Assembly (NCBI GenBank): GCA_029055345.1
Contig: JAIDDJ010000023.1
Location: forward strand, 29,353-93,352
Direction of reading: 5' to 3'
Length of the DNA stretch: 64,000 bases
From: Muribaculaceae bacterium
Lineage (GTDB): Bacteria > Bacteroidota > Bacteroidia > Bacteroidales > Muribaculaceae
Position numbers and translations under genes: made by a program. Positions 1-64,000 of the stretch are shown here, in pieces. How positions within the stretch are numbered: the first letter of the stretch is position 1; the number at the start of each line of letters is the position of its first letter. A model generated the notes under the pieces. The model saw only the letters and a list, made by a program, of their open reading frames with translations. It did no database searches and was not told where the DNA came from.

Positions 1-766
1 GCACCTTGCCCAACAACGGATTAAGGTTCGCACCGTCATAATATAACAGGCCGCCTGCCTTGTGCACGAGATCAGCGATTTCAAGAATTTCTGTCTCGAA
101 CATTCCTACTGTATTGGGATTGGTCATCATGATACCTGCCACCGTATCATCGAGAAGAGGCTTTAGGTCCTCTACATCAATGGAACCGTTAGGCTTGGAT
201 TTCACTTCAACCACTTCGAGGCCCGACACCATAGCGGAAGCCGGATTAGTTCCATGAGCAGTATCAGGCACGATAATCTTTGTTCGTTTATGGTCGCCGC
301 GAGATTTGTGGTACTGACGCATCACCATCAGACCGGTAAGTTCGCCATGAGCACCGGCATAAGGATTCAGGGTGAACTCCTCAAGACCGGCAAGACTTGC
401 GAGAGCCTTCTGCAGATTATAGTAAAGTTCGAGAGCGCCCTGCGCGGTCGATGCATCCTGAAGGGGATGGAGAGCGGTGAATTCCGGCATGGCAGCAATC
501 TCCTCATTGATTTTCGGGTTATACTTCATCGTGCAACTACCGAGAGGATAGAAGCCGGTATCAACGCCGAAATTCTTATTTGAAAGATTGGTATAATGGC
601 GGACCACATCAAGCTCGCTGACTTCAGGAAGCACGGGAGCCTCCTTACGAAGCAAATCAGCGGGAATCTCCGAAAATCCGTCAGTATCGAATTTATCAGC
701 AGGGAGTTGATAGCCCTTGCGCCCCGGGCGCGAGAGTTCGAAAATCAGTTTATCGTATTTTTTCAT
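1..766 (-). CDS. gcvPB: Glycine dehydrogenase (decarboxylating) subunit 2, partial (C-terminus beyond window start)
   Basis: Minus-strand frame open to the window edge, start CAT at 764-766. Translation [22 protein letters not shown]...[14 protein letters not shown]...HGTNPASA; directly upstream of gcvPA. Not in the ORF track because it is truncated. Confidence 0.93.
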
Positions 767-770
767 CGTA

Positions 771-2093
771 TCAGTCCTCCAGCATTAATGTGACCAGGCG
801 GTCGATTTCCTCTTTAGTACGTTTTTCAGTCACGGCGAAAGCCACGAGCCCCTCACCTACTTTCAGGCCACCCATGATTCCTGCTTCTGCAAGACGTCGG
901 TTGACCATATCAATATCAAGATTGGTCCTGACGGTGAATTCCTTTAGGAATGGCTTGTCGAATGCAGGAGTGAACTTGCCCGATTCAATCAGCTTGCGAT
1001 AGAGATAATGGGCACCATCAGCGGAGAGGCGGTTGACTTCACGAAGTCCGCTTTCGCCCATGAGCGCCATATAAATCGTGGCATACAAAGCCATCAGGCT
1101 CTGGTTTGAGCAAATATTGCTGGTAGCCTTTTCGCGGCGGATATGTTGTTCGCGGGCCTGAAGAGTAAGCACATAGCAACGGTTACCGGCAGCATCGACA
1201 GTAGCTCCCACTACCCTTCCGGGCATTTTACGGAGCTGTGCTTTGCCACATGACATAAATCCGAGATACGGGCCTCCGAAAGAGAGAGGCATACCGAGTG
1301 ACTGACCATCACCGCAAGCAATATCAGCACCCCACTCTGCCGGCGAACGAAGCACTGCCAGAGCCGAAGGATCAGCATTTATAGTAATGAGCGCCTTCTG
1401 CTCGTGAACAGCCTCGGCCACACCGGTAAAGTCTTCAATAATGCCATACTTGTTAGGCTGAGGAAGAATAACTCCTGCCACATCACCGGCGGCAAGCATG
1501 CCGCGCATAGCCTCGATATCAGTCACACCATCCTTTTCAGGGATCTCGCGGATTTCAATACCGTGGAATCCTGCGTAAGTGCGCACAACTTCAGCCACAC
1601 GCGGAGCCAGAGTTGCGGAAACAAGCACTGCATTCTTGTTGCGCGCGGAAGCTACCATCATGAAAGCTGCCTCGGCCGTGGCCGTAGCGCCATCATACAT
1701 CGAAGCATTTGTAGCCTCAAGGCCGGTAAGCTCACTTATCATCGACTGATATTCGAAAATATACTGGAGCGTACCTTGAGAAATTTCAGGCTGATAGGGA
1801 GTGTAAGCGGTATAAAACTCCGAACGTTCGAGGAGATGGGGAATCACAGAGGGAGAATAATGATCGTACGCGCCCTGACCCCCGAAAATGACGAGCGATT
1901 TATTGCGCGCGCCCAGATTCTTGAACCATTCGCGAAGTTCTATTTCCGAAAGACCTTCCGGGAGGTCATACTCGCCCCGGAAAATAACTTCTGCGGGGAC
2001 GTCGGCATAAAGATCATCGACGCTGCTTACGCCGATACGATCAAGCATATGCCTGATATCCTCCGGAGTATGAGGAATATAGCGATTACTCAT
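771..2093 (-). CDS. gcvPA: Glycine dehydrogenase (decarboxylating) subunit 1
   Basis: Translation from [22 protein letters not shown] is typical of GcvPA. The ORF-track start at 2138 runs into gcvH; the ATG at 2093 is preferred. Confidence 0.93.
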
Positions 2094-2469
2094 TTTCACA
2101 AAGCTGAGCGTAAGCGGCTGCGTCAAGCAGAGCGTCATATTCGCCTGCGTCAGACATTTTCACCTTGATAATCCAATTCTCGAAAGCATCGGCATTAACC
2201 TTTTCAGGAGCATCCTCGAGCTCTTCATTGACTTCGATCACTTCGCCGGAAACCGGACAAATAAGGTCGGAAGCGGCCTTAACTGACTCTACAGCACCGA
2301 ACACATCGCCGGCTGCCATTTCGTCGCCGACTTCAGGCATATCGACATATACGATATCGCCAAGTGCGTGCTGTGCATAATCTGAAATACCTATTGTGGC
2401 GATATCGCCATCTATTTTAACCCATTCGTGGGATTCCGCATAACGGCGGTCATCTTTTACATTTGCCAT
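2086..2469 (-). CDS. gcvH: Glycine cleavage system H protein
   Basis: 127 aa with lipoyl-domain motif GAVESVKAASD; in the gcv cluster. Confidence 0.96.
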   Translation of the reverse strand: MANVKDDRRYAESHEWVKIDGDIATIGISDYAQHALGDIVYVDMPEVGDEMAAGDVFGAVESVKAASDLICPVSGEVIEVNEELEDAPEKVNADAFENWIIKVKMSDAGEYDALLDAAAYAQLCENE

Positions 2470-2483
2470 AATTATTGATTTAG

Positions 2484-2563
2484 TCAGGCCATTGGCCTGA
2501 AGGTTGATAGTATATACAGGCCATTGGCCTGAGGTTAGGAAGTTATTCAGGACTTAGTCCTGA
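2484..2563. repeat. Three 17-bp palindromic elements between gcvH and gcvT
   Basis: tcaggccattggcctga at 2484-2500, acaggccattggcctga at 2516-2532, tcaggacttagtcctga at 2547-2563; read directly. Confidence 0.85.
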
Positions 2564-2616
2564 TGTTATAAGTTTAAAAAGTAACTCTGCGTGACCGGCG
2601 GAATGCCGGGGTATTA

Positions 2617-3711
2617 TTACTTTTTATAGCTTTTGTCGTAGAAACGTTTTTTCACAACTTTAGCTGGGAAGGTCTTGCGACGGATACGCACTTCGACTTC
2701 GGTACCGAGCTTGTCGTAAGGCTTGTTGATCATAGCCATAGCCACGCTCTTTCCGGTGGAAATCGAGCGATAGCCGGTAGTGATTTCTCCAACCTGCTCG
2801 CCGTTTACTTCCACGGGATAACCGTGACGCGGAATTGCATTACCCTCAAGTTCGAGCCCGACAATGCGGCGCTTTACACCCTCCGCTTTTTGAGCGGTAA
2901 GAGCTTCCTTACCGATGAATTCGGGCTTGTCGAGCTTAACGAACATACTAAGGCTCGCCTCAATCGGAGAAATCTCATCAGTAAGTTCATCACCATAAAG
3001 AGGAAGACCAACCTCAAAGCGGAGAGTATCACGGCAACCGAGGCCACAAGGCTGCACACCGGCCTCCATCAGTTTGTCCCATACCTTGCGGGTGAAGCCG
3101 TGACTTCCATAGATCTCGAAGCCATCCTCGCCGGTATATCCCGTGCGGCTCACAATTACATCTTCACCATCAAGGTTAAAAGTCTTGAAATTATAGAACT
3201 TTATATCCTCTACCGGGATTCCAAGCACATTGATAAGAGTATGCTCAGCTTTGGGGCCTTGCACGGCAACCTCGCCATAATAAAGACTTTCATCAGCAAT
3301 CTCGACATCGAAACCTTCAGCATTCTTCATAATCCATGCAACATCCTTATCGATATTTGATGCATTGATTACGAGGAAAAACTCCCGGTCATTCACTTTA
3401 TAAACGAGCAGGTCGTCGACCACTCCGCCATTTTCGTAGCACATCATCCCGTAGAAAATCTGGCCATCAGGGGCACCGGTGACATCATTTACAAAAATGT
3501 GGTTGACGAACTTTTCCGCTTCAGGGCCTTTGACGCGCACTTCGCCCATATGGCTGACATCGAACACACCGACTTCGTTACGCACGGCATTATGCTCCTC
3601 GGTGATTCCCTTGTACTGAATCGGCATATCGTAACCGGCAAAAGGCGACATAAGGGCACCCAGATCGACGTGGCGGTCGTGCAGACACGTCATCTTGATC
3701 TCTTCTTCCAT
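2617..3711 (-). CDS. gcvT: Glycine cleavage system aminomethyltransferase T
   Basis: 364 aa; [30 protein letters not shown]...; gcv cluster context. Confidence 0.95.
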
Positions 3712-3914
3712 GTTCTCAATATATTAGATAAAGGGTTAGTATTATCAGTTCGAAACTTTTTGTAAAGTTAATATTTGCAAAAATATGCACCAAATTTTTT
3801 GAAGAAATTTTAGGGCCAGCCGTCAAAAAAGGGGATAAAAAACGTTAAATAATAAAAAAAGAGAGTCTGAGAGTCCAAAACAGGATAAAAACAGTATAAC
3901 GAACCAACGAAAAT

Positions 3915-4781
3915 ATGAGAATAGACGGGCGTCGCCGGAGTGGCAATGTAGAAGACCGGAGGGGAATCAGCGGTCGGAGCATAGGTATCGGAGGAGGAAT
4001 CCTCGGAGCAGTGATAATCGGTATAATGACCCTGCTTTCGGGGGGCGACCTCGGGGATGTGGCTCGCAATGTGATGAACAATCAGGCGGGCGCCTCAACT
4101 CAAAGTGAATATGTCGAGACAGCAGAGGACCGCCAGCTTGCAGACTTCGCCTCGGTAGTGCTTGCGGGCACTGAGGATGTGTGGACGAAAATTTTCCGTG
4201 AACAGGGCTGGGGGGAATATGAGGCCCCCAAGATGGTATTGTTCCATGGAGCGGTGCAGTCGGGATGCGGAAACGCGACAGCTCAGGTCGGTCCTTTCTA
4301 TTGCTCTGCAGACAAGACAGTATATATTGACCTCGACTTTTTCAAAGATATGCAGAAAGATATCGGAGGAGGGGGTGATTTCGCTTATGCTTATGTAATA
4401 GCGCACGAAGTGGGCCACCACGTTCAGAATCTTCTCGGCATACTTCCCGAAGCTCACAATCAGATGAGCAGGATGTCGGAGACTGAAGCTAACCGCGTGA
4501 GTGTCCGCCTCGAGCTGCAAGCTGACTACTTTGCCGGAGTATGGGCACATACCGACAACAAGATGTTCAATTCAATAGAACCCGGGGATATAGAAGAGGC
4601 TCTTGATGTGGCCTCAAAGATAGGCGACGATTACCTTCAGAAGAAAGCCTACGGACGCGAGATGCCCGATTCGTTCAATCACGGACGTTCGGAATGGCGA
4701 GTTAGATGGCTAACCAAAGGAATAAAGACCGGCGATCCTAACGGGGGCGACACATTCTCAATTCCTTATTCTGATTTCTGA
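3915..4781 (+). CDS. YpfJ-family neutral zinc metallopeptidase
   Basis: MRIDGRRRSGNVEDRRG N-terminus; zinc motif HEVGHH; C-terminal GDPNGGDTF. Confidence 0.9.
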   Translation: MRIDGRRRSGNVEDRRGISGRSIGIGGGILGAVIIGIMTLLSGGDLGDVARNVMNNQAGASTQSEYVETAEDRQLADFASVVLAGTEDVWTKIFREQGWGEYEAPKMVLFHGAVQSGCGNATAQVGPFYCSADKTVYIDLDFFKDMQKDIGGGGDFAYAYVIAHEVGHHVQNLLGILPEAHNQMSRMSETEANRVSVRLELQADYFAGVWAHTDNKMFNSIEPGDIEEALDVASKIGDDYLQKKAYGREMPDSFNHGRSEWRVRWLTKGIKTGDPNGGDTFSIPYSDF

Positions 4782-4856
4782 TTGAACATGGGCTCGAATG
4801 AGGAAAGTTAAATTTCTAACGGATATACTTAGGATTGTTAGGGAAAGGTTATAGAA

Positions 4857-5942
4857 TTGATCATTAATTCAAAAAATGAAGTGAAGCGATTATCACGAAA
4901 CATAAAGAGGATTTTATTGGCGACGATTCCATTTGCGTCCATACTGCAGTCATGCGTGGATCAACCGGATTATGGGAAAGATCCTTATGATATATACGCC
5001 AATTTCGATGCCCTGACGCAGGTGGTATCAGACCGATACTGTTTTTTTGAGGAGAAAGATATCGATTGGCCTTCACTGTGCCGCCAATATCGAGCTCAAC
5101 TCACGGATTCCACCAATTATCTTGATTTGTTTTTCATCATGTCAGACCTGCTCGACAACCTGAAAGATGGTCATGTGAATCTTATATCCGCCTTTAACAC
5201 GAGTTATTACAAGAAATGGTGGACGGACTATCCGCAGGATTTCAACAAGCGTACCTTGGAGGAATACTATCTTAATTTCAAGGGAATGCAGACTGCAGGC
5301 ATGAGATACGGCATAATGGGTCCGGACACAATCGGCTATATATATTTCCCCTCATTCTCTACTCCTGTAGGCGAGAGCAATCTGGATTATGTTCTGGCAG
5401 TCATGCAACCCACGAAAGGGCTAATTATCGACATAAGGGACAATGGAGGAGGTTTGCTCACGAATGTTCCCACTTTCGTTTCGAGGTTTATCGACAAGGA
5501 AGTTAAAGGGGGAAGCATCAGACATAAAACCGGACCCGGAGCGAAGGATTTTTCCGAGCCCTATGAGTTCAGTTACAGTCCGTGCGGGGGCGGACATATC
5601 AGTTATCTTGACAAACCTATTGCCGTACTGACCAACAGAAGCTGCTATTCAGCGGCAAATGACTTCGTAGCCGTAATGAAGACCTTGCCACAGGTAGAGA
5701 TAATAGGCGCCCGAACAGGCGGAGGAGGAGGTTTGCCATTTAGTTCTGAACTTCCCATCGGATGGTTTATCCGTTTTTCGGCATGTCCCATCACTGACCC
5801 CAATGGGGAAGTTACTGAATTCGGCATAGACCCGAGTCCCGGTTGCGAAGTGCATTGCGACCCGGTGGAACTTGCCGAAGGGAAAGATGCAATACTTGAC
5901 TTTGCGCTTGAAAGAATAGCGTCAAGAGCAAAAGCAAAATAA
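4857..5942 (+). CDS. S41 family peptidase, putative lipoprotein
   Basis: Signal ending ...ASILQSC; S41 core GLIIDIRDNGGG and NRSCYSAANDF. Start is TTG (4857) or GTG (4881). Confidence 0.85.
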   Translation: MIINSKNEVKRLSRNIKRILLATIPFASILQSCVDQPDYGKDPYDIYANFDALTQVVSDRYCFFEEKDIDWPSLCRQYRAQLTDSTNYLDLFFIMSDLLDNLKDGHVNLISAFNTSYYKKWWTDYPQDFNKRTLEEYYLNFKGMQTAGMRYGIMGPDTIGYIYFPSFSTPVGESNLDYVLAVMQPTKGLIIDIRDNGGGLLTNVPTFVSRFIDKEVKGGSIRHKTGPGAKDFSEPYEFSYSPCGGGHISYLDKPIAVLTNRSCYSAANDFVAVMKTLPQVEIIGARTGGGGGLPFSSELPIGWFIRFSACPITDPNGEVTEFGIDPSPGCEVHCDPVELAEGKDAILDFALERIASRAKAK

Positions 5943-6045
5943 TAGGCCGAGCCAAAATTTTACTTTTGACTTGGCCCAATAAGGTTCCCATAAGTAGTGG
6001 CGATGCTACTTCCTCGGTTTAATATTCAAACCTAAAGCATTTGCA

Positions 6046-6495
6046 TCAGGATGGCTTTTCAGTATCATCTTCTTTATCAGAAGCCTCTTCCTTTGGTGCC
6101 TCTTCCTTTGAAAATTTGTCGAAGCCGTTGGCAATAAGAAGATTATACCAAGTGAAAAGTTTCTTGATATCACTGTCGTGCACACGGTCACGGTCGAAAT
6201 CAACCACCATCTCGGCGAATTTCTCCTTGAGGGCGCCTTTAGAAGCAGCGAGGGCCTTCACATCAATTGGTTTTCCTTCCTGAACCGCGTAGACCTTATC
6301 AAGGATTTCACCAAGCGGAGTATCGCCGGATTCAGTGTACATGGCGATATCGCCGAGCGACACTACTTTCTCACGGCCGAGAGCCGGGAAACGACGGCCA
6401 GTGCCAATTTCCTCAACAATCAAGGAGCCTTTCCCTTGTGAAAGGAGGCGGAACAAACCGGGCTTGCCGGTGATAGAAATAATTTCTCTTAACAT
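6046..6495 (-). CDS. DUF5606 domain-containing protein
   Basis: MLREIISITGKPGLFRLLSQGKGSLIVEEIGTGRRFPA..., a conserved Bacteroidetes family. Confidence 0.85.
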   Translation of the reverse strand: MLREIISITGKPGLFRLLSQGKGSLIVEEIGTGRRFPALGREKVVSLGDIAMYTESGDTPLGEILDKVYAVQEGKPIDVKALAASKGALKEKFAEMVVDFDRDRVHDSDIKKLFTWYNLLIANGFDKFSKEEAPKEEASDKEDDTEKPS

Positions 6496-7118
6496 ATCGA
6501 TTTTATTAAAGTTTCTATTTGAAATAACAAGGATTCCGACCCATCGTTGATTATCCTGACTGTCGGAATATCTCCGAAATCATCGTATTCTGCAAGTTGC
6601 GCTTCAATACGCACTTTCACATCGGCAAAAGACATTCCATCCCTAAGCACCACACGTCGGGAACGCACATCAACAGGGGACTCCACATGCCATACTTCAG
6701 AACACATCGGGGTGATCCCTCCGGTATTGAGAATCGCCGATTCAACGAAAAAGATTCCGGGCGCATCCTGATTCTGAATTTGTCGGGAAGCGACCTTGAG
6801 TCGCGAAGCGATATGGTTGCGGACCAATTCATGCACCTTAGAATTGAGCCATCGCCTTTTACTTTCATCTGAAAAGACATGTCGCCCTACCACAGGCCTG
6901 TTGATAGAGCCATCCGGACGTATGCACTCCTTTCCGAAGAGAGCCGCAATATCACGCTTCAGAGGTTCCGAATGGTCCATAATAACGCGGGCCTCGGAAT
7001 CGCAGTCATACACTTCAAATCCCTGACAACGCAAAATTCGCGACACCACGCTTTTTCCGGATCCAATGCCGCCTGTGATACCTATCACCCGCAATTCGTT
7101 TTCCCTTTCAATTTTCAT
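6489..7118 (-). CDS. coaE: Dephospho-CoA kinase
   Basis: P-loop GITGGIGSGKS; CoaE-like length and pattern. Confidence 0.93.
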   Translation of the reverse strand: MKIERENELRVIGITGGIGSGKSVVSRILRCQGFEVYDCDSEARVIMDHSEPLKRDIAALFGKECIRPDGSINRPVVGRHVFSDESKRRWLNSKVHELVRNHIASRLKVASRQIQNQDAPGIFFVESAILNTGGITPMCSEVWHVESPVDVRSRRVVLRDGMSFADVKVRIEAQLAEYDDFGDIPTVRIINDGSESLLFQIETLIKSIC

Positions 7119-7125
7119 TCCGTTA

Positions 7126-8100
7126 TTAATGCCTTACGAGAGTGTATTCCACGCTATCAGTCATAAGAGAAACGTTGACCAATCCTCTTGAATGCTCTAC
7201 GATGCGCAGTGGCAACTTTGAATTCGGAGTTAACTTCACATCCTCATAATCCACCTGAACAATGATTCGGTAGTTCTCTTCGTTAAACCGACTCATGGGG
7301 ACAAAGAAAGAAACCGGCACCCTGTTTGGGAAAAGAAGGAGGTTTTCATTAGCCGGAGTGTTGATAACCTCGACACTGACATAGACTTCCTTATGAACGA
7401 GAGGTTCCACGTTAACCTTTACATTGACCGAAGAAGGCACAATCTTGATATGAGGAATATTGCGGAGAGGGACGCTGAAGTCAGAAGATTGAGAAAGGTT
7501 TTTCTTCACAAGTTTCTTAGTGTAAACCGCACTGACAGTATCAATTTCATCGCGATAAGAATATATCCTTACGGCTTTGACTTCAGACTTTGGCTCACCT
7601 TGGATCATATACCCTGATTCTGCAGACACGTCAGAATCAACGATTACCGGAACACGCTTACCGGGAGATGTGGTGTAATAGAGTCTTAGAGAATCAAGAG
7701 AGGTGGAAGAAATTGTGGCCACACCTCCGAGATCGGCTTTCAACTCGGCATTAAGGTCGGAAGCGGAGAGGCGGAAAATACCATCGTGGGCATAGTCGTG
7801 GAAATTCAATGAAACCATCGGTTTCTTGACCACTCCGCTCCGGAGGATGTTTGTACCCTTATCCCTGAGCGTCACATGAATCTCAGAGGGAGGGTCAGTG
7901 ATAAAAGTGACGGAATCGGGAATATTGGCAATCTGGAATTTGACACGGAAAGTTTCAGTTACACTGTCATTGAGCGAAATGATAAACCAGAAAATTGCAG
8001 CAATAGCCACGAATACAAGAAACATCAGGGTATTATGGAACCGGGACGATTTCTTCACCCGGTTCCAACTTTCACTGAAGTTCTTAAATTTAAGATTCAC
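7126..8100 (-). CDS. YbbR-like (CdaR family) domain protein
   Basis: N-terminal TM helix followed by YbbR-like repeats; usual neighbour of coaE and yajC in Bacteroidetes. Confidence 0.78.
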   Translation of the reverse strand: MNLKFKNFSESWNRVKKSSRFHNTLMFLVFVAIAAIFWFIISLNDSVTETFRVKFQIANIPDSVTFITDPPSEIHVTLRDKGTNILRSGVVKKPMVSLNFHDYAHDGIFRLSASDLNAELKADLGGVATISSTSLDSLRLYYTTSPGKRVPVIVDSDVSAESGYMIQGEPKSEVKAVRIYSYRDEIDTVSAVYTKKLVKKNLSQSSDFSVPLRNIPHIKIVPSSVNVKVNVEPLVHKEVYVSVEVINTPANENLLLFPNRVPVSFFVPMSRFNEENYRIIVQVDYEDVKLTPNSKLPLRIVEHSRGLVNVSLMTDSVEYTLVRH

Positions 8101-8129
8101 GTCACAAGGAAATTAAAATCAAGGGCAGA

Positions 8130-8462
8130 TTATTTGCTTTCCACTTCCTTCTGCTGAGCCGGAATTTCGGCACCGAGAGGATAGATGGAAGTCTTATCGA
8201 ATTCAAGCACCAGTTCCGGGCTCACCTGCACCATGATTGTAGTATCCTTTATATTCTGGATTTTGCCATGAATACCGCCGGCGCTCACCACGCGGTCGCC
8301 TTTTTTCATGGCTTCGCGCTGCTTCTTGAGTTCTTTTTGCTTTTTCGACTGCGGACGAATCATCACGAAATAGAAAATTGCGATCATAGCCACAATCATG
8401 AGCATGCTTGAAATGCCGCTCTGACCTCCGGATTGGAGGAGAATAGTTGTTAAAGTAGTCAT
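8130..8462 (-). CDS. yajC: Preprotein translocase subunit YajC
   Basis: IFYFVMIRPQSKKQKELKKQREAMKKGDRVVSAGGIHGKI. Confidence 0.96.
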   Translation of the reverse strand: MTTLTTILLQSGGQSGISSMLMIVAMIAIFYFVMIRPQSKKQKELKKQREAMKKGDRVVSAGGIHGKIQNIKDTTIMVQVSPELVLEFDKTSIYPLGAEIPAQQKEVESK

Positions 8463-8479
8463 TATTAAATATATAAGAA

Positions 8480-9883
8480 TTATTTTTTAAGCAGAATACC
8501 CTCTTTCTGAAGGCGGGAAAGTACGAAACCGAGGACACCGTGAACGAATTGGCCGCTCTTTGCAGTGGAATAACTTTTAGCGAGCTCGATATATTCATTT
8601 ACCGATACTTTCAGCGGAATTTTCGGGAAATTCAGGATTTCAGCCAAAGCCGTTTCAAGAACAACAATATCCATGAATGCTATTCTGTCCTTATCCCAGT
8701 TTCCACCCTCAAGCGCCTCATCTATATATCGGCGGTATGTGTCTTTGTTGCGATACACGAACCGAATAAGTTCTGCACCGAAACGGGCATCCTCTTCATC
8801 CTTGAATTTGTCAAGGACAGCCGTCGAATCATCACCATCGGCGATACGCCTGAAAGATTTCAATACAAAAGTAGAAATATTGTCGAGGTCGTCATTCCAG
8901 AATACCGAGCTTTCCTCAAGCGCTTCAAGAAAGGCTGTATTGTCAAGAATGACTGATTTGAGAAGTTTTCTCCATAGTTCGGCATCCGAATGAATATCAG
9001 TAGCGGGGAGCTCCATATACTCGCGGTAAGCTTCCGATTCCTTTATAGCCTTGAGGAGTCCGCGTGCAAGAATCGGGTCTTCGGTAACCCAAGAAAACTT
9101 TGCCTTTTCGACATAGGCCCGAATTAACGGATTCTGACGGAGAAGCGCCACCATTCTGTTCTCAACGAAGCGCATATCAGGATTTATATCGGCTTCGCTG
9201 CGCAAATGCTTATGGCGGTTGTCATCAAGAATTCTGTCTTCGAGATCTGTAAGGTCAATCGGCAGGGTCAGAAGACGCAGGTAAAGTTCTCTGGCTTTAT
9301 CAAGACTGACATCAAGTGCCTTTATCACTTCACTGACATTATCCTGAGAACCCATGAAATTGACAAACGTGGTTTGCATCATATCCTTCATTCTTTCCAC
9401 ACCTTTGGGAGAAAAATTAGGTATGTTGGAAACGGCCGCATTGAGTTCAGGCGATGAAAGGAATATAGTGTTGAAAATATCGCGCCATAGACCCACTCCA
9501 CCATCAGGAGACTCTTTGGAACGATCCTTCATAAACAATTTGAATACACCTGATTCCTCAACGCGTTCAGCCATTGGCTTAACAAGGACATCGAACACGA
9601 AACCTGTCTCATCAGCAGCTTTAAGTCGCTGGGAAAAGTCCTCACAAAGCAGAAGGCGCGAAATGAATCGCGTATCAGCGAGGGGGAAATCTCCCTTTCG
9701 GCGTTCGATTGACCGCGCCACCTTGACCATAAGGACAAGCATATCAAGGTAAAGCGAATATGCGAATCGCTTTTCCTTGGTAGGTGCCGAAGGAGAGCTT
9801 TCCAGCCGGAACTGCTTCTCCACGAGAAGGAATGAATACAGAATCTGTATTACCTTAATTCTAATAAGTATGCGATTTATCAT
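8480..9883 (-). CDS. nusB: Transcription antitermination protein NusB (long Bacteroidetes form)
   Basis: MINRILIRIKVIQILYSF N-terminus; C-terminal ...NEYIELAKSYSTAKSGQFVHGVLG. Confidence 0.9.
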   Translation of the reverse strand: MINRILIRIKVIQILYSFLLVEKQFRLESSPSAPTKEKRFAYSLYLDMLVLMVKVARSIERRKGDFPLADTRFISRLLLCEDFSQRLKAADETGFVFDVLVKPMAERVEESGVFKLFMKDRSKESPDGGVGLWRDIFNTIFLSSPELNAAVSNIPNFSPKGVERMKDMMQTTFVNFMGSQDNVSEVIKALDVSLDKARELYLRLLTLPIDLTDLEDRILDDNRHKHLRSEADINPDMRFVENRMVALLRQNPLIRAYVEKAKFSWVTEDPILARGLLKAIKESEAYREYMELPATDIHSDAELWRKLLKSVILDNTAFLEALEESSVFWNDDLDNISTFVLKSFRRIADGDDSTAVLDKFKDEEDARFGAELIRFVYRNKDTYRRYIDEALEGGNWDKDRIAFMDIVVLETALAEILNFPKIPLKVSVNEYIELAKSYSTAKSGQFVHGVLGFVLSRLQKEGILLKK

Positions 9884-9916
9884 AACTCTTTATGATGTTC
9901 TGAGTGCAAATTTACA

Positions 9917-10690
9917 TTATTCCTGCGATATTGCCAAATCGGAATCAGCCTTCAACCTCTGACGGACCACTTCATAAGCCATAATTCCCGCAGCCACGGA
10001 AACATTGAGCGAACCGATGTTCCCCGACATCGGAATAGCTGCGAGTTCATCGCAAAGCCTGAGCACTTCATCGGAAATGCCTACATCCTCACTGCCCATA
10101 ACTATGGCAACCGGAACGGTAAAGTCGAGAGAAGAATAATTGCTTGCTGCCTTTTCAGAGGCAGCCACGACTTTAACCCCGGAATCCTTCAGCATTCTGA
10201 CAGCCGTTACAATATCGCGTTCGCGACATACGGGCACATAGAAAAGACCTCCGGCAGACGTCTTGACAGCATCCGGAGTAACTGATACGCTGTTTCGCTC
10301 AGGAATAACTATGCCATCGGCACCGGCACAATCGGCCGTGCGGCCTATCGCGCCGAAATTTCTTGTATCCGTTATGCCATCAAGCACAAGCAGGAACGGA
10401 TTCTTCCCCTCCTCGAAAAGTGAAGGGAGCAGATTATCGAGATGATGATATGTCACAGGAGAAATCAAAGCGATTACACCCTGATGATTTTTCATCGTGA
10501 TACGGTTGAGCTTTTCGAGCGGCACGCGTTGAGTAAGGATTCCATACTCCTTGATTTTTGCGAAAAGTTCACGCGCGAGGTCTCCACCAAGATCCTTTCG
10601 GAGAAGCACCTTATCAATGCTCTTTCCGGCATCTATAGCTTCAATGACGGCTCTAATACCGAATATATAATCAGAATTTGACTGTTTCAT
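9917..10690 (-). CDS. rlmB: 23S rRNA (guanosine-2'-O-)-methyltransferase RlmB
   Basis: SpoU motifs LDGITDTRNFGAIGRTADCAG, IVMGSEDVGIS, IPMSGNIGSLNVSVAAGI. Confidence 0.94.
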   Translation of the reverse strand: MKQSNSDYIFGIRAVIEAIDAGKSIDKVLLRKDLGGDLARELFAKIKEYGILTQRVPLEKLNRITMKNHQGVIALISPVTYHHLDNLLPSLFEEGKNPFLLVLDGITDTRNFGAIGRTADCAGADGIVIPERNSVSVTPDAVKTSAGGLFYVPVCRERDIVTAVRMLKDSGVKVVAASEKAASNYSSLDFTVPVAIVMGSEDVGISDEVLRLCDELAAIPMSGNIGSLNVSVAAGIMAYEVVRQRLKADSDLAISQE

Positions 10691-10714
10691 AACCGAGTTA
10701 TAATGAAAATAGAA

Positions 10715-12379
10715 TTACGATGGAATGCCAAGTAGAGCCTTTACGGCCGAAAGGGCAGCTTCGGTAACCTCGCTTCCGGAAATCATGGCGGCAAGCTCAA
10801 GGACACGGTCGTTGTCGGACAAGCGTCGGACACGTGTGTAGGTCCGGTTATCGGCATCCGTCTTATAGACCTTAAAATGCCAATCACCCTTAGCCGCCAC
10901 CTGCGGCAAATGGGTAATAACAATCACCTGCATATCAGCGGCAATATCCTTCATCATCGCACCCATCTTGTCGGCGATTTCTCCGGATACCCCCGTATCG
11001 ACCTCATCGAAAATAATGGTAGGAAGATTTATATGCCCGGCAAGAATAGCCTTAAGACTGAGCATCAGACGGGCAATCTCACCACCTGAAGCGATAGCGC
11101 CAACAGGCTTTAGCGCGCCATTCTTATTGAACGAACAAAGGAACTCCACGTCATCAGCTCCGGAAGATGTAAGCTTACGGGAAGTGACCTCGGCCTTGAA
11201 ACTGATATTGGGGAGTCCGAGAGGACGAGCCTTCTCACAAATACGCCGGGAGAAGATTTCTGCCGATTTTTTACGCGATTCAGAAAGGGCCGCGGCAGCA
11301 TCCTTTAAAAGACGAGCTATGCGCATTGCCTCTTTCTCAAGCTCCGGCAAATTGTTATCGCCTTCTGAAGCAGCCTTTATCTGACTTCTGACATCGTCAT
11401 AAAGAGTAACGAGTTCATCGGCATCCGCCACCCTGAATCTTTTTATAGCCTCATAATATAAATTCATGCGGGCCGAGAGACGGGCGAGGGTGGCCGGGTC
11501 TGTATCGATTGATGAATTATAATCATCGACAGTTTCAAAGATATCACGCGCTTCAATAAGAAGGGTACGTAATCTCCCGCAAACGTCATTTGAGACTCCG
11601 GCCTTTTCAGCAATAGCAGCCGCTTCCGACAGCATTGACTGCACTCCCCTCTCCGAGTCTCCGAGGATTCCGCAGAGAAGAGAAAGGCGTTCCTTGACTT
11701 CATCTGCATCCGAAAGAAGTTCGAAGCGATGCTCTATCTCACGGAGTTCACCCTTCTTAGGCTTGAGAGCTTCCAGCTGTTCGAACTGAAAACGGAGGAA
11801 TTCCATATTTTCAGCAGATTTCTCAATATTGCGTCGGCATCGGTCGATCTGATGGCGCACATCGACATAGCTTTTATATAGCTTCTGATATCTTTCTCTC
11901 AAATCCAAATTTCCGGCTATGGCATCAATGATGCGAAGACGTTCGGCAGGGTCATTGATTTTTGCGTTGGCATGTTGGGAATGAATGTCGATAAGTTTAG
12001 GGACAATCTCCCCGAGAGTCTGCAGGGTGACAACCGAATCATTGACAAAGATGCGTGAGCGCCCCGAGGCGGAAATCTCGCGGCGTATCGTCATTTCAGA
12101 AACTCCGTCATCATTTACGAGCCATTCGATATCTTTCAGTTCGAACACCGGTTTGAGGTCCGGGTCGACATCAGTAAACAGAGCTTCGACCACTGATTTT
12201 GAATCGCCGTCTGAAATCACTTTCGTATCGGCTCGGCCACCCATTACAAGCGAAAGTGCCCCGAGCATTATCGATTTACCTGCGCCCGTTTCACCGGTTA
12301 TAATAGTAAGCCCCGGACCGAATTCCAGATCCAGATGCTCGATGAGTGCGTAATTTCTAATTAAAAGATTTTTCAGCAT
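10715..12379 (-). CDS. recN: DNA repair protein RecN
   Basis: MLKNLLIRNYALIEHLDLEFGPGLTIITGETGAGKSI; FDEVDTGVSGEIADKMG. Confidence 0.96.
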   Translation of the reverse strand: MLKNLLIRNYALIEHLDLEFGPGLTIITGETGAGKSIMLGALSLVMGGRADTKVISDGDSKSVVEALFTDVDPDLKPVFELKDIEWLVNDDGVSEMTIRREISASGRSRIFVNDSVVTLQTLGEIVPKLIDIHSQHANAKINDPAERLRIIDAIAGNLDLRERYQKLYKSYVDVRHQIDRCRRNIEKSAENMEFLRFQFEQLEALKPKKGELREIEHRFELLSDADEVKERLSLLCGILGDSERGVQSMLSEAAAIAEKAGVSNDVCGRLRTLLIEARDIFETVDDYNSSIDTDPATLARLSARMNLYYEAIKRFRVADADELVTLYDDVRSQIKAASEGDNNLPELEKEAMRIARLLKDAAAALSESRKKSAEIFSRRICEKARPLGLPNISFKAEVTSRKLTSSGADDVEFLCSFNKNGALKPVGAIASGGEIARLMLSLKAILAGHINLPTIIFDEVDTGVSGEIADKMGAMMKDIAADMQVIVITHLPQVAAKGDWHFKVYKTDADNRTYTRVRRLSDNDRVLELAAMISGSEVTEAALSAVKALLGIPS

Positions 12380-12428
12380 AATTAATACATCACATCCAAT
12401 ATCGAAACGGCCACGAGGGTGAAAAAGA

Positions 12429-13340
12429 TTATCTCTGCTCTGGATTCTTTATTTTGTTAAGGCGGTCAGACTCCGTGGGGTAGACAGGCTGCAGGAGATC
12501 GTAAACATCTTTCCTCTCGTTATCCGGAGCTTTCGAATAAACATTGACAAGTTCATCCAACTTGGAATCCCTGAATATCGAAAGAGCCACCGACATCGGG
12601 GCATTGTCGAACACTTTTTTGACTTCCTTTAAAGATTCCGTGATTATACCTCTCCCCTTGTCAGGACTCGTCACCATCTCATCAAGCCCTTTGCGATGAT
12701 AATTATAAAGCAGATCCCGGATCCCGGAAGTATTTCCATCAGTGTAAGAGTTAAGGACAGCAGCCCGGTTTTTCGTATCTTCAAAAGTGCGCCATCCTAT
12801 CTCGCCGCTCGATTGCTGCATCTGAACGATGCTCTGGGCGCGCTCGAAGAATCGTTCCCCACCTCTTGGAGAAAAGGAATCGAAATCAAGGGCAAGAAAA
12901 AGATTTGCATAGAAATCGAGAATCGCCGTGAGATTGTTTTCCGGCTGAGTCTCGTTATAAGTCAGCGGATCGCCGTCACGATAGTCGAATTCAACCTTGT
13001 TGTCCTTAAAATTGAAGAGCGTGGTGGTATAAGTGGAATTATAGACCGGCCTTATTAGCTGCAGCTGGAGATCGCCTTTTACGCGGTCGTTGGTATACTC
13101 GTTGACGGTTAGATAAACATTGCATTCAATCTTCTCATTGGGAGAGAAAGTAGCATCGGAGAATTTGGTTTCATTCATATACGTGTTCATCTGTTCTTTG
13201 AGAGATTCAAACACGCTTCGGTTCGTACCCTCGATTTTCTGAGAGTTAACCTCCACCGTGGCGCGGAACTCCTGAGCAGAAACACCGGCGACACAGCAAG
13301 CCCAAAACACACCGACAGCTATCGCAACTAATCTATTCAT
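12429..13340 (-). CDS. DUF4835 (PorD-like) family protein
   Basis: Signal peptide then QEFRATVEVNSQKIEGTNRSVFESLKEQMNTYMNETKFS, typical of DUF4835, between recN and coaBC. Confidence 0.87.
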   Translation of the reverse strand: MNRLVAIAVGVFWACCVAGVSAQEFRATVEVNSQKIEGTNRSVFESLKEQMNTYMNETKFSDATFSPNEKIECNVYLTVNEYTNDRVKGDLQLQLIRPVYNSTYTTTLFNFKDNKVEFDYRDGDPLTYNETQPENNLTAILDFYANLFLALDFDSFSPRGGERFFERAQSIVQMQQSSGEIGWRTFEDTKNRAAVLNSYTDGNTSGIRDLLYNYHRKGLDEMVTSPDKGRGIITESLKEVKKVFDNAPMSVALSIFRDSKLDELVNVYSKAPDNERKDVYDLLQPVYPTESDRLNKIKNPEQR

Positions 13341-14564
13341 CTATTTTCCCTTGTTCAATTCAAGAATAATCCTGTCGACAACATCAGAAGCCACATCAGT
13401 CTTAGACTTCAACGGGAAAGACACTGTATCATCGGCAGTGACAATGGTAATTTTATTTGTATCGCATTGGAATCCCGCTCCCTGATCGCGAAGGGAGTTC
13501 AGGACAATCATGTCGAGATTCTTTTTAACGAGTTTCTCCTGAGCGTTCTCCAGCTCATTGTCAGTCTCGAGAGCAAACCCGACAAAAAACTGATTCTTCC
13601 TTTTGCCACGGCCGCACTCTGCGGCTATATCCGGATTCTTTACGAGCTTTATTACAGGCTCTTGCTGCTTTTCGCGCTTTATTTTTGACTCCCGACAAAC
13701 TTCTGGGCGATAGTCAGCCACGGCAGCAGCAAATATTGCAATATCAGCCGACTGCACAAAACTGCGGGTGGTCTCATACATTTCAAGCGCTGAAGTCACG
13801 TCAAACCGTTCAATATCAGGGTTGGGAGTAGGCAGAGCCACCGGACCGCAGACGAGTGTCACATCGGCACCGCGACGCGCACATTCACGAGCTATTTCAA
13901 ACCCCATTTTCCCGCTGGAATAATTACCTATAAACCTAACCGGGTCAATTTTTTCATGAGTCGGGCCGGCGGTAACTATCACTTTCTTGCCGTTAAGTGC
14001 AGGAGGAACAGCGGGATGGAGAGTGTCAAAATAGGATTCGATAGCTTTCAAAATATTCTGAGGCTCCTCCATGCGACCTTTCCCGACAAGATGGGAGGCA
14101 AGTTCGCCGGCAGCAGGCGAAATAATCTCAACACCATCTGCAACCAGCGTAGCGATATTGCGGCGGGTCGATGGATGAGCCCACATATCGAGGTCCATAG
14201 CCGGAGCCACCATCACGTGAGCCTTGGTGGAAAGATAGGAAGTGACAAGCATATTATCGGCAACCCCGTTGGCCATCTTTGCAATTGTGGAGGCAGTGGC
14301 AGGGGCTATTATCATCAGGTCGGCCCACAAACCGAGGTCGACATGGCTATGCCATTCGCCCGTATTTGCAGTGAAGAACTCACTTATCGCAGGCTTACCA
14401 CTCAGGGAAGAAAGAGTGACAGGCGTAATGAATTCCTTTCCATTGGGGGTTATTACCACTTGGACTTCAGCTCCGGCCTTCACGAGAAGGCGCAGAAGGA
14501 AGACCGACTTATAAGCGGCAATTCCTCCACTGATACCCAATACTATATGCTTTCCTTTCAACAT
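13341..14564 (-). CDS. coaBC: Bifunctional phosphopantothenoylcysteine decarboxylase/phosphopantothenate-cysteine ligase
   Basis: GISGGIAAYKSVFLLRLLVKAGAEVQVV; VTAGPTHEKIDPVRFIGNYSSGKMG. Confidence 0.96.
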   Translation of the reverse strand: MLKGKHIVLGISGGIAAYKSVFLLRLLVKAGAEVQVVITPNGKEFITPVTLSSLSGKPAISEFFTANTGEWHSHVDLGLWADLMIIAPATASTIAKMANGVADNMLVTSYLSTKAHVMVAPAMDLDMWAHPSTRRNIATLVADGVEIISPAAGELASHLVGKGRMEEPQNILKAIESYFDTLHPAVPPALNGKKVIVTAGPTHEKIDPVRFIGNYSSGKMGFEIARECARRGADVTLVCGPVALPTPNPDIERFDVTSALEMYETTRSFVQSADIAIFAAAVADYRPEVCRESKIKREKQQEPVIKLVKNPDIAAECGRGKRKNQFFVGFALETDNELENAQEKLVKKNLDMIVLNSLRDQGAGFQCDTNKITIVTADDTVSFPLKSKTDVASDVVDRIILELNKGK

Positions 14565-14597
14565 AGCTTTACTAATAAGGTGGAAGTCTCACCGATA

Positions 14598-15374
14598 TCA
14601 ATACTTTTTAGGAGGATATACCTCAAAATATAATACAGTCAGGACATCCTTGGTGTTCTTTGGGAAATCCCCTTGCATCATCCAGCTATAGAATGAGCGT
14701 TCGGAACGGAACACATCCTTTACCGGCTTGCCCTTATGTTTTCCGAAATTGAAAACCGGCACATCGTTATCGTCAAGAACGATTCTGGCGGCGAGGTCGA
14801 GACCCCTACCTGACCGGGAAAAGTCAGCGAGTTTGGGGATATCGTTCTCCAACTCCGGATAGCGGTCAAGCTGAGCCTTAAGCACCTCGTAGGTTGCTCT
14901 TGTATCGGCATTCGCGGAATGGGCCTCCTCGAGATTTTTTCCACAATAAAACTTATAGGCGGCAATAAGTGTCCTTTGCTCCATCTTATGGAAGATGTTC
15001 TGGACATCCACGAAATGGCGTCCGGCTATGCGGAAATTTCTTCCCACCCTGCCGAATTCCTCCACGAGCAGAGGCACGTCAAACTTATTGCTGTTATAGC
15101 CGGCGATATCTGCCTGATCGAAGACTTCCTCAATGCGAGGGGCAATCTGCGCGAAAGTCGGTTTGTCGGCCACCATCGCATCAGTGATATGATGGACCGC
15201 GGTACTGGCCGGAGGGATTGGAATTCCGGGATTGACCCTGAGCGTATCGGATTCTTCCGTACCGTCGGGATATACCTTAATAAAACTTATTTCTACGATT
15301 CGGTCACGGGTTATGCTTGTCCCCGTGGTCTCGAGATCAAAAAAAACCAGCGGACGGGATAAATTCAGTTTCAT
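14598..15374 (-). CDS. 3'-5' exonuclease (DnaQ-like)
   Basis: FFDLETTGTSITRDRIVEIS ExoI motif; HSANADTRATYEVL ExoIII motif. Confidence 0.9.
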   Translation of the reverse strand: MKLNLSRPLVFFDLETTGTSITRDRIVEISFIKVYPDGTEESDTLRVNPGIPIPPASTAVHHITDAMVADKPTFAQIAPRIEEVFDQADIAGYNSNKFDVPLLVEEFGRVGRNFRIAGRHFVDVQNIFHKMEQRTLIAAYKFYCGKNLEEAHSANADTRATYEVLKAQLDRYPELENDIPKLADFSRSGRGLDLAARIVLDDNDVPVFNFGKHKGKPVKDVFRSERSFYSWMMQGDFPKNTKDVLTVLYFEVYPPKKY

Positions 15375-16492
15375 AACACTTGCATTGGCATCTGGATAGT
15401 GATAAGGCTCTCGCCCTGGCGGGGCTCGATACCCGAATAAATACCCGGACGGGCCGGATCAGAGAGTGAAAGTCGGATAGTATCATCATCCATGTTAGAA
15501 AGGATTTCGACCATGAAGACACCATTGAATCCAATATTCATCTGATTACCCGAATATTCACAGGCCACACGCTCCTCGGCTGATGTGCCGTAATCAAGAT
15601 CCTGAGCCGAGAAGAGCACTTCGGATTCGCTGAGAGAAAGCACTACGAGATTCGATGACTTCGGCGCGAAAAGATTCACGCGACGCAGTGCATTGATAAG
15701 TGATGCCCTGTCGGCTACGAGACTAAAGGGGTTGTTGGCGGGAATCACCCGGTTATAATTCGGATAATTTCCGTTGATGAATACGGAATAAAGAAAGAAA
15801 TCGCCAAATTCGAACATACATCCTCTTGAATCGAAAGAGAGTTTTACGTCTGCATCCTCCTTTGCGATCAGCGAACGCATAATTCCCGCGGTTTTACCGG
15901 GGAGAATGAAAGACGCCTCTACACCGGGAGCTTTCTCCGCATTGACGTATTTAACGAGCTTATGGGTATCGGAGCTGACAAAAGTGACATCGGTCTCGTG
16001 AATGTCCCAGAAAATACCGGTCATAACGGGGCGTGACACTTCATTAGAAACGGCATAAGCGGTGTTGTTCAATCCTTTCAGCACCATTGAAGAGGGAAGG
16101 AGCAATTCGATTTTTTCATCGGAAATCTGACGTGGTTCGGGATAGTCAGCACCGTTAGTGCCCATGAAGTTGAAATGGCCGTTGAGGAAGCCGAGATCAA
16201 TTTCATAGGTTTCTTCATTTATAGAGAAAGTCAAAGGCTGATTAGCGATCTCTTTCGTGATTTCAAGGAGTCTTTTCGCCGGGACCGCGATAATACCATC
16301 CCCTTCGACATCCATAATTGGTACGAAAGCCGTAAGCACGTTCTCTGAGTCGCTGCCGGTTATACTCAGCCGGTCGCCATCAATCCTTAGGAGGAAATTG
16401 TCGAGAATTTTCATCGTGTTCTTGGCATTGATTACTTTGCTGACAGCTTGCAACTGCTGCTGGAATTCCTTGCCTTCAACTACAAATTTCAT
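15371..16492 (-). CDS. dnaN: DNA polymerase III subunit beta
   Basis: MKFVVEGKEFQQQLQAVSKVINAKNTMKILDNFLL; C-terminal ITIQMPMQVL. Confidence 0.97.
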   Translation of the reverse strand: MKFVVEGKEFQQQLQAVSKVINAKNTMKILDNFLLRIDGDRLSITGSDSENVLTAFVPIMDVEGDGIIAVPAKRLLEITKEIANQPLTFSINEETYEIDLGFLNGHFNFMGTNGADYPEPRQISDEKIELLLPSSMVLKGLNNTAYAVSNEVSRPVMTGIFWDIHETDVTFVSSDTHKLVKYVNAEKAPGVEASFILPGKTAGIMRSLIAKEDADVKLSFDSRGCMFEFGDFFLYSVFINGNYPNYNRVIPANNPFSLVADRASLINALRRVNLFAPKSSNLVVLSLSESEVLFSAQDLDYGTSAEERVACEYSGNQMNIGFNGVFMVEILSNMDDDTIRLSLSDPARPGIYSGIEPRQGESLITIQMPMQVL

Positions 16493-16572
16493 TTGAATGT
16501 ATGTATTATATTATTAATCAGAAATATAAAGAATTTGTAAAAATTCAGTTTCAGCTAAATTTCCCTAATCTG

Positions 16573-16606
16573 CAAATATAATGAAAAAAATCGGCATAGC
16601 AAAAAA
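16573..16606 (-). promoter_or_regulatory. Putative Bacteroidetes-type promoter for dnaN
   Basis: On minus strand: TTTTTTG, N19, TATATTTG, matching the -33 TTG / -7 TAnnTTTG pattern about 80 bp upstream of dnaN. Confidence 0.65.
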
Positions 16607-16649
16607 ATTGTGGAAAAAGGGGTGCAGAAAAGAGGGGTACAGGCGTAGA

Positions 16650-16682
16650 AAAAGGGGCACATCTCAGTGATGTACCCCTTTA
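16650..16682 (-). terminator. Putative intrinsic terminator for rpsF-rpsR-rplI
   Basis: aaaggggcacatc-tcagt-gatgtacccctttt hairpin; the minus strand continues into a T-run downstream of rplI. Confidence 0.7.
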
Positions 16683-16708
16683 TAATAAGTTTAAAAGAGT
16701 AAGCGGGA

Positions 16709-17158
16709 TTATTCTTCTTCTTCAGCTACAACGTCAAATTCGATGTCAGCTGAAACATCGCGAAGGAATCTAACGATAGCAGTGTAATGACCTAGGTGCT
16801 TAACTGTTTCGAGTTCGATAATCTTGCGATCAACCTGATGACCGAGTTTAGCGAGTTCATCAGCCACGCGGGCAGCGTTTACAGAGCCGTAGATAGCGCC
16901 GTTAGCGGCAGCCTTAGCGGGAATAGTAAGGGTTACGCCCTCGAGAGCTTTAGCGGCAGCCTCTGCATCCTCGTGAATTTTAGCGATTTTATGAGCGCGC
17001 TGCTTCTGGTCTTCTGCGAGACGCTTGAGAGCCGCATCGGAAGCAATGATTGCCAGACCTTGCGGAATGAGGTAATTGCGGCCATAACCACTCTTCACCT
17101 CTACGACATCATCCTTATAACCCAAGCTGGGAATATTTTCTTTAAGAATTACTTTCAT
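16709..17158 (-). CDS. rplI: 50S ribosomal protein L9
   Basis: MKVILKENIPSLGYKDDVVEVKSGYGRNYLIPQGLA. Confidence 0.98.
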   Translation of the reverse strand: MKVILKENIPSLGYKDDVVEVKSGYGRNYLIPQGLAIIASDAALKRLAEDQKQRAHKIAKIHEDAEAAAKALEGVTLTIPAKAAANGAIYGSVNAARVADELAKLGHQVDRKIIELETVKHLGHYTAIVRFLRDVSADIEFDVVAEEEE

Positions 17159-17178
17159 TGTGATATGATTTAGAGTGA

Positions 17179-17445
17179 TTATTTCATAAGGTCGGTAACA
17201 TAGGGAAGGAGTGCAAGGTGACGAGCACGTTTCACAGCCTGAGCCACACGACGCTGGAATTTGAGAGAAGTGCCGGTGATGCGGCGGGGAAGAATTTTAC
17301 CCTGCTCGTTGAGGAACTTCTTAAGGAATTCAGGATCCTTGTAGTCGATATACTTAATACCGCTGCGTTTGAAACGGCAGTATTTTTTCTTTTTGGTATC
17401 AACCGTAAGAGGGGTGAGGTAACGGATTTCGTTGTTAGCTGCCAT
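17179..17445 (-). CDS. rpsR: 30S ribosomal protein S18
   Basis: [62 protein letters not shown]. Confidence 0.98.
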
Positions 17446-17447
17446 GA

Positions 17448-17837
17448 TTATGCCTCCTTTGCTTCAGTGGCTTCAGCGTTAGCTTCAGCGGGTTCAACCT
17501 GTGGTTTTTCTGATCTCAGTTTACGACGCTTTTCAGCATAGAGAGCTGCATACTTGTCGAGGCGGAAAGTGAGGAAGCGAATCACGCGTTCGTCACGGCG
17601 GAAGGCAGTCTCAAGACGCTTAACGATAGTCGGTTCGGCTTCAAACTCAAAAAGAGTATAGAATCCTGTCGACTTCTTCTGAATAGGATATGCAAGCTTG
17701 CGCAGACCCCAAAGCTCCTCGTTGATGAGAGTAGCATCGTTCTGCTTGAGCACATCCTTGAATTTTTCTACCGCTTCCTTCATCTGGTCGTCAGACAAAA
17801 CGGGAGTCAAAATGAAAACGGTTTCGTAACGATTCAT
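17448..17837 (-). CDS. rpsF: 30S ribosomal protein S6
   Basis: [30 protein letters not shown]. Confidence 0.98.
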
Positions 17838-17916
17838 AATTTGAATGTGTTTTGTTAATTAATTTATATTCAGCAACTCAGGAGCAGAAATGAATAGCGC
17901 CTGACTTTTGCGACTG

Positions 17917-17948
17917 CAAAGTTAACAATTTTTTTTGTAATAACCAAA
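17917..17948 (-). promoter_or_regulatory. Putative promoter for rpsF-rpsR-rplI
   Basis: Minus strand TTTG, N20, TAACTTTG. Confidence 0.6.
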
Positions 17949-18025
17949 TATTTAGATCCCTTTCCCCAATATTTGCGAAGGCTGGGGAACAGCCCAAATA
18001 TTTTTTACGATTTTAAGCTTAAGGA

Positions 18026-19057
18026 TTAGTCTATGCGCTTTGTGTTGCCATACTTGTCGGTCTTGTAGGTGCCCAATGGACCGAAATTAGTTGAACCTCC
18101 ATCATTATCTTTGGTGTTGATTCCGGAGAACATCCACCCTGCACCGATCAGTAGACAAGCTGCAAAGAGGAAGTTAATGACAACGAAAATAATCGAAATA
18201 ACCGTCAGTATCGTTCCTATGATAAGCAAAACAGTTATAATAATGTTAGCCACACCATTCACTTGTCCGACAAAAAGATACTCCTTATAAGAAAAGACCA
18301 TTAGTACAGCAACCAGAGAATACGGAATAAGGAGTGGAGTTGCAATCCAATAACCGACATCCTCCGGATTGACCCACCACGCGGCATCTGTGCCTAAAGA
18401 GAATGCCGCTCCGATTTCAAGCAAGGAAATAATACAAACCGGTATTGCAAAGCAATAACGAACAAAGCACGAGACTTTCTCTTTGAAAAAGCGTCTTAAC
18501 CAGAAGATTACCGATATAAAGGCACATATTAGTGCAATCAGACCAGGCGTCCAGGTTCTGTAAAAATCTCCAAGCCAAGAGTTACTGAGATAATTCCTTA
18601 CTCCTAAATCGGCAGTAGTTTCACCATTCTCGTCAACCGGCTTAATATTCTTTTCGGGAAGAGGAAGCAGATAGTGTTTCCCTTCATGGATTATAATGAG
18701 ATTATCACGGGATATATAGGGTGAACCTTTATAATTCCACTTCTTATCAGGATGAATTTCAAACCCTTCGAATTCGGTTCCGTTTTCGAGGTAAATTTCT
18801 CTCGCACCCTTTATATATTTCCAGTTCTCTCCTTCTTGTTCTACAGGAATGACACGTGCCTTACCCTCCTTACTGGAAACAACGTATCTTTGATTTTCTG
18901 CCATGGCGGATGAAATACCTACAAAAAGAAGAAGCATCAAGATAACAAGTTTTCTTAAGCCTGCTGATACCGGAGGATTGGTTAACCGACCGACAAATAT
19001 ACCTGCATGACTGTAATTGAAGTTTACAGATTCATGGTCTTTCCTGCTTTTTGACAT
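18026..19057 (-). CDS. Uncharacterised multi-TM membrane protein
   Basis: Signal-like LVILMLLLFVGISSAMA, extracytoplasmic segment, then several hydrophobic helices; no family recognised. Start uncertain. Confidence 0.65.
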   Translation of the reverse strand: MSKSRKDHESVNFNYSHAGIFVGRLTNPPVSAGLRKLVILMLLLFVGISSAMAENQRYVVSSKEGKARVIPVEQEGENWKYIKGAREIYLENGTEFEGFEIHPDKKWNYKGSPYISRDNLIIIHEGKHYLLPLPEKNIKPVDENGETTADLGVRNYLSNSWLGDFYRTWTPGLIALICAFISVIFWLRRFFKEKVSCFVRYCFAIPVCIISLLEIGAAFSLGTDAAWWVNPEDVGYWIATPLLIPYSLVAVLMVFSYKEYLFVGQVNGVANIIITVLLIIGTILTVISIIFVVINFLFAACLLIGAGWMFSGINTKDNDGGSTNFGPLGTYKTDKYGNTKRID

Positions 19058-19321
19058 ACAATTTAATTTATTAAGTTGATAATGGCAAATTTAGGAAATT
19101 TTTTTTAATTTCGAAACATATTTTCCTTTATAATTATGTATTAGGTTTCGCCACTCTGCAATATTCACTGCAAGATCTCAAAAGTTGGAAGCAAAAAACT
19201 TCAGAATAATATTAACCATGATTAAATTTTGTTAATAATATTGTTAAAAAAAGAAAACCGTAATGTATCGATGTTTTAAATTCGAAAAAAGATTAAAATT
19301 ATTAATTAAAATATTAAAACT

Positions 19322-20635
19322 ATGACCAACACAGCACCTTTACAGGGAATTAAAGTAGTAGATTTCACAGAAGTACAGTCAGGACCATCATGCACACAGA
19401 TGCTCGCATGGCTTGGCGCAGAAGTTATCAAAATCGAACGTCCCGGCGTAGGCGATGCCACACGTAAGGAACTTCAGTTTAATCCTGATCTGCCAAGTTA
19501 TTATTTCCTCCAGCTCAACAGTGACAAGAAATCACTTTCACTTGATGCAAAGACTCCGGACGGAAAGGCTATTCTTACCCAACTTATTAAAGAATGTGAT
19601 ATTTTCGTAGAAAATCTTCATCCCGGAGCAATGGATAAGCTCGGCTTCAGCTGGGAGGCCGTTCACGAGTTGAATCCAAAATGTATTTATGGCACAATCA
19701 AGGGGTTCCCATTGTCGTCACAATATAAGGATCTGAAGGCATACGAACCCATCGCCCAGGTGACAGCCGGCGCAGCCACCACTACAGGATGGTATGAAGG
19801 CGAATATAATATTCCGACTCAGTCGGGCGCAGCACTCGGAGACTCCAATACAGGTATGCACCTTCTGATCGGTCTTCTCGCAGCTCTTCAGCAGCGCAAC
19901 CGCACCGGTGAGGGCGTTTACGTATATCAGTCGATGCACAACGCATGTCTTAACCTCTGTCGAATCAAGACCCGCGACCAGCTCACTCTCGACAAGATCG
20001 GTTATCTGACACAGTTCCCGCAATATCCTAATGGAAAATTTGGTGACTGCGTTCCTCGCGCCGGAAATATTGAAGGTGGCGGCGTGCTCGGTTGGACTTA
20101 CAAATGTAAGCCTGCAGGCAACCTTGACTCGGCAATTGATGCCAATAATTACGTCTACATAATTCTCCAGCGCGGCGCGAAGGATTTCGAAGCAGCCTGC
20201 AATGCAATGGGCTTCCAGGATTGGCTTACCAACCCCGACTTTAATACAGCCGATGCGCGCGACCGCCACAAACAGGAGATTTATCAGAGAATCGGCGAAT
20301 GGACAGCAGATAAGACCAAGTTTGAGGTAACCGAGATTCTCGGTAAGGCAGGAGTGCCGGTTGGACCGGTATTGTCTACAAAAGAGATTATGACAGATGA
20401 GTCACTCTACGATGGCAATACACTCGTAAGAATCAATCAAGGTGGTGAAATCGGTGAATTTGTCACAGTAGGATGTCCGTTTACCATGAGTAATTATCAG
20501 CCTACTTATGGTCCTTGTCCATCACTCGGAGGTAATACAGAAGAGATTCTTACTTCACTCGGATATACTGCAGAACAGCAGAAAGAATTTGCAGCCAACG
20601 GTACAACCAAACCGCTTGCGGACGGCAAAATGTAA
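19322..20635 (+). CDS. frc: Formyl-CoA transferase (oxalate CoA-transferase, class III)
   Basis: KVVDFTEVQSGPSCTQMLAWLGAEVIKIERP; GAALGDSNTGMHL around the expected catalytic Asp; glycine-rich EGGGVLGWTYKCK loop; followed by oxc. Confidence 0.93.
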   Translation: MTNTAPLQGIKVVDFTEVQSGPSCTQMLAWLGAEVIKIERPGVGDATRKELQFNPDLPSYYFLQLNSDKKSLSLDAKTPDGKAILTQLIKECDIFVENLHPGAMDKLGFSWEAVHELNPKCIYGTIKGFPLSSQYKDLKAYEPIAQVTAGAATTTGWYEGEYNIPTQSGAALGDSNTGMHLLIGLLAALQQRNRTGEGVYVYQSMHNACLNLCRIKTRDQLTLDKIGYLTQFPQYPNGKFGDCVPRAGNIEGGGVLGWTYKCKPAGNLDSAIDANNYVYIILQRGAKDFEAACNAMGFQDWLTNPDFNTADARDRHKQEIYQRIGEWTADKTKFEVTEILGKAGVPVGPVLSTKEIMTDESLYDGNTLVRINQGGEIGEFVTVGCPFTMSNYQPTYGPCPSLGGNTEEILTSLGYTAEQQKEFAANGTTKPLADGKM

Positions 20636-20650
20636 TCCCACACCTTAGAT

Positions 20651-22402
20651 TTGAAAGAAATGAGCACAACAGAAAATACAAATACCGGAGCGGCGAAGCC
20701 GCAGTTTCCGGAACAGGTGACCGGAATGTACATTCTCGCCGAGTCACTGAAAAGAATGGGTATATCGGATGTCTACGGTCTCGTAGGCATCCCGGTAACC
20801 GAAGCTGCCTATGCCATGCAAAAAATCGGCATTAATTTCTACGGATTCCGTTTCGAGCAGCAGGCCGGTATGGCTGCCGCTACTCATGGCTTCCTCACTA
20901 AGACTCCGGGCGTGTTGTTAACCGTATCATCGCTTGGCTTCATGAACGGACTGACGGCCACTGCGAACGCTACAGTGAACTGCTACCCTATGATTCAGAT
21001 ATCAGGGGCGAGCGACCCGACAATGGTCGACATGAACATGGGCACATACGAGCAGCTTGACCAGCTGAATACAGCGCGTCCGCTTGTAAAGGCGGCATTC
21101 CGCTGCTCCCATGCAAAGGATATTCCGTCGGCAGTGGCCCGTGCATACAGAGCTGCCGTCACCGGCAGACCGGGCGGTGTCTATATTGACATGACTACTC
21201 CCGCACTCGGAGAGATAATGAACCGTGCGGACGCCGAGGCGTTGTTCTATACTCCCGTGGATATCTACTCTCCGGTAGCTCCGAATTCGGATTCAGTGAA
21301 ACGCGCGGTAGAAATCCTAACGTCGGCCAAACGACCTGCAATTCTTCTTGGTAAGGGCGCGGCTTATGCTCAGGTTGATGACAAAATCAAGGAACTTGTA
21401 GAAAAGGGTAACATACCATATCTTGCAATGTCGATGGCCAAAGGCCTGCTTCCGGACAACGGCCCGTTGAGCGCACTTTCCTGCAGAAGCACGATTATGG
21501 AAAAGGCGGATGTAGTAATGGTGATCGGTGCCCGCATCAACTGGATGCTTCAGTTCGGTCGCGGCAAATGGAATCCTGATATGAAATTCATCCAGCTCGA
21601 TGTGGAGCCGGAAGAAATCGACCGGAACGTTCCGATCGCAGCTCCGGTAGTAGGAGACATGGGTCTTGCGCTTGACGCAATACTCGCCGAACTTGAAGGC
21701 AAAAAGATGTCGGCCGATCCTGATTGGGTAAGTTCGCTGCAGGCAGAAAGCAAAGAGAAGAATGCTAAATTCACCAAGCGTCTTGAAGAAGCCCAGACTG
21801 CAAGTCCAATGAATCACTGGACGGCAATTGGCGCTATCAAGCCTGTGCTTGAGGCCAATCCAGATGTAATTCTCGTAAATGAGGGAGCAAATACGCTTGA
21901 TGATACCCGCGACTCAATTGATATGTTCCTTCCTCGCCATAGAATCGATTGCGCTACTTGGTCGATTATGGGTATGGGAATGGGTTCGACTATAGGTGCG
22001 GCAGTTGCCACCGGAAAGAGTGTTGTCGCTGTGGAAGGTGATTCAGCATTCGGCTTCTCAGGCATGGACTTCGCAACCATCTGTAGGTTCGGACTCCCCT
22101 GCACCGTAGTGATTTTCAACAATGGTGGTATTTACAACGGTATTGGTGTCAATCCTTCGGGTGGAACGGCACCGGCTCCGACTACTCTTGACATTCACGC
22201 CCGTTATGACAAATTGGGAGAAGCATTTGGCGCCGACACATACTATGTAACGACTCCACAGGAACTCACAGATGCCCTCAAGAAGTCAATCGATTCCAAG
22301 CGACCGACATTAATTGATGTGCAGCTTGCAGCAGATTCAGGCAAGGAAAGCGGTCACATCGGCTATCTGAATCCGACTCCGCTAATTGATTATACGGTAT
22401 AA
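20651..22402 (+). CDS. oxc: Oxalyl-CoA decarboxylase
   Basis: ThDP-enzyme fold; NTLDDTRDSIDMFLPRHRIDCATWSIMGMGMG and EGDSAFGFSGMDFATICRFGLPCTVVIFNNGGIY. Start may be MSTTEN at 20660. Confidence 0.95.
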   Translation: MKEMSTTENTNTGAAKPQFPEQVTGMYILAESLKRMGISDVYGLVGIPVTEAAYAMQKIGINFYGFRFEQQAGMAAATHGFLTKTPGVLLTVSSLGFMNGLTATANATVNCYPMIQISGASDPTMVDMNMGTYEQLDQLNTARPLVKAAFRCSHAKDIPSAVARAYRAAVTGRPGGVYIDMTTPALGEIMNRADAEALFYTPVDIYSPVAPNSDSVKRAVEILTSAKRPAILLGKGAAYAQVDDKIKELVEKGNIPYLAMSMAKGLLPDNGPLSALSCRSTIMEKADVVMVIGARINWMLQFGRGKWNPDMKFIQLDVEPEEIDRNVPIAAPVVGDMGLALDAILAELEGKKMSADPDWVSSLQAESKEKNAKFTKRLEEAQTASPMNHWTAIGAIKPVLEANPDVILVNEGANTLDDTRDSIDMFLPRHRIDCATWSIMGMGMGSTIGAAVATGKSVVAVEGDSAFGFSGMDFATICRFGLPCTVVIFNNGGIYNGIGVNPSGGTAPAPTTLDIHARYDKLGEAFGADTYYVTTPQELTDALKKSIDSKRPTLIDVQLAADSGKESGHIGYLNPTPLIDYTV

Positions 22403-22451
22403 GACCGGATTTTCAGTCGCCACTGATAATTGAAAAAGTTATTGTTAATAC

Positions 22452-22485
22452 TTAAGCTCACTTAAGGATTATTAGGTGAGCTTAA
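22452..22485 (+). other. Hairpin between oxc and the AEC transporter
   Basis: ttaagctcac (22452-22461) / gtgagcttaa (22476-22485), followed by an AT-rich stretch; possible attenuator. Confidence 0.5.
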
Positions 22486-22506
22486 TTTATAAAAAATCAG
22501 AAGGAA

Positions 22507-23475
22507 ATGTTACACATTATATTATATGCGATTGTCCCGATTGTGGTGGTAATGCTCGCAGGATATATATCTGGCAAGAAGGGGGCATTTTCGGGTGATG
22601 ACGCGAAAAAATTCAACAAAGTTGTGTTGGATTTCGCACTTCCGGCAGCCTTGTTCGTCTCAATCGCTCAGGCCACAAGGGAAGACCTTGCGAAAGACCT
22701 TCGCCTGACATTAGTATCGCTAATCGGCATTATGGGTTGCTTCATGGCGGTATATTTCGTATTCAGATATTGCTTCAAGAAGAATACGGGAGCTGACGCG
22801 GCAGTATCAGCACTTATCAGCGGCTCCCCTACTATCGGATTCTTAGGATTTGCGGTGCTGGAGCCTATATTCGGAACCACCCCCGCCGTGGCTCTTGTAG
22901 TGGCAATTGTCGGAATTGTGGTCAATGCGATTGGAATTCCGGTTGGCCTGTCACTGATGAATGCATCTCTTGACAGTACGGATCCGAAGACAGGGAAAAA
23001 GCCGAGCGCATGGAAACCGGTGCTTCACGCATTGGCACAGCCTGTGGCTTGGGCTCCTATTTTAGCCGTAGTCATGGTGCTTGTTGGCATCAAGTGGCCC
23101 GATTGGCTGAGTCCATCCTTCAACCTTATCGCCAAAGCAAATGCTTCTATGGCAGTTTTCTCAGCCGGTATCACATTGTCGGCAATCAAGATTTCAATCA
23201 ACTGGCAGGTAATCCTGGGCTCAATCATGAAGATGATTCTTATGCCACTTGTTATCCTTGCCTTAGGTCTTGCATTCCATATGGATCCCGAAAACCTTAA
23301 GATGCTTGTAGTAGCAGGCGCGCTTCCACCGGCATTCTCCGGCATCATCATCGCCGACGAGAACAATACCTACGTAGCAACCGGAACATCCTCACTGACT
23401 CTCTCAGTGATTCTATTCGTAGGCTTCTGCCCGCTCTGGATTTGGCTGACGGATGTTGCCATCAACATGTTCTAA
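22507..23475 (+). CDS. AEC (auxin efflux carrier) family transporter
   Basis: About 10 TM segments; MLHIILYAIVPIVVVMLAGYISGKKGAFSGDDAKKFNKVVLDFALPAALF; in line with frc-oxc. Confidence 0.88.
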   Translation: MLHIILYAIVPIVVVMLAGYISGKKGAFSGDDAKKFNKVVLDFALPAALFVSIAQATREDLAKDLRLTLVSLIGIMGCFMAVYFVFRYCFKKNTGADAAVSALISGSPTIGFLGFAVLEPIFGTTPAVALVVAIVGIVVNAIGIPVGLSLMNASLDSTDPKTGKKPSAWKPVLHALAQPVAWAPILAVVMVLVGIKWPDWLSPSFNLIAKANASMAVFSAGITLSAIKISINWQVILGSIMKMILMPLVILALGLAFHMDPENLKMLVVAGALPPAFSGIIIADENNTYVATGTSSLTLSVILFVGFCPLWIWLTDVAINMF

Positions 23476-23490
23476 TCGAAAAAATATAAA

Positions 23491-23549
23491 TATTTGACAA
23501 TTAAAAAATGTGATGCACGTCATGCATCACATTTTTTAATTGTCAAATA
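23491..23549. terminator. Bidirectional terminator-like hairpin, 27-bp perfect arms
   Basis: tatttgacaattaaaaaatgtgatgca-cgtca-tgcatcacattttttaattgtcaaata between convergent genes. Confidence 0.8.
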
Positions 23550-23586
23550 AATTGCAGTCACCGGGAATACCGGTGATTCGAATAAA

Positions 23587-25287
23587 TTAGAAGAGGTAGT
23601 TTTCGATTTGTTCGGGGCGGAAGTTGCCGATGAAGTCGGCGTGTTTAGCCACTTCTGCCTGACCGAGCTTAACGAATACTCGGAGAGAGCGTTCGAAGCT
23701 ATCGTTGCGATTCGAGTCTTCGAGAAGAAGAAGGCCCATAATCGTATAACCGGCCATCTCGACAAGGCGACGCGCCATGAAGTCAAGATATTTCGGATCA
23801 TTGACACCTGTCACAGCTTCTACAGCATTGGCATACTGCTGGGCCATGAAATCGAGGGTTGCTTTTACGTCCTGAAGGGCGGGTTTGCATTCCACTGCAA
23901 GCTGCTCCTTGATCCAGTTGGCATAAGTGCCGGTAGTGACGTGGCGGATAGCCGCAACTACCTGAAGCTGGGTTGTACCCTCATAGATAGAAGTTATACG
24001 GGCATCGCGATAGATACGTTCGCAGGCATAATCCTTCATGAATCCCGAACCTCCGTGAATCTGGATAGCGTCATACGCATTCTGGTTGCAGAACTCGGAA
24101 GTCATGCCCTTGGCGAGCGGAGTGAAGGCGTCAGCGAGTTTTGAATACTCCTTACCCTCCTTCTTCTCTTCGACTTCGAGTTTACGCTCCTTGGCGATAT
24201 CATCATAAGCTTTATAAATATCCACGAACCGGGTGCAAGCATATAGAAGGGCGCGGGAGGCATCGAGTTTGGACTTCATCACCGAAAGAATCTCGGCGAC
24301 AGCAGGGAATTCGATGATAGCCTTGCCGAACTGCTGACGGTCTTTGGCATAAGCGAGAGCCTCGCGATAAGCAGCCTCGCTGAGACCAACGCTCTGAGCC
24401 GCAATACCGAGACGCGCACCATTCATCAGCGCCATAACATATTTGATAAGACCGAGGCGGCGCGAGCCTACGAGTTCGGCGGGAGCATCCTTATAAGTCA
24501 ACTCACAAGTGGGGCTCCCCTTGATACCCATCTTATTTTCGATGCGACGCACATTGACTCCGCCATTGCGCTTATCATAGATAAACATTGACAGACCGCG
24601 GCCATCCTTTGTGCCTTCTTCAGAACGGGCGAGCACGAGGTGGATATCTGAATCACCATTGGTGATGAAGCGCTTCACACCATTGAGCACCCAAGAGCCA
24701 TCCTCTTTCTGAGAGGCCTTGAGCATTACAGACTGAAGGTCTGAGCCCGCATCCGGCTCGGTAAGGTCCATCGACATTGTCTCACCGGCGCATACCCGCG
24801 GAATATATTTCTGTTTCTGCTCCTCGTCAGCAAACTCATAAATAGTTTCGGCGCAATCCTGAAGACCCCAGAGGTTTTCGAACCCGGCATCAGCACGGCT
24901 CACGATATCGGCAGCCATGATATAGGGAGTGATGGGGAAATTAAGACCACCGAGACGGCGGGGCATCGACATACCCATCAGTCCGGCTTTGCGGCAAGCG
25001 TCAAGGTTACGGGCAGTGCCGTCAGCATAAATCACACGGCTATTCTCCACCTTGGGACCGTTATGGTCGACATCCTCAGCGTTTTCAGCAATCACATCGC
25101 CGCAGATTTCACCTACGATGTCAAGCACCTTGTCATAACTGTCCTGAGCATCGGCGTAATCCTGAGGGGCATAATCATACTTGTCGGCGTCAGCGAAATC
25201 GCGTTCCTTGAGGGCCACAATCTTCTCCATCATAGGATGGGTGAGATAATGCTTTAGGGCCTCATTATCTGTATAGAAATTAGCCAT
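23587..25287 (-). CDS. Acyl-CoA dehydrogenase family protein
   Basis: MSMDLTEPDAGSDLQSVMLKA; DRQQFGKAI; YACERIYRDARITSIYEGTTQLQ; next to etfAB. Confidence 0.93.
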   Translation of the reverse strand: MANFYTDNEALKHYLTHPMMEKIVALKERDFADADKYDYAPQDYADAQDSYDKVLDIVGEICGDVIAENAEDVDHNGPKVENSRVIYADGTARNLDACRKAGLMGMSMPRRLGGLNFPITPYIMAADIVSRADAGFENLWGLQDCAETIYEFADEEQKQKYIPRVCAGETMSMDLTEPDAGSDLQSVMLKASQKEDGSWVLNGVKRFITNGDSDIHLVLARSEEGTKDGRGLSMFIYDKRNGGVNVRRIENKMGIKGSPTCELTYKDAPAELVGSRRLGLIKYVMALMNGARLGIAAQSVGLSEAAYREALAYAKDRQQFGKAIIEFPAVAEILSVMKSKLDASRALLYACTRFVDIYKAYDDIAKERKLEVEEKKEGKEYSKLADAFTPLAKGMTSEFCNQNAYDAIQIHGGSGFMKDYACERIYRDARITSIYEGTTQLQVVAAIRHVTTGTYANWIKEQLAVECKPALQDVKATLDFMAQQYANAVEAVTGVNDPKYLDFMARRLVEMAGYTIMGLLLLEDSNRNDSFERSLRVFVKLGQAEVAKHADFIGNFRPEQIENYLF

Positions 25288-26318
25288 TATTTCGTATTCT
25301 TTTTGTAATATTTAATTAATTTGGGCACGACATCCTCGACATTGCCGGTGATGACATAATCCGCAATTTTATTGATTGGAGCATCGGGATCATTATTGAT
25401 TGAGATAATGATTGATGACTCCTGCATACCGGCAATATGCTGAATCTGTCCGGATACGCCGCAAGCGATATAGAGTTTGGGGCGCACGGTCACACCGGTT
25501 TGGCCGATCTGACGGTCGTGGTCAGCCCATCCTGCATCGACGGCAGCGCGGCTTGCGCCAACTTCTCCGCCAAGCACGTCGGCAAGTTCATGAAGCATTT
25601 CGAAATTTTCCTTGCTTCCCATGCCATAACCACCGCACACGATAATCGGGCTTCCCTTCAGGTTGACCTTTGATTTCTCAACGTTACGGTCGATTACCTC
25701 GACAACGTAATCTTCGGGGCGTGTATAATCCTCAGCCTTCAGGTCGATTACCTTACCGGAATAATTTGAGTCGCGGACTTCCTTTTTCATAACGCCTTCA
25801 CGGACAGTTGCCATCTGAGGACGGCATTCCGGATTGACGATAGTTGCCACGATGTTACCACCGAAAGCCGGGCGAATCTGGAGGAGTAGGTCCTTATATT
25901 CCTCACCGGTGCGTGCATCCTTATGGTCGCCTATCTCAAGCTGAGTACAGTCGGCTGTAAGACCGCTGTGAAGGGCGGAAGATACTCTCGGTCCGAGGTC
26001 GCGGCCGATTGAAGTTGCGCCCATAAAGGCGATGCGGGGCTCCTTCTCCTTGAAAAGATTTATGAGAATGGAGCTGTGAGGAAGAGAAGTATAAGGAGAA
26101 AGACGCTTGTCGTCGAACTTGTAAACGGTATCGACACCATAAGGAAGAATCTGCTTCTCCACATCTTTGAGGTTAGCTCCGGCGACAACGGCCTCGAGTT
26201 TAATGCCAAGTTTGTCGGCGAGCTGACGGCCCTTAGTGAGGAGCTCAAGGCTCACATCGGCCACCTTGCCGTCTTCGTATTCGCAATATACGATTAAATT
26301 ATGCTTGTCTGTTGCCAT
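25287..26318 (-). CDS. etfA: Electron transfer flavoprotein subunit alpha
   Basis: PIIVCGGYGMGSKENFEMLHELADVLGGEVGASRAAVDAGW; GVSGQIQHIAGMQESSIIISINNDPDAPI. Confidence 0.96.
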   Translation of the reverse strand: MATDKHNLIVYCEYEDGKVADVSLELLTKGRQLADKLGIKLEAVVAGANLKDVEKQILPYGVDTVYKFDDKRLSPYTSLPHSSILINLFKEKEPRIAFMGATSIGRDLGPRVSSALHSGLTADCTQLEIGDHKDARTGEEYKDLLLQIRPAFGGNIVATIVNPECRPQMATVREGVMKKEVRDSNYSGKVIDLKAEDYTRPEDYVVEVIDRNVEKSKVNLKGSPIIVCGGYGMGSKENFEMLHELADVLGGEVGASRAAVDAGWADHDRQIGQTGVTVRPKLYIACGVSGQIQHIAGMQESSIIISINNDPDAPINKIADYVITGNVEDVVPKLIKYYKKNTK

Positions 26319-26320
26319 GA

Positions 26321-27190
26321 TTAGCCGATTGTATGGTTAGCGATGAGTTCCTTGACGAGTTTTTCAATTTCCTCGTCGTTATTTTCAATTCGGCGTGCAT
26401 CTTTTGCGGTAAAGACCACATTTTCGATTTGCTTCACCTTTGTGGGAGAGCCCGGAAGACCGCACTGCGCGAGATCAGCATCTACAGTCTGCGCGGTCCA
26501 TTCGCCGATTTCAAGATAAGGGCGTTTTTCGATAAACTCCTTCTTTTTTTCATCCGCGGCCACTTCAGATGGAACGGCGGCATATTTATATTTCTGCACG
26601 TGCTTTGCATTGCGAGGGCGGCATGCATCAGCTGAACCGTTCACGGTAACAACAAGCGGCAGAGGAGCCTTTACGGTCTCGACTCCGCTCTCAATACGAC
26701 GTTTGATAAGTGCCTTGCCATCTTTCACTTCTATAATATCCTCAGCATAAGTAACCTGCGGGAGGCCGAGTTTTTCGGCAATCTGAGGACCCACCTGAGC
26801 GGTATCGCCATCAATAGCCTGACGGCCACCGATAATGAGGTCGTAATTACCGATTTTTCGAACAGCGGCACTCAGCGCATAAGAAGTGGCGAGGGTATCA
26901 GAACCGGCAAAAGCGCGGTCAGAGAGCACAATACCTCCATCGGCACCGCGATAAAGACCTTCGCGAACGATTTCTGCCGCACGCGCCGGACCCATAGTAA
27001 GCAGTGTCACTTTCGTGCCGGGATACATTTCCTTCAATTTCAAGGCCTGCTCGAGGGCGTTCAAGTCCTCGGGATTGAAGATTGCGGGGAGCGCGGCGCG
27101 GTTGATCGTGCCGTCTTCCTTCATCGCATCTTTCCCGACATTTCTCGTGTCGGGCACCTGTTTGGCCAAAACGATGATGTTCAAACTCAT
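26321..27190 (-). CDS. etfB: Electron transfer flavoprotein subunit beta
   Basis: MSLNIIVLAKQVPDTRN; GGRQAIDGDTAQVGPQIAEKLGLPQVTY. Confidence 0.96.
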   Translation of the reverse strand: MSLNIIVLAKQVPDTRNVGKDAMKEDGTINRAALPAIFNPEDLNALEQALKLKEMYPGTKVTLLTMGPARAAEIVREGLYRGADGGIVLSDRAFAGSDTLATSYALSAAVRKIGNYDLIIGGRQAIDGDTAQVGPQIAEKLGLPQVTYAEDIIEVKDGKALIKRRIESGVETVKAPLPLVVTVNGSADACRPRNAKHVQKYKYAAVPSEVAADEKKKEFIEKRPYLEIGEWTAQTVDADLAQCGLPGSPTKVKQIENVVFTAKDARRIENNDEEIEKLVKELIANHTIG

Positions 27191-27485
27191 TTTATTTCTA
27201 TTAGATTATGTTTCAGACCGTGGCCCTTTAGGCCCGCTCCCCAACCTTATACAAACTTGGCAATAGGGAGCGCATAATAGGCTGCAAAGATAATAAAAAT
27301 TTCTCAAATTATCGATTTTTGTGCAGTTTTTGACTTTAAATATATCTGTATGCTTAAAAAACCATCAGAAATCAACACGTTTGCCAGAACATTTTATCTT
27401 GATTTGAAGATTTTTGATTAAATTTGTGAAATAATAGGTGCGGACCGGTCAAGAAGGCGGAAGGCACAGATATCAACATAGTAAA

Positions 27486-28754
27486 ATGATGAAAATCCGA
27501 CAACTATCTGGAATCATCCGATATAGCGCAACATATAGAATGCTCACAGCCATTTCTGCCATTCTGCTCATCGGCATGGCAGTCCATGCCCAGACAGCAG
27601 ATGAATTGTTGGCGAAAGGGCGCGAGGCATTTATGGATTATCGGTTTGACGAAGCCGCCAAATTATACAGTCAGGCTAAAGCAAAAGCCAAGAAGAAGGA
27701 CGAGTTTTTCGCCGACAAGCAGGAAAAATACACCAGACAACTGCGTCAGGCAGAGTCCTATCTGGAAAGGGTGGAGCAAATAGAGGTTATCGACAGTATA
27801 TCTGTTCCTCGCGCGGAATTCTTCAAATCCTACAGACTGCCTGTTTCTGCAGGGAGACTTGGTGGCCATGAAGCCTTGCCTCGGCAATGGCGCGATGAGA
27901 TAGAGACCGATTACGTTTTCACAAGCGAAAAGGGGCATTATAAGCTCTGGGCTCAGCCTTCTGATTCAACTGAATTCCGGGTTCTTGTAGAGTCGGCGCT
28001 TCTGACTGACGGGACGTGGTCAGAGCCTTCGGCGCTCGACGAGGACCTTTGCGAAGATGGAGACGCGGCCTACCCGTTCCTTATGTCGGACGGAGTGACA
28101 CTTTATTACGCCGACAACGGCGAGTACTCAATCGGCGGCTATGATATAATGGTGGCTACCCGCGATGCCTCCGATGGCACTTTCATGCAGCCGAGCAATC
28201 TCGGTTTTCCATACAATTCACCATACGATGACTATCTTTTGGCAATCGATGAACTCAATGGTGTAGGCTGGTGGGCTACCGACCGGAATCAACTCGAAGA
28301 CATGGTGACCATCTATGTCTTCATACCCAACGAACTTCGTAAGAATTATCCTGCTGATGAAGAAAATATAGTGGAACTCGCCCGCATCTCCGACTATTTC
28401 GCCACTCAGCCCGAAGATGCCGACTATGACAAACTTCTTGATACCATAGCCGCGATAGAACCGGGAGTTACCGAGCGGGAAAACGACTTTATACTCCCTG
28501 CGGGGAAGGGGCTCGTATATTATCGATACGACCAGCTCCCCAACGCTCAGGCCCGCACGGGAGTTAAGCGATATATGTCTTATCTTAAAGATCTTGCAGC
28601 AGATGAGAAAAGGCTGAGCGAAATGCGTAAGGAATATAACAGGACACATTCTGCCGACATAGGGCGCCGGATTAGCGTCTTTGAGAAAGAAGTCGAGAAG
28701 AACCGTAAGGAGGGCGAGAAGATACGTTCGGAAATGTACAAATCATTGCGATAG
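27486..28754 (+). CDS. PD40 domain-containing protein with N-terminal TPR-like segment
   Basis: ATG at 27486; signal peptide; ADELLAKGREAFMDYRFDEAAKLYSQAKAKAK; PFLMSDGVTLYYADNGEYSIGGYDIMVATRD. Confidence 0.72.
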   Translation: MMKIRQLSGIIRYSATYRMLTAISAILLIGMAVHAQTADELLAKGREAFMDYRFDEAAKLYSQAKAKAKKKDEFFADKQEKYTRQLRQAESYLERVEQIEVIDSISVPRAEFFKSYRLPVSAGRLGGHEALPRQWRDEIETDYVFTSEKGHYKLWAQPSDSTEFRVLVESALLTDGTWSEPSALDEDLCEDGDAAYPFLMSDGVTLYYADNGEYSIGGYDIMVATRDASDGTFMQPSNLGFPYNSPYDDYLLAIDELNGVGWWATDRNQLEDMVTIYVFIPNELRKNYPADEENIVELARISDYFATQPEDADYDKLLDTIAAIEPGVTERENDFILPAGKGLVYYRYDQLPNAQARTGVKRYMSYLKDLAADEKRLSEMRKEYNRTHSADIGRRISVFEKEVEKNRKEGEKIRSEMYKSLR

Positions 28755-28831
28755 TATTCAGGCTTTACATTTTCACAAAAGAAGGATAACGAGCTTCGCA
28801 CAAAATTAAAATCGGACTAACAAAAAAAATT

Positions 28832-30304
28832 ATGATATCATTTACAATAGCAATTATAGTGCTTATAGTAGGCTATTTTGTCTATGGAACGATAGTTTCG
28901 AAAATATTCGGCCAGGATCCGAGCAGAGTTACCCCGGTGCACACGAAAGCTGACGGAGTGGACTATGTTGCGCTTCCGACATGGAAAATATTCCTGATTC
29001 AATTTCTGAACATCGCCGGGCTCGGTCCTATTTTCGGAGCGATTATGGGCGTGATGTTTGGCCCGGCTGCGTTCCTGTGGATAGTGTTCGGAACAATCTT
29101 TGCAGGAGCCGTCCACGACTACTTGTCGGGGATGCTCTCACTTAGGAGCGACGGAGCCTCATTGCCCGAGATAGTGGGTAACCAACTGGGTAACGGCGTC
29201 AAGAATGTTCTCCGTATTTTTTCGCTTCTTCTTATGATTCTTGTGGGAGCGGTATTCGTGTATAACCCCGCCGACCTACTCGGAATGCTTACGCCGGATC
29301 ATCTTGACAAGACATTCTGGATCGTGGTGATTTTCGCATATTATATGCTCGCCACACTTCTGCCTATCGACAAGCTTATCGGCAAACTCTACCCGCTGTT
29401 CGGCTTTGCCCTTCTTTTCATGGCCGTAGGCATAATGGCAATGCTGTATGTGCATTATGATTCTATGCCCGAATTCTGGCACAACATGAGCAATCAGAGG
29501 CTTGATGCGGATTCTACCCCGATCTTCCCTATGATGTTCGTATCAATAGCCTGTGGCGCAATATCGGGCTTCCATGCTACTCAATCGCCGATGATGGCCA
29601 GATGCCTGAAGAATGAGAAACATGCGCGTCCGGTGTTCTATGGAGCGATGGTAACTGAAGGGGTCGTGGCTCTGATATGGGCGGCAGCGGCTATCGCATT
29701 CACCGGTGGCTATGGCGAACTCCAGCAGACCCTCGGGTCGAGCAGCCCGGCGGTTCTCGTAAATAACATTTCTCAGTCATGGCTTGGCGCAGCGGGGGGA
29801 ATACTTGCCATTCTCGGAGTCATTGCAGCGCCGATTACTTCCGGAGACACCGCTTTACGTTCGGCAAGACTGATTGCGTCCGACTTCATGAAAGTGCCGC
29901 AACATAAAATAAGGCACCGCCTGGCTGTATCAGTGCCGATATTCGTGCTTTGCTTCGTGGTCATGCTGATTCCGTATGAGGCACTATGGAGATATTTCGC
30001 ATGGTGTAATCAGGTTCTTGCCGTGTTCACATTATGGGCAATAACCGTATGGCTCGCAAGCAACGGCAAAGCATACATAATCACCCTTATTCCGGCAATG
30101 TTCATGACAGCCGTCACTACCACCTACATATTTTTCGCACCTGAAGGTCTGACAGCATTGACAACATCGGCTTTTGATACTCCCATTCCCTATGAAATTG
30201 CATTAGGGGCAGGACTCACTATCACTCTGCTTCTGACCGGATTATTTTTCAAGTATCAGCGAGGACTTCAGACCGCTCCCACTCCACCCGATGTATTGGC
30301 ATGA
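28832..30304 (+). CDS. cstA: Carbon starvation protein A (peptide/pyruvate transporter family)
   Basis: Multi-TM; GPIFGAIMGVMFGPAAFLWIVFGTIFAGAVHDYLSGMLSLRSDGASLPEI. Confidence 0.93.
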   Translation: MISFTIAIIVLIVGYFVYGTIVSKIFGQDPSRVTPVHTKADGVDYVALPTWKIFLIQFLNIAGLGPIFGAIMGVMFGPAAFLWIVFGTIFAGAVHDYLSGMLSLRSDGASLPEIVGNQLGNGVKNVLRIFSLLLMILVGAVFVYNPADLLGMLTPDHLDKTFWIVVIFAYYMLATLLPIDKLIGKLYPLFGFALLFMAVGIMAMLYVHYDSMPEFWHNMSNQRLDADSTPIFPMMFVSIACGAISGFHATQSPMMARCLKNEKHARPVFYGAMVTEGVVALIWAAAAIAFTGGYGELQQTLGSSSPAVLVNNISQSWLGAAGGILAILGVIAAPITSGDTALRSARLIASDFMKVPQHKIRHRLAVSVPIFVLCFVVMLIPYEALWRYFAWCNQVLAVFTLWAITVWLASNGKAYIITLIPAMFMTAVTTTYIFFAPEGLTALTTSAFDTPIPYEIALGAGLTITLLLTGLFFKYQRGLQTAPTPPDVLA

Positions 30305-31119
30305 CAAGTAAGGAAATATCCAGACTGATTTCAGAGACGAAAACCTACAATCTGCATTCCCACACTGAATATTGCGATGGTCATGCGCCGATGGCCTCAA
30401 TTGTCGAGGCTGCTGCAAAAGAGGGATTCCGGATATGGGGTATAACTCCCCATTCCCCTATTCCTATCGAGTCGGGATGCAACATGCTTCGCACGGATGT
30501 CGGCAGATATATTTCACGTGTCGGTGAGCTTCAGGATAAATATGGTGATGAACTGCGTCTGCTGACGGGGATGGAAGTGGACTTTCTCGGCCGTGACTTC
30601 GGGCCACATATCGATTACTTTCAGACACTTCCTTTGGACTACCGGATTGGGTCGGTGCATTTCGTGCCTAATCAGGATGGGATTTTAATAGATTGTGATG
30701 GAAGCGCCGAAAGGTTCAGAAAGAACCTTAAAGCCGGATATGCAGATGACTTGCGTTATGTGGTAGAGAAATATTTCGAACAGGTCCTGACCATGCAGGA
30801 ACTTGGAGGGTTTGAGATTCTGGGGCACTTCGATAAAATCATAGGTAATGCATGCACCGTTGACCCGAACTTGGAAAATGAAGGATGGTACGAATCTCTT
30901 ATTAAAGAAGTAATAAGGGGAGCTGCCGATTCCGGGGTAATTGTTGAGATAAACACGAAAGCGATTGAAAGCAGGGGGCGCTTTTATCCGTCAGAAATTT
31001 GGTGGCCAATGTTGAAAGAGTGCGGAGTAAAAATTGCAGTGAATTCAGATTGTCATTCTCCCGAACTGACAAATCTCGGACGAAATGAAGCATTAGAAAA
31101 ATTTAGTCTCCTACATTAA
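30301..31119 (+). CDS. PHP-domain histidinol-phosphatase family protein
   Basis: NLHSHTEYCDGHAPMASIVEAAAKEGFRIWGITPHSP; overlaps cstA stop by ATGA. Confidence 0.85.
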   Translation: MTSKEISRLISETKTYNLHSHTEYCDGHAPMASIVEAAAKEGFRIWGITPHSPIPIESGCNMLRTDVGRYISRVGELQDKYGDELRLLTGMEVDFLGRDFGPHIDYFQTLPLDYRIGSVHFVPNQDGILIDCDGSAERFRKNLKAGYADDLRYVVEKYFEQVLTMQELGGFEILGHFDKIIGNACTVDPNLENEGWYESLIKEVIRGAADSGVIVEINTKAIESRGRFYPSEIWWPMLKECGVKIAVNSDCHSPELTNLGRNEALEKFSLLH

Positions 31120-31143
31120 ATTATGAGAACGTAGGAGACTAAA
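31102..31143 (+). terminator. Putative terminator overlapping the 3' end of the PHP gene
   Basis: tttagtctcctac (31102-31114) / gtaggagactaaa (31131-31143); the left arm is coding. Confidence 0.6.
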
Positions 31144-31364
31144 TAAGAAATTGCCGGGAAATAAGTTACCGTAAAATCAAATCCGGCTTATAATCTTTGC
31201 AAAATGTAGCTCTTTCCTTTCAGCTATCAGCTTTAACTCAATGTGGCTACCGGGTGCAAAATTACATCGGGTTCTCCATTGCTGAAATACCCATAGTTAG
31301 TGAATTTTCATATCAACGTCACTATTATTTTTAGAGAAAGTCGGGAAATAGTCAAAAGTAGGTA

Positions 31365-31395
31365 TTGGGGACATGGATAATAATGAGTAATTTTG
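31365..31395 (+). promoter_or_regulatory. Putative promoter immediately upstream of the hemerythrin-LuxR gene
   Basis: TTG (31365-31367), N20, TAATTTTG (31388-31395). Confidence 0.45.
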
Positions 31396-31399
31396 CTGC

Positions 31400-32356
31400 A
31401 TGATTGACCGACAAAACAGATATTTATCGCGAAATACTCTCCGAGAGCTTATACGCGACAATAATATGCTGCTGATGGTGCTCAGCCGTTTCAATATACC
31501 TTTCGGATTCGGAGATTCGACAGTAGCTCAGGTCTGCGCCACGCATAATGTAGACTGCGATACATTTCTTGCTGTATGCAATCTTCTGAGCACAGGAGAG
31601 GCAAATGTGGAAAAGGTGCGTCTGGATTCACTCATCAATTATCTGAAGAAAGCTCACACATCGTTTCTGGAAGTAACTTTGCCCCGAATAAGAGAGCATC
31701 TTATCGAGGCCATCAGCTATTCAAAAGCAGACGAGGTCTCTTATCTATTGATAAAGTTTTTTGACGATTATGTTGAAGAAGTCAAAAGGCATATGGACCA
31801 TGAAAACGAAGTTATATTCAGTTATGCCGAGAGTCTTATGAGCGGAAATTCGGATTCAATATGCAATATATCCGATTTCAATGCCAATCATGGTCATATG
31901 GCTTCCAAACTTCAGGAGCTGAAAGACATCTTTATCTATCATTACAACCATGCTGAAAATGCTCGCTTGAGCGTAACTTTATTCGATATCATAATGTGCG
32001 AGAAAGACATGATGGCCCATTTCGAAGTTGAGAAAAGATTGTTTATTCCGGCGGTAGAGCTGCTTGAAAGGAAGAAAGGTAAAGAGACTTTAATAGAAAC
32101 AGATGACGCTGCGGAATCAGACTTATCGCCGGTCGAATTGTTAGGGGATAGAGAAAAAGAGATATTGAGCTGGGTAGCGAAAGGAAAATCCAATAAGGAA
32201 ATAGCATCAGAATTATTTATTTCAGTTCATACAGTCACCACTCACAGAAGGAATATCTGTGCCAAATTGGATATTCATTCCACAGCCGGACTGACCATAT
32301 TCGCCATCATCCACAACTTGGTAAAGATAGAAGAAATCGGCTCCACCCTGAAGTGA
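31400..32356 (+). CDS. DUF542-like + hemerythrin + LuxR-type HTH regulator
   Basis: N-terminal NTLRELIRDNNMLLMVLSRFNIPFGFGDSTVAQVC resembles RIC/ScdA N-domain; His/Glu pattern of a hemerythrin bundle; C-terminal LGDREKEILSWVAKGKSNKEIASELFISVHTVTTHRRNICAKL. Confidence 0.85.
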   Translation: MIDRQNRYLSRNTLRELIRDNNMLLMVLSRFNIPFGFGDSTVAQVCATHNVDCDTFLAVCNLLSTGEANVEKVRLDSLINYLKKAHTSFLEVTLPRIREHLIEAISYSKADEVSYLLIKFFDDYVEEVKRHMDHENEVIFSYAESLMSGNSDSICNISDFNANHGHMASKLQELKDIFIYHYNHAENARLSVTLFDIIMCEKDMMAHFEVEKRLFIPAVELLERKKGKETLIETDDAAESDLSPVELLGDREKEILSWVAKGKSNKEIASELFISVHTVTTHRRNICAKLDIHSTAGLTIFAIIHNLVKIEEIGSTLK

Positions 32357-32420
32357 AGCCGAATATAATCTGTAAGCCCCCTTCCTTTTTTAATGGTAAG
32401 GAGTCTAAGCAAATAAGCAT

Positions 32421-33776
32421 TTATTCCTCTTCCTGAGGTTCTTTGGGGAGGGTAAGGTGGAGTGCTGCCCAGCCGAGGATTCCGGCAAGCAGTGAGGCCA
32501 CGAGGATGCCCAGCTTGGAATCATTCAGCAGCTCCGACATCAGCGGGTCGCCCGAGCCGAAAGAGAGATTGGCAATAAAAAGTGAAACCGTGAAACCTAT
32601 ACCTCCGAGCATCGATACCGAGGCAAGGCGCGCCCAGTTACCCCCTTCGGGCATGGGCGCCAAACCAAGCTTGATAGTCAGCCAGGAGAAGGAGAAGATA
32701 CCGAGGAATTTTCCCAACACGAGCGCTATGATAATGGCAGGTGCGATTCCATGAAACAATTGTGACACTTCCATATCACCGAAGAAAATTCCGGCATTGG
32801 CGAACGCGAAAAGCGGAACAATAACGTAATTCACCAGAGGATGCAGCGTATCTTCCATATCCTGCAGCGGAGAAATCACCTTATCGGAAGCCGACTCTAT
32901 CTCTTTGAGCCAGTTCAACTGATCCTTACTCAGAATTGTCCTTGAATTGAGGTGCTCATCATCCTCATGGGAGAAATGGCTGATATTCTTACGGATAGTC
33001 TTGATATAATTCTTGGGTGCGTACACCGGTTTGGCCGGAATAGTAAAAGCCACGATTACCCCCGCAATAGTAGGGTGAATACCGGCATTCAGAAAGAAGA
33101 ACCAGACGAATGTACCGACGAAGGCATAGAACAGTTTAGACTGTATTCCGAAATAAGCCCCGGCAATCAGCACGGCGATACAAGCCGCGGCCCAGAGAAG
33201 CAAAGTGAAGTCGATAGAACCGCTATAGAAAATGGCAATTACAAGAATACCACCGATATCATCCACCACCGCAAGAGTCGTAAGGAAAATCTTCAGTCCG
33301 AGCGGCACGCGATTTCCGAGCATGGCCAGCACACCGAGAGAAAAAGCGATATCGGTCGCCATCGGAATCGCCCATCCATCAGCATAAGGAGTGCCACGTG
33401 CCATCAGAAAATAAATCAGCACCGGAAACGCCATTCCTCCGACAGCGGCTACGATAGGAAGCAACGCATTGCGGAAAGAAGAAAGTTCGCCAACGAGCAC
33501 CTCTCGCTTAATCTCCAGTCCGACGGAGAAAAAGAAGAGCGCCATAAGTGCATCATTAATGAATGCCATGACACTCATCGGTTCGCCGTGATGACTGAAC
33601 AGATTGAAAGAACCGACCTGGAGAGCGAGTTCGTGATTCCAGAGCGAATTATAGAAGTCGGTAAAATATGGCACATTGACGACAATAAGCGCAAGCGCAG
33701 TGGCGAAAATCAAGACATTTCCACCATTGGCGTAATTGCGGAGCGTCTTCCGCGCCGTGTAAAACACCGAAGCCAT
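32421..33776 (-). CDS. nhaA: Na+/H+ antiporter NhaA
   Basis: MAFINDALMALFFFSVGLEIKREVLVGEL; PMATDIAFSLGVLAMLG; VDDIGGILVIAIFYS. Confidence 0.96.
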   Translation of the reverse strand: MASVFYTARKTLRNYANGGNVLIFATALALIVVNVPYFTDFYNSLWNHELALQVGSFNLFSHHGEPMSVMAFINDALMALFFFSVGLEIKREVLVGELSSFRNALLPIVAAVGGMAFPVLIYFLMARGTPYADGWAIPMATDIAFSLGVLAMLGNRVPLGLKIFLTTLAVVDDIGGILVIAIFYSGSIDFTLLLWAAACIAVLIAGAYFGIQSKLFYAFVGTFVWFFFLNAGIHPTIAGVIVAFTIPAKPVYAPKNYIKTIRKNISHFSHEDDEHLNSRTILSKDQLNWLKEIESASDKVISPLQDMEDTLHPLVNYVIVPLFAFANAGIFFGDMEVSQLFHGIAPAIIIALVLGKFLGIFSFSWLTIKLGLAPMPEGGNWARLASVSMLGGIGFTVSLFIANLSFGSGDPLMSELLNDSKLGILVASLLAGILGWAALHLTLPKEPQEEE

Positions 33777-33779
33777 ATT

Positions 33780-34277
33780 TTAGGCGGGATTTGGATTGTA
33801 GCGACCGTCGAGGATTTCAAAGAGCTGGTCGGAAGCGATTTTCGTTTTCACCTTATCGATACGGTCAGTCACCGTGCCATCACTGTCAAGGACGAATGTG
33901 GTGCGAACAATACCCATATATGCCTTGCCTGCCATAACTTTTGGCTGCCAGACTCCGGCGAGCTTACAGAGCGTGAGATCGGTGTCAGCGATAAGTGGGA
34001 ACGGAAGATTATTCTTCTCAGCGAATTTCCGGTGGCTATCTTCGGAATCTTTACTTACTCCGATAACCTGATATCCCATGTTGAGGAAGGTCTGATAATT
34101 GTCACGGAAGTTCTGAGCTTCCACCGTGCAACCCGAAGTGTTATCCTTGGGGTAAAAATAAATGATGAATCTTTTACCGGGAAAATCCGAAAGACGAACA
34201 TCCTTACCTTCGGCATCCTTGCCGAGCAAATCGGGAAACTTGCTCCCGATATCCATAAGCTTAATCTGGGAATCCAT
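33780..34277 (-). CDS. bcp: Thioredoxin-dependent thiol peroxidase (BCP/peroxiredoxin)
   Basis: FYPKDNTSGCTVEAQNFRDNY. Confidence 0.92.
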   Translation of the reverse strand: MDSQIKLMDIGSKFPDLLGKDAEGKDVRLSDFPGKRFIIYFYPKDNTSGCTVEAQNFRDNYQTFLNMGYQVIGVSKDSEDSHRKFAEKNNLPFPLIADTDLTLCKLAGVWQPKVMAGKAYMGIVRTTFVLDSDGTVTDRIDKVKTKIASDQLFEILDGRYNPNPA

Positions 34278-34329
34278 ATAAAAAGCAATTTAGAAATTTC
34301 ACATAATCGGGCCATTGGGGCCACTTTGA

Positions 34330-34384
34330 TGAAAAGTTGTATATAATAATGAGGACACGCCTCATTATTATATACAACTTTTCA
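34330..34384. terminator. Terminator-like hairpin, 25-bp perfect arms, downstream of lepA
   Basis: tgaaaagttgtatataataatgagg-acacg-cctcattattatatacaacttttca. Confidence 0.75.
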
Positions 34385-34492
34385 ATGATATTAGTTTAAT
34401 GATACCGGTGTCCACTTCAGAAAGTGAAGACCGGGATTTATACCGGAGATTCAGGTAAGGCCTCCGGTATGCAGTTACCGGGTAGAATCGTC

Positions 34493-36280
34493 TCAGTCAA
34501 GCTTGAGGACAGCGAGGAATGCCTTTTGCGGCACCTCGACCGAGCCAATCTGCTTCATGCGTTTTTTTCCGGCTTTCTGCTTTTCAAGGAGCTTACGCTT
34601 ACGGGAGATATCACCGCCATAACACTTCGCGGTCACATCCTTACGGACAGCCTTGATAGTCTCACGGGCGATAATCTTCGCGCCGATAGCCGCCTGAATC
34701 GCTATATCGAATTGCTGGCGGGGAATCAGCTCCTTGAGCTTCTCACACATCCTGCGACCGAACTTTACGGAATTAGCCTCATGAGTGAGAGTGGAAAGGG
34801 CATCGACACTCTCGCCGTTGAGCAGGATGTCGAGTTTAACGAGCTTCGACTGACGGAAATCGTGGATATGATAATCGAAGCTTGCATAACCCTTTGATAT
34901 GCTTTTAAGCTTATCGTAGAAATCAATCACGATTTCACCGAGGGGCATATCGAAAGTAAGTTCCATTCGGTTGCCTGAAATATATTCCTGCTTTACGAGT
35001 TCGCCGCGTTTACCGAGGCAAAGCGTCATGATAGGACCGATATAATCGGCCTGAGTTATTATTGTGGCACGGATATATGGCTCCTCTATGTAATCAATGG
35101 ATGATGGCTCCGGGAGTCCGGAAGGATTATGCACTTCAGTCTTATTGCCCTTTTTGTCCGTTACGATATAAGAAACGTTGGGGACAGTGGTAATCACATC
35201 CATGTCGAATTCCCTACCGAGACGCTCCTGAACTATTTCCATATGGAGCAGTCCGAGGAAACCGCATCTGAATCCGAATCCGAGGGCAGCCGATGACTCG
35301 GGTTGAAAAGTAAGCGAAGCATCGTTCAGCTGCAATTTCTCGAGCGATGCACGCAGATTCTCGAAATCTTCCGTCTCAATGGGATAAACCCCTGCGAACA
35401 CCATCGGCTTCACTTCCTCGAACCCTTCGATAGCTTTGTCGCAGGGATGGTTCACATGGGTGATGGTATCCCCCACCCGAACCTCCTTAGAGGATTTGAT
35501 TCCGGAAATTATGTATCCCACATTTCCGGCCGAAATCTCCTTTCTGGGCGACATTTCAAGTTTGAGGACACCGACTTCATCGGCATGATATTCCTTGCCT
35601 GTCGAAACGAACTTCACGAAGTCATCTTTCCGCAGGGTGCCGTTTACTATTTTATAATAAGCGATGATACCTCGGAACGGATTGAACACGGAGTCGAAAA
35701 TCAGAGCCTGAAGCGGGGCCTCAGGGTCACCCTTTGGGGCGGGCACCCGTTCGACAATCGCACGCAGGATGTCATCGACACCCATTCCGGTCTTTCCGGA
35801 GGCGCGTATAATCTCCGACGGATCGCAGCCGAGCAGGTCGACAATCTGGTCCTCCACCTCATCAGGTTTGGCGCTCTCCAGATCACATTTGTTGATTACC
35901 GGAATAATCTCAAGATTATTGTCGATAGCCATGTAAAGGTTGGATATAGTCTGTGCCTGTATTCCCTGAGAGGCATCGACAATAAGGAGAGCACCTTCAC
36001 AAGCGGCAATTGAGCGGGACACCTCATAAGAGAAATCGACGTGTCCCGGAGTATCAATCAAGTTGAGCGTGTAATGCTCGCCATCAAGAGCATAATCCAT
36101 CTGGATCGCATGGCTCTTGATGGTGATTCCACGTTCGCGTTCAAGATCCATGTCATCGAGCACCTGAGCCTCCATATCCTTGGCATCAACGGTATTGGTG
36201 CGTTCAAGGAGGCGGTCGGCCAGAGTCGACTTACCATGGTCGATATGAGCTATTATACAAAAATTTCGTATATTCTTCAT
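34493..36280 (-). CDS. lepA: Elongation factor 4 (LepA)
   Basis: [45 protein letters not shown]-terminal [25 protein letters not shown]. Confidence 0.98.
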
Positions 36281-36289
36281 TCAGTGATT

Positions 36290-37933
36290 TTATTTGCAAT
36301 CAAGCGGGCAACGCGGTTTGATTTGCTTAAAGAAATCATTGCCCTTGTTGTCAACGAGAATGAAAGCGGGGAAATCCTCCACATCTATTTTCCAGATTGC
36401 TTCCATACCGAGTTCGGGATATTCGAGAAGCTCAACATTCTTGATAGAGTTCTGAGCGAGGATAGCGGCAGGGCCACCGATTGAGCCGAGATAGAAACCT
36501 CCATGCTTTTTACAAGCGTCAGTGACTTGTTGAGAGCGGTTGCCCTTCGCAATCATCACCAGTGAGCCACCGGCAGCCTGGAACTGGTCAACATAAGAAT
36601 CCATACGTCCGGCAGTTGTCGGGCCGAACGAACCTGAAGGCATACCTTCGGGCTTCTTTGCCGGGCCGGCGTAATAGATAGGATGATCCTTGAGATATTG
36701 AGGCATAGGCTCGCCGGCATCGAGACGCTCTTTTATTTTAGCGTGGGCGATATCGCGGCCCACGATGATAGTGCCCTTGAGAGAAAGCCTTGTGGAAACG
36801 GGATATTTGTCGAGTTGGGCGAGAATCTCCTCCATCGGGCGGTTTAGATCAACCTTTACAACCTCTCCTTCGCCCACACTGCGAAGTTCTTCCGGAATAA
36901 GCTGACCGGGGAACTCATCAAGCTTTTCAATCCAGAGACCGTCACGGTTGATTTTGGCCTTCACGTTGCGGTCTGCCGAACAGCTCACGCCCATTCCGAC
37001 AGGGCAGGAGGCTCCATGGCGGGGCATACGGATTACGCGGACATCGTGGGCGAAATACTTACCGCCGAACTGAGCGCCAAGTCCAAGATTCTGGGCAGCT
37101 TCGAGGAGCTCTTTCTCAAGTTCCACATCGCGGAACGCATGGCCGTATTCATTACCTTCGGTGGGAAGATTGTCATAATACTTGACAGATGCCTTCTTGA
37201 CAGCGGCGAGGTTCGCCTCTGCAGAAGTTCCTCCGATTACGAATGCGATATGATATGGAGGACAGGCAGCAGTGCCGAGACTTTTCATCTTTTCGATAAG
37301 GAAAGGAACGAGCGTCTTCTTGTTGAGAATGGCCTTAGTCTCCTGATAGAGATAAGTCTTATTGGCCGAGCCACCCCCCTTAGCTACGAAGAGGAACTTA
37401 TATTCATCGCCTTCAGTGGCATGGATTTCAATCTGAGCCGGAAGATTGCATCCCGTGTTAACTTCCTCATACATAGTGAGTGGAGCATTCTGAGAATAGC
37501 GAAGATTATTTTCGGTATAGGTTTTATATACACCCAGTGATATTTTCTCCTCGTCATCGCAACCGGTCCACACCTGCTGACCTTTATAAGCAGCACAGAT
37601 AGAAGTGCCCGTGTCCTGGCAGAACGGAAGGATACCCTTGGCTGCCACCTCCGCATTGCGAAGCATAGTCAGGGCAACAAACTTATCATTTTCCGAAGCC
37701 TCCGGGTCAGCGAGAATCTTGGCGACCATCTCATTATGCTCGCGGCGGAGCATAAACGAACAGTTATGTGAAGCCACGTTTGCAATTACAGTAAGAGCCT
37801 CCGGGTCAACCACGAGCATCTCATGGCCATTCCAGTTCTCAACTTTTACATAATCTTTGGTAATAAGCTGATACTCAGTAGTATCAGGCCCCAGGGGGAA
37901 CATCTCCTGGTAGTGGAAGGGTTTTGTAGCCAT
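36290..37933 (-). CDS. Class I fumarate hydratase
   Basis: Long class I fumarase; [52 protein letters not shown]. Confidence 0.93.
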
Positions 37934-37964
37934 TATTGTCGGTTCTGATTACTAATAATATCGG

Positions 37965-37996
37965 CAAATTTAGCAAAAAAGTCGCACATGGCAAAA
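37965..37996 (-). promoter_or_regulatory. Putative promoter for fumarase
   Basis: Minus strand TTTTG, N19, TAAATTTG. Confidence 0.6.
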
Positions 37997-38021
37997 TGAT
38001 AGGGTGAAGATGAGTTGAAAG

Positions 38022-38052
38022 TTGCATACTTCACCAATAATTTGTAAATTTG
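38022..38052 (+). promoter_or_regulatory. Putative promoter for the exopolysaccharide operon
   Basis: TTG (38022-38024), N20, TAAATTTG (38045-38052), 32 bp before the Wza-like gene. Confidence 0.6.
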
Positions 38053-38084
38053 CAGATAATTCAGGAAACTCGACCTAACCACAC

Positions 38085-38900
38085 ATGAAACTAACTCGAC
38101 TGGGCCTCTGCGCGATAGCGTGCATAGCAATAATGGCTGGCGGCTGCTCGTCAAACAAGGAGGTAAATTATTTTCAAGAACTGCAGGCCGGTCAGGAGTA
38201 TACACTTCCGGCCTTGACTTCCATAAAGCTTCAACCTGACGACAAGCTAACGATAATAGTGAGCACGAGCGATGCGCGGTTGAATTCTCTTTACAATCTT
38301 CCGATAGCCGATGCTCGGTTGAACCAAGCCGCATCGGGCTCATCAAATACGCCATCATATTCCGGTAATGTGGCAGCATATACCATTGACAAGCAGGGAG
38401 ATATTAACTTCCCGGTGCTTGGCAGGCTTCACATCGCCGGGATGAACCGTGAGCAAGTTGCGGAATACATCCGGCGTGAGCTTATCAGCAGAGACCTTGC
38501 CAAGAACCCTATAGTCACCGTGGAATATCTCAATCTGAGCGTATCGGTGATGGGGGAAGTAACCAAACCGGGATTATACACATTCAACAAGGAGAATTTT
38601 ACCATACTTGATGCACTGAGCGCTGCAGGCGACCTTACCATTTTCGGAAAGCGCAACAACATAAAGGTACTCCGCGAAGAGAACGGGAAGCAGAAAGTCT
38701 ATGAAGTGAATCTTAATTCAGGCCATGATCTGATGAATTCACCGGTGTATTATATGAAGCAGAACGATGTGATTTATGTTGAGCCCAATTCAACCAAGGC
38801 CCGTACATCCACACCCAACGGAAATGCCGTGATGACTCCATCGTTCTGGATTTCAATAGCATCGTTCATTGCAACGATAGCTGTGCTTGTAATAAAATAA
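38085..38900 (+). CDS. Polysaccharide biosynthesis/export (Wza-like) lipoprotein
   Basis: Lipobox IMAGGCSSN; LQPDDKLTIIVS; SVMGEVTKPGLYTF SLBB region. Confidence 0.92.
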   Translation: MKLTRLGLCAIACIAIMAGGCSSNKEVNYFQELQAGQEYTLPALTSIKLQPDDKLTIIVSTSDARLNSLYNLPIADARLNQAASGSSNTPSYSGNVAAYTIDKQGDINFPVLGRLHIAGMNREQVAEYIRRELISRDLAKNPIVTVEYLNLSVSVMGEVTKPGLYTFNKENFTILDALSAAGDLTIFGKRNNIKVLREENGKQKVYEVNLNSGHDLMNSPVYYMKQNDVIYVEPNSTKARTSTPNGNAVMTPSFWISIASFIATIAVLVIK

Positions 38901-38915
38901 TCCCCAAAGATTTAG

Positions 38916-41390
38916 ATGGCAACAATTATTGAGAACGGAGAGGCCGCAAAACCGAGTAGTCAGAAGCCGTCACCGATAAAAAAATATGGAGTTCGTTTTC
39001 AGGAATACTTGTATATGTGCCTGACGAACTGGTATTGGTTCGTGATTTCGATAGTGGTATGCATGACAATCGCATTCATCATGATTAAGAAGACCGAGCC
39101 GACCTTCAGCACTACTGCATCAATATTGATAAAGACCGACTCTCAGGGACGTTCGGTGTCGGGAACTGACGCCATGTTCGAAGACCTGGGACTGACAAGC
39201 ACAAATAACAGTCTGAACGACGAGGTGCAGATAATCCAGTCGCCTGACCTGATGCGCGATGTGGTGCGCAAGCTGAACCTCCAGATTTCATATGCTTCTC
39301 AGGGAAAATTCCGGATGGTAGACCGTTACGGAAAGGGTCTGCCGGTTCAAGTGTCCATGCCTGATGTCAAGGAAGACGCGCTTGCCACATTTCATATCGA
39401 ATTCACGAAGGATGGGGATTTTGAAATAAGCGATTTGAGTCTGAATGGAAAGAGCCTTGGCGACAACGTATATAAAGGCCGGTTAGGGACGTCGATATCG
39501 ACTCCATTAGGCGAAATACTTGTAACACCGGGGGAAGGTCTTGAAACAGCACCTTTTGATGAAATGCAAGTGACCCACAAGCCGATAAAGACAGCAGTGG
39601 CATATTTCAACGACCATTTGAAAGTAACGACCGACGAGCGGTCGTGGAACCTGGTAAACATGACTCTTACTGACACGTCATGTGAACGCGCTGCCGATGT
39701 TCTTAACCAGTTGATCGCGAGCTATAACGACCGGTGGATGCGCGACAAGCGCACTTTGGCCGAGAATACCAGTAAATTCATCGATGACCGCGTTCAGCTG
39801 CTCCAGGATGAACTTGGCTCAGTTGATAACGACATATCATCGTTCAAGAGCGCCAATATGGTGCCCGATGTTGAGGCTGCAGCAACTCTATACATGAGTC
39901 AGGCTTCGCAGGCATCCCTGGCCCTGAAAGACCTCCGCAATCAGGAATACATGGCCAAATATATCCGCAATTATCTGAAGAACACCGACAATCATGGAAA
40001 ACTTCTTCCGTCGAATGCGGGAATCGACAACATGAGCCTCTCGACCCAGATTTCCCAATACAACACCAAGGTTCTTGAACGCAACAGTCTCGTATCGCAG
40101 AGTTCAGCCAATAACCCCCTCGTAGCCGAACTTGACGCTGACATATCAGCCATGCGTGGAGCCTTGATAGCGGCCATCGACAACGAACTGGTATCACTCG
40201 CCGCCCAGATCCGCAGCCAGGAAGGATTGACAGGGTCAGCTCAGTCGAAGATCGCTTCCAACCCAAAGCAGGCCAAATATCTTCTGAGCGTGGAACGCCA
40301 GCAGAAAGTGAAGGAATCCCTCTATCTCTATCTTCTCCAGAAGAGAGAGGAAAATCAGCTCAACCAGGTCTATACTTCCTATAATACTCGAATTGTAAGG
40401 GAACCTGATGCTGATAACGGCCCGATTGCTCCCGACAAGAGTAAAATCATGCTTATAGCTCTTGCGATAGGTTTTGCAATTCCTGCATTGGTGATATATC
40501 AGAGAGAGTTAATGGTGCATGTGGTGCGCGGTCGTCGAGACATCAAAGACATGAAAATCCCATTCGCCGGAGAGCTCCCTCTTCACGGGCATAAGAAAAA
40601 ATTCAAGCTGAGCAAGAAAGAAGATGGAAAGAAAAAATACAAGCCTCTGGTTGCCGTCAAGGAAAACAGCCGTAATTCCATCAATGAGGCCTTCCGAATG
40701 CTTCGCACAAACATAGAATTCATGCTTGCCTCCGATCCGAATGCGAAGGTCATCATGCTGACATCCTTCAATCCCGGCTCGGGAAAGACTTTCATCGGCT
40801 ACAATCTTCCGCGAACATTCGCCATAAAGGGTAAGAAATCTATCGTTCTTGACCTTGATATGCGCAAATCGTCACTAAGTAAATATATTGACCGAAAAGA
40901 TCAGGGAGTGTCCGATTATCTTGCCAACAGGATAGAAGACATCAACACCATAATCCAACCGGTGAAAGACTGCCCGAATCTATCGTTAATACCGGTCGGC
41001 ACGATTCCTCCAAATCCGACGGAATTACTCTTCAGCGACAGATTTGCCAATATGATTTCCTATCTGAAGCAGCATTATGACTATATCTTCCTTGACTGTC
41101 CGCCGGCAGAGGTAGTGGCCGATGCATCCATCATCAGTAAATATTCCGATATGACACTCTTCGTGGCCCGCGCCGGGGTGATCGATCTTCAGATGCTTCC
41201 CATTATCGATGAGATGTATGAGAACAAGACATATCCGAATATGGCGCTTATCCTCAACGGCACGATAGATGCGGGCAATTCCTATACGAAAGGATATGGG
41301 AATCCCTACGGCTACGGTTACGGCTATGGTTACGGCTATGGATACGGTTCGGGATACCATGCCGATGAAGATGAAGAAGCCAATAGCTGA
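38916..41390 (+). CDS. Wzc-like polysaccharide co-polymerase / bacterial tyrosine kinase
   Basis: Wzz-like TM ends; Walker A SFNPGSGKTF, VLDLDMRKSSLSKYI, YDYIFLDCPP; Tyr-rich C-terminus. Confidence 0.93.
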   Translation: MATIIENGEAAKPSSQKPSPIKKYGVRFQEYLYMCLTNWYWFVISIVVCMTIAFIMIKKTEPTFSTTASILIKTDSQGRSVSGTDAMFEDLGLTSTNNSLNDEVQIIQSPDLMRDVVRKLNLQISYASQGKFRMVDRYGKGLPVQVSMPDVKEDALATFHIEFTKDGDFEISDLSLNGKSLGDNVYKGRLGTSISTPLGEILVTPGEGLETAPFDEMQVTHKPIKTAVAYFNDHLKVTTDERSWNLVNMTLTDTSCERAADVLNQLIASYNDRWMRDKRTLAENTSKFIDDRVQLLQDELGSVDNDISSFKSANMVPDVEAAATLYMSQASQASLALKDLRNQEYMAKYIRNYLKNTDNHGKLLPSNAGIDNMSLSTQISQYNTKVLERNSLVSQSSANNPLVAELDADISAMRGALIAAIDNELVSLAAQIRSQEGLTGSAQSKIASNPKQAKYLLSVERQQKVKESLYLYLLQKREENQLNQVYTSYNTRIVREPDADNGPIAPDKSKIMLIALAIGFAIPALVIYQRELMVHVVRGRRDIKDMKIPFAGELPLHGHKKKFKLSKKEDGKKKYKPLVAVKENSRNSINEAFRMLRTNIEFMLASDPNAKVIMLTSFNPGSGKTFIGYNLPRTFAIKGKKSIVLDLDMRKSSLSKYIDRKDQGVSDYLANRIEDINTIIQPVKDCPNLSLIPVGTIPPNPTELLFSDRFANMISYLKQHYDYIFLDCPPAEVVADASIISKYSDMTLFVARAGVIDLQMLPIIDEMYENKTYPNMALILNGTIDAGNSYTKGYGNPYGYGYGYGYGYGYGSGYHADEDEEANS

Positions 41391-41434
41391 CAGTCATCTC
41401 TTTCGCATCATCACAAAGACAAAATCCATAAACC

Positions 41435-42331
41435 ATGAAAGGCATCGTACTTGCCGGAGGCTCCGGCACCAGGTTATATCCGATCACGAAAGGCGTCAGT
41501 AAGCAATTGCTCCCCATCTATGACAAGCCTATGGTGTATTACCCCATATCGGCATTGATGCTTGCGGGAATCCGCGACATACTGATTATCTCCACGCCGG
41601 CCGACCTTCCGGGATTCAAACGGTTGCTGGGAGATGGTTCAGACTATGGAGTAAGGTTTGAATATGCGGAGCAGCCATCGCCCGATGGGCTCGCTCAGGC
41701 TTTCATAATAGGGAAAGATTTTATTGGAGATGATTCTGCTTGTCTGGTTCTTGGCGACAACATTTTCCACGGCGCAGGGTTCTCAATGCTTCTTAACGAG
41801 GCCGTGAAAGATGCGGAGGAAAATGGGAAAGCAACTGTTTTCGGCTACTGGGTGGATGATCCTGAGAGATATGGTGTAGCAGAATTCAACGATGAAGGCA
41901 AATGTCTCTCAATAGAAGAAAAGCCCAAGAATCCAAAAAGCAATTATGCCGTGGTAGGCCTTTATTTCTATCCCAATAAGGTTGTGGACGTGGCATCGCA
42001 TATCACGCCATCAGCAAGAGGCGAACTGGAGATCACCTCCGTTAATCAGGAATTTCTGAAGGATGGGGAATTGAAGGTGCAGGTTCTGCCGCGAGGATTC
42101 GCTTGGCTCGATACCGGCACTCATGACTCGCTTGCCGAGGCTTCGATATATGTGGAAGTATTAGAAAAAAGACAGGGGCTTAAGATAGGTTGTCTTGAAG
42201 GGATCGCTTATCGTAAAGGATGGATAAGTGAAGATAGGATGCGTGAGATAGCAGCGCCAATGTTGAAAAACAACTACGGAAAATATCTAATAAAAGTGAT
42301 TGAGGAACTTAACGGAGTAAGCGAAATTTAA
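41435..42331 (+). CDS. rfbA: Glucose-1-phosphate thymidylyltransferase
   Basis: [39 protein letters not shown]. Confidence 0.97.
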
Positions 42332-42341
42332 ATAAACAGGC

Positions 42342-42890
42342 ATGGAAGTAACAGCAACTCCAATAGCAGGGGTCTACATCATAGAACCGCGGATATTCAA
42401 GGATTCGCGGGGCTATTTTTTTGAGAGTTATAGCGAACGTCAGTTCCGGAGCGAAGTGGCAGATGTAGATTTTGTTCAGGACAATGAGTCGTGTTCGTGT
42501 CGAGGAGTAATGCGAGGACTTCATTTCCAGCGGCCGCCTTACACCCAAGCCAAACTCGTGAGGTGCGTCCGTGGTTGCGTGCTTGATGTTGCTGTGGATC
42601 TTCGCAAAGACTCCCCTACCTATGGCAGTCATATAGCAGTTGAACTGTCGGAGGAGAATCACCGAGAACTCTTTATTCCTCGAGGTTTCGCCCATGGCTT
42701 TGCCGTGCTTAGCGAGACGGCAGTGTTTCAATACAAATGCGATAATTATTATGCACCGGAAGCCGATGGAGGTATCTCGATACTTGACACATCACTCGGC
42801 ATCGACTGGCGTATATCTCCTGAAGAGGCCATATTGTCGGAAAAAGACAAGAAGAATCCGCTCTTTAAAGATTTCGAGTCTCCATTTTAA
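42342..42890 (+). CDS. rfbC: dTDP-4-dehydrorhamnose 3,5-epimerase
   Basis: RGVMRGLHFQRPPYTQAKLVRCVRGCVLDVAVDLRKDSPTYG. Confidence 0.96.
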   Translation: MEVTATPIAGVYIIEPRIFKDSRGYFFESYSERQFRSEVADVDFVQDNESCSCRGVMRGLHFQRPPYTQAKLVRCVRGCVLDVAVDLRKDSPTYGSHIAVELSEENHRELFIPRGFAHGFAVLSETAVFQYKCDNYYAPEADGGISILDTSLGIDWRISPEEAILSEKDKKNPLFKDFESPF

Positions 42891-42975
42891 ATTCCGGCCT
42901 GATGGGAGATTAGTGGGGGTAAGTTTTGAGGATTGGGATTACAGGGAGGATTGAGAGAATCGGGAAGGGGGTTTA

Positions 42976-44244
42976 ATGGGTTTGGAGGTTATGGAGAGTT
43001 CATTGGTGCGTGAGAAAAGTGTTCCAAAAGGTATTTACACCATCCTTGCAATTGCGGGGCTGGTGCTTCTTTGTGTGAATCCTCATTTCACACAAGGCCA
43101 TGATAATATGAATGTGCTGCTTAACGCGGCGATGTGCCTCTCCCCTGCCGTACTGCTGTTAAAACGCGGACGAGTGGTGATAACGCGGGTGGATCTGCCT
43201 TTCGGGATCATGATTCTATGCGTGATATTGTTCCCGTTGCTTTTTCACAGGGAGACAATCCGGTTGTCGACAATGCTGTTTCTCTGCGCATATTGCGTCT
43301 ACATCATGATGCTTGCGCGCCTTGTAAGAGTTGCCGAAATAGATTCTCTGGTTCTTTGCAAGGTAATCAGATGGATTGTTTATAGCTACGCCATCGTGCT
43401 CGTCATTCAGCAGATATGTGTTCTTTTGGGCTGGACAGTGCCTATGTGGTCTATTCCATATCAGGACCCTTATAAGCTAAATTCGCTGATGCCTGAACCA
43501 TCTCAGACGAGCCTTGTGCTTGGCATTCTGATGTATTTTTACACCCAGACGCTTATATCACGCAACAGCGACTATACACTTTGGGAGTGTATCAGGGAAT
43601 CGCCCGTGACATGGATATGCTACATATGGACAATCTCCACGACTCATAATGCCACGATGCTTTTGTTCGGTCCGCTTTTTCTGCTACCCTTCATCAACCG
43701 CAAGAGCTGGCCATGGTATCTGGCAGCGGGTCTGGCGCTGATAGTTACTTTGTGGATTATCCCATCGGGGAAATTCGTGCGACTTGACAGAGTGAGGAAT
43801 TTTGGAGTAGCATTACCGAGCCTCGATGAAAGAAAAATGCTCGCCGCTGACACAAGCATTTCAGCCCGGGTTTTACCGACACTCCACGGAGCGGAACTGA
43901 TTGACATGAGCAATCTCGACACTTATATCGGTCATGGGGTTGACGCCGAACGGCGCGATACTCCTCCGGCCCCCTGCGGAGAGAGGCGTACCGGGTCTGC
44001 CGGAATATTCAACATATGGTATAATTACGGTCTTCCATCTGCTTTGGCATTCTGGGCCGGAATCTTTATCCTTACGATAATAAAGGGGCGTCCGCTGACA
44101 ATCCTGACTTTTGCCCTTGCCTTCATCCTCAGCGGAGATTATAACGTGCAGTTCGTATGGATGGTACTCGCCTTTTCCATGGTTTACAAGTATTCAATAT
44201 GCGGTGAAAGACGACTGCTCGAGACTATATCAGGTAATGGTTAG
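42976..44244 (+). CDS. Multi-TM O-antigen/exopolysaccharide polymerase- or ligase-like protein
   Basis: About 10-12 hydrophobic segments within a polysaccharide locus; no specific motif recognised. Confidence 0.6.
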   Translation: MGLEVMESSLVREKSVPKGIYTILAIAGLVLLCVNPHFTQGHDNMNVLLNAAMCLSPAVLLLKRGRVVITRVDLPFGIMILCVILFPLLFHRETIRLSTMLFLCAYCVYIMMLARLVRVAEIDSLVLCKVIRWIVYSYAIVLVIQQICVLLGWTVPMWSIPYQDPYKLNSLMPEPSQTSLVLGILMYFYTQTLISRNSDYTLWECIRESPVTWICYIWTISTTHNATMLLFGPLFLLPFINRKSWPWYLAAGLALIVTLWIIPSGKFVRLDRVRNFGVALPSLDERKMLAADTSISARVLPTLHGAELIDMSNLDTYIGHGVDAERRDTPPAPCGERRTGSAGIFNIWYNYGLPSALAFWAGIFILTIIKGRPLTILTFALAFILSGDYNVQFVWMVLAFSMVYKYSICGERRLLETISGNG

Positions 44245-45328
44245 GAACAAAGAAAAGAAGATACGAGTAGCCGTGATTGGTTCACAGGGCGTTCCGGCAC
44301 AATATGGTGGCTTCGAGACACTCGTTGAGAATATCATCAGTCATCGGAGCGACAACGTGTTGTATACAATCTTCTGTAGCCGGCCGGATATGGACACTGA
44401 CCTGAGCAGCTACAAAGGGTGCCGTCTTGAATACATTTCGATGCGGGCGCATGGGATTATGAGCGTGCCTTACGATATACTGTCGATGATAAAAGCAATT
44501 CGTGGATATGACGTGCTTCTGATTCTTGGGGTGTCAGGTTGTGTGTTTCTACCCGTAATCCGTATGCTGACAAGGGCGAAGATACTGGTAAATATCGATG
44601 GTCTGGAGCATAAGCGTGAGAAGTGGAATTCAGCAGCCAAAAGATATTTAAAATTTTCATTGGGATGCTGTATCCGCTGGGCTCATGAGATAATTTCTGA
44701 CAATGCCGGCATCAGGGATTACGTGATTAAGGAGTATGGTCGCGAACCCAGGCTCATAGCCTATGGGGGAGACCACGCGGTGAGAAATGTATCCATGCCG
44801 CGGCAAGATGCCATCCTTGAATTTTACGGCCTGAAACGGGGTAATTACGACTTAAGTATATCGCGCATCGAGCCTGAGAATAATTGCGAACTGACATTAA
44901 AGGCCTATGCTGAAACAGGGCAAAGGCTGGCCTATGTAGGCAACTGGAATCACAGCGATTTCTCGCGTGATCTATATAACAGATATAAGGGAATAGAAAA
45001 TATAAGACTGATAAAATCAGTCTATGACCTTGACATCCTCTATTCTTTACGTGCAAATGCGCGCCGATACGTTCACGGTCATCGCGCCGGGGGCACAAAT
45101 CCATCGCTTGTGGAAGCCATGTTCTTCAATATGCCGATAATAGCTTTTGACGTGGTGTATAATCGGGAGACCACCCGGAACCGGGCCTATTACTATACAG
45201 ATGCCGATAGCCTGAAGGAACTGATAGTCAGAAATGACCTTGAAGGGGCGGCCACAAGCTCATTTGCGCGCAGGGAATATGTATGGTCATCGATAGCGTC
45301 GGAATATGAAGCTCTATATATACCTTAG
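44237..45328 (+). CDS. DUF1972-type glycosyltransferase
   Basis: IRVAVIGSQGVPAQYGGFETLVENI; YVHGHRAGGTNPSLVEAMFFNMPIIAFD. ATG at 44237 preferred over the track start at 44111. Confidence 0.88.
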   Translation: MVRNKEKKIRVAVIGSQGVPAQYGGFETLVENIISHRSDNVLYTIFCSRPDMDTDLSSYKGCRLEYISMRAHGIMSVPYDILSMIKAIRGYDVLLILGVSGCVFLPVIRMLTRAKILVNIDGLEHKREKWNSAAKRYLKFSLGCCIRWAHEIISDNAGIRDYVIKEYGREPRLIAYGGDHAVRNVSMPRQDAILEFYGLKRGNYDLSISRIEPENNCELTLKAYAETGQRLAYVGNWNHSDFSRDLYNRYKGIENIRLIKSVYDLDILYSLRANARRYVHGHRAGGTNPSLVEAMFFNMPIIAFDVVYNRETTRNRAYYYTDADSLKELIVRNDLEGAATSSFARREYVWSSIASEYEALYIP

Positions 45329-45357
45329 TGCGCATGGCTTTACAGGCCATGAGAGCG

Positions 45358-46002
45358 TTAATGTGCCAGAGGGTATATCTCCGATGGATCTGACACGATA
45401 TGGTCGGCATAAGCGGAACGGAGTTCGGAAACGGGACGGAATCCCCAGGTGACACCTACCGAATCAATACATGCTCTTCGGGCGGTTTCCATATCAACCG
45501 CAGAGTCTCCAACCATCATCACATCCGCCTTCGGAGTCGGCGCCTGACTTAATATATCAAAAACTACCGATGGGTCCGGCTTCTTGGGAAAGTCTGAGCG
45601 CTCCCCTCTTAAAGCTGCAAACTCAACGTCGGGGAAATAATGCGGTATAATTTTTTCAACGGCAGCCTGATACTTATTGGATGCGACAGCAATCCGTATG
45701 CCTTCGGCGCGAAGCGAACGAAGCAATTCCGGGATACCGGGATATGGGCGCGTCTGGTCAGTGCAATGATCATCGTAATACTCCCTGAAATCCTCAAGAA
45801 GCTTGTCGATTTGCTCCGGAGAAGCATCCGAAGCCGCCCTTTCCATAAGCTTGCGCACACCGTCTCCTACCATATAATTATATGAAGACAAAGGATGCTC
45901 GTTATAACCGTTCTTCTTCAGTGCATAATTTGTAGCTGTTCCCAAATCAGCTATAGTATTGAGCAAGGTGCCATCAAGGTCAAAAATTACAAGTTGCTTC
46001 AT
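45358..46002 (-). CDS. HAD-family phosphatase (phosphoglycolate phosphatase-like)
   Basis: MKQLVIFDLDGTLLNTIADL; MMVGDSAVDMETARRA. Start CAT at 46000-46002 preferred. Confidence 0.88.
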   Translation of the reverse strand: MKQLVIFDLDGTLLNTIADLGTATNYALKKNGYNEHPLSSYNYMVGDGVRKLMERAASDASPEQIDKLLEDFREYYDDHCTDQTRPYPGIPELLRSLRAEGIRIAVASNKYQAAVEKIIPHYFPDVEFAALRGERSDFPKKPDPSVVFDILSQAPTPKADVMMVGDSAVDMETARRACIDSVGVTWGFRPVSELRSAYADHIVSDPSEIYPLAH

Positions 46003-46206
46003 AAGTTCAAAATTACCGGGCCCCAAGGCCATTCTATTTAATAACAAATCATATGCTTAAATTCCCCGGCGCTCTCCAATTTTCTATTTCGGGCAAAATA
46101 GCCGATCGGTAAAGATTAATGTATTTCTTAGCCCCATGGTTCGGGCCAACATTGCGCATATCCAATAAGGCTACATCCACTAAAATTTCTTGATGCCAGG
46201 GTTAAA

Positions 46207-48555
46207 TCAGAACGGGTAACCGATGGAGAAATGGAAAGCATGGTCGCGTCCCCACTTTGGATGAAACAGAGGCCAGGGCTCCTCACCTACCGCCGGGTTG
46301 TGAGCCTTCATTCCCAAATCTAAACGTATGAGGAAATAATTGAAGTCAAGACGTATACCAAGCCCGTATGCAGCAGCGAGCTCCTTATAGAAAGAATTGA
46401 ACTTAAACCTGCCATAGGGCTGGGTTTCATAGTTTCGTATTGTCCAGATATTCCCTAAATCCACAAAAAGCCCGGTCTCTATCACCCAGAACAGTTTCAG
46501 GCGATATTCAGCGCTTAGATTAAGTCTGATATCCCCACACTGATACATGAAATCGCTTACCGAATTTCTACCCGGGAATCTGCCCGGACCGAGTGTCCTA
46601 ACAGCCCAGCCGCGGACTCCGTTGGCTCCGCCGCCGTAGAAACGTTTTTCGAAAGGAAGCACATAGCTGTTTCCGTAAGGAACCCCGACACCGAGTCCGA
46701 CGTAGCATGCCAGGGCGTTGCGCCTGTCGAACGAATGCAGATAAGAGAAGTCCGCATCCGCTCGCACATATTCCGAGAAGCGTATACCGAACACCTTATA
46801 GGGGTCATCATGGAAATCCCTGTGTGGATATGCTGCCCGGCATATTCCGAAAAGCAGATTGCCGGCAGTCTCCGCCTGAACGCGCACCGTCACTACATTA
46901 CGATTGTTGGTAAGCCTGAAAGGCGATTCGCGCCTCTTGCTTGTATAATAATAGTTGAACCCGGCACGCATGATGAAATGGTCCTCATAGCTGTAACGCA
47001 GCAGCGGATTGTCGGGAGCTATCTCATCGATGAAGTTATATGTGCTTTTCGGCAGAAATACATAGTTGATGTCGATTGGCGTGACGGTATAGCGGAATCG
47101 TGCCGAATGCTCGCTCCATTTATAGCTCCAGCCGGCTGTGGAAATGATTCGCGTATATTCGGGCCGCTCCTGGTAATTGAGAGAGAGATGTATTTCAGTC
47201 GATGCGCGCACCTTGCGCTTGAAAGAATCAGAAAGAAAAGGAGCCTTGAACTTAGGAAAATTGATTGAAGATTCTATTCCATATTCCATGAACCGGTTAT
47301 GGATAAATCCCTCGAGCTTGCCGTTGATAGCCTGATAGCTTCCTCGAAGTTTGAGAGTGAGCAGTTCGGAGCCCCGGCCAACATTTCTATGGGAATAGTT
47401 GACCGACGCCGCCACTCCGAGGTCTCCTTCTGAATTAGTGCCTTCGAGCTCGAGCGTAACGCTCTGTGAACGCCCCGGCGTCAGAAGGATATATGCATCG
47501 ACAAGTCCGATGTCACCCAGCCGCCCGGCAGGAATCATTCTTACCTGCGCCATTTTTATGATGGATAACCTTCCGAAAGCTGAATAAGTGTTTTCCACAT
47601 CCCTCTGACGGAAAATCGCCCCCGTGCGGAGATAAACATTGTCATAAACGACCGATGGCCTAAGATAAGGCTTCGGGCCGTTGAGAATAATAAGATCCTT
47701 ATATTTCACGGTGTCGGATGAAGCCCAGGAATTAGGATCGGCCTCCGGAGAGCCATTGAAGTCAGTAATCACCACAATCTTTCTGACAATATATTTGTTA
47801 TGGGTGAGGACTTCCGGTGTCGAGGAAGATCGCTGATATGGAGGATTGACGATCATGGTCAAGTCAACATCATACACACCCTCGGTGGTATCGGCATTGA
47901 AAGTAATATATTCCTTAGAGAAGGCCCAATAACCACGATTGCGCATCCTGTTTGCAATCCATTCTCTTTGTGTTTCAAGCACTGAACGGTCAAGGATATT
48001 GCCGGGCTTCACGATAAATCTTACGGAATCCCGCATTATCAGTTTCCGGATGGAGTCATCCGGAAACTGATAATTTATAGAGTTTATCACATGCGGGCGC
48101 CCCGGATAAAGCTTGAAACCGAGATCAATTTTCCGATGGATAGAATCGGGTTGTCTTTCCACCATCACTTGAGAATGGAGAAATCCGGCATTGTTCATCG
48201 CCGCAACCAGCTGGGCCGAATCGGAGACAGTGGCATTCTCATCATAAATGACGGGAGCCTCTCCAAGGCGGCGCATCCACTTGTTCCACCAGTTTGTAGA
48301 ATCCTGCCCGCTCATATTATAGACGCCGAGTCGCAAGCGCGAAATATGAAGAAATCGGTTGTTGGGTCTCTGTCTCACATAAGTCATCATCGAAGAGGAA
48401 GAAAGAGTCCCGGTGGAATCGTTGACTGCAATCCTTACGTTATCGAGCAACAGGCTACCCTGAGGGACATGACGCGTCGGAGAGCAAGAGCACAGAACCG
48501 CTAAAAGCGGCACTATGGCCCATGACCAACTATATTTCCATCTTCTTACTTTCAT
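46207..48555 (-). CDS. TamL-like Omp85-family outer-membrane lipoprotein
   Basis: Lipobox VLCSCSPTRHVPQGSLLLDNVRI; KRFYGGGANGVRGWAVRTLGPG Omp85 motif. Confidence 0.86.
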   Translation of the reverse strand: MKVRRWKYSWSWAIVPLLAVLCSCSPTRHVPQGSLLLDNVRIAVNDSTGTLSSSSMMTYVRQRPNNRFLHISRLRLGVYNMSGQDSTNWWNKWMRRLGEAPVIYDENATVSDSAQLVAAMNNAGFLHSQVMVERQPDSIHRKIDLGFKLYPGRPHVINSINYQFPDDSIRKLIMRDSVRFIVKPGNILDRSVLETQREWIANRMRNRGYWAFSKEYITFNADTTEGVYDVDLTMIVNPPYQRSSSTPEVLTHNKYIVRKIVVITDFNGSPEADPNSWASSDTVKYKDLIILNGPKPYLRPSVVYDNVYLRTGAIFRQRDVENTYSAFGRLSIIKMAQVRMIPAGRLGDIGLVDAYILLTPGRSQSVTLELEGTNSEGDLGVAASVNYSHRNVGRGSELLTLKLRGSYQAINGKLEGFIHNRFMEYGIESSINFPKFKAPFLSDSFKRKVRASTEIHLSLNYQERPEYTRIISTAGWSYKWSEHSARFRYTVTPIDINYVFLPKSTYNFIDEIAPDNPLLRYSYEDHFIMRAGFNYYYTSKRRESPFRLTNNRNVVTVRVQAETAGNLLFGICRAAYPHRDFHDDPYKVFGIRFSEYVRADADFSYLHSFDRRNALACYVGLGVGVPYGNSYVLPFEKRFYGGGANGVRGWAVRTLGPGRFPGRNSVSDFMYQCGDIRLNLSAEYRLKLFWVIETGLFVDLGNIWTIRNYETQPYGRFKFNSFYKELAAAYGLGIRLDFNYFLIRLDLGMKAHNPAVGEEPWPLFHPKWGRDHAFHFSIGYPF

Positions 48556-49880
48556 TTCTCTTTTTTCCCGAATTCAGGATTTATATGCAGGGGGAGGCAG
48601 ACCAGGAATGTAACAATGCAACAAATCATCACCCACCAGAAGAAATTGACGTAACCCGACGGACCGGTAGCACTCCAGATGTTGAAGCGGCTAAGGAAAT
48701 CGTGAATCCAACCGGCAGCCATACCCGGAAGCATCATTCCCAGAGCCATAAAAGCCGTGCAGAAAGCATAGTGAGAGGTTTTGCTCGGTCCCTGGCTGAA
48801 ATAGATTAGATAAAGCATGAACGCGGTGAATCCGAATCCATAACCGAACTGCTCGATAGCGATAGCCGAACATATCAGGAAGAAATTCTCCGGCTGCCAC
48901 ATGGCGAGGAAACAATAGACAAGACAGGGCAGCGTAAGACTCAAAGCCATCGGCCACAACCACTTCTTCAGGCCACCGCGTGATATTGCGATACCTCCGA
49001 GGACGCCACCGGCAAGTAAAGCCACCACTCCGACAGTTCCATTCACAAAACCGACCTGAGTGGTGGAAAGCCCGAGCCCTCCATCAGCAATGGAAGCTTT
49101 AAGAAACGGTTGAACGAGCTTTATACACATTGCTTCAGGAAGCCTGTAGAGGAGCATAAAAAGCAATGCTGTGCCGACATATGGCTTGCGGAAGAAAGTG
49201 ACGAAAGTCATTGCGAAATCGCGGAGGATTGTGCGCGAAGTGACCCCCTCAACCGGATGGTCATCGGCAGGACGAGGCATTGCATATATATGATATATGC
49301 CCGCGAAAAGGAAGAACACCGAAAGGACCGTGAAGACAATGCTCCAGGCCGATGCTATGGTCTCACAAGTGGATTCCAGATATCCCGCGAGCATCACGAG
49401 CCCACCCTGTCCGATAACGCTTGCAACCCGATAGAATGTGGAGCGGACTCCTACAAAGGCAGCCTGGTCATGATCAGAAAGAGCGAGCATATAATAACCG
49501 TCGGCCGCGATGTCATGAGTGGCCGAGAGGAAAGCAAGAATCCAGAAACAGACAAGAGTAGAGGCGAAAAACATCGAAGTGGGCAGAAGGAAAGCCACGG
49601 AGCCCAAGGCTACGGCCATAAGAAGCTGCATTGCGATGGTCCATAGGCGTTTAGTCTTAAATAAGTCTACAAACGGGCTCCAGAATGGTTTTATAACCCA
49701 AGGGAGATATAGCCATCCCGTATAGAATGTCATTTCGGCGAGACCAACCCCCATATTAGTATACATAAGTACTGTCAGCACGTTCACTGCGAAATAAGGG
49801 AGTCCTTCGGCAATATATACGGTCGGAATCCAAGCCCATGGACGTCCGGAAAACCTCCTTGAATCAATTTCTTTATTCAT
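48552..49880 (-). CDS. MFS transporter, AmpG-like
   Basis: IPTVYIAEGLPYFAVNVLTVLMYTNMGVGLAEMTFYTGWLYLPWVIKPFWSPFVD. Confidence 0.82.
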   Translation of the reverse strand: MNKEIDSRRFSGRPWAWIPTVYIAEGLPYFAVNVLTVLMYTNMGVGLAEMTFYTGWLYLPWVIKPFWSPFVDLFKTKRLWTIAMQLLMAVALGSVAFLLPTSMFFASTLVCFWILAFLSATHDIAADGYYMLALSDHDQAAFVGVRSTFYRVASVIGQGGLVMLAGYLESTCETIASAWSIVFTVLSVFFLFAGIYHIYAMPRPADDHPVEGVTSRTILRDFAMTFVTFFRKPYVGTALLFMLLYRLPEAMCIKLVQPFLKASIADGGLGLSTTQVGFVNGTVGVVALLAGGVLGGIAISRGGLKKWLWPMALSLTLPCLVYCFLAMWQPENFFLICSAIAIEQFGYGFGFTAFMLYLIYFSQGPSKTSHYAFCTAFMALGMMLPGMAAGWIHDFLSRFNIWSATGPSGYVNFFWWVMICCIVTFLVCLPLHINPEFGKKEK

Positions 49881-49902
49881 GAATCATTTCTTAAGTAAAA
49901 GG

Positions 49903-51024
49903 TCATAAGAGCTCAAGATTAGTGCCCGGGTAATAGAAATCAAGAATCTCCCGGAATTGCCTACCTTCGAAAGCCATTCTTGCTGCTCCAATCTGGCACA
50001 ATCCTACGCCATGCCCCCACCCTCTGCCTTCAAGCAGGAATCCTTCCCTCTCATCCATAATGTCAAACCGGGAGCTGTATAGGCAATCATCGGTCAGAAG
50101 ACGGCGGATAGCGAGTTCCTTCCCTATCTCAACACTACCGTCCGCTCCGGATATAATTATCCTCACCGCTCTGCCGGAGGGACCCCGACGGCTGACTTCA
50201 AGTGTTTTTACTGTTCCGACATCGATTCCATATCTTGATTTGACTCTATCGCGAAGCCATTGCCTGCCGACTCGCCTACTCCATTGATAAAAATCTTGTG
50301 TAGCTGCGTCATAATTCTTAAGGGCTGCAGAAAGAAACTCATTCCTGGAAGATTCAGTCATATCGGAAAGGTTGCACCATGAATCTTCCTTTGACACCAG
50401 ATAATCGTAATCCTTATCCGCCCAGCATGATGAGAAAATTTCAGTTCGGCCCCCGCAACACTTCGAGAACCGGGCATCGGCAATCTGACCCTCCCGATCC
50501 TTAATGACAAGACCTCGGGTGGCTTCGACTGCTTTGAGAGCTGAAGAAGGAATCACTTCCGGCAGGCCCTGAAACCTTTGGCAATGGTCATCGCTGCAGA
50601 CATCAAAACCCACATGGGAATCGGCCTCCTCCCACCCTATATGAAGTGCAGCCTCATCAACTCTTCCGGACTCAGACTTATGCGAATCACCCAGAATCTT
50701 TCTCATAGCCCAGCTCCGGGATATAACGGCATGGGCCTTGAGAAACTCAAGCGGTGCAGAGGGGTTCATCTCACTTGAAATCACCGAAAGGACATAGGCC
50801 TCCAAAGGGACCGTCATGACAGACTGAATCGGAGGCCGGGACGATTCAAGAAGTTCAAGTTCCCCCGGAACGAAAGCCGTGATGGTCTTCCGCCAGTGGA
50901 AGCCATATCCAATCAGTAGGTTTTGAATCATAAATCCTGACATACCATTCCTGACACAAGCTTCTGCCTGCGGCAACCCGTCGGTGAGCAATCCTACCCT
51001 GATAACTTTTTCAGCCTCACTCAT
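49903..51024 (-). CDS. SpoIID/LytB domain-containing protein
   Basis: PLEAYVLSVISSEMNPSAPLEFLKAHAVISRSWAM; GRGWGHGVGLCQIGAARMA. Confidence 0.9.
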   Translation of the reverse strand: MSEAEKVIRVGLLTDGLPQAEACVRNGMSGFMIQNLLIGYGFHWRKTITAFVPGELELLESSRPPIQSVMTVPLEAYVLSVISSEMNPSAPLEFLKAHAVISRSWAMRKILGDSHKSESGRVDEAALHIGWEEADSHVGFDVCSDDHCQRFQGLPEVIPSSALKAVEATRGLVIKDREGQIADARFSKCCGGRTEIFSSCWADKDYDYLVSKEDSWCNLSDMTESSRNEFLSAALKNYDAATQDFYQWSRRVGRQWLRDRVKSRYGIDVGTVKTLEVSRRGPSGRAVRIIISGADGSVEIGKELAIRRLLTDDCLYSSRFDIMDEREGFLLEGRGWGHGVGLCQIGAARMAFEGRQFREILDFYYPGTNLELL

Positions 51025-51027
51025 GAT

Positions 51028-51963
51028 TCAAACTTTATACCGGGATTTTATTTCCGATGGTAGACCATCTGCAAAAGCCACCTCGGCGTAAATCCGGCGG
51101 ATATCTTCATCGGTAAGAGCCATAAAATCCTCCTCTCGCGGAGTAATTATTATTCCAGCCATGTCAATCGCGCCCGGACTGACGATACGCTTAAGCGGCT
51201 CTTCCGAAAAATAACAATCCGGCCTGTGAGCCCTTCGCGGAATGATTACTATTCTCAACAACCCTGACTCATCAATCCACATAAAGGAGTTGAGAAGTCC
51301 GGTATCAGGGAGTCCTGTTACGGCATCCATACCAAATGCATTCCTACATTTGGCGAGAGCTTCCATACCGGTTTTATCAGGGGTGATGACAGCACTCAGA
51401 AAACTGAAAGGAAGGTCGAGTCTGAAATCTTCGGAGCTCATCCATCCGGGTCTTGATGCAGGATGACATTCTTCTGTAAGACGGATTAAAGGGAGTTCCG
51501 ATTTAAGGACAGCCTGCGCATGCTGATGGTCGGGAGCGGATGCGCCGGCGCGGGCGCCGTTGTAAAATATCACGAGATCCGGGGCAGCCTCCGCCATAGC
51601 TGCCATTTCCAGAGGTATGTCAGCCTGCGGAGTGTGGGATGGGTTAACGATAGTGAAATGAACCGGAAGGATAGGAAACGGATTGACAAGCAGTTGCCAG
51701 CCGGCAACCCAACTGAGTGTATTCTGACAATCAGGCCTGTTGGATTCACATAGGAAACATGGGCGCTCAGCAATAGAACGCGCATCGACATTTGCGGCGG
51801 AAGAACGTATTCTCGCCGGATTAAGCTGCACGGCACAATGGAAATCGCCGAGAATGAGATTACGGCGGCGCACCAATCTGATGTTTGAAAAATTGGCGGC
51901 AGCTTCAGGCCACTGAGTCAACTGATCTTCTATCAGGTCATTAATAAGGGAGGTCGTCAACAT
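51028..51963 (-). CDS. DUF4922 / HIT-like nucleotidyltransferase-type protein
   Basis: [30 protein letters not shown] carries a HxHxQ-type motif. ATG at 51963 preferred. Confidence 0.72.
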
Positions 51964-53443
51964 CCCCGTCAAAGTTCTCTCCATCATAATCGTCATCGTC
52001 ATCCTCATCATCGAGATCATCGGGATACCCGTCATAATCAACATCCCTAAGGTCGATGAAAGGAGGAATGAAACCTCCGATAGCGGCAAAATGATGATTG
52101 CCGCGAGCTCCGCGTTCGTCATCAAAGTTCTGCCGGACGCGTGCCATCAGTTCAAACGAGCGCACACAATCCTTATAGTTATTATTGGCATTGATTTTCT
52201 CAATTGAAAGCGAAGCATCGGAATTGCCTTCCCAACGGCGACACAGGTAGATTGAGGTGAAAATACGGCCAATCCCATAGTCACGAGATATACGCAAAGC
52301 CATTGCATAATCCTCGCCATAGCTCACATTGGGAAAAAGAAAACGCCTTGCCACAGGAGTGAAAAATGCACGGGGAGCACCAAGACCATTTATTCGCAGA
52401 GCGTTGTTCGGACCGTTTAAATCCGTCCATTCATCATGGCTGATAAGCCCCGGAGGGATTATATTCCCCTCAAAGTCCACGAGCGTATAGCTTCCGATCA
52501 CCATGCCATAATTACCTGAGCGGAATTTTTCAACAATCAAAGCCACAGTATCGGGCGAAGCATATATATCATCCGAATCAAGCTGGACGGAAAAGCGACC
52601 GCAGCGGTAGTCAAGAATCGCTTTATTCCAGCAGCCCCCTATGCCGAGTCTTTCGTCATCCTCCGCTTCGATAAGGACAAGCCGGGGGTCATTTACTGAG
52701 CGCAGGAGATCTCGCGTGCCATCGGTAGAGCCATTGTCGACCACAATGACGTTCATCGGGAAATCGGTCTTTTGCGACAATGCGGAATTGACGGCATCCA
52801 TTATGGTACGGGCCCTGTTTCTGACCGGAATAATCACCGAAGCCTCCACCGGGAAGGATTCAGAATCATATCTCACAGACTCTCGCTTTGCCGGATTGAC
52901 AAGCCCGTCGATATCTTTCAGATGATCAGTCAGGGCTTTCTCCATCTGTATCTGATATTCACGGTTGCGTGGGTCGACATAGTCATGCTGCATCTTGCCG
53001 CTCTCTCTCAAATCGATTCGCTCGGCCGTATACAGATATTCCGGAATCATGGCAATCATCTTCCCCATGGTCACCCGGAGCCGGAGCGCATACCAACCGC
53101 CGTCGAGCATTTTAGATTCTTCCTCCATATTCTCCGAAGCAGCGAGCACATCGGCCGCATTCAGAAGGACAAGAGGTCCGAAATCAAAATCATCCCTGAC
53201 CGACCCCGGCTGATAGTCTATAACCGGATGATTGGCAACCGAGCCGTCAGGGAGACGATCGCGATAATAACAATAGGTAAGAGTGGAATCGACATCTGAA
53301 GCCAATTCTGTGAGACGATGAATGCACCCTTCATCGAGCGTCACCTCTCGTGGTCCGATCTTGAGGAGGACGAATTGCTGGAGCGGCGTTCTGAAAATCT
53401 CCTCCCGGAGGGCCATTATATTTTTAAAGGGAATAATATCCAT
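51941..53443 (-). CDS. Family 2 glycosyltransferase with acidic C-terminal tail
   Basis: [57 protein letters not shown]. Confidence 0.87.
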
Positions 53444-53495
53444 GAAAACGTATAGGGTTATATGATCGTGTAGTAGAGAATTATATGTTAAGGAA

Positions 53496-56400
53496 TCAGT
53501 CGCGACTCAGCGAGGAGACGACACCTTTTACGAAAGCATTGCGTTCAGCCGGATCTGTCATTGACTCGATTGGAATTGTCAGCACGGCTACTTTGCCGCG
53601 ATGATTACTTACAATATGTCCGGCACGGCAACCGGAGTCAAAGGAGAGTATTTCGGTAGTGGGGACATCATCGGCGCCTACAATGACATCGGGCTGCTCC
53701 ACAATGTAGTGCCGGTCATTAAGATTGGCGGAATATTTGATCTGCTTCCCGGAACGCGAATCGCGCACGCGGCCGGTCTTTCTTGAATCCGCACCATATG
53801 AACCTATTCCGAGAACCTCAGCAGCGAATTTTCTGTCGGCAGCCGACGACCTCATATCGAGCAGGTCGGAAGCTACATATTGCCCGCTCACGATAAGATC
53901 TCCACCTTTTTCAACATATGAGCGAAGTGCCTTCTGAAGAGAAACCGGGAAAGCGGCAAATTTAATACCGCTCTTACCCTTGCCGACAAGAGTCTTTTTC
54001 TGCTTGCCGACTATCAGGTCAACGAGAGAATAGTCGGAAAGTTTCACGTCACCCTCCTCCACGGCTCCGGCTGAAGCTGAGACGAAGCCGAGACCCGATG
54101 CGGTTAGTGCATTGCCATGAACCACCGCGAAATCAAATGTATTGCCGGCTATCACATCGCCAACGAAATTTCTGCCGCTCACGCCGAAATTATTTCCTGC
54201 GGCGCGACGGAACTCAGTCTGATGGCCCGTAAATGATATATCCTTCTTATATGGCACTCCGAAATCGGCCTCCGAGTCAAATCCCGTATTACCATCGGCA
54301 TTGTGGTGTCCCGGAGCTGAAATCCGGGTGAACCCGTTGACAATTAGGGCAGGTTTTGTATTACCCGGGGCTTCCCGCAGCGCAAGCGTCTCCGAAGGGA
54401 ATGAAAGGCCGCCGTCGTTGGCCGCAATTACGTAGAAAGAATGAATATCGTTGTCGGCAACTTTGAGATCGAAATGCGTTGATTTGGTCTCCCCTATCTT
54501 ATGGAAACCGAGATCACTTCCCGACCGCTCCATAATGATATATTTCTCAGGCACGGCTGTCGGTTCGAGTTTATCGTGAGTTGCTTTCCACGAGAGCCTG
54601 TAATATTTCGGTTTGGTGCGCTTGATGCTGAAATTGTGGACAGGTAGGGGCTGGATCACAAGTTTCCGGTCCTTGCGCTCGGCGAGGAAGCGGGCAATGC
54701 CTTTGTATATGGCTCGACCAACTGTGAACCGGAAATTGGGGTCGAGACCAAGTTCCATATCGGCATAATTCTGATGACTCATCACCTCGATGAGGGATGT
54801 CGGTACTTCAGGCACTCGGGCTTCGACATATGACTTATCCCACATTGATCGTCGCGTCCAGTTCGGTTCCCACTCGCGACGGATATCATTGGTGATTTGC
54901 TGCATTACCATGTCGGTAAGCATACGTGAATTGATGCGAGGAGTGCCATCTGCATAAGAAGCTCCGTTCTGGGTGAAATATATACCGAGAGTTCCGACAT
55001 AAGAATCATTGTCGCGTTTGCCGGCATCGGAATGGAGCGCAAAGGCGGCGTCTACCGGAATATTGAGTCCCTCCGCTTTAGGGAGCACCCTCGAGCCGCC
55101 GGCAAGGTAATTCACCCAGTGTCCGCGGCTTGTATAATCATCCTTATAGTCGTTCGAACCGTGGAAAGGAGAGTAAACATATTCCGGGAAACCGGCCCAA
55201 TGGAGCCAATATCTGGCCCCTTCGACAAACCGGGGCATACCGGAGGTGGCGAACCTCGGAGCCGGGCCCTTCCTGTCGGACGACTGGGGAGTGGCGGATG
55301 CTTGCTTTGTAGCCTGTGTCTGGTCGGCCGTGTCGGAGATATCGTCTGACTCCTCATCATCGATAGCTTCCTCGTCATCCGGCTCGGCGGCTTCCTCGTC
55401 ATCGGCATCAAGCTCATCCTCCGGAGTCGACGGGTCATAATATATATCGCTTCTGCGCGAGCTGCGGGCTATATTACCCATGCCGCCCCCTATTTTGACG
55501 GCATCTGCAGTTACGACCGTGCCGGGCGCACCATCCGTGAGGTTGGAAAGTGTGATTACCGGTTCGGAGTCGGAGTATCCGGCTTCGAGAGGGAACGTTC
55601 CGAGATAAATCCATGTGCTTCCTCCCATTGTCTGGTTTACCTTGAATTCCTTCGAGCCGCCGGAATAGTTGACGGTGTACCGCGCATCTGTCGTAGAGTT
55701 AGGGAGTGTCTTGTAGCTGACATACACTGCATATTCTCCATCCTGAGGAATATCGGCATACCATGCTGCCAGCGAGGGTGTGCCCCCCTTCTGAGTCTCT
55801 ACCTGTCGGTATGTTCCGTTCTCGAACGGATTTTCGGTGTCGCGGAAATCAGGCAGGTCATAGATGAAGCCGTCAAATTCGCCGGTCTGCCATTTATTCT
55901 TACCGCTCATCTCCTTATAGTAAGGTTGCGAGAAGATCCGGCCTCCATCGTTTGTGTCGTTGTCGACGATAACTTCGTGCTTATTGGTGTCGCGTTCGCG
56001 GGGTAACATCACATACGCGCCGGCGTTTTCCAGCATCGGCACCACATAAGGCAGGATATAGCCCATGGTGAAGACATCCTCCGCCGTTTCAAACAGGAAT
56101 GGCCGTTGCCATGTCCATGAGCCCTCCTTGAAATAGCGGCCATGCGAATGCCAGAGGGCGATAATATCATTATCCATTCCTTTTGAAGCCACCACGAGTG
56201 GATGGACCTCTTCCACGAAGGCCGGATTTTTCCGGTATTTCTCCGGAAGTTTATCCACTTTGTGGATGTAATAAGCAAGCGATTTCTTCCCGACATTGAG
56301 ATCCACTCTGTAATGAGAAATTGAATCCGGAAGAGCCTTTTTCACCATCCGGGAAAGCGTATCGATAAATTCCCGGGAAATCGGCATGTAGGTAAAGTTT

Positions 56401-56924
56401 TCGTTAAGACCGATTCGGGCAACATGGCGCCCCTTGTCGGGCGTCACACTGTTGACACGAAGCCCACCGGGATTCAAATGCGCCGGTATCTGGCGGATAA
56501 GGTTTTCATTAACCGAAAGTGTTAGCGAGTCGTTCTGAGCCACCTCCTTCGGTTCTTCCTTATAAACAGAGCGCACCACGTTGCGCTGCTTCTTAGTTGA
56601 CCTCGAAGCCCTTGACGATTTAGAATTTTTTGAACGCGAAGATTTACGGGACGATTGCTTTGAAGATTTATTTCCCTTTTTACCTTTCTTACTGCCGGCA
56701 GTTTTTGATGATTTAGAAGACTTAGAAGATTTCGAGCCTGAAGTTTTGGATGATTTTGAAGACTTTGATGACTTGGCCGTTTTTCCGGACTTGGAAGATT
56801 TAGAAGATTTAGCCGATTGGGAAGTCTTGGCCTTGGCACCTTTTGAAAATGCCGTTTCGGGCGTAATTACGGCGACCGAAAGAATAATGCAAACAACGAG
56901 ATAAATTAAATTCTTAAACTTCAT
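53496..56924 (-). CDS. Large secreted amidase/golvesin-like (xanthan-lyase-type) protein
   Basis: Signal peptide from [13 protein letters not shown]-rich region; ALHSDAG and [17 protein letters not shown] amidase-like motifs; golvesin-like [38 protein letters not shown] at 56924 preferred. Confidence 0.75.
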
Positions 56925-56987
56925 AATAAGACAGATAGATTCAGCCGAGCGTTTCTGGGAAGGAAGAATCCGCCGGCGGTTGAACAG

Positions 56988-57019
56988 CAAAGTTACAAAA
57001 AAAAAGAGACCGCAGCAAA
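56988..57019 (-). promoter_or_regulatory. Putative promoter for the 53496-56924 gene
   Basis: Minus strand TTTG (57016-57019), N20, TAACTTTG (56988-56995). Confidence 0.55.
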
Positions 57020-57028
57020 CTGCGGTCT
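57007..57028 (-). terminator. Intrinsic terminator
   Basis: agaccgcag-caaa-ctgcggtct with a long T-run on the minus strand. Confidence 0.85.
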
Positions 57029-57205
57029 ATAATAAAGGTTAAATGAAAAATTAATTATGGGTGAGAGCCATAAAGAAAGAGGCGAATCTCAAACATTAGT
57101 TACTATGTTCAAACTCGTTGGCACAACAGTATGATATTTGCACCGAAGGAAAAAGCAAATGTTAGGCCCCATCCACTAACATCGAATTTATCTTATCAAT
57201 AAATT

Positions 57206-57694
57206 TTATTTTTGTTCAGACCCTTCTTGCGTAAGCTTCATAGAATTGTATAAGTTTCCGGATTGCAGGATAATTTCAAACTCTCTGACATCCGATGATG
57301 GATTTTCCTTTATATTAAAAGTAGCCTGATATGATTCCGGTCTTACGCAAATACCCTTAATATCGCCCCACTCACCGGAAAAGACCATTTCACCTGATTC
57401 TACATACCAATCATAGTCATCCCAATAGCCAATACCATCGACATCCACCCGATTTATCCACGCCCACGAATTAATACCTACGGTTGTAAATGTAAATGTT
57501 GCTCCTTGAGCCGGGATCGTACCAATATATGAATAGGGTAATTCTTGCTTGAATAAGGATATGCCTTCTGCTTCAAGCTCAATTACTGAATACGGTACAT
57601 CACCTAACTTATCTGACGAATCATCATCTTTTTTACACCCTGCGAGAGTTACGATGCACAGTAGTGTTGTCATTAAGATTAATTTAAATTTCAT
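57206..57694 (-). CDS. Small BACON-like lipoprotein (paralog 1, divergent)
   Basis: Lipobox TLAGCKKDDD; C-terminal NPSSDVREFEIILQSGNLYNSMKLTQEG. Confidence 0.75.
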   Translation of the reverse strand: MKFKLILMTTLLCIVTLAGCKKDDDSSDKLGDVPYSVIELEAEGISLFKQELPYSYIGTIPAQGATFTFTTVGINSWAWINRVDVDGIGYWDDYDWYVESGEMVFSGEWGDIKGICVRPESYQATFNIKENPSSDVREFEIILQSGNLYNSMKLTQEGSEQK

Positions 57695-57781
57695 ACTTTA
57701 ATGATTTATAATTATTTCCTCCTTCTATAATCTTATACTATCAGGTACACACATTTTATTATGACCCATAGAACGACAAGA

Positions 57782-57808
57782 GGGCGTTTTGCGCTCTGAA
57801 AAACGCCC
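57782..57808 (-). terminator. Hairpin downstream of the 57832-58332 gene
   Basis: gggcgtttt/aaaacgccc; counterpart of the hairpin at 63346. Confidence 0.6.
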
Positions 57809-57831
57809 ATTATGAGTCATTGGTCTGAATT

Positions 57832-58332
57832 TTATAGATTTAGATCAGCTCCATCTTGTGTCAGTTTAAGATCATTGAATAGATTGCCTGCTTCAAGTGA
57901 AATTATAAATTCACGTGGGGCGGACGATGGGTTCTTCTCTATATGAAAACTTATTTGATACTCATCCTTCTTTCCATTTTCTTCTATCGCTTTCCCTTCT
58001 ATAATTCCCCAGTCTCCGGAAAAATAATGTATACTTCTCTTTAACTCATCCTCATCCCAGTAGAAATCCATGCCATCAACCATAACACCTGCCACCCATG
58101 CACCGGCATTAATGCCTACCGGAATGATTTTAAAATTCGCTCCTTCAGATGGTATGGTTCCGGTATAAATACCATTTTTTTCATTAAAAGATAATTCTAT
58201 TCCATTGACTTCAAGATCAATGATCTTATAAGTCGTAAGACCTATTAAATCCTGACTCACACGATCATTCGAACAAGCTACAAACAGGAATCCCAATAGT
58301 GTCGCTAAAAGGTATATGAATTTAGTCTTCAT
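57832..58332 (-). CDS. Small BACON-like lipoprotein (paralog 2)
   Basis: Lipobox LFVACSND; NPSSAPREFIISLEAGNLFNDLKLTQDG. Confidence 0.78.
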   Translation of the reverse strand: MKTKFIYLLATLLGFLFVACSNDRVSQDLIGLTTYKIIDLEVNGIELSFNEKNGIYTGTIPSEGANFKIIPVGINAGAWVAGVMVDGMDFYWDEDELKRSIHYFSGDWGIIEGKAIEENGKKDEYQISFHIEKNPSSAPREFIISLEAGNLFNDLKLTQDGADLNL

Positions 58333-58356
58333 ATGCTATTACGGTTAAATAATTAA

Positions 58357-59286
58357 TTAGTTTTTTAATATTTTATGAAAAGAACCATCATTTTTTACGA
58401 GGATATAGATGCCGGGATTGGCAATTTCTCGGATAGCAATGCCATCAAGGGTGTAAATCTGTGATGAATTATCACATTCATTATGAATGGCTTCGACACC
58501 ATCATCGGGCACATCTTCATAATAGAAATAAATGAATAATTCGGGGGCATTATTATCGTTGGCTTGAATAAGATAGCCATCTTCATCAAATACGTAATCA
58601 CCGACAACAACATTACCATCACTATCATTCCACGAAGAAGGAAACTGAGCGGGAGGATCCCCTAAGAATCCGGCTTGAGCGAGGATTTCCAACCCATCGA
58701 GTTGAACTCCCCACATAGACTCAAGCAACTTTATTCCATGAAGATTATAGTCGCCCGAATACTCATATTCTCGCCAGTCAATTTCATCCGGATAAAGGTC
58801 ATTGTAGTACTCGAACTTTATCAGATTACCGGCATCAAAACATAAATTGGTATATATATTACCTGAGTCTTCATATTGGATAAAGGAGTTAAGTCTGTTT
58901 TGAGCGTATTCAAAAAAATATGTACAAGCGCCAAATGATTGTTCTATTCGTTCAGCTATATCAACCCTTCCATCATCATCCAGAGTAGCAATATAGTTCA
59001 CATCATACCTTTCATCCGGAATATTGACGTTAACAGTGAGGTAGCCATCTTCAATATTAGTGTAATCAATACTCGTTGTCATGTTCGAATAATCTATTTT
59101 GAATAACCTGCCATCCTCATCATATGAAATATTACATCCGATATCTTCAATATAATAATTATCAAAATACCCCCTTAATATAGTAGATTTAAGCCGCCTA
59201 TCCTTCCCGTATACACATGGAACGAACATCAAAAGAACGAGTAAAACAATAAATTTCTTCATATGAACTAAATTAATTGCTTTCAC
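58357..59286 (-). CDS. Secreted protein with T9SS-type A-like C-terminal tail
   Basis: Signal peptide; C-terminus SSQIYTLDGIAIREIANPGIYILVKNDGSFHKILKN fits the sorting-domain pattern. Confidence 0.68.
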   Translation of the reverse strand: MKAINLVHMKKFIVLLVLLMFVPCVYGKDRRLKSTILRGYFDNYYIEDIGCNISYDEDGRLFKIDYSNMTTSIDYTNIEDGYLTVNVNIPDERYDVNYIATLDDDGRVDIAERIEQSFGACTYFFEYAQNRLNSFIQYEDSGNIYTNLCFDAGNLIKFEYYNDLYPDEIDWREYEYSGDYNLHGIKLLESMWGVQLDGLEILAQAGFLGDPPAQFPSSWNDSDGNVVVGDYVFDEDGYLIQANDNNAPELFIYFYYEDVPDDGVEAIHNECDNSSQIYTLDGIAIREIANPGIYILVKNDGSFHKILKN

Positions 59287-59376
59287 TTGCTAACTTTAAC
59301 AAGTGAAAGCAAAAATAAATATAAATTATTAGATTTCAAAATAATTAATAAAAATAATCAATCGTTATTTTCACAG

Positions 59377-60711
59377 CTATTTCCTTATCCCGGAAATTGT
59401 CTTGAGATTATACTGATAATATGAAGAAGTTCCACTCCGAGTTTCATCCTCGTCATTTTCAGAATTTATTAAATAATCTGATAAAGCGGCTGCTGTGTCG
59501 AATACACCACTGAGGAAATAACCATCACTTAAACCGCCCCATCCCCAGTTACATAGAGTATACCACTGATTTTCTATTCGGGAAGATATAAAGTAACCAT
59601 CGTCTGAAAACCATTTAATTTCCCTAAATCGTTTTAACATTCCATGAATTAACCAAGCATGACCCTCTGAAAGATTGGTATAAATAGTCCATCCTAAAAA
59701 CTTTATTTCTTTTTTCTTACAATACCCACTTACAATTACTGGATAATAACTTAAAATTTCATCTATTACATTTTCTGTATTATACTTCTTTATAATGCCA
59801 GAGGACCTGTATCCAAAAGAATTAAGAGTTCTTGGAATACTTTCTATCCGTGCTCCACTTTCTTCTATACCATAATTCATATTCAAGTTTGTAGGTAATC
59901 CCAGTTGATACATTAACCGTGCTATGTCAAATTGCGCCAATTCGCTACATTGACTACCTTTAGGGAATTTTGTCATTTTGTCCCAGTGAAATGATTCTCC
60001 ATTATATGAAGAAGGATATTTATAAACAGCCATCAACTGCGCAACAGCAGTAGCTACACATCCAGTGGGAGCTTTCTTACCATCAATAGTTGGACAAAAT
60101 TTATTATATGGATTTAGTTGGCCCCATTGAACGGGACAAAGTGGAGAATCTGGATATTTTTTATTATCCCATTCTCCGTATTCGTAGTAGCCACTACCTA
60201 TTATAGAGGGGGTAGAGAAATCGATAGACCATTTAAATTTTTCGGTAGATATGATATCACCAATGTAAGGAGGTAACGCAGTTAAAAAACTTGCTAAGCT
60301 TGGTTCTTTAATTGTATCTATAGGAGCGAGATTGCCTTCGGTTACATAAGCAATCAAAGACGGAATTCTGTTATCACCTGACATAACAGCAAATCCCTTG
60401 TTATCCTCGAAATTTATAACATAAGTGAGTAAGGAGTCTGATTTTTGTAGCTTAGTATTTTCATATGGAATCTTTAGTGAATATGAATAAGATACTTTCC
60501 TTTCCATGGTATCAGTAGCTCGAGAAGAAGAATTACGGAGTTGTCCAATAATTCCATTGAGTTCTTCTTGTGCTTGATTTAATGTAATTAAATACGGATT
60601 GTCTGCGAAATCTTGTTTAGTCGCTTCATACATTAAATCTACACTTTCATTACTGCATGAGATTAATAAGACATAGCTTATTAAAGATAGTAAGATTTTA
60701 CGAGTCTTCAT
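59377..60711 (-). CDS. C10 (streptopain-like) cysteine peptidase
   Basis: Lipobox LISCSNES; GKKAPTGCVATAVAQLMAVYKYP catalytic Cys region; EGHAWLIHGM His region; CNWGWGGLSDGYF. Confidence 0.9.
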   Translation of the reverse strand: MKTRKILLSLISYVLLISCSNESVDLMYEATKQDFADNPYLITLNQAQEELNGIIGQLRNSSSRATDTMERKVSYSYSLKIPYENTKLQKSDSLLTYVINFEDNKGFAVMSGDNRIPSLIAYVTEGNLAPIDTIKEPSLASFLTALPPYIGDIISTEKFKWSIDFSTPSIIGSGYYEYGEWDNKKYPDSPLCPVQWGQLNPYNKFCPTIDGKKAPTGCVATAVAQLMAVYKYPSSYNGESFHWDKMTKFPKGSQCSELAQFDIARLMYQLGLPTNLNMNYGIEESGARIESIPRTLNSFGYRSSGIIKKYNTENVIDEILSYYPVIVSGYCKKKEIKFLGWTIYTNLSEGHAWLIHGMLKRFREIKWFSDDGYFISSRIENQWYTLCNWGWGGLSDGYFLSGVFDTAAALSDYLINSENDEDETRSGTSSYYQYNLKTISGIRK

Positions 60712-60751
60712 AATAAATTTAATTATAAATATTTAAATATAAGAAAAATTT

Positions 60752-61135
60752 TTATTTTTGTTCTCCTGAGATGATACCGGAATAGGTATTGAGCAGATCA
60801 GTAGAAATTTCGAACTCCGCAGGGAAGGTGATATCTTCCACTTCGAAATCAAATGGTTCCGCAGTATCGAATGACTCAGACAAACCTGGGATACCGGTTT
60901 GATTCAGGAACTCAATATAAGCCTTTCCTTCCGATTTCAAGAATTCAATATGCAGAATATTCTCTTCAAAGTAAGCCTCTATACGCTGATGAGAAGGAAT
61001 CCGAGGACGACCAGTCGAAGAATTTCTGGATATCTTGATTACAATTTGACGTGATTCCCCTTGAGAGCCGGAATCTGCACAAACCTTCAATGGAAGGATA
61101 AGAGTTAATAAAGACAAATAAAAGGCTAATTTCAT
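60752..61135 (-). CDS. DUF3244-like small secreted protein
   Basis: Signal peptide; 127 aa; LNTYSGIISGEQK end; directly upstream of the C10 peptidase. Confidence 0.7.
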   Translation of the reverse strand: MKLAFYLSLLTLILPLKVCADSGSQGESRQIVIKISRNSSTGRPRIPSHQRIEAYFEENILHIEFLKSEGKAYIEFLNQTGIPGLSESFDTAEPFDFEVEDITFPAEFEISTDLLNTYSGIISGEQK

Positions 61136-61388
61136 GGTTTTAAAGTTTTGTGCAAATTTAATAAATTAGTTAGAAGGCAACCCAAAATATGGCTTCTCAA
61201 ATATCTATCATCCCTGATTTTATATATCTATAAAACAAATATTTATAGAATAAAAAAATTAAAAATATCTATCATGCCTTAGAAAAAGTAAAAATCAAGA
61301 AATAATTAATAAAATTTTCGTTCTAAATATGATTCTTTTTTGGATTTCCATTATATTTGCATTCCAATTTATAGATAAATCAATTTCT

Positions 61389-63302
61389 ATGAAAACCAAC
61401 ATATATATTTTAGCCTTGTCATTGATACTATTAATGGGTTGCGAATCAAAATTCGAGCCATCTATAAAAGAGGCCGAAGCATACTTAAAAGAATATCCGG
61501 ATTCTGTCAACAAAATAAGTATGCCTGAAAGGGCATTATCGATTCTTGAAGGTATTGATTCAACAAATTTATCTAAAGATAATAGAACTAAAATCGCTAT
61601 TCTCAAAGCATATGCTAAATATAAGTTATATAAACCCTATGATATCGATCTTATTGACTCGTGTCGGGAACAAATAATTTCGATTTCAAATGAGGATCCA
61701 TCTTTATATTACAAGTATCTTTATCTAAAGGCATTTCATTTTTTTGAAGATGCAAAATATCCTGAAGCGATGAACTACGCTATGAAGGGATTTCAGCTTT
61801 CCAATAAATATAATGATCACTTATGGACTGCTAAGAATTCACAGATGATAGGAGATATACTTTGCAGAAACTGCAATTGGCCAGGAGCCCTACAACAAGA
61901 CTCGGTTACAATTGAAGAGTATTTAAAAGCAGGACGTTTACGTGATGCAAATTTCGCCAAAGTGGACTATTTAATGAATCTTTCAAGTAGTGGTGACATT
62001 CAAAATGCTCAAGAACAATTTCTGGCAAATAATGAGGCATGGATTGGAACAAACGACAGTGCATTAATATCTTATAATTTAACCAGATATGTATTGTGTT
62101 TAATTGATAATGGAATGATCTCCGACGCAAAAAGCCTACTTGCAGAAAGTGATAATTTTAATCCACACATAGCATTCCAATCACAATATTATAATGCACT
62201 ATTTGAAATTTCATTACTTGATAATAATATTCCTAAGGCACAAGCATATCTTGATTCCATTGAAAAGGATGATGATGAAGGAATCGGAGAAGTAAGATAT
62301 CTTGATGCTAAATCAAAATATCTTAAAAAGAAAGGTGACTACAAAAGGGCCCTCGAAGTAACAGACAGTATCATCCTTATATCAAATGAAAAGATAAAGG
62401 CTCTCCTTACTCAATCGGTAGTGGCTGCGCAGCGAGATTTTTATGATGATGTAGCTAAAGAAGAGGCTCTAAAAGCGGAAAATAACCGTAATACCTTGAT
62501 TATCGTTTCAGTCGGCGCGTTAATTTTGATACTCCTGGCATTATTTTATTACAGATACCATATCAAGTTGAAAAATATTGAGCTACAAAATAAAATAAAT
62601 CAAATATATAATCTGAGTCAGAATCTCGACAGGCTGACATACGAGAACTCCGGCTTGAACGAATCTGTCCATTCTCAAGAGGAGGCGCTAAATAAACTAA
62701 CTTCCGAGTTGGAACTGAACCTTCAGAATATCGAAAGGATGAAGGAGGAAATCAAGCAAAAGGAGGAAGCTGATAAATACTATCGCGAATTAATTTCCAA
62801 CGAGAAGGGTGATGCGACCGGTCCTTATGACATGACAACTATACGCAAGGAGTTGGAAAAACTACAAATCAAGGAGAAGGAAAATAATGAACGTATCAGG
62901 GATTTATATTCAAGACGGTTGGATTACTTCAATAAATTTTCCAATATTTATCTGACGAAGAAGGATTCTCCCAAAGTTAAGAAAACTCTTGTCTCCGACT
63001 TTGAAGAAATGCTTGAAGATATGAAGAAAACTATTACGTCCGGGGAAGTCGAGCAACAAGTGAATCTATTCTTTGACGATGTCATAGCCGAACTGAGACA
63101 GAAATGCAATACGCTCTCGGAAAAAGACCTCCTGATGACAACACTAATTTATGCCGGATTCATGCCTCGGTATATAGCGGAAGTGTGCGGATATTCCCCG
63201 AACTATTTTTATGTAAAGAAAAACCGCATTATAAAGAAGATATTGAATGCGATGCCTGACAGCGAAGCCTCACCATACATAGATTTCCTTAAAGACGCAT
63301 AA
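61389..63302 (+). CDS. Membrane-anchored TPR regulator with C-terminal HTH
   Basis: Lipobox LLMGCESK; TPR-like repeats; TM TLIIVSVGALILILLALFYY; coiled coil; HTH LSEKDLLMTTLIYAGFMPRYIAEVCGYSPNYFYVKKNRIIKKIL. A TATATTTG box at 61352-61359 lies inside the track's extended ORF, so the ATG at 61389 is preferred. Confidence 0.82.
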   Translation: MKTNIYILALSLILLMGCESKFEPSIKEAEAYLKEYPDSVNKISMPERALSILEGIDSTNLSKDNRTKIAILKAYAKYKLYKPYDIDLIDSCREQIISISNEDPSLYYKYLYLKAFHFFEDAKYPEAMNYAMKGFQLSNKYNDHLWTAKNSQMIGDILCRNCNWPGALQQDSVTIEEYLKAGRLRDANFAKVDYLMNLSSSGDIQNAQEQFLANNEAWIGTNDSALISYNLTRYVLCLIDNGMISDAKSLLAESDNFNPHIAFQSQYYNALFEISLLDNNIPKAQAYLDSIEKDDDEGIGEVRYLDAKSKYLKKKGDYKRALEVTDSIILISNEKIKALLTQSVVAAQRDFYDDVAKEEALKAENNRNTLIIVSVGALILILLALFYYRYHIKLKNIELQNKINQIYNLSQNLDRLTYENSGLNESVHSQEEALNKLTSELELNLQNIERMKEEIKQKEEADKYYRELISNEKGDATGPYDMTTIRKELEKLQIKEKENNERIRDLYSRRLDYFNKFSNIYLTKKDSPKVKKTLVSDFEEMLEDMKKTITSGEVEQQVNLFFDDVIAELRQKCNTLSEKDLLMTTLIYAGFMPRYIAEVCGYSPNYFYVKKNRIIKKILNAMPDSEASPYIDFLKDA

Positions 63303-63345
63303 TTCCCAAATCATAGCGTCCGAAATGACCCATAGAACGACAAAT

Positions 63346-63372
63346 GGGCGTTTTTCGTTCTGAAAGACGCCC
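63346..63372 (-). terminator. Hairpin downstream of the 63395-63895 gene (duplicated copy)
   Basis: gggcgtttttc/gaaagacgccc. Confidence 0.6.
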
Positions 63373-63394
63373 ATTATGAGTCAATGGTCTGAAT

Positions 63395-63895
63395 TTATGG
63401 TTTTATATCGGCTCCATCTTGTGTCAGTTTAAGATCATTGGATAGATTGCCTGCTTCAAGTGAAATTATAAATTCACGTGGGGCGGACGATGGGTTCTTC
63501 TCGATATGAAAACTTATTTGATACTCACCCTTCTTTCCATTTTCTTCTATCGCTTTCCCTTCAATAATTCCCCAGTCTCCGGAAAAATATTCTATATCTT
63601 TCTTAAACTCATCCTCATCCCACCAGAAATACGTGCCGTCTACCTCGACATAAGTCGGCCATGCACCGGCATTATGGCCTACCGGAATGATTTTAAAATT
63701 CGCTCCTTCAGATGGTATGGTCCCGGTATACATACCTTTTTTTTCATTAAAAGATAATTCTATTCCATCGGCTTCAAGTTCAATGATTTTATAAGGCGTA
63801 TTACCTATTAAATCATAACTCTCACTATCATTCGAACAAGCAACAAACAGGAATCCCATTATTGTCGCTAAAAGGAATGTTAATTTAGTCTTCAT
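63395..63895 (-). CDS. Small BACON-like lipoprotein (paralog 3, near-copy of 57832-58332)
   Basis: About 134/166 residues identical to the 57832-58332 protein by hand alignment. Confidence 0.8.
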   Translation of the reverse strand: MKTKLTFLLATIMGFLFVACSNDSESYDLIGNTPYKIIELEADGIELSFNEKKGMYTGTIPSEGANFKIIPVGHNAGAWPTYVEVDGTYFWWDEDEFKKDIEYFSGDWGIIEGKAIEENGKKGEYQISFHIEKNPSSAPREFIISLEAGNLSNDLKLTQDGADIKP

Positions 63896-63915
63896 ATGCT
63901 ATTACGGTTAAATAA

Positions 63916-64000
63916 TTAATTACTTTTTAATATTTTATGAAAAGAACCATCATTTTTTACGAGGATATAGATGCCGGGATTGGCAATTTCTCGGATAGCA
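63916..64000 (-). CDS. 3' end of a second T9SS-tail protein (truncated by the window)
   Basis: Reads AIREIANPGIYILVKNDGSFHKILKSN*, matching the end of the 58357-59286 protein. Confidence 0.75.
   Translation of the reverse strand, partial: AIREIANPGIYILVKNDGSFHKILKSN

Follow-up and report, generated by a model that had tools for sequence, protein, structure and literature searches.

In this Bacteroidales genome, gdhA and a Golvesin/amidase gene are probably separated by an AT-rich island that carries at least two tandem copies of a protease operon; one of these would be intact and the other decayed, and a single regulator gene would be positioned between them. The window, i.e., the entire stretch of 64,000 nucleotides analyzed here, corresponds to positions 29353-93352 of contig C16 in an 83%-complete assembly of 78 contigs. 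In the proposed arrangement the copies would lie on the same strand, each in the order promoter with paired motif, DUF3244-like putative inhibitor, C10 cysteine protease, DUF4595-like protein, lipoprotein and hairpin. Unit 1, the copy nearer to the Golvesin gene, is intact; in unit 2, the copy nearer to gdhA, internal deletions would have gutted the DUF3244 and C10 genes, and the lipoprotein gene together with the 3' end, or more, of the DUF4595 gene would have been retained. One divergent TPR regulator would be located between the two units. Directly observed were the repeat, the break of the contig, the genes present at either contig end, the paired motif and the synteny in relatives.

The island is bordered on its left by a Golvesin_C/amidase-like gene (53496-56990, minus strand), assigned by Pfam and synteny, and it stands out by a GC content of 0.31-0.38 in 57000-64000 versus 0.46-0.55 in the flank, while the end of contig C53 beyond gdhA is likewise AT-rich. 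No tRNA that could represent an insertion site was found in 40000-64000, and no mobility gene was seen among the open reading frames of 57206-64000.

The duplication is read most directly from a repeat within the window. An end-to-end alignment of 57761-58438 with 63325-64000 gave 91% identity over 678 columns, and a BLAST search of the unit against the whole genome returned the second copy at 63325 with E=1.9e-275; this repeat is not due to chance. Three repeat families were resolved, i.e., 57761-57832/63325-63396 (92%, spacing 5564), 57831-58130/63394-63693 (90%, spacing 5563) and 58362-58438/63924-64000 (100%, spacing 5562), in agreement with an earlier reading of the sequence alone, which had described a block recurring at an offset of about 5,563 bp. 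The sequences to the left of 57761 and of 63325 are unrelated, and the left edge of homology is therefore sharp in both copies, as that sequence-only reading had also proposed; its placement of the second copy 23 bp past the regulator stop (63302) was reproduced at 22-23 nt. Each copy opens on an operon-end hairpin on the minus strand, at 57761-57831 in unit 1 (kept in both copies; z -3.3 versus shuffles) and at 63325-63394 in unit 2 (identified by the repeat match; z -3.7 versus shuffles).

Since contig C16 comprises 93352 bases, position 64000 is its end, and the 3' end of a second DUF4595-like gene (63920-64000, minus strand), recognized by a suffix match, is cut there. The longest exact suffix of the window that matches the first copy measures exactly 77 nt and corresponds to 58362-58438, a strandless k-mer which the suffix match and the contig-end comparison identify as the left border of the exact repeat. 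When 64 contig ends were compared with contigs C40-C78 and both ends of C16, 22 of them shared 21 nt or more of exact sequence at their terminus, the longest match being exactly 77 nt in 13 of these 22, so that 77 nt is the commonest contig-end overlap among the ends tested; in two contig pairs, C50/C16 and C58/C68, the ends overlap by this length. Outside the window, the left end of C16 and the right end of C50 overlap by exactly 77 nt, and C16 is therefore extendable leftward into C50. From these overlaps we infer an assembler based on a de Bruijn graph with k=77, of which they would be the signature; a literature search on such assembly overlap returned no paper. Given the 77-nt suffix match and the prevalence of this length, C16 appears to break off at the initial k-mer of an exact repeat starting at 58362, the assembly having halted because the second DUF4595 region equals the first for at least one k-mer. 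Beyond 64000, the true sequence most likely enters a duplicate of the DUF4595 gene.

A genome built from fragments with repeat-induced ends also invites the view that the locus is an assembly chimera of two strains with no true duplication. This is very improbable, as lipoproteins 1 and 2 (described below) differ at 9% of sites while both residing on one contig, the junction between the regulator and the second copy lies in unique sequence, and a second entry into the repeat k-mer needs a second copy; the relic unit on C53 constitutes independent evidence of duplication.

That relic was located through the genomic neighborhood of the island. Of the genomes sampled, G029 and G105 come closest when judged solely by gdhA identity (98%). 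In these two relatives, gdhA adjoins the Golvesin/amidase gene on the same strand at a distance of about 300 bp, and we refer to this present-day state as the empty site. In the genome under study, gdhA is located at the right end of C53 and the Golvesin gene on C16, and the residual flanks of both contigs match the G029 empty site in short stretches. The AmpG-to-Golvesin block (window 48552-56990) is oriented to gdhA in a further genome, G094, opposite to G029, G105 and, presumably, the present genome; the difference between G094 and the former two is an inversion within the genus.

Past gdhA, C53 carries a promoter, a DUF3244 relic and a C10 relic in the order and on the strand seen in unit 1. 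The promoter region is about 60% alike that of unit 1, the DUF3244 relic (87% identical over 171 nt) has lost its middle and contains both a frameshift and an in-frame stop, and the C10 relic retains a recognisable C-terminal part, the rest being gutted. To judge from these lesions, the second C10 and DUF3244 genes are pseudogenes and the second protease is dead. C53 ends shortly past the C10 stop, heading towards the expected position of DUF4595, while C16 ends inside the DUF4595 gene, heading towards the expected position of C10. Synteny and homology thus point to a join between C16 and C53, the simplest form of which would span a gap of about 0.9 kb. No direct k-mer join was found, the C53 end sharing no 77-mer with the window; since the two ends lack a common k-mer, a further missing piece should lie between them, representing a third copy, strain variation or low coverage.

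It could be argued that the duplication is confined to the lipoprotein and the extreme 3' end of DUF4595, that homology stops just past 64000, and that the relic on C53 stems from a separate, earlier copying of the operon. Just 77 nt of the second DUF4595 gene are seen, C53 lacks k-mer overlap with the window, and the relic is more diverged (about 60-87%) than the lipoprotein copies (91%), all of which would fit such a limited event. However, a stop on the first k-mer of an exact repeat implies a repeat of at least 77 nt and most likely a longer one, and the C53 relic holds exactly those genes that are absent from unit 2, in the correct order and on the correct strand, and extends past the C10 stop towards DUF4595; the limited duplication is consequently considered unlikely. 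As a sub-case of the tandem-operon interpretation, the array may comprise three or more units whose middle copies were collapsed or remained unbinned. The lack of a k-mer link between C53 and C16, the existence of lipoprotein 0 as a third, divergent paralogue and the recurrence of a 56-nt leader next to gdhA are consistent with such an array, but no other close relative of C10, DUF4595 or the lipoproteins is present in the recovered genome, and this larger array is regarded as rather doubtful. Searches of the recovered genome for the missing DUF4595 copy, other lipoproteins, other close C10 relatives and a second regulator returned only distant relatives beyond the locus.

The tandem-operon interpretation is thereby partly supported, and a duplicated unit larger than a short local repeat is supported by the sequences at both contig ends. 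The sequence-only reading had proposed that the entire set of lipoprotein, T9SS protein, C10 peptidase, DUF3244 and regulator was duplicated. The lipoprotein and the DUF4595 end are read directly in the second copy, and the C10 and DUF3244 relics on C53, which are colinear with unit 1 and lie behind the same promoter, would belong to that copy if the contigs are joined as suggested, but the second C10 and DUF3244 genes are relics, and no second regulator was found between the relic and gdhA or elsewhere in the recovered genome.

The intact protease gene of unit 1 (59377-60711, minus strand) encodes a C10 (streptopain-like) cysteine protease with an I69 propeptide, as indicated by Pfam, an alignment of relatives and a structure match. 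Both the catalytic domain (PF01640, 113.9 bits versus a cut-off of 26) and the propeptide (Inhibitor_I69, 48.2 bits versus 25) score above their cut-offs, and the label, which had also been given from the sequence alone, is firm. C218 (in TGCVATA) and H351 (in GHAW), which we take from knowledge of the family to be the catalytic residues, are invariant in four relatives. The neighboring small secreted protein (60752-61135, minus strand), a putative C10 inhibitor, is less easily classified. Its earlier DUF3244 label falls below the Pfam cut-off (15.3 bits versus 25), and a sequence comparison with solved structures returned no meaningful match; a fold search with its model (pLDDT 63), however, placed the DUF3244 structures 3d33 and 3sd2 near the top (probability 1.00, E about 0.02), which weakly backs the label.

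The gene at 58357-59286 (minus strand) had been described as bearing a T9SS tail. As a candidate T9SS cargo it was rejected, since no T9SS C-terminal sorting model in Pfam or NCBIfam matches the gene or its last 87 aa; it instead matches DUF4595 weakly, below the cut-off (28 bits versus 34.2), and is here termed a DUF4595-like secreted protein. Among the labels given in the cluster, DUF6377 likewise remained below its cut-off. Genes for small exported beta-proteins occur on the strand of the C10 gene both directly upstream (60752-61135) and further downstream (57832-58332), and the models of the DUF3244-like protein and the lipoprotein are all-beta after the signal peptide. By analogy with other C10 systems, the DUF3244-like protein and the lipoproteins are putative inhibitors or partners of the protease, which would be exported in zymogen form, anchored by lipid and carrying its own I69 propeptide, and be restrained or assisted in the envelope by these small proteins.

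The lipoprotein family is represented by three members in the recovered genome, all of which sit in the C10 cluster: lipoprotein 0 (57206-57694, 162 aa), lipoprotein 1 of unit 1 (57832-58332, 166 aa) and lipoprotein 2 of unit 2 (63395-63895, 166 aa), the last two being 81% identical and all three open reading frames lying on the minus strand. Lipoprotein 0 shares 43% identity with lipoprotein 2, and its intact open reading frame does not bear out the earlier suggestion that it is the remnant of an older unit. Its 56-nt leader (57707-57762, minus strand) recurs with 86% identity at C53 10898-10953, between gdhA and the relic unit. The BACON-like label that had been attached to these proteins was not sustained, as two of the three (lipoprotein 0 among them, at 15 bits) score 15-15.3 bits against a Pfam cut-off of 25 and the third does not match at all. 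The model of lipoprotein 2 (pLDDT 78), on the other hand, matches the lipocalin-like protein of Bacteroides thetaiotaomicron in fold (PDB 2mw1, Foldseek E 3e-7), with a weak profile match to the same entry (E 1.7e-4). Of the codon differences between lipoproteins 1 and 2, 32 are non-synonymous and 9 synonymous; dN (0.11) and dS (0.10) are about equal, and the changes are clustered in residues 71-105 with few in 106-140. For this one pair, such a pattern is compatible with relaxed or diversifying selection.

The divergent gene between the copies (61329-63302, plus strand), identified by Pfam and a genome search, encodes a regulator-like protein with TPR, transmembrane and coiled-coil regions; it is the only full-length regulator of its type in the recovered genome and has no match among solved structures. 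Within the intergenic region that separates it from the DUF3244-like gene lies a paired motif, AGGNNTGATAGA (61203-61279, minus strand), whose two occurrences start at 61279 and 61215, 64 nt apart, and are the only ones in the 64-kb window. The motif also occurs twice in C53, both times in the relic promoter and again with a spacing of 64 nt. In 2.03 Mb of sequence, the paired pattern is found in exactly two places, namely the intact and the relic promoter, while a control search of the same 2.03 Mb with the reversed pattern returned none. As the two promoters are homologous, this agreement is partly due to descent, and the motif was not found in the related loci L105-L109. The pair is a candidate operator for the divergent regulator, which may activate the operon through it. 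The locus offers a testable regulatory motif, the pair being limited to the intact and relic promoters.

A GTDB scan aimed at finding this array in a close relative yielded 19 loci, the best at about 40%. In related loci, single-copy cassettes are observed: L106 combines a relative of the regulator, a DUF3244-like gene and a C10 gene, while L105 contains a TPR protein, a small exported protein, a C10 protease and a lipoprotein of the family found in the window. In L109 (203-2024), the C10 gene is split into two open reading frames, apparently by a frameshift, and the lipoprotein that comes next, a member of this family, is intact; the two may represent another dead protease with a kept partner. 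In L108 (8001-12685), the genes after C10 encode a radical-SAM-like protein and several lipoproteins that share a CMYGTPY or similar motif. In the rest of the genus, the lipoprotein family is strongly matched only in G019 and more weakly in G010, in both cases next to a C10 gene; the weaker hits obtained in further genomes mostly belong to longer proteins.

Duplicated protease/inhibitor clusters with a dead paralogue are already known in Bacteroides, and the present locus belongs to that kind. In B. thetaiotaomicron, the btpB-btiB-btpC and btiZ-btpZ genes comprise three C10 genes and two small inhibitor-like genes, an organization explained by duplication, and BtpZ lacks the catalytic Cys (PMC3462683); BT2221, designated btiZ in that study, is annotated as DUF3244 elsewhere (PMC10434189). 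The present locus shares with btp/bti (PMC3462683) the clustered, duplicated C10 genes interleaved with small exported putative inhibitors, but its repeated unit also includes the DUF4595 and lipoprotein genes, its dead copy arose as a relic of deletions, and the copies have a TPR regulator between them. In B. fragilis, the C10 genes bfp1 and bfp4 are co-transcribed with small inhibitor-like bfi genes, lie on insertions in some strains, and two of the four C10 proteases are encoded on conjugative or phage-like elements (PMC2873492). These likewise place a C10 gene beside small inhibitor-like genes; however, they are single protease-inhibitor units, and no mobility gene was seen among the open reading frames of the present locus. 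Streptopain SpeB and interpain A (PDB 1pvj and 3bb7) share the C10 catalytic domain and propeptide, with low identity, other partners and a different genomic setting.

The position of the repeat at a contig end also warrants caution, as a finding at such a position can be shaped by the assembly graph; here the final exact match of 77 gives away the k-mer size and explains where the sequence stops. We infer both the regulatory and the inhibitory roles. The locus illustrates the duplication and decay of a protease/partner operon in the Bacteroidales. A tentative extension, considered possible and not probable, is that unit 2 is a retained partner-only operon, which lost its protease and DUF3244 genes by deletion but still has its regulated promoter and a diverged lipoprotein, with one regulator running both operons. 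If this were true, a single regulator would drive the protease operon together with an operon supplying an extra, variant partner.
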